From NCBI GenBank assembly GCA_903813345.2, contig CAIIXF020000011.1, positions 6,906,571-6,970,570 of the forward strand: DNA of 64,000 nt, written 5' to 3'. The notes beneath the pieces were generated by a model that was not told the DNA's origin, did not search any database, and was given only the letters and a program-made list of their open reading frames with translations. This stretch comes from Owenia fusiformis (Eukaryota > Annelida > Polychaeta > Sabellida > Oweniidae). Below are positions 1-64,000 of the stretch, one piece after another. A program made the translations under genes and the position numbers. Within the stretch, counting starts at the first letter, position 1. The number at the start of each line of letters is the position of its first letter.

Positions 1-20
1 ACATTTTATGCGATCTAATT

Positions 21-911
21 CACGGGTTACTAGAGTATCCGCGTATATTGAGTATGACCGGTTCTAAGCTTACGAGTGTGACCGTATTTCTGTTCCTATA
101 AACAGACGAGGTGAGTACTTGCTTTTTATGAACACTTTCGAACGTTTTTTTTATCCTACTTGGTCAATGAATGATACTTGGTATACTTATAATGCCAGGC
201 ATATCACAAGGGGCCTTAATCAAGAGAAAACGTATTAATATTAGATTAAAGCCGTAAAATCCTAGTTTCCAGCATCTTTGATCAGTTTTTGTGTAACACA
301 ACGCAACTCCGAAGAGGATGACACATCTTATGTATAATATATAGCTAGATCTACGAATTAGTCATGAATATTTTAAATAATTTAGCCTGCTCTGTCCAAA
401 TATGGTACATCTTTGAATTTTTGAGAATACGAATGTCACTGGTGCCCCATTATTGGAGAATACGGTTGTGAAATGTCTTCCATGACATTTCACAAGCGTA
501 TCCTCTGGGAAAAGATAAATCCTTCTTTTGCTCACTCTACGGAGGATCATATAAACTGAGATTTGGAGATCTTGTTCAGGTTAGCCATAAAAAGGTTTGG
601 GATTTGTTTTTTTCTACTGCGATATTAATGATTTGGCTCTAAGGCGAGAAATCTGTACTTTCTGATTGATATTCCATTATGAACAGTTACATTGCTAAAA
701 TAGCTCATGTTTAACATTTTTTTGTGACATAACTATTAAATACAGCATAAACTATATTCAACAAACACAATTTCAAAAAGGATAATATAGAGGTTAACCT
801 TTATTTTCCATTTTTAAGCAGCTGTGCCTCTCATGACTTTCCAAAATAGGTCATATTCGTAGCCTAAGAACCGGTCATACTCCATATACGTGGAAACTCT
901 AGTAGCCCGTG
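21..911. mobile_element. Non-autonomous DNA transposon, CAC-ended inverted repeats, 5-bp TSD
   Basis: Imperfect terminal inverted repeats of about 55 bp begin CACGGGTTACTAGAGT on the left and end with the complement on the right (CACGGGCTACTAGAGT when reversed). The target duplication TAATT is at 16-20 and 912-916. The paralogous site at 7571-7575 has a single TAATT and no insert, which proves the ends. No transposase was seen in the 891 bp. CAC termini with a 5-bp duplication recall Transib/RAG-like elements, but no sequence match supports that. Confidence 0.85.
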
Positions 912-1985
912 TAATTCTCATCACATTTTGGTAGATGACCTATCTCATTCTGGAAAATGGCTTCGAATATCATACTGCAATTTTTCCATTACAACGTATC
1001 ATAATATGTACTATATCAATACAGTATTTGAGAATTGTATCAACAAATGATGATGTATTCATGAAACTGGGTACAATAGTGGATCAAGCTGGGTACGATA
1101 GTGGGAGATTTTCACGGTATAATCAGGATTCATTCCATTTTTGAGAGACACTTGCTCCTGTTTTCAGCGGGACCTCCTCATGTTTTCAGCGAGGCCTCCT
1201 CATGATTTCAGCGGGGTCTTTGCTTTTTGCTCCGCTAGAAGCTGGGCCTTGAGAGATATGATAAAATTGAAATATAAAGTGTTCTGTAAAGCTTTAGGAA
1301 GTGAAACTCAGTACTTTTTTATTTCAAATCACTACCATTATTTCAACCACCGGACAACGTCGTTCTTCACCTATAACGTATAGAAATATATAGATAAAGA
1401 TTCAAGATGATACTTTTCTCTTTCAATTGTCAAATAAAGAACCATAGAACGGCCGCTCGTGATACTTTTTTCCATCAATTGCCTTTTTAGTCTCAATACC
1501 ATGTAATCATTGCGGAAAATTGATTAGAAAACGTTTTGTACATCATACAATATCACTTTTTTATTCCTCGCGATTTCAGCGGGAACTTGCTCGCGACTTT
1601 GAAATCATAGCGGGGCTTTGGATACTACCGTTGCATGTAGTACACACATAAACAGTGTACATTATGTAGTACTTGAATAGCCTGGTTTATATAATATTGA
1701 AGGGCATGCTGATAGTGCACACGAGTACATGCACGAAGGCCTAATATTGATATTGCTTGCATACCTAAATAAAAATAAATTCCAATCCCCTAATGTAAAC
1801 ACGGCGGTATACGTAGTCCGATTTATCGGAGACTTTAAGGACTGTGTAGTAACAGCATGGTCGTCTAGTAGAAGTTCATGGTTACAGCTAGAATATTATT
1901 TAATTACAATTTCCACAATTACCTGAAATGGGTCATTAATGAGATATGTCTTTCTTTTTTTCTGAAAAAGTGCGAAACTACCTTA

Positions 1986-3358
1986 TGGTATGAAATCTCT
2001 AGGACGTCTAATAAAGGAGCTGGTAGCACACTATAGCGCAGCAATATTTGACCTAACATTAACATACCTACATATGTTCCCTAATAATTTTTATTATAAC
2101 CGTTTAATATACTTCCGGCTTTTAGGCTGAATTTACCTGCCATTAACAGAGGTCGAAAAATTACCAAAAAATAAAATCCCAATTTTTCACAATTTGGAGT
2201 ACACAATGCAACAGAAAATTATACAAAATGGTTTTTAAATATATGATTTAGGTTTCTAAGCTATGAATTTGAATTTACTTTTCTTATCAATACCAAATAA
2301 TCATGTAATCAATGTATCGACGTTTTGTATTGCTTCTCGGGTATTAATAAGATAAATGCTACAAATGAATCACTTTTATATTAGAATGACAAATGCTTAA
2401 ATTATGCCAGTTTTTCACAAAATGGGTCTCAATACGTTTTGAGATATGGACTTTTATTCAGTGGTGAACATTATCAATAAAGGAAGGCCTATTGCTCTTC
2501 CTTGACTAATTTGGACTACAGCTAAAGTTCTATTTCTCGTAGTTAGATATAGCTCAGTTGCTTATAAAACAACCATCAATACTTGGTCGAATTCATGAAT
2601 AATTGAGAAAAATCGTCATCATTATCTTCCTAAAATTTGATTGTATCCAGCGGTAAGGTCAAAGAAGAAACAGCCATCAGAAAACTTGATGATAGCCACA
2701 AGTAACGTCGAGGAAGATTTGTAAGACATTCGATTGCATATGACTCTTATTGATTATTAGACATGCCCTTGGAATATATGAACATTCCAATACCTCTGTA
2801 ACATTTTATTAGATATAAATCGTACCTATTTGTTATTGTATGATGTTTTATAAAACATGAACAATAATTTGTTGTTAGACCCCTGGCAATTATATGGAAA
2901 AATTCTGGTAATAAAATGTTTTAAATTGTAAGAAAACTCATATGTTCCCAATCATAAATTACCTAAATATTCCACACAATTTTGTTAAATCGGCTTGGCT
3001 TATATTTGAAAAATCAAACAAAATCTGAAAAACACACTTACGTAATTACACTGATTAAACACCGACATATACAGTAAAATTATAGTATACTTTTACATAA
3101 TGATAATCTATTTTTTGTTCGTATGCTTGGAATAACGGTCTGTGTCTTATAAAATGTATAAAAGTTCGAATCAAAATATTTACGTTTTTTGACCCCTTGT
3201 GATGAAATACAATTTTCGACCCGAAAGCCGGAATTTTTTTCAGCAAATGGTATTTCAAAAGAATCAAGACATATACACATTTATAAATATTGCTTCAAAT
3301 GTTGCTGCGCTATAGTGTGCTACGGATACTTCATATTCGGCAGTCATACCATAGACTA
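1986..3358. mobile_element. Non-autonomous DNA transposon with TTA target duplication (PIF/Harbinger-like)
   Basis: TTA is duplicated at 1983-1985 and 3359-3361, while copy 2 of the host duplication has one TTA at 12182-12184 and no insert. The ends share TGGTATGA and, about 35 bp inside, GTAGCACACTATAGCGCAGC in inverted orientation. A 3-bp TTA duplication is typical of PIF/Harbinger. No transposase frame was recognised in the 1,373 bp, so it would be a non-autonomous copy. Confidence 0.8.
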
Positions 3359-3405
3359 TTAACATAAAATTCCAACTCAACTAACATCTAAGCATTACCA
3401 ACAAA

Positions 3406-5626
3406 GGACGGGTGTCATTTAGGGCCCTTTTTAGCCCCCAAAGATCTCTGATAATAATGCATATCATATTGAAGAAAAATCATCTGTGCTTTATAAAATT
3501 ACAATTTCAGCAAATTTTGAGCTTTGATGTTCACACAACAGTCATTTAAAGATCATATACCATTTTTGGTGTTTTTACAAAAAATTCTTTATTTATTGTT
3601 TTCTAAGTAAATATATAAATATATTTATATTGGTTTACCAATTTAAATATATTAAAATGTAATATATGAAATACTGAAGAAAAGCTACGATTAAAACTAC
3701 TTTCATGGAAAAGCACATAGGGCAATATTGGCAAAATGCAAATGCTATGTTGGTAGGTTAGGTGCTAGCAATGGGTACATTTCGACTGTGACTGTAGTGT
3801 ACTATTGACTTTTATCAACATCACAGGGGAACATTTAAGCAACTTAAATACAAGGAAAATCAAAGATTTCCTCTCATTTCTAAAACGAGGAACAAAAGCA
3901 TGAATTCAAGGAAAAGAAATGATGGCCTATAACATATGAGAAAGTTGTGGCACAGTAAAGGATATGTACAGGATATCATATGATTTAAATGATTTTATCT
4001 CCGAGTTGATATTATCTTGCCAAGTTAGCATAGCAAATTAGCGCAGATATTGATATCAATTAGTGGATTAACACGATATCACGAAAATTCATAGGATGTT
4101 CCATTTATCCAATAGTTTACCTATAAAACTAAAGAAAACATATCAAAACAACATCCATTCATTCATTCATCCCCGTGATGTCATCAAATCACTATGTAAC
4201 AAAACACATCATATTGGTGGTAGTTTTCAAATTCCTGGCAAAAGATGATATCTGTGAAATATTTTCCGTATTCCACAGATATCACTTTTTCCACGCATTT
4301 GCAAAATATCATAAATATGTTTTCATGATACCCAACTATTGGATAAAGAATAACAAATAGGTAAATAATTGAATTACCACTCCAAAAATATTAAATATGA
4401 GGGTTTAAAGAAAGAATATTGAATATGAGATTCAAAAAGTAGCAACTCATGTCTCACATTACCCAAAACCCAGACCTTCATATATATACTGTAAATCAAT
4501 GTTATTTAAAGGGAGGATTAAATATGGAGTGTAAAGCAATGGTCAATACGATATTTCCAGAGGGAATATCTTCTTTCTCTAGAAGCGGAACCCAAACTCA
4601 GTCATGACATGGAAGCTAACTTTTGCAATTAATAGAAACTTGTTTTTTATTTTATTTTTGTGTTCTATATTTGAGATGAAATAATATGAGATTCATTTCT
4701 ACAAGAGGATGGAATGAATGTGAACTTGTATATTGAACTATACTCCTTTTCTGAATAAATAGAACAACAATTTATCCAAGCCAATTAAGAAAACCAAGGC
4801 CAATGAGTGTAAGTTATGCCCAGTTAAACTAACACAATAACAACTTTTTGTCTGGACTCACTTATTATGTAAGAATGAATTGTGTTACTGTTACTGTAAA
4901 TGTCAAGTATACTATCTGTGTTTAATTTCAAATGCCTATCTCACTTATCGAAGGTATGCAAGAAATGTTATTTTGAAACAAATTCAGCACAACCAAAACC
5001 ATGTCCACATATATGACAAATCCAAGATGGCTGCCACAATTTAGATCCATGCACATGTGAAGAAGTTAGAAATACACATGAATCACAAGTCCCATCCCAA
5101 ATGAAATTGGCAGTTTAAGGTTCTCACACATATCAACTCTATTCCTATATACTTTATATTTGTGGTAAGGCTTGTGATCTAGGTAAACTTAGCATGTTCA
5201 TGTACCTCCTATCCTCTGAAACTAAAACAGAAATAGTGACTTCAATTGAGAAAAATGTATCTTATGGGCTCCATATACATTTTGAGTGGCTGTCTGGCTT
5301 AACTTAAATATTACTGATAATCTGAGATTGAAAATTATGTCAAGTTTAGTCCTCAGCCTCTCACAACCGATAACTTTGAGGTAATTGTGTTGTTACTGCA
5401 AAAACCCCTATTTCTTCATCACAAATCTACCATCTTTTGCATCTGTCAAAACCCCTCCTTTCATGTTAATTTTCAGACTTTTGCCTGTGCCATCATTAAA
5501 TATATATATTCAACTTGTTATTCATAATATTTTTAGAATTTTTCATGAGGTTATTTATTATCACACTTTTGAAAAAATGACTAAGTCTGAGAATGGCCTC
5601 TTAATGGCATGTCCCCTTTTCTGTAC
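3406..5626. other. Gene-free stretch between repeats
   Basis: No coding region was recognised here. The only structure noticed is an imperfect inverted repeat with TTTATCCAATAGTT near 4103-4116 and its partner near 4334-4347, which may be the remains of a foldback MITE. The rest is AT-rich and unassigned. Confidence 0.5.
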
Positions 5627-6095
5627 ATCCATTTTTCAGGGTGATAATTCAAGTATTCATGGCCCGATTTTGACATGCATTTGCCTTTTGAGGATACCGT
5701 ATGCACATCCATTTGTCAGGGCGATAATTGAAGTCTTCGTGGCCCGATTTTGACATGCGTTTGCCTTTTGAGGATACCGTCTGTACATCCATTTGTCAGG
5801 GCGATAATTCAAGTCTTCGTGGCCCGATTTTGACATGCATTTGTCTTTTGAGGATACCGTCTGTACATCCATTTGTCAGGGCGATAATTGAAGTCTTCGT
5901 GGCCCGATTTTGGCATACATTTGCCTTTTGAGGATACCGTATGCACATCCATTTGTCAGGGCGATAATTGAAGTCTTCGTGGCCCCATTTTGACATACAT
6001 TTGTCTTTTGAGGATAACGTCTGTACAAAAATTTGTCAGGGCGATATTTCAAGTCTTCATTTCCCGATTTTGACATGCATTTGCCTTTTGAGGAT
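5627..6095. repeat. 80-bp minisatellite, about six copies
   Basis: The unit runs from CATCCATTTGTCAGGGCG through GCCCGATTTTGACATGC to GAGGATACCGTCTGTA and recurs every 80 bp with a few substitutions per unit. Open frames in both directions across it are by-products of the repeat and are not treated as genes. Confidence 0.92.
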
Positions 6096-6469
6096 TACTG
6101 CCTAAATATTGCCTTGATTTATTTCCAGATCTAGCTTCTTCCAAGATATAGCGATTCCTTTATTTATCAATGGCTGTTCAATAAACATCCCATCGTGTCC
6201 ATATGTATTCTCATCTGTTGTATTGATTATTAGAAATTTTGAAGTCTGTAAAAAATCTCCCATGTACCATTATCACATATCAATGGCAACATCTTTTTTT
6301 GGCAACATTTTTTTTCTTCTGCAACTTAAGGCAGGTTGATCCATCTGTCAGCGTCGTCATAAAATAAAATTCTTAAATGTGTAAACAGACTTTGTACTTT
6401 TGTACAGTTAAATGTTAATTCTATATAATTCTATGTTCCAAGGTATTTCTGAGGACACATATATTACAT

Positions 6470-7290
6470 CGGCTTGTTTGTTCTTCTGACCGTCCATTAT
6501 TGGGTGCGTTCGTCTGACCGTTCGTTCGTTTGTGCATGCGTTCGTCAGACCGTACGTCCGTGTGTGCGTTTGTTCGACCTTCCGTTCGTTCGTTGGTGCG
6601 TTCGTTCGTGCGTTCGTTCGTGCGTTCGTTCGAAATTCGTTCGCTCAGTCATGCGTTCGTCTGACCGTTTGTTCGTTCGTTCGTTCGTGCATTCGTGCGA
6701 TAGTCAAATCGTCCATTCGTGCCATCGTCAAACCGTCTCTTCGTGACAGCGCCCATCCAACCGTCCATTCGTGCGTTTGTTTGTCCCACCGTCAGTTCGG
6801 GTGTTCGTCCGTCCGATCGTTAGTGCGTGCGTGCGTTCGTCCGACCATCCATTCGTTCGAGTGTGCGTTTGACCGACCGTCCGTTCGTTCGTGCGTGCGT
6901 TTGTTCTACCGGCCCTTCGTTCGTGCATTCGTTCGACCGTTCGTTCATGCGTGCATGCGTTCGTCCAATCGTCCGTTCGTGCTTGTTTTCGTCCGACTGT
7001 CCATTCATGAGTGCGTCTATCTGAACGTCCTTTCGTCCGTGCGTGCGTTCTTTCGACCGTCCGTTCATGCGTGCGTTTGTCTTGTCGTTTTTGCGCGCGT
7101 TTGTCTAGCCGTAGGTTTGTGCGTTCAGACGTTACGTACGTTCGTTCGACCGTTCATTCATGTGTGCATATAAACGTGCATGTGTTCGTTCGTGCGTGCG
7201 CCCGTGCGTCCGTGCGTCCGTGCGAGGGTTCGTTCGTTATATGTTGGTAAATACTTTTTGCATTCGTTCGTGCGTTCGTTCATTTCTGAA
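6470..7290. repeat. Degenerate TTCG/GTCC tetranucleotide array
   Basis: About 820 bp of imperfect CGTTCGTTCGTGCG and CGTCCGACCGTC steps, much richer in CpG than the surroundings. All six frames stay open in places because of the low-complexity composition; the predicted Arg/Ser/Val peptides are not credible proteins. A short GTGAGTGA run follows at about 7309-7342. Confidence 0.92.
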
Positions 7291-8490
7291 AAGGGAGGGA
7301 AAAGTGAGTGAGTTAGTGGGTGGTTGAGTGAGTGAGTGAGTATCTAAGCTGGCAACAGGAGATTGAGACAAAAATAGTATAACTGAACATTTTTCTGATT
7401 TTATCGTTTTAGCTTACGCATGAATCTTACTAAATGTATTCATATATGATGGAATTCTACTTACTTTTCAAACAGTTGAATTGATTAGATTTGATGCGTA
7501 AAATCAACAACATTTATGTTCACATTGTAATTATGAAAATGAGGTTAAACTTTTAATATTTTATGCGATCTAATTCTCATCACATTTTTCAGATGACCTA
7601 TCTCATTCTGGAAAATGGCATCGAATATCATACTGCAATTTTTCCATTACAACGTATCATAATATGTACTATATCAATACAGTATTTGCTGTTTTTGAGA
7701 ATTGTATCAACAAATGATGTATTCATGAAACTGGGTACAATAGTGGATCAAGCTGGGTACGATAGTGGGAGATTTTCATGGTATAATCAGGATTCATTCC
7801 ATTTTTGAGAGACACTTGCTCCTGTTTTTAGCGGGACCTCCTCATGTTTTCAGCGAGGCCTCCTCATGATTTCAGCGGGGTCTTTGCTTTTTTGCTCCTC
7901 TAGAAGCTGGGCCTTGAGAGATATGATAAAATTGAAATATAAAGTGTTCTGTAAAGCTTTAGGAAGTAAAACTCAGTACATTTTATTTCAAATCACTACC
8001 ATTATTTCAACCACAGGACAACGTCGTTCTTCACCTATAACGTATAGAAATATATAGATAAAGATTCAAGATGATACTTTTCTCTCTTCAATTGTCAAAT
8101 AAAGAACCATAGAACGGCCGCTCGTGATACTTTTTTCCATCAATTGCCTTTTTTAGTCTCAATACCATGTAATCATTGCGGAAAATTAAAAAGAAAACGT
8201 TTTGTACATCATACAATTCAAGTAAACAAAAGACAACCCATCACTTTTTTTATTCCTCGCGATTTCAGCGGGAACTTGCTCGCGACTTTGAAATCATAGC
8301 GGGGCTTTGGATACTACCGTTGCATGTAGTACAATAGTGTACATTATGTAGTACTTGAATAGCCTGGTTTATATAATATTGAAGGGCATGCTAATAGAGA
8401 TTTTACATTTTGGCATGCCATCTCCTGATACCTTGGCAAACTAAGGTGAACTAAGGTCATGTGATCATTTATATCCAATCAGAATGCATT

Positions 8491-9688
8491 TCTGCCACAA
8501 AGTGATAGCATAGTGATCCAGTGATGTTTGCAAACTTAGAACTGGTATCCTAACAAAATAAATTCATACTACTCTGATGCCTGAGTCACATTTGCTCCGT
8601 TTATTCAATTTTGAACAAAATACTCAATCATAAGGGCGCCGTAGTGAAAATCGGAGCAATCGGCATTACTTATACACAGTCCATACCAATAGCCCATTTT
8701 CAGTTTAGCAGTTTCTAAGAATGGTTTACACATTTTATAAAGAAGGGTTTCCAAAAATGCTCCATCATCAGTAGAATACCATGACCCTGTTTTCTTGCAT
8801 CAAAGACACAGACATGTTTTTAGATGCGATGTGTATCAGAATGAAGATGCTCTGGCTTTTCCTAAATAACTTGGCGGGAGCGTGCAAAGTACTTTCTTGA
8901 TCACTAAAAATAAATGCCACTGTCACAGGAACTCTGCATTTAATGTAAATCCATTGAATATTAATCCACATGCTTAAAGTTAAGTAAGTTACGAAGATCA
9001 GATTCTTTAATTAACACTTGATACAAATCTATATTGATATTCAAAACCTCTTATTTTGAAGAACCAACTATCAATCATCAGATTTGATTTCTGCCACAAA
9101 GTGATAGCATAGTGATCCAGTGATGTTTGCAAACTTAGAACTGGTATCCTAACAAAATAAATTCATACTACTCTGATGCCTGAGTCACATTTGCTCCGTT
9201 TATTCAATTTTGAACAAAATACTCAATCATAAGGGCGCCGTAGTGAAAATCGGAGCAATCGGCATTACTTATACACAGTCCATACCAATAGCCCATTTTC
9301 AGTTTAGCAGTTTCTAAGAATGGTTTACACATTTTATAAAGAAGGGTTTCCAAAAATGCTCCATCATCAGTAGAATACCATGACCCTGTTTTCTTGCATC
9401 AAAGACACAGACATGTTTTTAGATGCGATGTGTATCAGAATGAAGATGCTCTGGCTTTTCCTAAATAACTTGGCGGGAGCGTGCAAAGTACTTTCTTGAT
9501 CACTAAAAATAAATGCCACTGTCACAGGAACTCTGCATTTAATGTAAATCCATTGAATATTAATCCACATGCTTAAAGTTAAGTAAGTTACGAAGATCAG
9601 ATTCTTTAATTAACACTTGATACAAATCTATATTGATATTCAAAACCTCTTATTTTGAAGAACCAACTATCAATCATCAGATTTGATT
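8491..9688. repeat. 599-bp direct tandem duplication inside the 3.2 kb element
   Basis: 8491-9089 is repeated at 9090-9688 with no differences noticed on reading, including a 67-codon open frame that is identical in both copies. The near identity points to a recent event or gene conversion. I do not regard the open frame as a gene: it has no recognisable domain and no partner sequence. Confidence 0.92.
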
Positions 9689-9726
9689 AAGATACAGCTG
9701 GAAAATAACATTTTGGTAAAAATTGC

Positions 9727-10045
9727 TATACCTGCACATGTTATTTTCTGATACAAAATAAAGTATGAAGGCATGTGTCAATTTCCTTGCTTTTTTCAGG
9801 AAAGTATCATTACATTGTCTTCTTTTAAAATATCTGGTAGGAGTTCAATGGGAACTCCAGGAAATTCTGATATTTCACACTTTCTATTTTTCCAAATTTT
9901 CTTTCAAAGTTTCCAGACAACTCTGGAGCTATAATTGACATGTTTCCAGGTTTACTAAAAGTAGACAATGTAATGATCATACTTTCCTGAAAAAAAACAA
10001 CGAAATATACACCTGACTTCATACTTAATTTTGTACCAGAAAATA
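9727..10045. mobile_element. Palindromic (foldback) MITE, first copy
   Basis: The left arm, TTATTTTCTGATACAAAATA followed by AAGTATGAAGGC, returns inverted at about 10015-10045. Inner segments (GGAACTCCAGGAAATTCTGA, TTTCCAGGTTTACTAAAAG, AAGTATCATTACATTGTC) are also partly symmetric. A diverged relative sits at 47889-48246. It is nested in the 3.2 kb element. Confidence 0.75.
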
Positions 10046-10059
10046 GTCTCTCTAGTTTG

Positions 10060-11260
10060 TAGGACTGTTCAGTATGTATAGATCAAACATCTCAAACGTC
10101 ATATTTTTCCATTCTTCAGGGTGTATAAACTAACAGTTTGTACTTTCTCCAGTGTGGGTTAAGGAGGCAGTTATCAGAAATTTACACAAAACAGGAAATG
10201 AAAAAAACGTGGATATTCGATTTTTAAAAAAACTGAATAGAGTTCTGTTTTTCCCATCAATCAGTTTCACTACTCTCACATATCATTTACATGACCAGGA
10301 TCACAATGATCATGCTCGGAATGACTCTAAACATCATGTGAGATTTTTCAGCCCTCTGAAAGTTGTGACTGAAAAATGCTTAAAAAGTTTACCTTTGGAA
10401 ATGTCGCTTACCAGATTTTTCTGAATTTTTCAGAAAATGTGCCCAATATATTGCTCTAAATCATTGGAGCTTTGAAATTTTGAAAAGTTGATGAAACAAA
10501 AATTGTGATCATAATAAGAAAATTGATTTCTTTCTAAATCAGTTTTCTCATTTTTTCTATTTCTAGGAATGAATTCAAACTTTCAAAGCTCCTATCATTT
10601 CAAATAATATATTTGGTACGCTTTCTGAAAAATGCAATAGATTCTGTCTGGTGACCTTTCCAAAAGTCCACCTTTTAACTGTTTTTGAGTTCCATTTTCC
10701 GAGTCACACTCCTGTGTATATACTTTCTCCAGTATGTATGAACCAAAACTAGGTTCATTTCCCATGTGCCTCAACCAATATTTTATTTTTTATTCACCAA
10801 TGTTTCAGAATCAATATATTTTACTTTCTTCTGTGTGTATGAACTACTATTTATATATTTCCAGTGTATATATGAAACAATACTTTAAACTGTGTGTATT
10901 GACAAATATCATGTACTTTCTCCAGTGTGTATGAGCAAATATTTTGTACTTTCACCAGTTATTAACCAATACTCTGTACGTATGAAGAGAGACAATACGT
11001 TCTATCTCCAGTATGAACATGCATATGAACCAAAACGCCTGTGTATATACTTTCTCCAGTATGTATGAACAAATATTATGTACATGTACTCCATTGTTTA
11101 TAAACACATATTTTGTATGAACAAATAATATGTACTTTCTCCAGTGTGTATGAACGCAGATGTTGTACGTTCTCCAGTTTGTATGAACAAATAGTTAGTT
11201 TATTCATCAATGTGCATGCATGAACCAACAAATTGTAATTTGTGTATGGAACCCAACGGT
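10060..11260. repeat. Decayed minisatellite, TTTCTCCAGTGTGTATGAAC type
   Basis: Units of roughly 30-40 bp resembling ACTTTCTCCAGTGTGTATGA then ACAAATATTTTGT recur irregularly, clearest at 10715-11210. Unrelated sequence separates some units. No gene was recognised. Confidence 0.7.
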
Positions 11261-11801
11261 TAAGTACCGTATTTCCAAGTAAGATTATTTTTAGAAAAAT
11301 TCATAGTGATATTTGGGCGTCTTGGTAAAGCCTTTGGTTTGTAATGGGAAGATTGTCTTTATCACTAGAACTGTTCTGCATGGGATCTTTTGCATAAGTC
11401 ATATACTAGTACACTTACTACATAGATTTGCAATGCTTGTCTAAGTTTTATTCAAGTAACTGGCTCCACTGAGTGTGTATTCAAATGTTGGGCTTATAAA
11501 ATGTTAAGACTCCTATACTACCTTATGAATGAAAATAAACTCTTCCAAAAGTGATAGGACCTTCGTGCACCCATGTCATGGTAAGGACCTTAGGTTGGCA
11601 TGCCAAAATGTAAAATCTCTAATTGTACACACGAGTACATGCACGAAGGCCTAATATTGATATTGCTTGCATACCTAAATAAAAATAAACTCTTCTAATC
11701 CCCTAATGTAAACACGGCGGTATACGTAGTCCGATTTATCGGAGACTTTAAGGACTGTGTAGTAACAGCATGGTCGTCTAGTAGAAGTTCATGGTTACAG
11801 C

Positions 11802-12078
11802 TAGTTCAACAAGTTAAACCCAATACCACGGCTTTCATTTATAATCTGAGTGTTCTTGTTGCCGTGGTTGGGTTTAACTTCCGTGCTATGCTTTCATTGG
11901 TTGCAAATTCTTACTATCAGTTATTAATAAAACGCGCATGGAATTCTATGCGCTCCTATAAGCCATCCTTAAACTTTTGCATCAAGGGCCGAATGGGCAC
12001 GGATGTTAAACCTAGGGCGGGCCACAAGAAATGTCAGATAAGAAATAAGGCCCAGACTAGGTTTAACTTGTTGAACTA
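11802..12078. mobile_element. 277-bp MITE with 9-bp target duplication
   Basis: Perfect 19-bp terminal inverted repeats TAGTTCAACAAGTTAAACC. The 9-bp duplication GGTTACAGC is at 11793-11801 and 12079-12087. The paralogous empty site at 1880-1888 has one GGTTACAGC. The 9-bp duplication fits Mutator-like (MULE) elements. It is too short for a transposase and so is non-autonomous. Confidence 0.93.
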
Positions 12079-12339
12079 GGTTACAGCTAGAATATTATTT
12101 AATTACAATTTCCACAATTACCTGAAATGGGTCATTAATGAGATATGTCTTTCTTTTTTTCTGAAAAAGTGCGAAACTACCTTAACATAAAATTCCAACT
12201 CAACTAACATCTAAGCATTACCAACAAATTTATTTTACAAAGTAAGCTTGATACGAGGCTTTAACTGAGGAGTTAGTTCAATCTTAAATATGGTAACCTC
12301 AAAACAAGGTGTCAACTTTGCACATACAACAGAAAGATG

Positions 12340-12730
12340 TTAATTTATAAACGTATATGAATCTGGATAATAGTCTTGGGAATATTTAATACAACATAAT
12401 CTTTTAAATCTGCATAATATTCATCTTTACCCCCGGGTACACAATACTCTTGCAAATCTGCATAATAGTCTTGCGTCTCTTTAAACAACACGATAATTTT
12501 GCGAATCTGCGTAATACCCTTGCGAATATTTAATACAAGATAATCTTTTAAATCTGCATAATAGTCTTGCGTACATGTATCTTTAAAATACACATATACT
12601 TTTGCAAATGAGCATTATAGACTTGCTCATCTTTAAACTGCGCCATAATCTTGATAATCTGCATAACAGTCTTGTATATTTTTTAACTACACGATAATCT
12701 TGCAAAGAATCGGCAAAATAGTCGTGCCTA
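12340..12730. repeat. Degenerate tandem repeat (AATCTGCATAATAGTCTTGC)
   Basis: Seven or so imperfect units based on TTGCAAATCTGCATAATAGT, with CTTTAAA spacers, run up to the 3' side of the receptor pseudogene. The minus-strand open frame across it only repeats this motif. Confidence 0.75.
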
Positions 12731-12749
12731 GAGTCCATTTCACTGCTTC

Positions 12750-12905
12750 ATTTCGTCAGTAGAACGGCAAAAATAAGAATGACATTTGTATATTTCAGAT
12801 TTTTTAGTTTTTTGTGCAATAAGCCTATGCCGTCTTGTAATTTGAAGAATTTCAGCCATGTTAATCTTGTTGAAAATAACATGGCAGAGAAACATCCAAA
12901 TATAT
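12750..12905 (-). mobile_element. Fragment related to the TA-flanked MITE at 59.6 kb
   Basis: Read on the minus strand, about 140 bp (GGCCTCTTATAT, CTCTGCCATGTTATTTT, TTAACATGGCTGAAA, ATCTGAAATATACAAA) follow the same order as the centre of the 59608-59973 element. The terminal repeats are missing here. It lies just downstream of the receptor pseudogene stop. Confidence 0.6.
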
Positions 12906-12968
12906 AAGAGGCCATACACTTTACAAGCCAATCTAAAAGCAATCCAAGATATACAAATTGCGACTGAT

Positions 12969-13784
12969 TCAAGATACAAATTGCTTTAACCCTTTCCGAA
13001 ATGATTTTCCTAGCATGGAGTATATTACAAAATTGAAGGACGAATTGCACGCGAGGAAAAAATCTGACAATGATCCCAAGAGTAAATGAAAATCTAAGGG
13101 TAGAATAACATCCAAATGTCTTAATAATGACACGATTGCAATCATAACAATGACGTGATTTCTTTCCTCAATTTCTTTACTAGTCAGTTTCTTAAGTTTA
13201 GATCGAGAGTTTTGGATGGACTTAACTAGTCTCAAATTAAGGATACAAACGGTTACAAAAGGTCCACAAGACCAAAATATGGCATTTAAAATCACACCAT
13301 ATATAAGTTTATAGATTGGATTACAGTATAATGAGCAAGTAACACCAGACCTTTCAAAGTATCTAGGTATATTGCAGAGGCATGCTCCAACTACTAAGCA
13401 TCCAACAATCCATTTCATTCTTTTGACAGTTAACAGTGTCTTCGCACGGAGTGGTTTCGTTATATGTATGTATCTGTCAATGGTTACCAAGACAACCATC
13501 CAAAATGTGATCGCAGATGCTGTTGACATGATTGGTAGCAGGACATTGGAATATGTGACCATAGAAACAAACTTAGCTCACAACTTTATAAATTCATTCC
13601 AGTGATTATAGGTTATCTTTCGAAGAAGTATCAGTAGCAGGAATGTTGAGTCTGTTATCGTAAGAGTCTTAAGAAGAAACACTCTTGTGTTTGAAACTTT
13701 CTCCTTTGAAAGTACCAAGAATGACATTATATTTCCTAGATGTCCAATCCCAATTACAATATATGATAACACGGTATCAAGTAC
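12969..13784 (-). pseudogene. Class A GPCR pseudogene, TM1 to C-terminus
   Basis: Encodes a rhodopsin-like seven-helix receptor body. Visible parts, in order: TM1 with GN (GIGHLGNIMSF), TM2 with LKTLTITD, TM3 with DRY (TIDRYIHITKPL), Cys residues of extracellular loop 2 (GVTCSLYC), a basic third loop, and a TM7 variant of NPxxY (NSSFNFVIY) followed by a short basic tail. A TGA (13578-13580) interrupts the frame between TM2 and TM3. The TM6-TM7 stretch is about 30 residues too short and lacks CWxP, so a deletion or shift is likely there. The N-terminus continues in frame at 17504-17379, across a transposon. The ligand cannot be told; the style recalls peptide (FMRFamide-like) receptors. Confidence 0.85.
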
Positions 13785-15067
13785 AAAAGAGCATGTAAGA
13801 TATGGCAAGCATTTTCAAAGGGCTATATCTTTAGTTCTAAGAATACTTTAATCACAAAAACAAATGGTTATACTAGATCCATGTCTTGTCTTCAATAAAT
13901 GACAGTAGGATGATAATCAAGTTGATTGGATTATCTCTTAAGCTGTCCCTAATCCACCCATCATCGCCAATTTTCCCTAATTCTGACGCAATTTTCACCA
14001 AAAATGCAGCATTTTATTTCAGCTTTTATGGCAAAATTACAATTTATTGTAAGGAATGATTTACCTCTAAAAAGGAAAACTTAATTACTTTGGGATTAGG
14101 ATAATCCGAAAACAATGATTTTTTAGGCCGAATTTTCGACCTAAAAGTAGCAATTTTTTAATAAGTTTAATGCACGAAAACATTGAGCTATGTCACATGA
14201 TTGATCTCCAAAAAGAAAAAATATGATCTAAATGAGATAAGCATTATCTGCTAATCCATTTGTCATTTTTACCTCATAGGTCATGACCTTAGTGTATAGT
14301 GTATGAAAAGATGTCACTTAGAACGACATTAAGATGTACCCTATTTTATGCAATGATGTTTATAAATAGAGTTATATATGGTCCATAGATGGCATGATAT
14401 ATTCTATATGGGTGAGTGCTTAATACCCTGTGTATTCATTGTTGCATAATTGCGTATTATAGAAATGAGCATGGATATGTCAACATGACCGTGTCGTGTA
14501 AAGTATGTACAGTAAAACATAAATGTGTTTAACACCTAGTGAAACACATAAGATGAAACACTTGTTTATATATTTGTATTGTATAGTGTAAATGGATATT
14601 TGAAATGTTACACATTTGCGATGTTTCAAAACATGATTCAATATATCTTTTTTGAATTAACTCTTCCCGTGTGTATCTTTCTTTATCATCAACCATCTTG
14701 GATGTTTCGAAAGTGCCTTCTGTAAAGGGGTTTATAGGTGACCACGGGCTTTGAAAGCACATTATAAGTAGTATTCGCGAATTCAACTAACAGCTGCCAG
14801 ATCAACCTACTATTTTATGCCTCATTAAATATTTACCTGCCACTATTTCATTCATATTAAAATGAATTTGCCATCAAAAGTAGGTTAAATCATCGCCTTT
14901 TACCCAACATATGACATCATGAATACTTTCAAAGTGCAGTCTAATACTGAGCGAGCCAAAAATGTAGCCCAAACAAATTCCGCATCTGCTAAAGTGTTTT
15001 TTCGCATAATAAAACCTTGTTTAATGTTCTTTCATTTTATTAAGTTTAAATGGTCGGGATTTTATGG

Positions 15068-15409
15068 TTATAATAGTACAATAACGTCATTTCTAAGGGC
15101 GATATAGTGAAATATTGGACCGAGGGCCGAAGGCCCAAGGTCCAATATTTCACTATATTGCTCGCAGAAATGACGTTATTAGTATTATTACCACCGTTAA
15201 CGACCAGGACTGAAACAGCAAGAAAATCTTACGCATTGAACGATATCTAATTTCCCGGGGAAAATTGCCGGTCCAGAATATATTCTAGACCGGTCCATAT
15301 GGACCACCACTATGACGTCACACATTTTTCTGGTCAATATAGTAAAATAAACGCCTTCTAAACTAGCACTAAAACCCTTAGAACTGGCCCGGCAAGGTGG
15401 TAATAATAC
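15068..15409. mobile_element. Hairpin-rich MITE-like segment
   Basis: 15080-15180 is a long near-perfect hairpin: AATAACGTCATTTCT pairs with AGAAATGACGTTATT, and GTGAAATATTGGACC with GGTCCAATATTTCAC. A second inverted pair, GTATTATTACCACC at 15182-15195 and its complement at 15396-15409, bounds the following 230 bp. The relation between the two is unclear; no target duplication was established. Confidence 0.6.
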
Positions 15410-16009
15410 GAAACATGGTCCAAAATGCCAGCCTCATCTCATGACTACGGGCTATCTCTGATATAATGTCAACCCCTACAACAAGTTGGAGAAAAATTTC
15501 TGTGACCGTGAACTAACAACCTCAACCGACCAGTGCAGGTCTGCCTGAAGGGTGAGGCTGAAATTTGTAGAATGGCCATAGAATTGTGACCATGAGAAAT
15601 GGACCCATGAAACATGGTAAAACGCAAAAAGATATTACATGGTAAAATTAACCAAATATGATTTCAACTCATACTGGATGAATGAGTTTATATCATTTCT
15701 TTTGATAGCATTTTTGTCTCACCCTGTAATTCATTTTATTTTCACACTTATTCATTTCAGCCTGCCAAACAAAAATCTAGGTTGAATAGTCAAAACCAGG
15801 AACATGTAATTACAAAGAACTATTCAGTATATAAATAGCTCTACGTGAATGACACAACTGTTTTATACACAAACAATATAAGGTAAAATACAGGATTAAC
15901 CCTATCCATAACGCTGAGTAAGTCACTAGCTGAGTGTTTGAAACAGTGTAACAAACAAATTATTGTGACACTTAGCTGCCCTCTATTTTGTTATTGTATG
16001 ATATTAGTA

Positions 16010-17003
16010 CAGGGTGTCCCAAAAAAAACAGGACCGTAAGAAAGTTGAATAACTTGGTCAATTTTGCATATTTTGCCTTGAAATTTTAGAATTATTTAGT
16101 TCATCCAATGTGAATTTTGTTCTGAAAGTTTGATGATAGTCTGTTTATTGTGTCAAAAACTACAGTCCTTTACAAAACATGCTCAAATTGGGCACTTCTC
16201 CTCTCTATGCACAAACGAATCCTGCGAACAAAGTTGTAAATGACCCTGACCTATACACATTAATGTGGATGGTAAATATTGGGGTAGTTATTGCCCTCTT
16301 AAGATTGTTAGGGGCCTGTCAGTATACACATTGGCTTTGAGAAATCCTCAAAGATAAAATTTGGGGGATTTAGATCAGGCGAATGAGGTGCCCATATGGT
16401 TTGCGTTCTGTAACTGATGAGCTGACCACCAAAGCATTGCCTAAACCATTTCAGCATATCATTTGCAGTGTTGGGTGGTATTGGCTTGTTGAAACCACTG
16501 CTTAATTATCTCCTTAGGTGTCCCTTCTGGTGCTTAGTGACCTCCAAAACTTGGTGAGAACTTACTGGTCCTTGTTCATGGTGATAGCAAGTCCCCAGTC
16601 ACCTTCGAACCAAAAGGGACTTATGATTCCATGTTTCCTCATTGCCACCCAGGGAGTGCATTGTTCAGAATGCAATGGGTGCTGTAACACTTCATCAGGA
16701 GGATGTAAGCCCCAGTAGCAATTGTTCTTGGAACAAACTTGTCCATTCAGAAAGACATGTGTGTAGGAGGATCATCAACAGCTTTGTTCGCCGGCTTGAA
16801 TTGTGCATAGAGATGCGATTTGCACATTTGGGGCATGTTTTGTAAGGAGCTGTAGTTATTGACTCAATTGGTAGATTATTATCAAACCTTTACAACAAAA
16901 TTCACATTAAATGAACTAAATAATTCTGAAATTTCAAGGCATAATATGCAAAATTGACCGAGTTATTCAACTTTCTTACGGTCCTGTTTTTTTGGACACC
17001 CTG
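16010..17003 (-). mobile_element. Mariner-family transposon relic
   Basis: Terminal inverted repeats begin CAGGGTGTCCCAAAA and continue through AGGACCGTAAGAAAGTTGAA; TA flanks both ends (16008-16009, 17004-17005). Minus-strand translation gives pieces of a mariner transposase: WVAMRKHGIISPFWFEGDWG, then further on APHSPDLNPPNF, the WxPxSPDLxPxDF segment around the last catalytic Asp, with Asn in its place here. Several stops and frame changes and a short interior show that it is inactive. It is nested in the 13785-17378 element. Confidence 0.88.
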
Positions 17004-17378
17004 TATGAAGCACTTAATAATATCAGAAAAAATTAGGAAAAAATCACGAAAAAAATATCAAAAAGTAGGTTCATAATTAACTTTTTCCTTTTACAGTTTA
17101 AATCATGTCTAAAAGTTCAATACAACTTTGCACTAAAAATTATTAAAAAGGCCTGCATTTTTGGTGAAGATTGCGTAAGTATTAGGGAAAATTGGTGAGG
17201 ATGGGTGGATTAGGGACAGCTTAAGAGATAATCCAATCAACTTGATTATCATCCTAATGTAATTTATTGAAGATAGGACATGGATCTAACAGAACCATTT
17301 GTTTTTGTGGTTAAATTATTTTTCAAACTAAAGATATAGCCCTTTGAAAAATGCTTGCCATATCTTACGTGCTCTTTT

Positions 17379-17504
17379 AAAGACTTTGAACTGATCGTCC
17401 TCATAGCTATCGGGCTGTGGAATATTTGTGGAACTAAAACTTATATTTTCATTTCCAAAATTAGTAAATATGACTGAGCTTTGATGAAACGTTATATTTT
17501 CCAT
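17379..17504 (-). pseudogene. GPCR pseudogene, extracellular N-terminus
   Basis: Exactly 42 codons from an ATG at 17504 to the edge of the transposon, reading MENITFHQ to EDDQFKVF. It has N-glycosylation sequons (Asn3-Ile-Thr, Asn20-Ile-Ser), acidic residues before the membrane and no hydrophobic stretch, as expected for a peptide-GPCR N-tail. The frame continues directly into VLDTVLSYIVIG (TM1) at 13784. I see no splice acceptor at that junction, so an intron is a poor explanation. Together the two pieces span about 313 codons, a normal receptor size. Confidence 0.78.
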
Positions 17505-18170
17505 CTCGCTGAAGCTCCTGAATCTTGATTATTTTTTTTATTTTTTCTCCTTTCCTATTTAGTGTTGCTTTTTTATATAAAGTGCCGAAAACCAATTTTT
17601 ATGATTAGAGACTGTTGTCTTAGCGATGCTATGTTATGTTACGCTGCGTTACATTACGTTACGTTATGGTATGTAATGTTTTATGTATTCCCATATCATA
17701 TTCAAAAAATACTGAAACATCAAAGTGGGCACATGACGCAAAACGATCTTAATTAACCAGAGTGATGTGTATGATGTTGTTTATAGGTACATGTAGTTTC
17801 TACTTTATTCACATCCAAAGTGAGTAGTGCCATCAAATATCAGTACCCTGGGGCCAGAGGATATTGCTACCCTCTGATTACGACTAATATATAAACAGTT
17901 TTGATGCAGATAAGAACCGTATTACCTAGAAATAAAACGTAATTAAATCATCAATCTCGTATTCTGATTGGCTAATTGTATATCTAAGGTCCACCTCTAA
18001 TTAAAACAGTTTAAATGAAGTCGTGTAAAATGAAATTATTGAAAATAGGAAAGAGTGATTTCATTTACACTACGACGCTCTCTTTTAATTGCAGAAAACA
18101 TTTTTAAGCAAAAGTGTGGTTTCCTTTTTTAATCTCAGCTCTGCATTCGAAAAAGAGTCTAAGGCAAATA
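17505..18170. other. Unassigned sequence with a short hairpin
   Basis: No gene was seen. A GTTACGTTACG-type run lies at about 17633-17680. TCGTGTAAAATGAAAT near 18012 pairs with ATTTCATTTACACTACGA near 18058-18075. Confidence 0.5.
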
Positions 18171-18340
18171 TACAAAGCCGGCTTTCAAAGCCGGCTTTTA
18201 AAGCCGGCTTCTACAGTACATCAGAAGCCGGCTTCTGGCGTCACCAAGAAGCCGGCTTTTAAAAACCGGCTTCGAATGACTTACAGAAGCCGGCTTCTGC
18301 AGTTACCAAGAAGCCAGTTTTAAAAGCCAGATTCTCTCTC
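18171..18340. repeat. AAGCCGGCTT palindrome array
   Basis: Seven to eight copies of the self-complementary decamer AAGCCGGCTT or close variants in 170 bp, with irregular spacers (ACAGTACATCAG, TGGCGTCACC, GAATGACTTAC). Each unit can fold on itself and pair with any other. No coding role is apparent. Confidence 0.88.
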
Positions 18341-18399
18341 TCAATCATTTTGTTGTGCATTATGCATCTTATTCTCGTATAATTAGCATCGAAATGAGA

Positions 18400-18640
18400 A
18401 AAAAATGAAAATAAGTAAAATTGTAACATATTGCAAGATTTTTTGCAAAAAGTAATTTCAAACCGAAACTATGGGGGAAATTTAATTCTAAGTAAAAATA
18501 TCGATGAATTAAATCATGTTCGTTAAATAATAGTAGATTATGCATTGCATTTCTGTTTGATAAAAACGCATCGCTCATTTTACAAAACTGGCTCCAACTT
18601 GGAGCCAGTTTGCAAATCAGCTCGCTCCATCTTACACAAG
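18400..18640. repeat. Diverged extra copy of the start of the 1,015-bp unit
   Basis: It matches 18750-18940 with many substitutions and ends in the same hairpin AACTGGCTCC-AACTTGGAGCCAGTTT. It is older than the two near-identical copies that follow. Confidence 0.8.
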
Positions 18641-18762
18641 CTATGTAGGGGCAATCTAGCAACTGGGAATCACGGGATACTGTTTCATGATAATTGTTAT
18701 GTGCATTATGCATTGAAAAATACGTAAAATTATTACATATTTCAAGATTTTTTTGGAAAAAG

Positions 18763-19777
18763 TCATTTCAAGCCAAAACTATGACAGTAAATTGAATTCT
18801 AAGCACAGATATCGATGAATAAGATTACATTCATTAAATCAGAATAGATTATGCATTGCATTTCCGTTTAATAAAAACGCACCGCTCACTTTTCAAAACT
18901 GGCTCCAACTTGGAGCCAGTTTGCAAATCAGCTCTGTCGTGAAAAGTCTATGTTCGACCTATTTTCACCTATGAAGCCTTGATATTTTTTCTTGCTTTCT
19001 TCATGAATTCATAGGTAATTATATTGCCTATAGTTAACCATTCACAAAATATCAAAATTCGCTCTGTTTCCTACTTTTCCCTGACATTTTGTCAATTTTG
19101 GCCTGTTTGTCTCACGAAGGGATCGTATTCTAGCACACGAACGGACCATATCATACGGAGCGGGATGTGGACCGTGATATGGTAACATGACCAGCCGGTG
19201 TCGACTTATGAGACACATTATACATTTATATCTGAGTGTCACCCATTTGGTCAAATATTACAATAAATACATATATTGCACTTAATGTGAATTGCAAAAT
19301 GCATATGGTCGAAGACAAGTGTTACAATAAATACATATATTGCACTAAATGTGAATTGCAAAATGCATATGGTCGAGGACAAATGTTACAATAAATACAT
19401 ATATTGCACTAAATGTGAGATGCATATTGCATAATAAATACATATATTACATTTAATGTGAGTAACATGTTGCATATGGTCAAATATTACAATAAATACA
19501 TATATTGCACTAAATGTGAATTGCACATGCATATGGTCGAAGACAAGTGTTACAATAAATACATATATTGCACTAAATGTGAATTGAAAAATGCATATGG
19601 TCGAGGACAAATGTTACAATAAATACATTTATCACATACTATGTAAAATTCCAGCAATCTGATTGGTTGGTTACTGTGTGAGTTTTTCCGTCTCACACGG
19701 CCGTCTCACACGTTACTAGAGGCAACCAGTGATGACGTTTCAAATTTTTAAAGAAAACAGTGTGACGTCATTTCAAG
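18763..19777. repeat. 1,015-bp tandem duplication, copy 1
   Basis: TCATTTCAAGCCAAAACTAT starts both copies (18763 and 19778). They are nearly identical; one difference noticed is T at 19448 against A at 20463 (AATACATATA versus AATACAAATA). The unit includes the GGCTCC-AACTTGGAGCC hairpin, a 64-bp satellite and a CACACGGCCGTCTCACACG palindrome-like stretch that is the empty site for the MITE found in copy 2. Confidence 0.93.
19255..19630. repeat. 64-bp satellite block (ATATTGCACTAAATGTGAAT)
   Basis: About six units of AATAAATACATATATTGCAC followed by TAAATGTGAATTGCAAAATG and CATATGGTCGAAGACAAGTG. It recurs at 20270-20645 in the second copy of the duplication and as a fragment at 21617-21690. 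Minus-strand frames over it are repeat artefacts. Confidence 0.9.
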
Positions 19778-21099
19778 TCATTTCAAGCCAAAACTATGAC
19801 AGTAAATTGAATTCTAAGCACAGATATCGATGAATAAGATTACATTCATTAAATCAGAATAGATTATGCATTGCATTTCCGTTTAATAAAAACGCACCGC
19901 TCACTTTTCAAAACTGGCTCCAACTTGGAGCCAGTTTGCAAATCAGCTCTGTCGTGAAAAGTCTATGTTCGACCTATTTTCACCTATGAAGCCTTGATAT
20001 TTTTTCTTGCTTTCTTCATGAATTCATAGGTAATTATATTGCCTATAGTTAACCATTCACAAAATATCAAAATTCGCTCTGTTTCCTACTTTTCCCTGAC
20101 ATTTTGTCAATTTTGGCCTGTTTGTCTCACGAAGGGATCGTATTCTAGCACACGAACGGACCATATCATACGGAGCGGGATGTGGACCGTGATATGGTAA
20201 CATGACCAGCCGGTGTCGACTTATGAGACACATTATACATTTATATCTGAGTGTCACCCATTTGGTCAAATATTACAATAAATACATATATTGCACTTAA
20301 TGTGAATTGCAAAATGCATATGGTCGAAGACAAGTGTTACAATAAATACATATATTGCACTAAATGTGAATTGCAAAATGCATATGGTCGAGGACAAATG
20401 TTACAATAAATACATATATTGCACTAAATGTGAGATGCATATTGCATAATAAATACAAATATTACATTTAATGTGAGTAACATGTTGCATATGGTCAAAT
20501 ATTACAATAAATACATATATTGCACTAAATGTGAATTGCACATGCATATGGTCGAAGACAAGTGTTACAATAAATACATATATTGCACTAAATGTGAATT
20601 GAAAAATGCATATGGTCGAGGACAAATGTTACAATAAATACATTTATCACATACTATGTAAAATTCCAGCAATCTGATTGGTTGGTTACTGTGTGAGTTT
20701 TTCCGTCTCACACGGCCAAGGAGGATTGGCTCCCAGAGTGCACCACCGATATTCTGTCCCATATATGGGTATGTCGTAATACAAAATTCGAATTCAAACA
20801 GCCGCCATTTTGTTCACTTCAACATTTAAATCGTGAATTTTGGTCTTATTTCCAAACGAAAAATTCCAAAACTCACAAGAAACGATCGAGATATTGGTTC
20901 GAATCTTTTGAACTGTTTATTTTGAATTTATAGTCGGTTTTAATTTCAGAAAATAACGACATTTCGACGTTTTCATTGTTGGAAAATATCGAGTTTCGAT
21001 CCTGGGAGCCAATCCTCCTTGTCACACGGCCGTCTCACACGTTACTAGAGGCAACCAGTGATGACGTTTCAAATTTTTAAAGAAAACAGTGTGACGTCA
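19778..21099. repeat. 1,015-bp tandem duplication, copy 2 (with MITE insertion)
   Basis: Same order as 18763-19777, offset 1,015 bp up to 20716, then broken by the 305-bp MITE and resumed at 21022 through GTGTGACGTCA at 21099. Confidence 0.93.
20717..21021. mobile_element. 305-bp MITE, 9-bp target duplication (CAAGGAGG family)
   Basis: Terminal inverted repeats CAAGGAGGATTGGCTCCCAG, perfect over about 20 bp. The 9-bp duplication TCACACGGC is at 20708-20716 and 21022-21030. The uninterrupted site is present in the first copy of the tandem duplication. A second family member is at 27327-27514. The 9-bp duplication suggests a Mutator-like source; no coding capacity. Confidence 0.94.
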
Positions 21100-22150
21100 C
21101 ATCATTTCACAAGCAAGTACGAATATAACAATATGACGTCATATTATATCAAAGCGAAATTTCAAAACACATAAAAAACTATAATAGTTACCAGGGAGTA
21201 CAGAGTACCAAACACAATCTAATGACCAAATCAAAATGCTTCAAAATTCCTAGACATGTGATAAAATCGTCATCACACGTTTCAGCTTATGTGATACAGG
21301 AAATATTCCACTCAGGTAACAATGTATCACCACTCAAGCTTCGCTTTCGTGGATGATACAGTATTACCTTTCGAGAAAGAGTCTAAGAGTAAATTAACGG
21401 ACCTATTTTCTCAAAAGAGAATAAATTATCTGACCTAATTTCCAACAATATTGTGGCGCGAAATGCAAATGTGATATCACACGGATATGCGTGAGATAAA
21501 CGATATCACACGCATATGAGTTTGATAAACGATTTTCTGGAAAATATCACACGGATTTCAATAATACCAGAAATATCAATAGCTGTTATTGTACAGATAA
21601 CACATTAATCGTGGGATAAATACATATATTGCACTAAATGTGAGATGCATATTGCATAATAAATACATATATTACACTTAATGTGAGAAAATATATGCAA
21701 AGTACAGTACAGTATTTGGCGTAATAGGCGATGTGCCCATGGTATGATTGGGTACACTAATTGGGAAACTTCCTGGCAGATTATTTAGTCTAAATTCTAC
21801 ATCTGCTGAAGACCAACATAATCAAAAATATTAACATGCTAGATATCTGGTAGCGAGGTTAATCAATGACGTAGCGTCATATACGCAAAAAACGCCATTG
21901 CGTACTCTCAAATTTGAGAGAAAAATGATCTTGCCATTATTTTAAAACGGGTTCATGTAATCATAAAATATTGGATAAAATGACTAATAATTTACATTTT
22001 GAATTGGTCCAGATTAAGTCGGAATTTCGTATTTCAAACCGACCCAGGACGCTTCAAATGCAATCTCATTTTACAATTTTCTTGGGGGAGAACCCCCCCC
22101 CCCAACCCTCCTCGAACTCGTTCGCTTCGCTCACTCGTGGCGTACTCTCA
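21100..22150. other. Gene-free stretch
   Basis: Contains TGTGATA/TATCACACG motifs at 21250-21540, a remnant of the 64-bp satellite at 21617-21690, a C-run at about 22087-22097 and the short palindrome-like TCGTTCGCTTCGCTCACTCG at 22119-22138. No gene recognised. Confidence 0.6.
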
Positions 22151-22154
22151 CAAA

Positions 22155-24175
22155 AAATGGTTTACCATGGTCTATCATGATCGGCAATGAAATTACCATC
22201 AACTCTGACCATGGTGGCAATGATGTTTTTTTGGTCAATTTTTGACCATGGTATACCATGGTATATCATGTTATACCATGTTTCATGGTATTTCATGTCC
22301 AATGTTTGCCATCAAATACCATGGTATTTCATTGCCATGTTCCTGACCATCATTTACCATAGTATTACCATGGTATATCATGGTTGATTGCATTTCATGG
22401 CATTTCATTGTAAGATGTGACAATCAAATACCATGGTATTTCAATGCCATGTTCCTGACCATAATTTACCATGGTATATCATGGTTGATGGCATTTCATT
22501 ATAAGATGTGACTATCAAATACCATGGTCATACCATGGTATTTCATTGCCATGTTCCTGACCATCATTTACCATGGTATTACCATTGTATATCATGGTTG
22601 ATGGTATTTCATTGTACAATTTGATGTCAAATGTCATGGTCATACCATGATATTTTATTGTTATGTACCTGACCATCATTTACCATGGTACTACTATTGT
22701 ATATCATGGTTGATGACATTTCATGGCATTTCATTGTACCGTGTGACAATCAATTACCATGGTCATACCATGTCATTTCATTGCCAAAATCATAACTCTC
22801 ATTTATCATGGTTTTATCATTGCATTTCATGGTTGGTGGTATTTCATGGCATTTTATTGTCAAACCTGACCATCAAATACTATGGTCACACCATGGTATT
22901 TCATTGCCATAATCATAACTATCATTTATCATGGCATTTCATTGCATTTGGTGGTTAATTGTATTTCATAGCATTTCATTGTCAAACCTGACCATCAAAT
23001 ACCATGGTTATACCATGGTATTTCATTGCTAAAAAGAACTCTACAAGAGTCTCAAGTCTAAAATTGGTCAGATTGAAATGGATCATGAAATGCAATGAAA
23101 TACCACGTTTAACCATGAAATGCAATGAAATACAATGATTGATCATGATATGCAATGAAATGCAATGATCTTTCTTGCAATGCAGTGAAATACAATGAAA
23201 GGCCATGTTCAAAAAGTATTTTTTACATGAAATATCTTTATTAATAAATGTTGATTAGATAACCAAATTATTATAATTAGTGATTCTGATATTCATCAAA
23301 ATCACAACTTTATATACTTTTGTTCCTTTATTTAACAAATTAATTTCTATTATGAATAATTAAGTTAATAACCCTAGAAACTTTTTTTTTGTTAAACAAA
23401 TATGCTTTACTTTTATTTCACTGTTGTTGGTTAAATAGGAGATCAACTTAATATTTTGTAAGTCAAACCTCCAGTCTTCGATTAAACATCTTGACTGTAC
23501 TTCATTGCATTTGATGGTTTGCAACCATGAAATACTGCAAAATAGCAGTATTTTTAAATGCAAAATTTTAAGTATAGTTTCCACAGTATACCATAGTAAA
23601 TCGTGATAATTAAATGGCTCCATTGCATATCATGGTTAAATGTCTAGACCATGATATCACTGCATTTGATGGTATTTGACCATGAAATACTGTGAAACGG
23701 TGGTATTTTTTAGATACAAAATTACATGTTAATTGACCATGGTAAACCATGGTATATCATGATCGTTAATTGCATTGCATTTCATGGTCAGGAGCGTTTT
23801 TTAACATGGAGTTTCCCATTGAAAAAATACTGCTGTTTCACAGTATTTCATGGTCAGAAACCATCAAATACAATGATATCATGGTCAAGAAACCATCAAA
23901 TGCAATGATATCATGGCCGAGAACTTGACCATGATATCATTGCATTTGATGGTTTCTGACCATGAAATACTGCGAAACGGCAGTATTTTTTCAATGGAAA
24001 ACTCCATGTTAAAAACGCACTGTTAACAATGAAATGCAATGGTGCCATTTAACGTTCATGATCGGCCATGGTATTACCATGGTATTTCATTGCATTTCAT
24101 GGCCATATACCATGGTATACCATGGTCATACCATGGTATACCATGGTATGGCCATGGTCCATTTCAACATGGTAT
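22155..24175. repeat. 2 kb array of CCATGG/ATG-CAT dyads
   Basis: Irregular repeats of TACCATGGTATTTCATTGCC, ACCATGGTATATCATGG and relatives. The plus-strand sense (catTTCATGG) dominates at 22190-23030, the reverse sense (ATGAAATGCAATGAAATAC) at 23080-23215, and mixed inverted pairs at 23500-24175. Nearly every unit contains the self-complementary ACCATGGT core. Open frames across it are artefacts. Confidence 0.88.
23790..24022. mobile_element. Inverted repeat (foldback) within the CCATGG array
   Basis: GCGTTTTTTAACATGGAGTT, ATACTGCTGTTTCACAGTAT and TCAGAAACCATCAAAT on the left return inverted on the right around a centre near 23905, giving arms of about 105 bp with few mismatches. A related single arm occurs at 23640-23730. 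Confidence 0.75.
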
Positions 24176-24179
24176 GAAA

Positions 24180-24985
24180 CAACTTTAGTAACTGCTTACT
24201 CGAAATCTTGCATGTCCAAATAGAAATATGATGCGATGTCTACATTTTTATGATAAGTCTTCAAAAAATAAAAAACTATTATACACATAAAAAGATAAAC
24301 GCTCTCCTCCAAGATTTTGATAATCCTAAATAAATCTAACTACGAATACAACTTGTTATCAATTCCTAACCCATTGTAATTGAGGAGAAAATGGGAAAAT
24401 TTGGATATAAAGTGAAGTAACATCTCTCATCATGTCGTGTAGACATTTTGCTCCCCCACTCCGTCCCCTCTCCCCTCCGTCCCATTTTAATTATTTTCGA
24501 TTATTTTTTATACAACGTATGGAAACGTATTTTGTAAAGTCATTAAGGTCATTAATTTTATGATGATAATGTCACTTACAAATATTTATTGCAGGTTGTG
24601 TAGACCGTTGATGCTTGATTTAAAGCAAAAACATTGACTTTTGCACGTTGGTGGCGTTGCGCCTTTTTTAATAGATCTTAAAACCTAAGAAGAGAATCGG
24701 CTAAAAAAAATCGTAGAATACGCGACATATTTTACCATACCATGCGCCTATTCGTTTAGCAATTAAATCATAAACATTTTCTTGAAAAAATAATTTTTGC
24801 TGATTTGTTCATTTTTCTACCAGAAATTGCTTGCTCCCCCTCCGTCCCATTTTCACGATCACCGGGTGTGAACTTGTATCTATTGTAAACATGATTACTC
24901 CTAATTTTGATCGTAACATTTCTATCAGAGGTATCTTTTGAGGGTGCTTTTGACGGGGTCCCTCATTATCTGCTTCTTCACAAGC
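24180..24985. other. Unassigned AT-rich sequence
   Basis: No gene seen. The motif CTCCCCC(A)CTCCGTCCC occurs at about 24451-24471 and again near 24833-24849, which may mark a decayed repeat. Confidence 0.5.
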
Positions 24986-24987
24986 TT

Positions 24988-27130
24988 AAATTTTTTTTTT
25001 ATTTTTATTATTTTTATTATTATTTTCAAAATCAAAACATATTTACATATACATTTAATCAAGAATACAAAAGTTAAGTAAGGTGTGATAATATAAAAAG
25101 TATAAGGCTACAGTAAGTACATAAACCTGCAGTAATCTCACATCTAATCTATAAGATGTAAAAAAGAATAAAATAAACCTATAAAGACATGAAAAAGAAA
25201 CACAGCAAGTACATGTCTATAAAGATGTGAAAAAGTATATCTACATATACTATGATCTACATCTACTCTGTAAATATAACAAGTCAAAATTATTAATGTA
25301 GTCCTCTAAAAGGTGCAGCACTTCATTATTTTTCTTCTTCATATGTCTCATATTTTCAACATACTTGGATAAATATAGAAAGGCTTGATTGTTAAAATTT
25401 ACATCCTTAAGTCCTTCATAATCCTCTGAGTGTTTACTCCAATTTACATAAATGCTATAGCTGACCACTGTTGTGACAATATTTCTAAATTCTTGAATAT
25501 TTCCTTCATTCATATAAAACCCTAATATTATATTTTTCCATTGAATATTACATTTTAGAATCTTCCCAACATTGACCCAAAGATTTCCTAGTAATCGACA
25601 CTCAAATATCATATGCTTGATGTCATGAGTTTCATTGCAATACAAACACAGTTTCGAAATGTTATTATTCCACTTACTCACAAGTTTACCATATGCCAAT
25701 ATGTTATGAATCAATTTATAGTTAAATTCAGAATATTTTTTGTCAACAATGTTTATAAATTTTGACATATAAATAGATCTATAAAACTGTGTTGTATTTG
25801 GTGTCTTAAACAATGAACTCCAATAAATTTCCATTACTGTGCTTTTTCTTTTAAAAGTATATTATACAATGACTTTGTGCTGATATCATTTATTTTTGTC
25901 CATGAGCCATTTTTTAGAAGAATTTGGTTATGGTATCTAATTTTTGTGTACTTTGCTAACTCCCCATCATGTTCTTTTAATAATTTTACAATTAAACATT
26001 TTATTCGGATATATTCAGTCATCCAATTCCTTTTATCAATTAATTTATTTAAAACTGTTTTTTCATCTATAACGTTACCATTGATATCAATAAAATCTTT
26101 TAAATAAACAAAACCGCTTTTGATCCAGTGTTTGCAATAAAGGACACTTTTTTGTTCTGAAACCTTTCATTTAACCATAATAATTCAGAAAATATCCTAT
26201 TTTTTGTCTCTGTCTATCAATTTACATCTCTTGAATGAAATAAAGATATTTTGGTAAAAAGTTGGCATTTGTATTTTAACAATATTTAGAAATCTTGTTT
26301 TCAGGAAAGTGCTAAGGCTAAAACCACATTTTTTAATGTAAAATATTGGGATAAGTCGCCAAGCACTATTTTCTCCAATAAAACGCTTTACCCACATACC
26401 TTTAATTGCTGAAATTTTGGTTTGCAGATCAGTTAAGCCTAACCCTCCATTTTCAAGCTTTTCAATTTTAACATTTCTCTTTATCATATCTTTTTTCCAT
26501 ATGAATTTATATATCATACTGTTTAGTTGATTTATAATAGTTTCAGGTACATCTAGGATAGAGATCAAAAACATCAGTTTTGAGATAGCTAATGAATTTA
26601 TAATCTGTACTTTTCCAAAGAGTGATAGTTTTCTAGATTTCCACGATTTAAATAGTTTTTCAAATTCTAGAATTTTAGGATTCCAGCTATATTTCTGACA
26701 CTTTTCATAATCATTTCCCACATATATACCTAGTATTTTTATTGGTTCATCTGGAAACTCTATGTTTTTATATATTTTTTCACGATTCTGATATGTTCCG
26801 AGCCAAATTCCCTTTGTTTTTTCTAAATTAAGTTCTAAACCACTCAGTTTGGAAAATTTCTGTATTTCTGCAAGCATACTTTTTACTGATTCCCTATTTT
26901 TTAGAATTATAGAAGTGTCGTCTGCATGCTGAACTATTTTTATTTCATTATCATTGATACTTATTCCATTTATGTCATCATTATATTTTATATTTTTGGC
27001 CATTATCTCTGTACAAAGTATAAAAAGTAGCGCTGATAGGGGGCAGCCCTGTCTAATACCTCTGCCAATTTTAACTTCTCTCGAAAAGAAACCATAAATC
27101 TTATGGTATTTGTGAAAACATTATTGAGTT
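24988..27130 (-). mobile_element. 5'-truncated LINE: end of reverse transcriptase and C-terminal CCHC domain
   Basis: Minus-strand translation shows RT motifs in order: GRGIRQGCPLSALLF (27075-27030), the catalytic box as HADD in IVQHADDTSIIL, then LGIYVG, and a C-terminal zf-RVT-like knuckle C-x2-C-x7-H-x4-C (LCLYCNETHDIKHMIFEC) at about 25575-25650. Stops and a frame change after 26197 and at 25834 show it is dead. The 5' end is cut near 27130, as in target-primed insertion, and the 3' end at 24988-25025 is an A/T-rich simple tail. The order of domains fits an L1/Tx1-type element. Confidence 0.9.
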
Positions 27131-27326
27131 GTTAGGGTCTTACCTTCATAACAGAAAATTAAATGGCCGAGGGGCGAAGCCAGACAGGTGGACAGTGGAG
27201 TCTTCCCGCCAAAAACAATAGCAACGACTTAGCATTGTGGCCATGCATCTAGGTGTGACGCAATTTAACACTTGACCATTTATTAGTCTTGTTGTTGTTT
27301 CCTTGAACAACTATACGTTGACGTCA

Positions 27327-27514
27327 CAAGGAGGATTGGCTCCCAGAATGCAACACCGATATTCTGCAAAACAATCACCTAGCGATAGCTTTGTTGGAGA
27401 GTATCGGGTCATTCTCCATGCAGTCGTACAAATTATACAGACACGAATAGCAAATGACGCATGCGTGGAGATTGAAGAATATCGAGTTGGAACCCTGGCT
27501 TCCAATCCTCCTTG
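27327..27514. mobile_element. 188-bp MITE, 9-bp target duplication (CAAGGAGG family)
   Basis: Ends CAAGGAGGATTGGCTCCCAG and the inverted TTCCAATCCTCCTTG, flanked by TTGACGTCA at 27318-27326 and 27515-27523. The first 40 bp also match the copy at 20717 (ACCGATATTCTG shared); the interior differs and is shorter. Confidence 0.93.
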
Positions 27515-27630
27515 TTGACGTCATGATACAACATTCTAAGTACGTGACGTCACTGATATATCCATAGCAACATTTCTATGTTTTCGTAATGGCTACAACA
27601 AGATCTCTAAATTCTTGAAGTAATCACACG

Positions 27631-30600
27631 ATGGATAGACAAGGTAACAAACTTCTTGAAGATAATATTTTTATTATATTTAAATAAAATTCTTGTATTA
27701 TATAAGTAAAAATCAACTAATATTTATTTCCACTGGGGTAAATGTAGTAGATCTCTAGTATAATTTCAGTTAGGCCTAATTTGCAAAATTTTACAAAACC
27801 ATTTATGGCGCAGAATCTGCATGTGGAAAGATTAAATTTTTATGATTTGTAAATGCAAAATAATTGGTATCAGGAAAATGTAACGTAGGATTACTTCTCT
27901 AATGAAAACATTGAATTTCAATTGCTGGTTTCAGGCGGATTCTTGCGAATTCTATTTGCGATATGTATCGCTGCGTGCATCGAGAGCACGTTTGGTGTTA
28001 AATGTACCGAACCACCCGATGCATTTGTGGGGAGATTCAAAATCTCACTAGTTTACGGACGAGAGGTGGACATCAGTAAAGACGGACTGACTGCAACGGG
28101 ACCTGCAATCCCACCTGGACCAACTTATGGTGGTGGACGAGCATTCTGTAAGTACATAATTATGTTTATTGTTATATTCTAATGCCACTCTGTCACAGTT
28201 GACATTTGATTTGATCTATGGCAACCGTAAAGCGGCCAAAACTTCCCAAAATCGAGATATACGCAGCATAAAATATAGGAAAAGCAATACGATGTGGATC
28301 TCGAAGCTACTGAACCAGTTATGGTCAAACCGAGACCAAGGTCAAAATAAATTGCCATCAATTAAATAAAGAGGCACAGACTGCAGCATCGACATTTCTT
28401 AACATGTGGCATCTCTGATATATTTATTACAGGGGAACTAGAGAAAAGGTTGCCGTTTGAACAGATTCATTGCACAAAACATTCGCTGACGATTGTGTTC
28501 GGGCAGCAGTTGATTGGGTAAGAAATATGGTTCATATTCCATCTCATGAATGCCTACACTCCCCTCTATACGTTTGGCAACCGGAAGTTGTTGTTTTTGG
28601 CTGTATAATTGTACTTAGATCTAGATTTTTACTGAATTTGAAGTTGAATTTAAAGGAGCATAAGAAATTCCAACTATCATGTTTATAGATCTCAACAAGA
28701 TAAGCTTCCCTTTTTGTGAATGGTGATTAAAGCCTACCAGACAGAGTCAATTCATGTATTTTAAAGCTAAGCGCACAATTTTTTGAAAGATGTGTGAATG
28801 TCTAGTCACCCTTTCCACCACCTGTATATTATCTTAAAATCTGTGACCAATTCATATGTATCTTAAATTTGTACTAAACGTGGCTATTAATACTGTTAAG
28901 TACATGTACAGCCGCTATTTGTATTTTGATATGATAATTTATAATAAAATAAACTGAATAAAAAAGTTTTGATTGGACAGTATACAATATCAAAGCCTGT
29001 CAATATTTTGATCATAATTTTGTTAAAATTAGATATTAAAAAGGATTAAGTGTAATTATATAATGATGGCTGTTTGTAAGGGTTGGAAGGGGACTTGAGA
29101 GACTTTATGGACACTCTGTACATTGCTTAAAGAGTTTTTACTATTTCTACAGACCACATGATGAAACAGAAAAAGGATACCAGTGTTTGACTCTACGGCA
29201 CGATGGAACCGGTGGTGATCTGATTGGTCAATTCGTGTATGACCCGCGTAAGTTTTAAACACAATTCTCAATCCATTGTTTTCAGATAGTAAAAGTAAGA
29301 AAGAATGTGGGACATACAATATTGGAATCAATCTTGCAAATGTTTTCCTTACAATCCTGATGCTCAAATAGAGAAGTTATTGTAATTTTATTGACGAAAT
29401 TCTAAATAACTAGTCAGAACTGAAAAGAAGACATAAAGCGGCAATTATTTCGAAACTTCAAATCAATTCGTCTCCCTTCTTTCTCTTACCTTACTTAAAT
29501 GAAAGAAAATGTAACTTCCATTACAATAATCACAGAAAATTACAATAAGAAAAATACACATATGGAAGTTGTATAAACCTAAAAATGTGAAATAAAGATC
29601 AACCTCAGAAGGCTACGAATAACACAGAATTGCTTTGAATATTTTTTATAACGATCTTGATTCTTTGACATGTTCAACGTTTTGAATAATCCATTGTGAG
29701 AGATTGCAGTGTGTGATCTAGTTGGCAGTATAATCTTTGCATCAGACTATGTTTAATCTTTGCATCAGACTATGTTTAATCTTTGCATCAGACTATGTTT
29801 AATCTTTGCATCAGACTATGTTTAATCTTTGCATCTGACTATGTTTAATCTTTGCACCAGACTATGTTAATCTTTGCATCTGACTATGTTAAATCTTTGC
29901 ATCTGACTATGTTTAATCTTTGCATCTGACTATGTTTAATCTTTGCATCAGACTATGTTTAATCTTTGCATCAGACTATGTTTAATCTTTGCACCAGACT
30001 ATGTTAATCTTTGCATCTGACTATGTTAAATCTTTGCATCTGACTATGTTTAATCTTTGCATCAGACTATGTTTAATCTTTGCATCAGACTATGTTTAAT
30101 CTTTGCATCAGACTATGTTTAATCTTTGCATCAGACTATGTTTAATCTTTGCATCTGACTATGTTTAATCTTTGCACCAGACTATGTTAATCTTTGCATC
30201 TGACTATGTTAAATCTTTGCATCTGACTATGTTTAATCTTTGCATCTGACTATGTTTAATCTTTGCATCAGACTATGTTTAATCTTTGCATCAGACTATG
30301 TTTAATCTTTGCACCAGACTATGTTAATCTTTGCATCTGACTATGTTAAATCTTTGCATCTGACTATGTTTAATCTTTGCATCAGACTATGTTTAATCTT
30401 TGCATCAGACTATGTTTAATCTTTGCATCAGACTATGTTTAATCTTTGCACCAGACTATGTTTAATCTTTGCATCAGACTATGTTTAATCTTTCAACCAG
30501 ACTATGTTAATCTTTGCATCAGACTATGTTTAATCTTTGCATCTGACTATGTTTAATCTTTGCATCAGACTATGTTTAATCTGAATTTTCATCCATTTTC

Positions 30601-33009
30601 GGATTAGCAGAATGCTGAGTTGTTTCAATTTTTCATTAGATATTTGTGTAAAACTTTGATGACTATGTTATTATTTTGTACCTTGTAGGTATAACAGAGG
30701 AAACCAAGGATAGCGTTAACTGTTTTACTATCGGGAAAAGACGAAATGACGACTATTTCGTTAGTCACGTGTTGGAGGCTCTGTTTACGAAAACCACCAA
30801 GTTACCCAAGTTAACAGAATATTCTTCAACTGACGGTACCTCATCTACCACTACATTGTCCAACGAAGACACAGTAGGAAACCCATCAACACCAACCGAT
30901 GGTCTCTCGTTTATCGATAAAGTTTCCAAGACAGACACGACAGGAAACCCATCAATACCAGTTAACGGTCTCTCATCTATCGGTACATTGTCCAACACAG
31001 ACACGGGGGGAAACCCATCAACACCAACTGATGGTCTCTCATCTATCAGTATATTGTCCGACACAGACAGGGGAGGAAACCCATCAACACAAACTGATGG
31101 TGTCACATTTATTGGTACATTGTCCAACACAGACACGGGGGGAAACCCATCGATTGACGGTCTCTCATCTATCAGTATATTGTCCGACACAGACGCGAGA
31201 GGAAAGCAATCCATACCAGCTATTGGTCTCTCATTTATTGGTACAATAAACACAGACACGGGAGGAAACCCATCAACGTTAACGGCGTCAACGAAACCAA
31301 CACTGATTAAATGTAATGCTAAGTATTGTCAGAATGGTGGAACATGTTTTGAAGCATCAAATGGACCAACATGTTCCTGCACAACATCTTTTACTGGCCC
31401 TAGATGTGCAATCGAAATTAAAGATCAACCAACTTTAAGAGAGACGACACAACAAACGCTACTGAGAGAAAAGAGGACAGAGGGGCCACGTATCAAGAGA
31501 TCTCCATTGATGTCGGCTATTTCGACTAGCACTGCAGAACCTCCAGCAACAATACCTACAGAAATGGAATGCAGCGAGGGCTTCTGCAAAAATGGCGGAA
31601 CATGTTCCGATGATGGATCGGGACCCATATGTTCCTGCACGACAACATATACAGGACTCAGGTGCATGGAGAGTGTTGACCCATGCTCCACTAACCCATG
31701 TAAACTCATTGGTACAACCTGCGGAGAAGATCCTAAAAGCCATCTCGGCTATGTCTGTAAAACTGAAAAAGAAACTGTGACAGCTAAGATGGCAAAAACT
31801 ACAGATCCTAATCGCACCTTTACAGACAACAAACCACCGCTGGATGATAAATCGAAAGTTATAGCAACATTCCTTGCTGCCGTAATGCTCCTTATTATTT
31901 CAGGGGTATTGTTTGTTTACGTAAGAAGTCTTACCACGGGAAAGTATGGACCAGATAATATCAATGACATTGATGCCGAAAAAGAATTAGGTGAAAAACT
32001 GTTAACCAAATCCAATATGAATTCACAGATCCATAGCGACCTGAATAACAACAATAATGTTGCCAAGCAACATGACCGTGTCCCTGGTGTCATTGCCAAA
32101 GCAAGCAGAAAGAAGGCGAGAAGAAACAGTCGAAACACAAATACAAAACTATACGAGAGCCGTCCCAACTGGCGTCACAAGAAGCAACATTCCACAAGTG
32201 CTGCAGAGATTGAATGTATAAAAACAAATGAGGCAGACCGACACACCAATAACAAAGGAAACACATTACAAGCTAAATCAGCCGAATGTACTCCACGGTT
32301 CGAATATGCCAATATGTCAAGTTTTCAATATGGTGGTGGTGACTGTTTGAAAAAGCCAAGCCCAGGAGCCAATACTAGCAGAACCACAGGAGCCAATACT
32401 TGCATGACCACAGGACTCAATGCAGGTAGAACCACAGGAGCCTATACTAGCATGACCATGGGACTAAATGCTAGTAGAACCATAGGAGCCAATACTTGCA
32501 TGACCACAGGACTCAATGCAGGTAGAACCACAGGAGCCTATACTAGCATGACCATGGGACTAAATGCTAGTAGAACCATAGGAGCCAATACTTGCATGCC
32601 CACAGGACTCAATGCTAGTAGAACCATGGAAACCAATACAAGCATGACCATGGGACTAAATGCTAGTAGAACCATAGGAGCCAATACTTGCATGACCACA
32701 GGACTCGATGCTAGTAGAACCATGGAAACCAATACAAGCATGACCACAGGACCCAATATTAGCGGAACCACAGGAACCGATACTTGCCGGACCACAGGAG
32801 CCAGTGTAAGCAGGAGCCAAGGACACAGTGCTTCTTTTGCAGCACAAAGCGATTCTAACAAAGATCAGATGCCCTCAACCACCGAAGAAACGGTTTACTT
32901 CCCACCACTTCTGATCAATCAGTTTGGACCACAGTACAACTTCACTGATTCTAACAACGCTATGGACTATCTTGTTGAGTTTATTGAAAATAATTATCCA
33001 AATGAATAG
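27631..33009 (+). CDS. Single-pass membrane protein with two EGF domains and decapeptide tail (908 aa)
   Basis: Five coding exons join in phase: 27631-27643, 27935-28147, 28433-28517, 29153-29247, 30689-33009, all with GT/AG borders. Exon 1 gives MDRQ; exon 2 supplies the hydrophobic signal core (FLRILFAICIAAC). Residues 30-150 form a four-Cys region I do not recognise. At 197-335 there are six or so 22-residue Ser/Thr-rich repeats (GNPSTPTDGLSSI). EGF1 is at 344-375 and EGF2 at 430-461, each C-x4-C-x5-C-type with CNGGTC-like cores. Basic sites REKR and RIKR lie between them (possible furin cleavage). A further Cys cluster is at 468-492. TM helix at about 526-547, then a basic cytoplasmic segment, fourteen or so 10-residue Thr-rich units (695-843) and an acidic end (MDYLVEFIENNYPNE). 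Likely a cell-surface adhesion or signalling protein; function unknown. It appears intact. Confidence 0.87.
29735..30583. repeat. 23-bp intronic minisatellite with higher-order structure
   Basis: About 37 units of TTTAATCTTTGCATCAGACT-ATG fill the last intron of the EGF gene. Variants CATCTGAC, CACCAGAC and the 22-bp form GTTAATC recur in a fixed order: the CACCAGAC-GTTAATC pair occurs near 29855, 29993, 30176 and 30314, giving a higher-order period of about 321 bp. It ends about 100 bp before the acceptor at 30688. Confidence 0.92.
30870..31285 (+). repeat. 66-bp coding repeat (22-residue units) in the EGF gene
   Basis: Units of GGAAACCCATCAACACCAAC plus GATGGTCTCTCATCTATC, encoding GNPSTPTDGLSS-type peptides rich in Ser and Thr. 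Lengths stay multiples of three, so the frame is kept despite unit loss. Probably an O-glycosylated stalk. Confidence 0.85.
32365..32815 (+). repeat. 30-bp coding repeat (10-residue units) in the EGF gene tail
   Basis: About fourteen units such as GGAGCCAATACTTGCATGAC-CACA, with a 120-bp block repeated almost exactly (32386-32505 and 32506-32625). They encode GANTCMTTGL / NAGRTTGAYT peptides on the cytoplasmic side, which is unusual because Thr-rich repeats of this kind are normally extracellular. Confidence 0.85.
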
Positions 33010-33071
33010 ACAGTTGCAGTTATAAGAACTCACATGAAAATGCAAATAGGCTCAACTCTGATAATATACTA

Positions 33072-33077
33072 AATAAA
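33072..33077 (+). promoter_or_regulatory. Candidate poly(A) signal of the EGF gene
   Basis: AATAAA 63 bp after the stop codon. No other canonical hexamer stands closer. Unconfirmed without transcripts. Confidence 0.45.
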
Positions 33078-33573
33078 CTCTTCTGATGATGAAGTAGATG
33101 AAATGAGGTGTAGGACCAACATGTTGATATCACAACCCGAGCAGCTCTCTGAGGTTTTCAATGTTTCACATTTTTCCTTTTTCACTTTTTTATCTTTTCA
33201 CTTTTTTCCTTTTCACTTTTTTTATATTTCATTTATTTATTTGAAAATCTTAGAGAGATGATCACGTGCTTTGTCTTCTGTAGGTTCTACATTTGATTTT
33301 GCAATATGTAAATACATGTATGTTATAGTGTATTACTCCAGATGTCTTAAATATAACACAACTTTCTAAATATATTTTCAATAACTTGATTGATGATTTT
33401 CTTAAATATATTCTGGAAGTCGATAGTTTCGAAATTAGAATATCGCCTATCTTAACTCCAACCTAATTTGAGAGAATCCATATTAAAGGATTTAAGCCCA
33501 GAACTCGATGCATCGTGGATGATTTAATGTTATTGAGGTTGGATTATGTGATCTGATTTGGGATAAGTGATAC

Positions 33574-33757
33574 CAGGACCATAGCCAGCTTTTGTCAAGG
33601 TTGGGAGGAGCCCACTCAAAAATTCCACTGGGGGAGGGGTGCTCTTTTGACTACTTCGGGCCAAAATCACTTAAAAACTGCTTCGAATGATTAAAAAACA
33701 GTATGATTTTTAAAGAATTTCTGGCCTGGAGGGGGTCACTCACTGGCTACGGACCTG
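33574..33757. mobile_element. CGTAGCCAGG-family MITE, degenerate copy
   Basis: Begins CAGGACCATAGCCAG and ends CTGGCTACGGACCTG. The interior (AAATTCCACTGGGGGAGGGG, CAAAATCACTTAAAAACTGC) matches the better copy at 53724-53917 in order. The target duplication is no longer clear. Confidence 0.7.
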
Positions 33758-33759
33758 GA

Positions 33760-35320
33760 TGATCGCATAAAAGTAATGTCTTCAAAAGTACGAGCCAGGA
33801 CCATTGGAGTAAATTACAAGTATGAAGTGGATGCCCCTTAAAACAACAGGGAATAATATTAATCTTTTTAAATATATATATATATTTTATTTTATCACAT
33901 CTGATGTGTTATTATGTGTTACATATAATTATATTACTTATTCATTATATTTTTATTGCATTATCACATTCATAAGAATACTATAGTTTATGCCATCTGT
34001 GTTGAAAATGTAAATATTATACAATATCATATGACACTTGGATATGTGAGTGTGAGTGCAATGTGAGCACATGTGAGTGCAATGCATGTGATACTGCATA
34101 CATATTGCATGATCCAAATATTACACATATGTATATTACATCATTCATCAATGCAGTTATTCCACTTAAAATGACAAATTCAAAATCTATCAGCAGCATA
34201 TTGGGTTCCCTTCTAAATCTTGGCAAATGCTGTTTAATTTTAATTAACGCGCATTATTATATAAAGATTCAAATCCAAACAGGCTCTAACATGCTATCAA
34301 GTGAAGAGCTGGAAGATATCACTTTTACACCCTACTGTTATCTCCCTGAAACTTATTATTGTTATAAGTATAGAATATACATATATTATTGTACATATAG
34401 AAATGTATTAATAGCATAACATTTTTGCTCACTCATATGATTGTACTATGACAAAATATAGTTAATACTCTATAAGTATATAATTGAGAAAAGTATCAAC
34501 ATGATTAAAAATATCACAAGTTAATCCAAGGGTCCATAGTCCCAAAGGAACACAAACAATTAGAATATGCAAAATACATCTAGGCAAGGCGGTTATAAAA
34601 ATAGGCGAGTTGAGGCGAAATTTGAGCTAGCGATTATCTATTACTATCACTAGATTTCATTTGATGGGTTCAATCAAAAATGTCTGTATTAATACAAACT
34701 GCTAGTGCATGACCAAACCCTTGATATGTAAATATAAATATTGATAATATATCATACAAAACATGTATATAATGATTATTGATCTCTTCATAGTTTAGGT
34801 TTAAGTTGACACAAGACAAGTTGCAAATTGCACCAAAGTGCCTAAAACAGCACCATGATATTACACGTGGAAGGTTTATATTCTGGATTGCCATGCCACT
34901 ACATTTTTAAATCGCAATTCCCTGACTTCCCTCCCAATGTTTCTTTGATTAAAGCATTCCATTCACAAAATTTCACCACCTTGTAAGTTATCGCAAATTG
35001 TTGCAGACGCCGAACTCCAAATGCAAAACACTGTCCACAAAAAAGTTGGAGACTAAAACAATATGTCACCACTTGTAGTGGTAAAGCAATCTTCACATAA
35101 CTCTAATTCTAATTCTAACACTATATTGAGCATATATTCACTTTGGATACTTTAAGCTGCCACAACTTCCATCGCACAAATCTGTCATCAAATCTAAAAT
35201 ATGAATTTTAACCAATTTGATGACAAGTTCATGATGAGTACTAATTTGACATCAAGCCTAGAATACTACAGGAAGTTCAACTTTGATGTTAAGTTCAAAT
35301 AACAATTGTTACTAACACCT
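33760..35320. other. Intergenic stretch between the EGF and PLD genes
   Basis: AT-rich, with no supported gene. The 118-codon plus frame at 34063-34419 shows no domain and is judged accidental. A TGTCACCACTTGTAGTGGTA dyad near 35062 resembles sequences near 51613 and 58579 (TGTTACCACTTCTGGTGGTG, TGTCACCACTTTTTGATGGT), so it may be part of a dispersed repeat. Confidence 0.5.
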
Positions 35321-35323
35321 TAG

Positions 35324-35485
35324 AGGCCCTTAGCCAGGCGGGGTCCGACCCCCCCCCCAGCCAAAACTTCTTTCAAAATCATGCAGTTTTTCACCATTCT
35401 GAGCACTTTTTAAGTGATTTTGGCCATTTATGGACCAAAATTGTAAAAAGTGAACCCCTCTTAGCAAATCCTGGCTACTGGCCTA
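35324..35485. mobile_element. CGTAGCCAGG-family MITE, degenerate copy
   Basis: Ends AGGCCCTTAGCCAGG and CCTGGCTACTGGCCT. The interior includes AAAATCATGCAGTTTTTCAC and TTTTGGCCATTTATGGACC, matching the reverse of the 53724-53917 copy. Confidence 0.72.
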
Positions 35486-35594
35486 CCTAAAGTCAAGTTT
35501 GGATTTTTAGCATCACACGACAATGTCAAGAAGATGTCTAATTGCACATGATGTCAAGTCGAGACACACACAATTGCCAATGTTCCATTGGTAC

Positions 35595-36219
35595 CAAACC
35601 GAATCCAAGTCCGGATAATTGTTGATGCCATATATTCCTTGGTATGGATTCAAGTCCAGATTATTGTAGGTGCCATATGTTCCTTGGTAACCTATCTGGA
35701 TTCAAGTCCAGATTATTGTTGGTGCCATGTGTTCCTTGGTAACCTATCTGGATTCAAGTCCAGTTTATTGTCGGTGCCATATGTTCCTTGGTAACCTATC
35801 TGGATTCAAGTCCAGATTATTGTCGGTGCCATGTGTTCCTTGGTAACCTATCTGGATTCAAGTCCAGATTATTGTCGGTGCCATGTGTTCCTTGGTAACC
35901 TATCTGGATTCAAGTCCAGATTATTGTCGGTGCCATGTGTTCCTTGGTAACTATCTGGATTCAAGTCCAGATTATTGTCGGTGCCATGTGTTCCTTGGTA
36001 ACCTATCTGGATTCAAGTCCAGATTATTGTCGGTGCCATGTGTTCCTTGGTAACCTATCTGGATTCAAGTCCAGATAATTGTCGGTGCCATGTGTTCCTT
36101 GGTAACCTATCTGGATTCAAGTCCATATTATTGTCGGTGCCATATGTTCCTTGGTAACCTATCTGGATTCAAGTCCAGATAATTGTCGGTGCCATGTGTT
36201 CCTTGGTACCGATCTGAGG
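35595..36219. repeat. 52-bp minisatellite made from the PLD stop-codon region
   Basis: Twelve units of ATTGTCGGTGCCATGTGTTC-CTTGGTAACCTATCTGGATT-CAAGTCCAG. Read on the minus strand, the gene-proximal unit is the PLD C-terminus ([13 protein letters not shown] and stop); the other units are near-copies with one extra T. The array therefore starts in coding sequence and makes up the beginning of the 3' UTR. Confidence 0.93.
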
Positions 36220-39200
36220 CAGCAAATTCACCTTACTGAGGAAGAGCAATGGAAATAGCACCAAGTGTCCTTTCACCCTTCCCAGCTCTTTCTTCGCTTG
36301 CTCTGGATCAGTTTTAGCAAGAGGTGGGTATTCCTTTTCATAGTTTTTCAACAATGTGTAGTCCAAGGCGTAGTCATTAGGTGCACAACGGAAAACCTGG
36401 AAAGAAACAAGAATAGATTCACTCAATTGAAAATCAATTCACCCAGTTGATAATCAATTCACCCCATTGGAAATTCATTCACCCAGTTGATAATAAATTC
36501 ATCATGTTGAAAATCAAAATACACCCAACTGAGAATTCAGGTCATAAGAATATGAAAAATGAGGATTTTACATACAATTGAGAATAATATCTGGATAAAA
36601 CCAGTAACAGTGATTTTCCCTAGCATTAAAGCAAGTAGGTGCAGTTAGCCACCTGAGATTAAAATCAGGCTTGCACCCACATACCCACCTGAATATCCAT
36701 TTGCATCCACTTGAAAATGAGAAAAATCATGAAAAATGAGCATATTTTGCCCAATTTTGGTCTGAATAGTGAAAATGATCATTTTGCACTCACAAGGAAA
36801 TAATCCTGTTGAGAACACAGAGTAACCTTCAGTCCTTACTTTCTTTCTACTTACACGATCATAGACAGATGTATTAGTGGCAGCATATTTCATCCACACA
36901 TCCTTATAGAAGACATCAGCGATTGGGTCAGTCATTCTCACTTTATCATGCACAGTCAGGCCTAGATGCTCCCTGAAATAAAATGTTTTTATTAGCACCT
37001 CAATCTAAACAGTGTAAACTGTTAGTGTAAACTGTTCACTGCACCATGAGCAACTAAACAATAATTGACCTCTCCATTTAATTGACCGCAGTCTTAATTT
37101 ACATTATTGCGATATAATTTTAGGTTTAGTCTAGCTACACGCCTTTGTGAATCCCCACGACACAGTTCCCCACATGTTGTGTTGGTGAAGCAAGGGTTTA
37201 TTGTATTAGGATGACCAACTCTTTCACACTGAATTTTGTCAATGTCCAATTATAGCTTTATGCAGTTATGAGTGAGTAGCAGGATTCCAAATTCACCCTG
37301 ACAATCCATATAGTATAGTAGGAACAAGGGGTTCCCATGCACCCATAAGGTGTGAATAAGTTACATACATTTTTGTAATCCATAGGGTGTCTATTTAATG
37401 AATTCATTTGTTAACATTGCCAACTAATGTCCCATAGTACTTTTATGGCGGCATTCAGTTACCATGGTTACGCATCTTTAGACATCTTACCTTGGTATCT
37501 TAAATCATTTGTAGCTCTGTCATTATTTGGTCTATAGAAATGATATTGGTACCAAATTAAACCTCGTTGAATTTCCAATAAATTTCTGATATTCAATTAT
37601 GCAAATTATCTAATTTGCACAAATTATGACGTCATCAATCTATTTTTGGTTCAGAATTTCCAACTATAGCAACGTATCTATTAGAACTGAGGCCGTATGG
37701 CAAAATTTCTGAACGGTTTTGTCCTTTATTCTATTAGAAGAAGGTAGAAGCAACATAAAAGTGAAAACAGATTCAAAATTGAATCAGTATTACGAAAGTT
37801 ATGTAACTTTCGAGGCAGCTATCGTGAATGTCATTATTTGACAATAATATACATACATCTTACCTTGGAGTCTTGAATCAATGTAGCTTCGCCATTATTT
37901 GGTCTATAGAAATGATATTGGTATCTGATTAAACCTTATTAAACTTACTATATGGTTACAATATTAAGTTATGCAAATTAGCTAATTTGCATTAATTGTG
38001 ACGTCATCAATCCATTTTTTGTTCAGAATATCGTAGTATAGCAACATATCTATTAGAACTGAGACCGTATGACAGAATGTGTGCATAGTTTTGTCCCTTA
38101 CTTGATGAGTGGAAGATATAAGCAACATTAAAGAGACAACAAATCTTCAAAATTGGATCAGAATTAACAAAATTATCCAGCTTTGGAGGAAGCTACTGTG
38201 AACGTCATTGTTTGACAATTATAAAAAGAACATTAAATTAACAAAAAAAGTAACAACCATCGTTGTTTCAATCTTATTGAGTAAAAATGTACATGTATTG
38301 AACTGAACTAATAAGTATGTGGAAAGGTTACATGCATTTTGACTATCATTCACAGGGGTCAAAACGGTTATCTCGACCCTGTATATTAAAGATCCAATCT
38401 TATAATTTACCATGCACTTTCAATGATTCATATAAATAGTATACATATAGTCTGATTTTCATCATATTCTTCATATTCTTGATTCTTAAAGCATCTGAAG
38501 TATATAGCACGATTAGAAGTGAAGATGATTCATCATATGGTTTATGTAATATTTCTAACATTTCAGATGCTATGGTAACATCACTTGATAATGAGGTTTT
38601 TACATTTTACGTTCTTAATGAGTTAAAAGGAAGTTATTCTCCCTTTGCTTTAGAGATAAATAGTCGCATGAATTTGTTTAGAAAAATTATAACTTAATTA
38701 ATTTAACCCCCCCCCTGACAGCCCCCATATTTGAAGATTTTGGTGAAACCTGGCAAAATACATTAATTATTAGGTTCCAGAAGCCCCCAGAAGCTTTATG
38801 ATGGCCCCCAGTGGCCCCAAGAATCAATACAGGGGCCCCAAGTAGCCCCAAGAAGCTATACTGTGCTCCCCAGAAGCTAAATGTTGGCCCCCAGAAGCTG
38901 AATAGTGGCCCCCAGGAGCTATACGGTGGCTCCCAGAAGCTATACAGGAAACCCTGTGGCCCCCAGGAGCTATACGGTGGCGCCCAGAAGCTATACAGGG
39001 GCCCCCAGTGGCCCCCAAAAGCTATACGATGGCCCCCAGAAGCTACACGGGGGCCCCCAGAGGCTATACTATGGCCCCCAGAAGCTATATAAGGGCCCCC
39101 AGAAACTATACTATGGTCTCCAGAAGCTATATGGTGGCCCCCAGTGGCCCTCGGAAGCTATATGATGGCCTCCAGAAGCTAATTAGTGGCCCCCAGGAGC

Positions 39201-42200
39201 TATACGGTGGCTCCCAGAAGCTATACAGGGGACCCCAGTGGCCCCAAGAAGCTAAACGATGGCCCCCAGAAGCTATACAGGAGCCCCAAAAAGCTACATG
39301 ATGGCCCCAAGAATCTATATGATGGCCCCCAATGGCTCCCAGAAGATGTGAAGGGCCCCCAGTAGCCCCAGTAGGCCTGCAGGAACTGTACTGTAGCCCC
39401 CAGAAGCTATACAGGGGCCCCCAGTGGCTCCCAGAAGCTATAAGATGGCCCCCAGAAGCTATGCAAGGGCCCGCAGAAACTATACGGTAGCCCCCATAAG
39501 CTATACGATGGCCTCCAGAAGCTATACAGTGTCCCCCAATGGGCCACCATATAGCTTTGGGGGCCACCGTATAGCTTCTAGGGGCTACTGGGGGCCCTCT
39601 ATAGCTTCTGGGAGCCATTGGGGGCCATCATATAGATTCTGGGGGCCATCGTGTAGCTTCTGGGGGCTGCTGTATAGCTTCTGGGGGCCATCGTATAGCT
39701 TCTTGGGGCCACTGGGGTTCCCTGTATAGCTTCTGGGTGCCATCATATAGCTCCTGGGGGCCACTAATTAGCTTCTGGGGGCCATCATATAGCTTCTGAG
39801 GGCCACTGGGGGCCACCATATAGCTTCTGGAGACCACAGTATAGTTTCTGTGGGCCCTTGTATAGCTTCTGGGGCCATCGTATACCTTCTGGGGGCCACT
39901 TGGGGCCCCTGTATAGATTCTTGAGGGCCATCATATAGCTTCTAGGGGCTTCTGGAACCTAATAATTAATGTATTTTGCCAGGTTTCACCCAAATCTTCA
40001 AATATGGGGGCTGTCAGGAGGGGGTTAAATTAAGTTATAATTTTTTTAAACAAATTCATGTGACTATTTATCTCTAAAGCAAAGGGAGAATAACTTTCTT
40101 CTAACTCATTAAGAACGTGAAATGAAAAAACCTCATTATCAAGTGATGTTACCATAGCATCTGAAATGTTAGAAATATTACATAAACCATATGATGAATC
40201 ATCTTCACTTCTAATCATGCTTTATACTTCAGATACTTTAAGAATCAAGAATATGAAGAATATGATGAAAATCAGACTATATGTATACTATTTATATGAA
40301 TCATTGAAAGTGCATGGTAAATTATAAAATTGGATCTTTAATATACAGGGTCGAGATAACCGTTTTGACCCCTGTGAATGATAGTCAAAATACATGTAAG
40401 CTTTCCACATACTTATTAGTTCAGTTCAATACATGCACATTTTTACTCAATAAGATTGAAACAACTATGGTTGTTACTTTTTTTGTTAATTTAATATTCT
40501 TTTTATAATTGTCAAACAATGACGTTCACAGTAGCTGCCTCCAAAGCTGGATAATTTTGTTAATTCTGATCCAATTTTGAAGATTTGTTGTCTCTTTAAT
40601 GTTGCTTATATCTTCCACTCATCAAATAAGGGACAAAACTATGCACACATTCTGTCATACGGCCTCAGTTCTAATAGATATGTTGCTATACTAGGATATT
40701 CTGAACCAAAAATGGATTGATGACGTCACAATTAATGCAAATTAGCTAATTTGCATACTTGAATATTGTAACCATATAGTAAATTTAATAAGGTTTAATT
40801 AGATACCAATATCATCTCTATAGACCAAATAATGGCGAAGCTACATTGATTCAAGACTCCAAGGTAGATGTATGTATATTATTGTCAAATAATGACATTC
40901 ACGATAGCTGCCTCGAAAGTTACATAACTTTCGTAATACTGATTCAATTTTGAATCTGTGTTCACTTTTATGTTGCTTATACCTTCTTCTAATAGAATAA
41001 AGGACAAAACCTTTCAGAAATTTTGCCATACGGCCTCAGCTCTAATAGATACGTTGCTATAGTTGGAAATTCTGAACCAAAAATAGATTGATGACGTCAT
41101 AATTTATACAAATTAGATAATTTGCATAATTGAATATCAGAAATTTATTGAAAATTTAACGAGGTTCAATTTGGTACCAATATCATTTCTATAGACCAAA
41201 TAATGACAGAGCTACAAATGATTTAAGATACCAAGGTAAGATGTCTAAAGATGCGTAACCATGGTAACTGAATGCCGCCATAAAAGTACTATGGGACATT
41301 AGTTGGCAATGTTAACACATGGATTCATTAAATAGACACCCTAGGGATTACAAAAATGTATGTGACTTATTCACACCTTATGGGTGCATGGGAACCCCTT
41401 GTTCCTACTATACTAATATATCGGCATATAAAACTTCATAAAAGTAGTTTTTTTCAAAATGAGATAAAAATCAGCTTTGAGTAAATATTCTCTGTTAGTG
41501 AACACCTCACCAGTGGAACACTATTTCATGGCACAAATTTTATTAACTTCCCATTGGATAACATTATGAAGATAATATTTGACATTTAATTTTCCGAACC
41601 TGGCAAAAATAAGGCAATAGGCAAATTAAATGATTAGGCAAAATTTACACTTTTATAGTATATGTAGTAGACTAAATTGTTTCAACAATGTTGGTGATTA
41701 TCAATAAACATACCTGAATAGAGTTTTCCTTAGACTGGATGCAAACTTTCCAGCCTTGTGGTCTTTCCCTGCAAACTTGACTTTAACAAGTTGGGTATCT
41801 CGTACAATCATCGCAATCTCGCTATCACGTTTACCCATCATGCTCCTGTCATTGATGTTTGCCGATCCAATGATTGTTGTGTCGTCATCCACGATCATTA
41901 ACTTGCTGTGGACATACACTAGTTCAGTTACCTGGAAAAGTTTTGCATTTTTTTGTCAAAATGTGACCCTAGTTCAAGTGTGACACTCGTCAAAATATGA
42001 CCTTTGTAAAATGTGACACTGGTCAAACTTGAAATGTGACCGTTAAAATTAAAATGTAAAAGTAGTCAAGCTCAAAACTCTCACTTGAAATGTGACCCTC
42101 AGGTTAAATTTGAAAGCCAACACTAGTCAATCCTTATGTATTGTACGTTCTATCATGCATATTCGTTCAGGCATTAAGGATTTAAGTACTGGAGTAGTAC

Positions 42201-45200
42201 ATTGTGGACTGAATCATTCCTCCAGGGTGTTGTTTCAACCTTGCCACGAGATGTGCAGCATAGAGTGTGAAGTTTAGGAAACAGCGCCTGAGTGGAATGA
42301 ATCAGCCATAATGCATTGTATCTATGACTTAAATTCTTGTCACACATTGCGAAAAAATATTTCATATGATATTACTTAAAAGATACAAAATCACTTAAAA
42401 GAACACCTTTTGAGGAAATGTTTTGCAAAGGTCGAGTTATCATCATCTGAATTTCAATCTGTTCTGGATTATGTGCATTTTTCCTATGAATATTATATTC
42501 ACTTTCTTTTTCATTCCAAAGATTTTGAGGAATATCATATTTATCTACTAGGTTCATGCATATTTGTTCAGGACAAAAAGCCTGACTTTTTCTCTTTGTT
42601 GAATAAACTGAGACTTGACCAAATGTAATCTCTATCATAGTATTTTAAATTGAAAGGTCACAAGCATTTTGCTCAAAAATTAACCTCAAACAACTTTTCC
42701 TTTCAGGAAAATAAAAAATTTTGACCATTAGAAATTATTTTCAAACTTTGTATGGGGCCTTTAATATTTATATTTTAAGGATCGTTTTATGAAAATAACC
42801 AAGAATAGCCTGGAATATCAGTGTGTAAAGTTGTCTGAATCCATTAGCAATACTCATGCAAAAGACAATGTACGCCAAAGACACTGTATGCGACACTGTA
42901 TGCAAAAGACACTGTATGCCAAAGAAGTTGTATGCCAAAGACACCGTATGCTAAAGACACTATGCCAAAGACGCTGTAATTTTGTCTGAAACAAAGTAAG
43001 GTCTACAACTACATTTCACGTCTTATCATGGGCAAAATAAACTTGTTTTACCTGTTAATCTTCAAAGATATTCAAAAAAGGTATTTCTTACCAGGTTCCC
43101 ATTTAAAGTGTCGTGAGTGCGGAGACCACAAAAGCTGATATATTTCAAGGGATCGCCAACTGAAATCACAACACATAAATTATTACACGTGATATTATAG
43201 CATGATAAAAGGTCACAACCTGTTCACAGTAAATAGAGTGTAAAAATTGCCAACATCAAATGATTATCACAAAAGTGTTGAATGTAACAATATGTCACTA
43301 TTTCTTGGTACTACAATTAGAAAATATACTTTATTTCCCCCAAAATGATATTGTCTTAAAATTTGGCTCTGAATTATAAATAACAGTTACTTTTAATATG
43401 AGAGTACACAGTGACACAAAAAGGATGATCGCTAATTTTGCATTTAATCTCAATTATTGATGGAATCTTTATGTTTTCTGAACCACAGGAAAGAATACGT
43501 GTATGTAAAACACATAATGGTGCAAAATCAGGGGTAGCATTTTTGTATTACCCTGTACATGGATATTTTGCAGACATGCTGTTTTAAAGTCAATAAACTT
43601 TTTCTAATTTAAAGAGTGCACAAAGAGTTCTGTTCTTCTAAAGGGTAATTTACCTTTTGTCTGCAGCCGTTCTATTAATGAGTTACCACCCCTACATATA
43701 GACTGGTAGTTCCAATGTGTGATTGCTTGGATGGCTGTTCCTTTATTAGTGCCTAACTCCCCCTCAAAAGCTGGCAATAAAGGTAGTACAACAAACACCC
43801 TAAAGGTGTCACCAGCTCTAAAATAATAATAGAGGAACTATTTTAGCAATATTTTGCAATAAATAGTTAAAGGGATAGCAATGGATAGAGATAAGCAAAG
43901 CTGTTTCTTCCAGAAAGATTGATTCGATTTTGCAACATGATTTACGAAAATACTTTTCAAGCTTATTTGAAAGGACTGACAGGCCCTTTTCAAATCTCAT
44001 GATTAATGAATATGAAACTTATCTGAAGCCATAGATTGGAAAATAATTTTGTAATTACTCATGGGCTTTGACTATCCTTTCATAGATGGCGTCACCTATC
44101 GCATTTTCAACAACTGGATGGCCGGACACACTGATGAAAAACTGGTTCTGAAAAAATAAAAGCACATTGCTTCTTGAGAATAACAATTCATACTGGAAAG
44201 ATGAACTGGCAACAATCGGTATAAAATACTTTGAGATCAGATTTGTCAAAATTTTACGACAAAATAACTAAACTAAACAACAATAAACTTATATATATAT
44301 CTTTTATTGACTCTTTAGATGTCATGACCTGACATATTAGTCATTACAAAATGAAATTTTACAAAATTACACTACACTACACTACATATACAATGTATAC
44401 ACAGCATATTTACATATGTTATAATATACTTTAGGTGTGATGCATCCAAAATGTTAATCTCCAGGCAAGTTTAAGTTTTTGAATGATTTTGTAATAAAAC
44501 TTCCAACTTGCTTTTGCACATATTTATCTTTTGAAGATATTAACATAATGAATGTATTTTCAGGATCATGTTGATCAACATTAATTTTGCTAGTGATGTT
44601 GTCAAACAATATTTTTCTATTTTCTCTATGTATTTGGCATTTAATCATGAAATGAACCTCATTTTCTATTTCCTCACAAAAGTTACATAATCTTTCATAT
44701 TCTATACATGCATGACATGTAGGCAGTACAATCTTAGATTTTCTATGTTCCCATTTAATTTGCATTTTTTGATTTGAATTCTAAAATTAGTGAAAAATCT
44801 ACAATCTACAAGTTGGTATGTGACAGTCATGCATATGAGATTTTTCCACTCTCAGATCAGAGTTGCTTTATCATGCATGCTAAAATCAGAATCAGCAAAA
44901 CAGTCTAAAAATGTTGTAACTATGAAATGAAAACAAAGTCTTAAATTTATGATAACAAAACAGGAAATGTCGATTAAACAATTATCGATTATATTATAAG
45001 ACATTATACAACCTTAAAATATAAAATATATTGTTAAGTGTCAAACAAATAAATAAATGAGAGAGGAATAGAGAAATAATTCTACACATCTGTCAAATAG
45101 GCCTACAGAGAGACTTTTATGCCCAAATATAGCAATTTCAGATTATATTCAATAAAGTTAAAATAGAGTTTGTGAAATGTATTCAACAAAGGCAAGAGTT

Positions 45201-48200
45201 ACTAAATAAGTGGAATTATGTAAAAAAAATGGGATGAAAAGGAAAAAATATCAGGGAAGTGATCAAAACATTCATACAAAATGAAGCATTCAGAACAGGT
45301 TTTACTGTAGATAGAATGATAAAGGATTTTTGCTACTCAGCTCTACTATTGACCAATCAAATTGCAGCAAGTTGAGTGATCCAGCAGATCAGCTAGTCTG
45401 TCATCATTTTTTGGAATATTCTTCACTGTTTCAGGTAAGTATGGGTTAATTAAGATGTAGATCTACATAACCTATATAATTTATTGAAATCAATAACTAG
45501 CCATCAGTTTTATGTAAAGTTTTTTCAGAGAAATTTCTGATTATGGCTGCAAAATAACATAAGTCTAGCAGTCCAACATTGAAATTTCAAAAATAAAGTA
45601 GATTGAGTAGTCTAGTCTAAGCTTAGGTGTCAAGACTGACTAATGTTTCTTGACTCTCACTCTGATTCTTAAAGCTTATCCTTTCCAATAATTTGCTTTT
45701 GCTACTTAAAAGAGAGTTTCATCTGCACTCGTTGAGTCAGTGATAATCCTTTGATCTAGCTAGCCCTAAACTCGAATAAACTATAGTTGTCGTGATATCA
45801 TATTTGAAATCTACATGTAAAATTACATCTAGAAATGTGGTTTTAAAAAGTTGAGGAGATTCATCGGTATAACAACAAAAAGTGAAATAATTATATTTTC
45901 TTGAATTGGACAGATAATATTTTCGTTTACTGGACATATTTTAATTTGTATAACTATCAGATAATAATTATATAAAAAGGGTAATAACATGAAGTAAATG
46001 TATCCTGACGGTGTTATCTGCCCCAAGTTAGCCACCTGGTGGTGAAACTGGTAACTACCAACTCACATCTCTTACAAACTTGCATGACACTTTGAATTGG
46101 TTTAGGAATGTGGTCATTGAAAATTTTGAAAGTTATAATAATTGCGATAATGATAATGAAAAAATGTCAAAAATGAAGAAAAAATGAAAATGTCAAATGC
46201 ATATACTGTATCTTATGGTTAGTGAATGGTGTAGACTAATGGGATTGAGTCATTTCATTGTTAATTTCATAGGCTAAGGTCGATAGAAATAATTTTTAAA
46301 TGATGGCATGGTAAAAAGATAATACTGGATTCTTTCTGGTGCTGCCATCTTTATATCGGCCCAGAACCTATGATTAATTTGCTTTATAGAAGGGAGGAAA
46401 AATGATGAGCAACTATAACAAAGATCTAGAAAATAACTTACTTCAATATAAATGTAGTGTTTGGCGAGCTGAATCGCTTTAATATATGCCTGGTAGATAG
46501 ATGTCTCTGTATGCTGTATACCCGCAGACCAAGTGTCAGCGCTTCGTAATATCTGCAATCAAAAAAATTAACAGTGCTCACGTACATAATTAGAAAAAAT
46601 ACATACACCGTAAATTTCAAGCAAAAATATCCATCCAGCAAAATGCTGGACAGAAAATGTATACATGAACTTTAAAACAAAAAACCCATAAAGCCCTTAC
46701 TTAGAATATTTCCGAGCTTCAATTTAAGCCTTTCTGTACCTTATATCGAGAACTTTTCAAAATTGGTGTTAACCTTTTTATGTAAACATATTTTCATTAA
46801 GGACATGATTAAACCCAATTAAAATACTGTATGTAAACTGACCTGACAATCTGCCATTATAGCTGTTGACGAGATCTTTGACGGGACTTGCACCTTGTTG
46901 TAAGATTTGGGTAAGAGGAGAGGGCAGTCTTTGTTTTGTCGCATCTTCTTCAACTGAAAAAATGAACCAGTCGAACCTTATTGAATCTCGCTTACTCAGA
47001 TATCTTACCGAGGGGCTTATTGTATGCAGTATACTTTGGCTCAGATGGGGTACCATTTTCTACTTTTGGTATGGGAATGGACCCATATTATTACATTTGG
47101 TATGAGAATTGTCCTGGAATTGATTGATATGTCAATGGTTTTACAATTATACAAATCTGGTATGAGAGTGGCTGTAGACACTATTTTGCATCATGTATTG
47201 TACTTGCAGGTAGTATATCTGTAATTTCTTTGAGATTGCAGGCTGTCATAATTAACACATGTCATCTCTTGATCTATTTTTAGGCAAAATAATGGCTTTG
47301 TTTTAAATGTACTTGCTAATTTTTTGCAAGGGTTAACCATTAATATATGCAAATGCGTTGTCAATTGCATTGTCAATAAATGTAAAAATCAATGCAAGGC
47401 CTAACAATCACAACAAAAAAGATCTCATATTTTATACAATATGGGAAAACGACAGAATAGTATATGCATACAGAGTTAACATTATATACAATGGCGTAGA
47501 CATGATTTGGTGACCAGGGGTTCTGTATTTTTTATGTTATGCCTGGGTCACATTTGTCCCGATTTATAGGCCTGTGCCCGGCCAATTTAGTATCCTGTTT
47601 ACAATTGTATTCCGGTTTGAACACAATACTCAATTGGCCGGGTGACTCAATGTATTTTTTGGAATCTTGTAACCATGACAACTTATAAAATGGGACTTAA
47701 AAACCTGATCATTCTGAAAGAGTTTATCGCATGCTTTAAAATGATATATAACACGAACGTATGCCCATGGATACACTACATATATTATTTCAGAAGTACC
47801 ATATATGGCAATTTTCAAAAATTCGTCAGTATTTTAGTGCTTTTTGGCCCAGTATTGAATGAGTAACATGTAAGGTTATTCTTTCCAAACACCTGCACAT
47901 GTTATTTTCTGGTACAAAATAAAATATGATGGCGTGTGTATTTCATTGCTTTTTTTTAAAGAAAGTATCCTTGCAAGTTGCAATGTCTTCTTTTAGTAAA
48001 CCTGGTAACAGGTCAATGGCGACTCCAGGAAATGCTGATATTTCAAGGAAAATCATTCAAAATGGCCGCCTTTTAAATTTTCCAAATTTCTTCTCCAAGT
48101 TTCTCAATAACACTGGATTTCCATTGACCACTTACTAGGTTTACTTAGAGAAGACAATGTAATGATACTTTTCAGATAAAAGCAAGGAAATACACACGTA

Positions 48201-51200
48201 ATGCCTTCATACTTTATTTTGTACAAGAAAATAACATGGGCAGGTATAGCATTTTTTCAAAAATGTTGTTTAGAAAGAATAGCCTTAATGTTTTCACGTT
48301 AATGGGTTCGTCCGAACCAATCGAACTCCCGGTCCTTACGGCTATGACATAGGCTACTGGTATTAATATTAAATAACATACCAAACATACCACATGCATA
48401 TCTCTTGGTAAACTGATCATACATGAGGTGAAAGCAATTCTGGTTATTATGTCTCTATAGCGCTAGTAATATATATAATATGGAATTAAGGATGTAATCT
48501 TGAGTTTGTTATCTCAAATATCTAGTGACCGATCAGACATGATATTGCACATGTTCTTATTACTTTCATGAGTGATGTTTCACAAATGAAGAAATTGCAA
48601 GTTTGAAATGTTTTGTTTTAAAAAATTTCTGCATAACAACATTAATCCAGGCTTATGAATAAATAATAAATTATAAAGCAGTAGCGATTAAATATAAAAA
48701 TCAATTATTATCTTGACCTGCAGACCTCCAGGGCTTACACCTGGTATCTGCAGATATCTTGGCTTATCTACTCCCATTTAGTCTCGGTTTGGAGAACTAA
48801 GTTCATCAATCTACTCTTTTGAATATTCATTCATGAAAAAATTATTACCCGAGAAGACTTCTCCAAATCAAGACTTGTCCCTTGTGTTTTTAAACTCGAA
48901 AAATATAAAATCTGCAAAATTCCAGTAATTAATCAAATTCACAATTTCCAGTATTCCTTCAGTGTCATGAAACAATTATTATTGTATGAGTAAGGTTCCT
49001 TTGAAATTAGTACTCTTGACTGAAGGCCAGACTAAAACATCTAAAACCAGAACAACGGCAACGCCAAAGCGTAGCGAATCCCATCGAACAGAAATGGCTG
49101 GCAATTTTACAAACGAATAGCAAATATCATAAAACAACACACCAGAAAGGCCACCATTTTCAAAATGGTTGCTCACTAGCCAAGTTGTCATCAGAAGAAA
49201 TAATATGCTTTTTAGTAGCCACCTCCAAAATTTTTGAAAAATCGCACACGTACTTGTAAAATAACACACATGAAAATGGTGGCCATTTTTCAAAATGGCC
49301 AACTACTCACCAAAGTTTTATTAGACAATGTGCCATGCTTAAACTATTCACATATTAAATATGAACAAAAATCGCTCCACTACTTTTTTTAAAATGGCGG
49401 CCATTTTTCAATTTTTTTTCAAAATGGCCGCCTTCTACCCAAAGTGTCAGAGGACAGTGTGCCATGCTTATATTATTCACATACCAAATATGAACAAAAT
49501 CGCTCCACTACTTTTCGAGTTATAGTAAAATACGTTAAAATGCCGGCCATTTTTCAAAATTTTTTTTCAAAATGGCCGCCTTCTACCAAAAGTGTCATAG
49601 GACAGTGTGCCATGCATATAGTATTCACATACCAAATATGAACAAAATCGCTCCACTACTTTTCGAGTTATAGTAAAATACGTTAAATGGCGGCCATTTT
49701 TCAAAATGGCCACCTTCTACCAAAAGTGTCTTTAGACAGTATGCAATGCTTATAGTATTCACATACCAAATATGAACAAAATCGATCCACTATTTTTTGA
49801 GTTACAGCAAAAATCGTAAAATGACGAGTAAAGGCCGCCATTTTTCAAGATGGCTGCCATGTGCTTCTTTAATATCTACATTTGTAGCATTATTAATGTC
49901 CTTTATAATTTTTTTACATTTAAAACATATTGCTGTTACAGTTTTACATATAGCCTTGCCCCAAGTCGGTCTCTTTTACTTATCTTGATTTCTATTATGA
50001 CCGCCTTGTACCAAAGAGAAAGCCACGTGCTTTACCGACAGTTTGTTTATGTCGGTGATTTTGACCAATAGCACGCGATCTTTCAATGTCTAAATTTAGG
50101 TTACAAACACACGAGGTAATACAGTTGTTGATTTTGCTCCAATCAGCAATTTAGTATTGGAACCTTTGATAGTGGCATTGTGGGAAGTCCTACCTCGCTT
50201 TACTTTCATCAGCTAGCAAAACTGAAAATGACCCTCGCAAAATCGATAAACGTTTTATTTGCTAAATATAATTGAAAGTAATTTGAATGTAGTGAACCGA
50301 TTTTATATCAGAAAGTTGATGACTGATCAGTTCACATATAAACACTTATAGTTATGCTGTGAAAAGGATAATGAAAAGTTATTATGGTTCTGGTGAATGC
50401 GTTTTATTTGTAAGGGAGATGCCTGGATTTGCAGACTGCAAGCATGCCGCATATAACTTCACAACCGCATGGCGAACACGTGGATTTATTTATTGATTTT
50501 TGTGTATGACTACCGCTATTGGCTAATGCTATAGGGCACGCGTAATAGTTGGTGCATAATTTATCATAATAACAGTGGAGATGTATCGGATTACACAAGG
50601 CGATAATAATTCAAGATCAGATAAAGTAAAAAATACCGACTTGGGGCAAGGCTATTTTACATATTGCACCTAAATTACTGTAAAATCGGCACTAAAATGG
50701 CCGCCATTTTGAAATGAGCGGCCATTTTGAAAATCGGCTTTCGAGCAGAACTTCTACCCCCATAGGGTATATGTGTACAAAATATGAACAAAATCGGGCC
50801 AACGGTATTTGAGTTATTGCCCGGACGGACGGATGTACGTACGGACGGACGGACGTACGTACGGACGGACGGACGTACGTACGGACGGACGGACGGACAG
50901 AGGCGTTCCCTATATCCCTCCGAACTTCGTTCGATGGGATAATGATGCATCCATGATGTCAATATACTATATCTAGTAAACCCCACACACCAATTATCAG
51001 AGAATACGCAAAATACCAGTGAAATTTTAAAATCACAAAATCATGGAAAAGTATAAAATAGAAAAGTACAAAAGTAAATTTAGCCTCATGATTATTACCT
51101 TGGTATAATTCCAGCGTTGAATAAAATGCCTTGAGACGTCTCGAGCACATTTCCCAAAAACAACAGCGCCAATATCGTGCCAAGGCATTCTGGGAGTGAC

Positions 51201-54200
51201 TGTTCGGTCAATGAAATCTACATAAAATACAACATAGAATCTAAAACTATATTAAAGTAATAAAAGTTTACAACATGAAAGAAACAAGGCACTGACATGC
51301 AAAATGTCACCACCTGCAAACCTCCAAACACCAACCATCGCAGGGGTCTCACCTGGAAATATTTAGGGTATGGTGCAAACATCTTCAGCATTGCCGTTGA
51401 AACGTGATAAATCATATTTATGTTATGTTTTATCCTTTTTACATGCTATTATTGTATATTCAGTCAAGTTTAGTCTGTGGAAACAATCATGATTTGCCAG
51501 TAGGGTGTGGTGGGAGCTAAATAGAGTGTGGTGCTGCACCACAGTCTAAAAGCCTGGCGAGAGCCCTGCATCGAACACTGGCACAAAAGTTTGAGATACT
51601 ATAACAATATGTTACCACTTCTGGTGGTGACATAAAAAGCAAAGGTGGAGTGTGTAGATATTACATCAGAGAACATTGACAATAGGCTAATAGCTAATGT
51701 GTATTCATGTGAATGTGTAATATATTGGCCCTATAGGGAATACTACAACCTTCTCAATTAAGCTTTAATGGTCAGTATACTGAGTATAATCAAGAACATC
51801 TTGTACAATGAACAATAAAATTCGGAAACGAGTATACAGATTTGCTTTCGAACACTGAACCCATTGACCTAGATAATAGTGAAGCATCTTCTTTGGTCAA
51901 GTGCTCATTTGTTTGTGGATTTTCAATGTAACTCCATAATGCAATCTGAAGATGAGTTCTTTTATTCTGTTGTTGCATCGATGTTGCAGTTTGTACTGTA
52001 ATGCGATAAAATTGGAATGAAAGTGTTGAAAGTCGAATGGCGACTAGTTAAGTGATCACGTGACTCTTTCTTCCGGAATGTTTTCTCACTTTTCAATCAT
52101 CGTTTTCACCACGCTATGAATCAAAACAATGAAAAAATATCTGTTATATTAAGATTAATTATATCAAGGGAAAACAAGGAAGTATGACTTTGTTCCTCCG
52201 CGAACTGTATCATGGGAAATATTTTGGCCTTATAAGGAAAATCTTTCGCATCTCCTCTTTTGAAGAGGGAACAACGAATACGACAAATGGACCTAATTTC
52301 ATCCCATCTACAAACCAGATGGTGTCCAATGTCAACAACAGTTAGATGGTTCCATATAAAAATACAGAAAGGTTTTACCTAATTTGGCAGCTGTTTAAAT
52401 TCCCCGGGATTTTAATACCATGTAAATTTGTACCATTCATGCATTGTAATATTGCAAGTCTGCCAAATTAAGTAGCAAAAATAAGAAGCGCCAAATTAAG
52501 TAAAAATACAGTATTTCTCATTTGACTATTTTTCAACAAGAACGAGCGCTTTCTTTTAAATGCAGTCTAGATGAATTCAGATTAATTTTTTGTTATGGCG
52601 CAAAAAATTGATAATAAATAATTGAATTGAATTGTAAGATCAATACTAGGTTGTTTTTTTTATTTTTTTTTTATTTATTTATTTATTCATATATATTTCA
52701 ACATCAAATGTACAGTAAACGGGTGACACTTCTCGTGTATATTCCCGTGTTTATAATCATGAAATGTACAGATTGAGGGTACTATACATTTATTTGGTCA
52801 ATTATACATGAAGCTTATTCATCATCAATTATCCGAGAAATTGTATGAATCAGTGCCAAATGCTAATTATACCATTTCATCAGGTTTTATACCTGCATGA
52901 TGTATGTGTCTATGATAGACAGATTTATTAATCGATCACAGAGTATAAGACTATAATGGGAAAATTGAACCTCACATTTTGTTGAGACCAGTTGCATGAA
53001 CTATAATTCTCCGCGAAGGCTAAAATGTGGACTTCTAGTGGTACACTGTGATAGTATATGGCAGCATGAGGTTTAAGTGGGTCTATCTACGACCACGGGC
53101 AGGTATGTTTGTAACAGATGGGGGGAGGGGTACAGGGGCTTGAAGCAAGACTATATGTACTAGAGAAGGTAACAGGTATATATATGCAGTGTTCTCCCCA
53201 AAAAATCTTTCAACTGGGTGCAAGATTTCAAGTCTGAAAAAATCAGCAATCGTTACGCTCACAATATCTCAGTGTAGGTGCTTACTTCACTCATTTTTCA
53301 AATTTGAAGTTGAAGTGCAGATTCCAACTGGGTGCCAACTGGGGGGCCTTTGGTTTCAAGTAGGGGGAGCCCTCGGTAAAAGTGACATGGGGAGATCACT
53401 GATATGATAGATGATAATTTTTGTCCCAAATAGAATTATCTTTATCAATTATTATGGCCTAACCAAGAAAGCCAAGAAAGCTGACAAGAATACTGCAAAA
53501 TAAATAAAACTTGGTTAGGTTTGTTCACGTCTTCCATATACAGAAAATAACTATGTGGAAATCATACACTGAAACACAAGTAGTAGACTATTTTTCTCTT
53601 TAATAATTAGATTTCACAGACAAAAACACACACATGCACACAATATAGGGAACATGGGCTCTAAATACTGTAGTTTGCAGCAATAAAACTTGGAAAAAGA
53701 TCATCAGCATACTCTATTATAGTCAGGCCCGTAGCCAGGATTTGCCAAAGGGGGTTCAGTTTTCAAATATTTCCGGGGAGGGGTTCACATTTGACAATTT
53801 TGGCCCAAATATGGCTAAAACCACTTGAGAAGTGCTCAAAATGGTGAAAACTGCATGATTTTGAATGAATTTTTGGCCAGGGGCGGGGGGTTCGCCTGAA
53901 CCCTGGCTACGGGCCTGATAGTTTCACTTGTATAATATGGGTACATTTTCAACAATGATGTAACTATACTAAAAGGTGGAATGAATACTAATGAAAAGAA
54001 ATCTATAAAGTAATTTTTATTCACCTGTGAATGGAGAGTCGAGTTCGTGGAAGTCCTTTGCTATGAAATTGCAATAGTCTTTGCCAATCCATAGTTTAGT
54101 TGAGCCCTCCAAGCCCATGTTCTTAAGCGTCAGTGCTTCCTCAATGAATATTGGGTAAATGCTGAAAAACAAAGATAGTAAGTACACCCCTAATTTAAAT

Positions 54201-57200
54201 CTATGAGGCACAGCATCTCCATTCAGAATACCAAAATGCTCCTCAATGCAATCAAATTCGCCACCTAAAATGTTACAATATAAACAAACAAAAACGATAA
54301 GGAAAACCTAAAATTACAAGATTGAAAAATATTGCCAAAAAGTAACAAAACTCTAAAATGTCGCACTAAAAATAAAAAAATCCTCAGCACAAAAAATCCT
54401 GGGCAGAGCACTGTAATACACATATATATACACATACTAGTACATTTTGGATTGACTTCTAGAAAAAAGGGAATTATTATTTGACAAAATCAATAAATGA
54501 CCCATTACATTTACCAGGAGGGAAGTGGGTCAAAATCTAAAAAGTAATTAGGATAATTATGAAGACCAACAACGTTAACGATGAAAATGTAATTACAAAC
54601 ATGATCTCATATCTCTAGAGGTTCATATTGATTTGATTCAGGTATATTCTCAGGTACGTGGACATGTCATGTAATCTAAGACATGTGCAATTTATATTAA
54701 GAATATAATATAATCAATGGGTTTGAGGACAGTCAGGGGATCCAATTAGCAACATTTGTGGAATAGGGAAGTCGGTATTGATTTCTTAAAGGCCCCTTAT
54801 AAAGTTTTAACCACTTTGGCTTGTGTTGTAGTCTTACCCAATGGTAGCAAAATGTGATTTGTGATTTTTAATTTCAAAAAGAGATTTTTGAAGAGATTTT
54901 TGATGGACTTTTTGTGAATTAATTCAAAACTAAATTTTAGAGGTCACACGTATGTTTTAATAAACGATATCTCACAATAATGAATTAAGCATTCATCTTC
55001 AAGTGTTTTTTGTCGAAAAAATTAAGAATATTGTTAGATAATTAAGTTAACAAGTGGAGTATTGTTTTTGAAAGCAAATTTAATTAAATTTAATTAAATT
55101 TAAGTTTTAAATTTAATTAAGAAATTAAGAAAGGAATGAATTCATCCAAGCATAAAAGTTGTTTGGAGAAAAAAGCATTTCTAATTTCAGTTTGCATAGA
55201 AACCAATGATACAGTAACATATTCTTCTCTCCAACCTAGTTAGAAATCAACATTGGTTAATTTTGAAAGTTAAAGAGAGAATCAGAGATAGCGAGCAGGC
55301 TAAACGAAAAATTGTTTCAATCTTAGAATATTTTTGGCTCATGTCATTCCTTGTCATGTCTATTTTCTAAAAATCACAAAAGTGCATACTTTATTCAAGG
55401 AAAACGAAAGATTTTTACAATAATGTATTATTTCTCTATAAGAATGGTTACCATTCTAATTATTTGGGAGAGTTTAAACATTTTTCACCCATTTTTGCAC
55501 TTTGAATCATTAATAACTTCACCTATTTATAACATATTGTTAATCTTTTGGGAGATATTGTATTTGATATTGTAAGGAATAGATTGGTAGGTCAATTATG
55601 CAAATTGCTTGTAATTTTGTCACCCCCAATAGATCTGATTCTGCCTTTAAATATTAAATTTTTATCAGAGCTTTTGACGAGTAAATTTTGACCATTAAAG
55701 GGTTCCGATTAGCATCCCGTATAAAAACAATATGGCGGCTCCAGGCGAATCAACTGGATCAGTCCATTTTTAAGAAATAAGGGGAGTTCTGTAAAATCCA
55801 GTTTATTGAAATTGTCTTTGAGATAAAGTAATCCGTTTATAATGATTTTGAAAACGTTATCCAAAGAGTGATTGCGTTCAAATAATACATGTACAACAGC
55901 CAATATAAATTCTTGTATTAGAAACCGGTTTGTCTTGCTTTGTTTCATTTGTAGGATATTTCATATGCCAAGCTGTGTGCTATTACGTTATGGGGAAATT
56001 TAGATGCCAATTTTTCCTTATTATACACAAATAGAAGATCCTGAAACTTCACCCATAAATGTGGAATTGATTTGTCAAAATAAAAATCACCCTTTTATAA
56101 ATGTGTGACGATCTATAATATACTTATGCTATATAACAGTTAGAGGTGTTGACACAACGACCTCAAACCTGAGAACCCTTGAGTATTATTCCGGGATCGG
56201 GCCTTTTATACTAAACGGTGAGCAACACCAGAAACGAGCGTTCGATTTGCTAAACGATATGCGTCACCCTTTAAGGAGTCAGTATTCACAGTGATAGTTA
56301 CCTCAAGTCTTCCTCAGATTTTCTCCTTCCTTTGCGAAACTTGTTGGCTATCATTGAAGCCTAAAAAGGAGCATGTAAATGTTACTTCATAACAATGTCT
56401 TTTAATCTATTTACAAGCAATATTTAGTATTTATATCATCTTAGCAAATTAATACCCAATGTTTGAGGGGAATGATCTTCATATGATTCACATTATTAGT
56501 AAGGGGAGATTTGAAATGTGTTGTACTAGATATAGTATATTATTCATCCATTGAATGTAAAATTAATCACAATAAAACATGTGATTTTGCAAAGTTTCAC
56601 AGTTTCACTCTTATTCAATTCTTTCTACAAAATTTTCTAGCTTTTTGTGATTTAATAGTTTGGTAAAAATCTAGACAAGTTTACCAGAACTATGCCAGAC
56701 AATTTCTTCCTGCTAGCTGGTGGAGTTGATGGTTTCACTCCTTGTTGGTTCATGGCAACAGAAAAAGATGGCTCTGCTTCGGGACTACCAGGTGTCAAAG
56801 GAAATTGTACTGTTTTTATACTAGTATCACTAGTTGGAGAATTAAGCGCCAATTCTGAGTTATTTTGAACACTGGATGGTTCACTAATATCAGTCAACAT
56901 GGGTGCTCCGCTAGACTCAGAAAGATTATACAAATTATAACTGTCATGTGACAAAGACCGTCGGCTTCGGAATGTCGAAGAAATGGCTCCTGAGAGATTC
57001 AACCAAAGTTGTTTTGGACGTCTACTTTTTGATATTCGCCTGATTTTACCATCAGTGTCATTGTCATTGGTTTTGGTATCATCTAACAAATTCATTGCAT
57101 TGTCAATGTTCTCAATCTTTTCTGTATTATCAATTTTTGATATGTCAAAAACATTCTGATTATCGCCCCCTCCTTTGGGTTCTTGAATTGTATGCTCTTC

Positions 57201-58254
57201 CTTGAACATCAATTTTTTATTTTTGTTATCATCTGTTATATTTTTGTTATCGTCTATTGCATCAAGTTTATTATTCATTGACTGTTTATGTTCAGAAACA
57301 AGATTGACATCAGCTTGCACTGATAATGTATTTTGGATATCATCTCTTTTATGTGAACCACAAGGTGTTTGGTTCTTCCCATCATCAGAGGAATGTTGAG
57401 TCTCATCATTTGTTTTACAGTCAATTGTAGCAGGATTCGATGTGTGCTCAATATTATTTGTGCTCATCTCATTTGATGTTCTTTCTGGCAAGCAAGCAGA
57501 TGGATTATGACTATTTTCGGACATGCTATGTGGGGCTTCCAAGGGGCCACCATCAGTGCCATCTATGTCTGGCAAGTCAGTATAAAATGTAGATGTCCTT
57601 GTAGAACTGAGTGGCTCTGATGATGTCGTGAGATCAGCCTGGAATGTCACACTGTTTGTGTCAGCTGGCTGGTTCAGAACAACAGATCCCAAATCTGTTA
57701 ATCTGGAAAATATTTGAAAGATTGACATATCTGATGGGAATTTATTTTAATGATTTTCAAAATTTTTGGATTTAGGGGCCCAAATGTTTTTGTCTGATTT
57801 GAAATTTGGGCCCATCTTGTCAGGGTCTGGATCCGCCAGTGAGAGGGATGTTTCTTAATGTAGGTACTCAATTTTGGCTATATCGTAATTTATGGCTTGG
57901 AACCTGATTAGAACCTGACAGGTATAACTGAACAAATACTTAGTTTCTCAGTCTATTACCTGCCAATCCCAAACAGTAATGATCCGGAAGACTTATATTT
58001 TACTGTATCAATGATATGGTTATTTAATTTAGGTCACTTCATTGCTTGTTCTCTATTCAAAATGTGTCAATTATTTTGGAGACACTCATATCAGTGGCCT
58101 TGATGACATCCTTAAAAGTTACTTACTTATGTCGCGGGTCATCCCATCGGCCATACGCCAAATCTAGGCCTCCTAGGAACGCCACCTTTTGGTCGATAAC
58201 AATGATCTTCTCATGATGTGCCCAGAGACTGACTCCATCAGGATGTCTCATCAC
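36169..58254 (-). CDS. PLD1: Phospholipase D, PLD1/2 type (3' 13 exons; N-terminus outside window)
   Basis: Hydrolyses phosphatidylcholine to phosphatidic acid and choline on membranes. Exons in gene order: 58254-58127, 57702-56685, 56360-56302, 54161-54025, 51217-51099, 46953-46843, 46552-46442, 44147-44059, 43817-43654, 43159-43092, 41931-41714, 36972-36855, 36396-36169. All have GT/AG borders and phases match, giving 855 residues and a stop. HKD1 is HHEKIIVID followed by [17 protein letters not shown]2 is [20 protein letters not shown]. Other family blocks: [59 protein letters not shown], and the conserved C-terminus ending in WT. The PX, PH and early catalytic exons are not in view. It appears functional: no stop or lost catalytic residue. 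Confidence 0.93.
37311..41415. repeat. 4.1 kb foldback structure in a PLD intron
   Basis: Two arms of about 1.5 kb (37311-38785 and 39943-41415) are inverted copies at about 95 percent by eye, from TAGTATAGTAGGAACAAGGG at the outside to TTAACCCCC and CCAGAAGCCCC at the inside. The loop is a GGCCCCCAGAAGCTATA array that changes strand. Inside each arm two diverged direct repeats (about 37487-37860 and 37861-38220) follow one another. No transposase was seen. It could be a foldback transposon or an inverted duplication. It lies between the HKD2 exon and the next exon, so the pre-mRNA could form a very long hairpin. Confidence 0.88.
38785..39943. repeat. GGCCCCCAGAAGCTATA minisatellite with strand switch
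   Basis: Units of about 22-30 bp, GGCCCCCAGAAGCTATACRR on the plus strand from 38785 to about 39545, then the reverse (TATAGCTTCTGGGGGCC) to 39943. Open frames here (LYGGPQK- or [10 protein letters not shown]-type peptides) are repeat artefacts. Confidence 0.92.
42855..42978. repeat. Short degenerate repeat in a PLD intron
   Basis: Six to seven irregular units of CAAAGACACTGTATGC. No coding role. Confidence 0.7.
44284..44772 (-). mobile_element. LINE 3' fragment with CCHC knuckle, in a PLD intron
   Basis: The minus-strand frame (stop at 44454) reads like the C-terminal tail of a LINE reverse transcriptase, with [18 protein letters not shown] giving C-x2-C-x7-H-x4-C, the same spacing as in the 25 kb LINE but a different sequence. 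About 170 bp of 3' sequence and a TA-rich tail follow at 44284-44450. No RT domain is present, so it is a strongly 5'-truncated copy. Confidence 0.75.
44773..46441. other. PLD intron, unassigned part
   Basis: AT-rich with no gene recognised on either strand. The 46274-46558 minus frame is the PLD exon at 46552-46442 running on into the intron. Confidence 0.6.
47889..48246. mobile_element. Palindromic (foldback) MITE, second copy
   Basis: CCTGCACATGTTATTTTCTG on the left returns as AAGAAAATAACATGGGCAGG on the right, with shared inner blocks (TTAGTAAACCTGGTAACAGG, GGCGACTCCAGGAAATGCTG, GACAATGTAATGATACTTTT). It is related to 9727-10045. About 340 bp upstream, TGCCTGGGTCACATTTGTCC (47546) also resembles the 3.2 kb element at 8577, so this may be a decayed, internally deleted relative of that element. 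Confidence 0.75.
49130..49870. repeat. AAAATGGCSGCC tandem repeat, 135-150-bp units
   Basis: Four to five units with TTTTTCAAAATGGCCGCCTT, CTACCAAAAGTGTC, CAGTGTGCCATGC, TTCACATACCAAATATGAAC and AAAATCGCTCCACTACTTTT in order. The array continues beyond the MITE at 50670-50815 (AAATGGCCGCCATTTTGAAA, AATATGAACAAAATCGGGCC). Confidence 0.85.
49951..50654. mobile_element. 704-bp non-autonomous element, 9-bp target duplication
   Basis: Perfect 20-bp terminal inverted repeats TAGCCTTGCCCCAAGTCGGT. The 9-bp duplication TTTTACATA is at 49942-49950 and 50655-50663. It is inserted in the AAAATGGCSGCC repeat block. No transposase seen. The 9-bp duplication again fits Mutator-like elements, with termini unrelated to the other two families here. 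Confidence 0.93.
50818..50902. repeat. GGAC/GTAC microsatellite
   Basis: CGGACGGACGGATGTACGTA-type steps for about 85 bp, ending in GGCGTTCCCTATATCCCTCC. The run terminates the AAAATGGCSGCC repeat block; such pairing is common for dispersed short repeats. Confidence 0.9.
52365..52511. mobile_element. Possible TA-flanked MITE (CTTAATTTGGC family)
   Basis: Left CAG plus TTTTACCTAATTTGGC and right GCCAAATTAAGTAAAAATAC-AG are imperfect inverted repeats, with TA on both sides. Related to 58825-59031. Decayed and only tentatively bounded. Confidence 0.5.
53724..53917. mobile_element. CGTAGCCAGG-family MITE, best copy, 5-bp TSD
   Basis: Terminal inverted repeats CAGGCCCGTAGCCAGG, with ATAGT at 53719-53723 and 53918-53922. 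194 bp, non-coding. Two older copies are at 33574 and 35324. Confidence 0.85.
56685..57702 (-). CDS. PLD1: Large variable-loop exon of PLD
   Basis: A single 1,018-bp exon begins LTDLGSVV directly after HKD1, where PLD1 proteins carry the loop that separates the catalytic halves. It encodes about 339 residues rich in Asn, Asp, Ser and Thr, with no predicted fold by eye, a basic patch ([17 protein letters not shown]) and [11 protein letters not shown], a possible kinase site. It ends [10 protein letters not shown], with donor GTAAAC. It is clearly longer than the vertebrate PLD1 loop (roughly 110 residues as I recall it). Phases with both neighbours are correct, so I take it as a true exon and not a retained intron. 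Confidence 0.85.
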
Positions 58255-58824
58255 CTGAAGGGGAAGAACAAACAACCAGTGTTAAAAATGACATGACATC
58301 ATTCACAAAACATACTCGAAAAAATAACATCTCTCTGGGATAGCAAATCCCACCAATCAAAACATATTATACATATATTTAATTCAAAAGAGGTGAATGC
58401 TTATGCATCACTCACAAGTAATATTCCACGGAGCCTGAGGTGCTAGTGAAAATAACACTGTCTTGACTAAGTTGTGACTGATGAATACAATTCGTAATAT
58501 TTAAAGGAAGTCAGGAGACTTCTATTGAATATATCATCAACCACCAACCGCTGTCAAAAAACAGAGATCATTACAAATGTCACCACTTTTTGATGGTGAC
58601 ATAAAAATAACTATTTTAGTTTAACATCTGGTGGATGCAATTATTTTCAAGGAAATTATTTTTTAAGTTCCATCATATAGTATAGCAAACGGATAACCTG
58701 ATTCAAACTATAACACATGAATCACTTTTTTGCATAAATACGTATTCACAATGTTAAATTGAAAGTACTTCAAATCTCATCAATGAGTTCTAAATCACTC
58801 TCAATAGTCAGTAAAGTAAACATA

Positions 58825-59031
58825 CTGTAGATACACTTAATTTGACGCTACTTTTCTTTACTCAATTTCAAATATTGGCGGCTATTTAATTTGGCAGTCA
58901 GGACTCAGAGCTCAACTTTTATCATTGATATGGAAATTAAGCATTTCAGATTACTCTAAGTCTTTAATATCCAAATAGAAATACTACAATCCATCAAATT
59001 AAAACTGTAGCCAAATTAAGTGTATCTACAG
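58825..59031. mobile_element. 207-bp TA-flanked MITE (mariner-like)
   Basis: Terminal inverted repeats CTGTAGATACACTTAATTTG and their complement, with TA at 58823-58824 and 59032-59033. Non-coding; it lies between the PLD exon at 58254 and the fucosyltransferase gene. Confidence 0.85.
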
Positions 59032-59607
59032 TATTATATTTCTAATAAGTAAGCTATCAATATGTTCAGTACTGAACATTAGATCATAAATTAGGCTGTC
59101 TTACGTATGTTTGCATGATTCACCAAAGGTTTTCAAACAATATTTGTTTAATCCGTTGCGCTGGAGATTTCTCTATTTAACATCCTTTGCCTTGATAACA
59201 TTTGAACTGGACCAGACATAGTTAGTGAGTATAGATAGGCATGTTTATTCATAGATAAATTTTGATTTTGTATAATTAGTTAAAATTAAAGAGTTAAATA
59301 GTTAAAAAGAATAGTAATAATTGAAAAAATTCACCAAATGTTAAGAGACAAAGAGTGGATTATCCTATCCTATCCTTTTCAAATTATTTCTTTAATATAT
59401 ACACAAAGCATCCTTGTATCAAATTATGCATTCTTATATTTTTATATGAAAATTAAATATTCTAAATCTTCATAAAAAAATTATCAACATTCAAAGAAAG
59501 ATAATAAAACTTACAATACATGTCTTATTATACTCTTTTTGAACAATTTTCAACCACCCATATGTCAGAATTCATGATTAACATTATTGAGTTACAGTAA
59601 AATTTTA

Positions 59608-59973
59608 AATGTTTGGAACTACTTTGAATTTAAAAAATAAGCAATCAAAGGACCATGTTGAAACAGTATATGTAAAAATAGAAATATTTATACATGTCCT
59701 AACTTTTGTATATTTTAGTTTGTTTTGTAGTTTAGCTATCATATCTGTTGCCTCTTATATTTTGATGCTTCTCTGCCATGTTATTTTTGGAAAAATTAAC
59801 ATGGCTGAAACTCCCTAAATTCCAAAAGGTCACAGCTTTACTGCACATTATACATAAGTATCTGAAATATACAAAAGTTAGGACAAGTATATATGTTTCT
59901 ATTTTTTTTTATATACTGTTGCAATATAGTCATTTGATTGCTTATCTTTTAAATTCAAAGTAGTTCCAAACAT
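59608..59973. mobile_element. 366-bp palindromic TA-flanked MITE
   Basis: AATGTTTGGAACTACTTTGA continues for about 40 bp and returns inverted at 59932-59973. Inner arms (GTCCTAACTTTTGTATATTT, GCCATGTTATTTTTGG) are also symmetric. TA is duplicated at 59606-59607 and 59974-59975. Related sequence at 12750-12905. Confidence 0.88.
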
Positions 59974-60176
59974 TTACTTCTGTAATTCAACTATCATTTA
60001 TGGGGGGAGGCTATATGATTTTTGAATTAGATGAATATACTGTACTGTGATATCACAATAAAATTTCATATAAAAATGAATATGTCACATTGTTTTTGTT
60101 ATTGTATCAAGAAAGGGATGATAGATATTTAAAACACTTGGAGGCAGTATTCATTCATTACTCTTTATATTTTCAG

Positions 60177-61429
60177 TTGGAGTGATGTCGAAACCAACAA
60201 CAAGGAATACCCTTGAAAAGCTGATTATTGGGCTAAGTCTACTTGTTGCTATGGTGATATACATGACATTATCAAACTCGAAACATCTGAGTTCTGATCC
60301 ACCACTGTTAAAGAAACATTACCAGGAAAAGGAGACTAATGAAGCCCATAGTGTATCATATACAGATCAGGTACGAGACAGTGATAACAATGGAACGACC
60401 CAGATTTCTCCAGAAGCAACAAAAACTATCCTTATGATGTATCACCCAGATAAGTTTAAACCAGAACAGATCAAAAAAATATTCAATGAATGTCCTGACG
60501 TGAAATGTGAATTTACACATGATGAGAAAGCAATAACAAAAAGTGCTGCTGTTATATTTCATTATGTCGGTAAACATGTGTATTCAATGCCAAAACGACA
60601 GCCAGGGCAACTCTGGTTGTACTACAACCTAGAAAGACCAACCTTAATGAAAGATGAACTGGCAAGATACATGACAGACAAGAGAATGTTCAATGGTACC
60701 GTAAATTACTACCCATCAAGCCTGGCTTGGTTTCCCTATGGGAAATACAATGGCACTCATATATGGACATACAACAAGATCCATAACACGTTTCTTAATA
60801 CTACAGTTAACTTTGCAGCAAAGAAAAACAAACTACTGTTCTGGGCTGTAAGTAATTGTTATGCAGAAAGTAAGCGACAGGATTATGTGAAAGAACTACA
60901 AAAGTATGTTAAGGTGGATATATATGGTGGATGTGGTCCTCTTTCATGTCCTCGTTCTAGAGACTGTGACAATACAGTGTTTAAATCATACAAGTTTTAC
61001 TTGGCCCTAGAGAACAAGGTCTGCCAAGATTATATCACAGAGAAGTTGTGGCTTACACTAGCTACTAGAGAAACAGTACCAATAGTTCTTGGTGGTGCAA
61101 ACCATGAGAAATATCTCCCGCCAAAATCTTACATTGACATTCGTGATTTCGCTACACCAGCTGATTTAGCTAACTATTTACAGAAACTAGACAAAGATAA
61201 TGACCTATATAATGAATACTTTTCCTGGAGATACAAAACATTGCCCGTCTTTGATTTTCAAAAAGCCACACCAAAACAGCCTTTACTGCACTACCTATGC
61301 CAGGTGTGTAGCTTGACTCATACAGCAAATTTGAACAAAACATTTGTGGATTTTGTAGACATAAATAATGACAAGACATACTGTTTACATGCAAATGAGT
61401 ATTATAAAGGCAAATTACCAGGATATTAA
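60177..61429 (+). CDS. Alpha-1,3-fucosyltransferase (GT10), single coding exon
   Basis: Transfers fucose from GDP-fucose to N-acetylglucosamine of glycans in the Golgi. Exon starts after an acceptor TTTCAG at 60176; the ATG is at 60185, giving 414 residues. Type II topology: short N-tail, TM at about 12-30, a stem to about 75, then the catalytic domain. GT10 signatures: YYPSSLAWFPYG (175-186), KLLFWAVSNC with DIYGGCG (216-251), and the donor-binding YKFYLALENKVCQDYITEKL (269-288) followed by PIVLGG. C-terminal Cys residues (CQVC, near 372-375) match the family. Sequons at N170, N189, N205 and N384. No damage seen. The acceptor implies an upstream non-coding exon, common in fucosyltransferases. 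The exact FUT subgroup is not resolved. Confidence 0.94.
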
Positions 61430-61654
61430 GAGAGTTGAAAAATATGTGGTGGGCTGTACCAATCTACATATGAAAAAGGGAAAATTAGGGAAAATGCAAG
61501 TATATTGCAAATTCTAAATGACAATAGGACAAATCACTTACTAATCCATAATTTTGTTAATTTGGGATATGTATACATATGTCTGTAAAAACAGCATGAG
61601 CTTTCAAGAGAACACACTGATACTTTTTGATGAAATGAACCATATTTTTTATTA

Positions 61655-62680
61655 ATGTTTGTTGTTATGATTGTATTATCACACTACCATACCCCCATAC
61701 TGTAACTTGTATTTCTTTAAAAGGGATACAAGCTACAATGAAGTTGTAAATGGAGGATGTTTGTTGTTATGATTGTATTATCACACTACCATACCCCCAT
61801 ACTGTAACTTGTATTTCTTTAAAAGGGATACAAGCTACAATGAAGTTGTGAATGGAGGATGTTTGTTGTTATGATTGTATTATCACACTTCCATACCCCC
61901 ATACTGTAACTTGTATTTCTTTAAAAGGGATACAAGCTACAATGAAGTTGTGAATGGAGGATGTTTGTTGTTATGATTGTATTATCACACTTCCATACCC
62001 CCATACTGTAACTTGTATTTCTTTAAAAGGGATACAAGCTACAATGAAGTTGTGAATGGGGGATGTTTGTTGTTATGATTGTATTATCACACTTCCATAC
62101 CCCCATACTGTAACTTGTATTTCTTTAAAAGGGATACAAGCTACAATGAAGTTGTGAATGGAGGATGTTTGTTGTTATGATTGTATTATCACACTTCCAT
62201 ACCCCCATACTGTAACTTGTATTTCTTTAAAAGGGATACAAGCTACAATGAAGTTGTAAATGGAGGATGTTTGTTGTTATGATTTTATTATCACACTACC
62301 GTACCCCCATACTGTAACTTGTATTTCTTTAAAAGGGATACAAGCTACAATGAAGTTGTAAATGGAGGATGTTTGTTGTTATGATTTTATTATCACACTA
62401 CCATACCCCCATACTGTAACTTGTATTTATTTAAAAGGGATACAAGCTACAATGAAGTTGTAAATGGAGGATGTTTGTTGTTATGATTTTATTATCACAC
62501 TACCATATCCCCATACTGTAACTTGTATTTATTTAAAAGGGATACAAGCTACAATGAAGTTGTGAATGGAGGATGTTTGTTGTTATGATTGTATTATCAC
62601 ACTTCCATACCCCCATACTGTAACTTGTATTTATTTAAAAGGGATACAAGCTACAATGAAGTTGTGAATGGAGGATGTTT
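61655..62680. repeat. 102-bp minisatellite, ten copies, 3' of the fucosyltransferase
   Basis: Units begin ATGTTTGTTGTTATGATTGT and contain AACTTGTATTTCTTTAAAAG-GGATACAAGCT, an internal dyad (ACTTGTAT against ATACAAGC). Few substitutions separate the copies. It starts 226 bp after the stop codon and may be transcribed in the 3' UTR. Confidence 0.95.
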
Positions 62681-62704
62681 GTTTATTTCCAAAAGAGGAG
62701 TCCT

Positions 62705-63412
62705 GTTAGCGAGATCTTTCTAGATGAGTGCAACTTTTTTATTATCTGAATGATCATGATGAAATTTTAACACAACATCTGAGATGAGGTTAATTTTTAT
62801 AATTTTGTTTAACATCATTTCTGAATTATCAAAAAACCTTTTTGTTGAAATTTTTTGGCGAAGCGATGAAATTCCATTTAGTAACTGTTACTTTTTGCTT
62901 AAATAAAATGACTTTAAGTATTTTAACAGCAAAATAACCGAAATCATTCCTATTTAATAAAGCAAAGTCTTATTTTATGTAGAGAAATCGGGTAAAAATC
63001 CATTAGAAATATATTTGAAGATGGCTTCCGAAAATGATTACATTTTTCAATATGTTTTAAGCAATCTCTTTAATAGAGTCTTGGAATATTTTACTAGTGT
63101 TATATAGTGGTCATACAAAAAATATTTTTAATAATTCAGAAATAATATTTGGATAATCAAGCATCTAAATACAAAATATTTTGTTTATATTTTAATACGA
63201 AAGTTGTTATATTTAACCACAAAGAAAGGGTTAAACCTGAAAAAACAAGTTCATTGCCTTGCAAAAAAGCTTGTACAAAAAATATTTTTAATAATTCAGA
63301 AACAATGTATTAGAATATAAAAATTCACTTTATCTCCGATATTGTTTCAACATTTCATAATGATTAATTAAATATTGAAAAAGCTGAACTCATCTAAAAA
63401 GCTCTCTCTAAC
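62705..63412. mobile_element. Possible inverted-repeat element
   Basis: GTTAGCGAGATCTTTCTAGA and the inverted TCTAAAAAGCTCTCTCTAAC form a 26-bp imperfect terminal pair. Inside, AAAATATTTTTAATAATTCA occurs twice (63118, 63273). No clear target duplication, so the call is tentative. The rest of the window to 64000 shows no gene. Confidence 0.45.
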
Positions 63413-64000
63413 GAGATAGCTCCTTTCTGAAGGTATACTTAAGTTCTACATATATTTCAAGTGTTCTACTATATATTGTATAGATTCTCTGCATTTTGCA
63501 ATTTTTACTATTTCCAGTAAAGCCCTATAAACAATGATAGAGAATACCCGTTCCATTTGCAACTTTACTGTAGCCTATCACTTTTAAGGTAGTAGGGTAG
63601 AGTGATTATATCTTTAATTAGTTTAAAGTGAATAAATAAAGTTTTCAATAAAAGTGAATGTCTATTTGAATTGTGTTACATAAATTGTATTAGGTCATTG
63701 AATATTTCTCAATGTGAAAACTGGGTGCAACAAAAACTACATTTAGAACTACATGGACTTTGGAGATTGCACATAAATACAAGTGGCGATTATCATATGC
63801 AATTGTAAACAATTACTATGATTAAATTTAACCTGCTTTAATATGGCAATTAGACAATTTAAAAAGTAGGGAATTTATATCATTTGGAAAACAATTTCAA
63901 CTTGCATTGCACATTGTCTATTTCGATATAAATATTATATATTGAAAGATGTCACCCTAGGCATAAGCCAAGTATGCTTACATACTTTGATTAAAATACC

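Follow-up and report, generated by a model that had tools for sequence, protein, structure and literature searches.

A class A GPCR gene of Owenia fusiformis interrupted before TM1 by a very probable Spy-type transposon

Two halves of a receptor gene and their paralogues

In the window (the whole 64,000-nucleotide stretch of Owenia fusiformis DNA analysed here, G000:C11:6906571-6970570), the minus strand carries the N-tail of a receptor (17504-17376) and a receptor body (13787-12969), with an inverted-repeat element of approximately 3.6 kb between them. This arrangement raises the question of whether the two pieces are parts of one gene, what lies between them, and whether its arrival ended the gene. 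The original prediction was that a single receptor gene had been cut in two by a transposon. The receptor features are as follows.

17376..17504, minus strand: receptor gene, 5' part with the N-tail, 43 codons counted from the ATG, the last codon being host AAA (paralogue match, E 6.1e-25)
12969..13787, minus strand: 3' part of the receptor gene, TM1 to the C-terminus, the first codon being host TTT (paralogue comparison, Pfam)
13578..13580, minus strand: premature TGA in the TM2/TM3 interval (translation, paralogue comparison)
13119..13130, minus strand: approximate place of a 48-nt in-frame deletion in TM6 (paralogue comparison)

Translation of 17504-17379 gives MENITFHQSSVIFTNFGNENISFSSTNIPQPDSYEDDQFKVF (MENITF...FKVF), and 13784-12969 encodes a GPCR from TM1 to the C-terminus, starting with VLDTVLSYIVIG and containing one TGA. 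The rhodopsin-type seven-helix domain of class A GPCRs (Pfam 7tm_1) is present in the body, where the part after the TGA was matched with an E value of 5.3e-12 (46.2 bits; cut-off 30.5). The 42-aa N-tail and the 68-aa TM1-TM2 piece, each searched alone, gave no Pfam match.

The receptor body DNA was searched against the same genome (498 Mb, 525 contigs), yielding 21 matches from 14 candidates, which comprised eight other near-complete copies and fragments. These paralogues are 73-81% identical to the window receptor at the DNA level, and all eight run through the N-tail/TM1 junction uninterrupted and with no intron there. Seven of them form a single intact ORF of 330-350 aa that starts with MENITF, MENVTF or MGNITF and continues to the C-terminus. 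On G000:C2, for example, the N-tail match (query 1-126, E 6.1e-25) and the body match (E 2.9e-149) lie 6 bp apart within one intact ORF, a pairing far beyond chance. Because every paralogue joins both parts in one exon, the N-tail and TM1 belong together and were separated by an insertion; the search for an uninterrupted receptor holding both parts thus bore out the original prediction of one gene cut in two.

The 7tm_1 domain was also found in two intact paralogues (E 1.1e-17 and 1.1e-21). With the paralogue L020 as query, a protein search of the same genome listed 121 matches, with identity falling from 76% to approximately 22-47% outside the receptor group. The best solved chains for L020 were galanin receptors, led by galanin receptor 2 (E 1.9e-11). 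The predicted product is a class A, peptide-receptor-like GPCR, and its gene is a single-exon gene. Two other decayed loci were noted: L026 (G000:C11:22841583-22842606) is a second broken paralogue, uninterrupted at the junction and broken further down by a frame change, not by an insertion, and two receptor fragments at G000:C5:14730167-14730854, directly upstream of the intact paralogue L023, are perhaps a decayed tandem copy.

When translation of the N-tail is continued into the left repeat of the element, a stop follows after 15 more codons, so that the peptide would comprise 58 residues and end short of TM1. The TGA between TM2 and TM3 that had been reported for this locus lies at 13580-13578, and the reported shortening of the TM6-TM7 stretch corresponds to 16 absent TM6 codons, with the frame kept; the body contains no frameshift. 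Judged from its sequence, the locus is a pseudogene from which a full receptor is not to be expected, because the short peptide stops before TM1 and the downstream half has both a TGA and the TM6 deletion. Beyond the receptor stop codon, a stretch at 12782-12957, beginning 11 nt past it, is a 75% relative of a palindromic stretch at 59606-59976; it may have replaced the 3' end of the receptor gene.

The insertion point and its readings as intron or misassembly

The original prediction placed the cut at 17379/13784, giving a 42-codon N-tail. At this position, however, the joined halves are 6 bp shorter than the paralogues, which read GTCTTT-CGA-TTT-GTA, GTCTTT-CAA-TTT-GTA or GTCTTT-AGA-TTT-GTA (junctions GTCTTTCGATTTGTAGTT, GTCTTTCAATTTGTACTG and GTCTTTAGATTTGTACTT). 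Shifting the cut outwards by 3 bp on each side, to 17376|17375 and 13788|13787, gives GTCTTT-AAA-TTT-GTA, which has the length of the paralogues and shares TTT with them. The window junction is then GTCTTTAAA, the element, and TTTGTACTT, and removal of the element leaves AAATTT in frame with no duplication. The right codon is TTT in six of the eight paralogues, and the left codon is AAA in none. AAATTT thus corresponds exactly to the 6 homologous bp of the paralogues, which places the element at 17375-13788 (3588 bp); no host bases were duplicated and none were removed. The N-tail is therefore as described except that it ends 3 bp further on (43 codons); TM1 does continue in the matching frame at the other end, but the element stops 3 bp earlier (13788), and the TTT belongs to the host. 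As the receptor case illustrates, the cuts of transposons that produce no duplications would be misplaced if they were located by looking for duplications.

Introner elements are repeats with inverted ends that sit inside a coding exon and carry GTAAG near one end. The element resembles them in each of these respects: a fair 5' splice site, CAC|GTAAGA, is found at 17368 in the left end, and GTAAG recurs at most of the element ends listed. Read in this way, the element would be an intron, or an introner that brought its own splice sites, and the receptor would still be expressed. Unlike introner elements, however, the other end has no acceptor, and in-frame splicing is impossible. The frame of the body is closed by a TGA at 13817-13815, and the 30 nt from there to the TTT|GTA junction hold no AG, in agreement with the earlier remark that no splice acceptor is visible; the next AG in the downstream direction has its end 49 nt inside TM1. 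A GT-AG intron whose acceptor precedes TM1 therefore cannot lead into the body in frame, and no pair of GT donor and AG acceptor able to join the N-tail to TM1 with the frame kept was found. Moreover, the paralogues have no intron at the junction, and the receptor body carries its own lesions. A spliced and expressed receptor thus has next to no probability, and on the splice signals an intron is ruled out.

A misassembly, in which two unrelated pieces were joined around a repeat, is equally hard to credit. Both junctions do lie in a high-copy repeat, the kind of place where misjoins happen (the best 40 of 198 candidates were scored for one end and the best 40 of 338 for the other). Nevertheless, the two flanks together make up one gene whose halves agree in order, strand and frame, and the target between them fits the signature of the element family. 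A misjoin would hardly be expected to produce such a match.

The element and its family

The insertion is accordingly taken as a transposon, with the following parts.

13788..17375, minus strand: very probable non-autonomous DNA transposon of Spy type, 3588 bp, between AAA and TTT of the host, no duplication (ends and target)
17074..17375, minus strand: left terminal inverted repeat, approximately 300 bp, AGAGCACGTAAG... (repeat comparison)
13788..14087, minus strand: right terminal inverted repeat, approximately 85% identical to the left one (repeat comparison)
16010..17003, no strand assigned: nested element 1, 994 bp, CAGGGTGTCC..., inverted repeats of approximately 250 bp, TA flanks (absent from all nine copies read across this point)
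15076..15402, no strand assigned: nested element 2, approximately 330 bp, many inverted repeats (absent from all seven copies read across this point)
14733..14733, minus strand: probable internal deletion point (the copies L010, L015 and L070 hold approximately 3.0, 2.1 and 2.2 kb more)

The inverted repeats as first detected were 13785-14087 and 17074-17378, 85% alike. AAA stands 7 nt (38 ends) or 6 nt (2 ends) before GTAAG or a variant of it in 40 of 41 distinct ends, the exception being L065; these 41 are the ends caught by an end motif in the fetched sequences, and variant ends were missed, at least the right end of L010 and L035, L041, L050 and L052. The five missed ends show TTT.

Joined flanks of four copies, of six that were cut, served as queries for empty sites, and the best 40 of 2514 candidate places were scored. 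One sibling insertion (left end L012, right end L039) sits in repeated sequence, and all 40 scored places align with its joined flanks along the full 187 bp or close to it; empty sites of the other three queried copies were not among these best 40. All four empty sites fetched read GGGAAA|TTTGAATA (GGGAAA|TTTGAA), without a break, and share every letter with the filled site for 40 bp to either side. A target site duplication was sought at five loci, the receptor and four copies; an empty site was available at two, and neither had a duplication. Additionally, no consistent duplication was found at the copies with both ends in hand. The assignment of AAA and TTT to the host rests on these two loci, and the triplets might also count as ends of the element.

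Insertion within AAATTT without duplication separates Spy from the other DNA transposon groups, according to a section of PMC4482050, and cgSpy of Colletes gigas is described in an excerpt of PMC11304231 with terminal inverted repeats of 467 bp. The element resembles Spy transposons in its AAATTT insertion, its lack of a target site duplication, its terminal inverted repeats (approximately 300 bp here) and its many copies. It differs in that the window copy is non-autonomous and has nested elements inside, and in that the copies read yielded no transposase. PMC4482050 places the PIF/Harbinger, ISL2EU, Pangu, NuwaI and NuwaII groups in the same PHIS superfamily as Spy, in which several groups favour AT-rich targets; duplications of the kind given for these groups in the same section (such as TWA, AT, ANT and CWG) were seen at neither of the two empty-site loci here. 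Taken together, a Spy-type PHIS transposon was very probably inserted, without duplication, directly ahead of TM1 between the AAA and TTT of a class A GPCR gene that has a single exon. The founding paper on Spy reportedly dates from 2014. The cited sections on Spy do not mention the present host, and a literature search for Spy in annelids or Owenia gave nothing relevant among the matches listed.

No PHIS-type DDE transposase could be tied to the family among L010, L070 and the PF13359 candidates examined, and membership in Spy consequently rests on target and ends. The 5.3 kb element of L010 has no frame over 88 aa. A genome search with PF13359, of which the best 150 of 269 candidates were scored and compared by eye with the best 40 scored places of each terminal repeat, placed one frame inside a copy, L070, the sole transposase-like frame found in any; it belongs to a nested element bounded by 85-bp inverted repeats of its own. 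At the PF13359 loci L068 and L069, no terminal motif was present within the 3.5 kb examined; L068 has no match to the element, and L069 has matches of 35-37 bp at approximately 81%. The nested element of L070 spans 709-1962 of that locus, with repeats 98.8% alike, a 227-aa open frame and a partial DDE_Tnp_4 match.

The original prediction of a 3.6 kb inverted-repeat transposon holds in that the element is real; in make-up it is a shell of Spy type that holds two nested elements and has probably lost an internal part. Two further elements would have landed inside the window transposon, because both blocks are absent in sibling copies. The 2-3 kb missing at 14733 are present in all three copies read on both sides of that point. 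One frame of nested element 1, APHSPDLNPPNFIFEDF, recalls Tc1/mariner transposases. Two short pieces of this element, as well as a frame upstream of the receptor gene, gave nothing in Pfam.

Several other repeats were observed in the window. A direct duplication of 943 bp (18760-19702 and 19775-20717), whose copies are 99.9% identical and separated by 72 bp, looks very recent, and a tandem duplication of 612 bp (8478-9089 and 9077-9688) is 99.5% identical. Arrays consist of ten 102-bp units with 98% matches (61655-62683) and of 37 copies of a 23-bp unit, with alternative periods of 137 and 160 bp (29731-30582). An inverted repeat (37311-39192 / 41415-39541) has arms of 1.9 kb that are 92% alike and hold arrays of GGCCCCCAGAAGCTATAC-like units.

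Age of the insertion and loss of the gene

Compared with five other copies, the window element has nine private substitutions in 1101 gap-free columns, a tip branch of 0.0103; this six-sequence estimate leaves out the copies L013, L015, L016 and L070. Its distance to the consensus is 0.016 for the left repeat (8 copies) and 0.010 and 0.012 for the middle parts (6 and 5 copies). The right repeat lies further away, at 0.048 (30 copies; nearest copy 0.037), and the right part differs by 0.030 from L010, its only full match; the right repeats compared would mostly belong to another subgroup. The element is young, about 1% diverged. Dating from the window's own repeats, which are approximately 15% apart, was rejected. 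With the left repeats of eight other copies the window right repeat shares 83-86% identity, about as much as with the left repeat of the window (over 199 bp of L070 the figure is 91.5%), so left and right forms had already diverged before the insertion took place.

The window branch of the receptor tree, in which the window and L009 group with 48% support, is long, with 0.29 neutral substitutions per site. The broken paralogue L026 was left out of the alignment, the tree and the neutral-phase tests. Omega is 0.459 on this branch against 0.442 elsewhere (LRT 0.02), and omega = 1 was rejected (LRT 11.7). As no relaxation is detectable, the gene was constrained for most of its history and died late. 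When the branch was split into a constrained and a neutral part, the best neutral time on the grid was 0.02 per site, and times from 0 to between 0.10 and 0.13 lay within 1.92 lnL, a range that includes 0.010. One premature stop was seen, where 0.49 would be expected at 0.01 and 4.9 at 0.1 (P 0.044 at 0.1).

An insertion at approximately 0.01 therefore fits as the cause of gene death, although the gene may have died earlier. The receptor may already have been a pseudogene, so that the transposon landed in dead DNA, a course of events that we consider unlikely, with perhaps the weight of a serious minority view. The codon model leaves room for it, with a neutral time of up to ten times the age of the element and a best value about twice that age, and the receptor has two other lesions, the TGA and the TM6 deletion. 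Against it stand the branch without detectable relaxation, the single stop where a divergence of 0.1 predicts nearly five, and a body free of frameshifts. The original prediction that decay came after the insertion fits the data, but an order in which the TGA or the TM6 deletion came first would fit them too.

In the sequence of events that we favour, a Spy transposase encoded elsewhere would have acted on an element without its own transposase. Cut-and-paste insertion between the AAA and TTT of the only exon, just before TM1, split the gene and would have been the event that killed it, and the two further elements would have landed inside the transposon. There is a small chance that the split allele is still polymorphic and that uninterrupted alleles segregate beside it in the species. 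The divergence of approximately 1% makes the insertion young enough for this, and since Spy does not change its target sequence, such an insertion in an exon might in principle be lost again with no scar remaining.

A literature search for comparable GPCR cases gave nothing to the point among the matches listed. The split of this receptor is a clean but ordinary gene loss by a mechanism that is already known. Its value lies in the readable record of a transposon that entered an exon without duplicating its target site, with the empty site supplied by paralogues in the same genome. The general picture is unchanged; what the locus adds is a gene loss that can be dated, in a receptor family that evolves fast.
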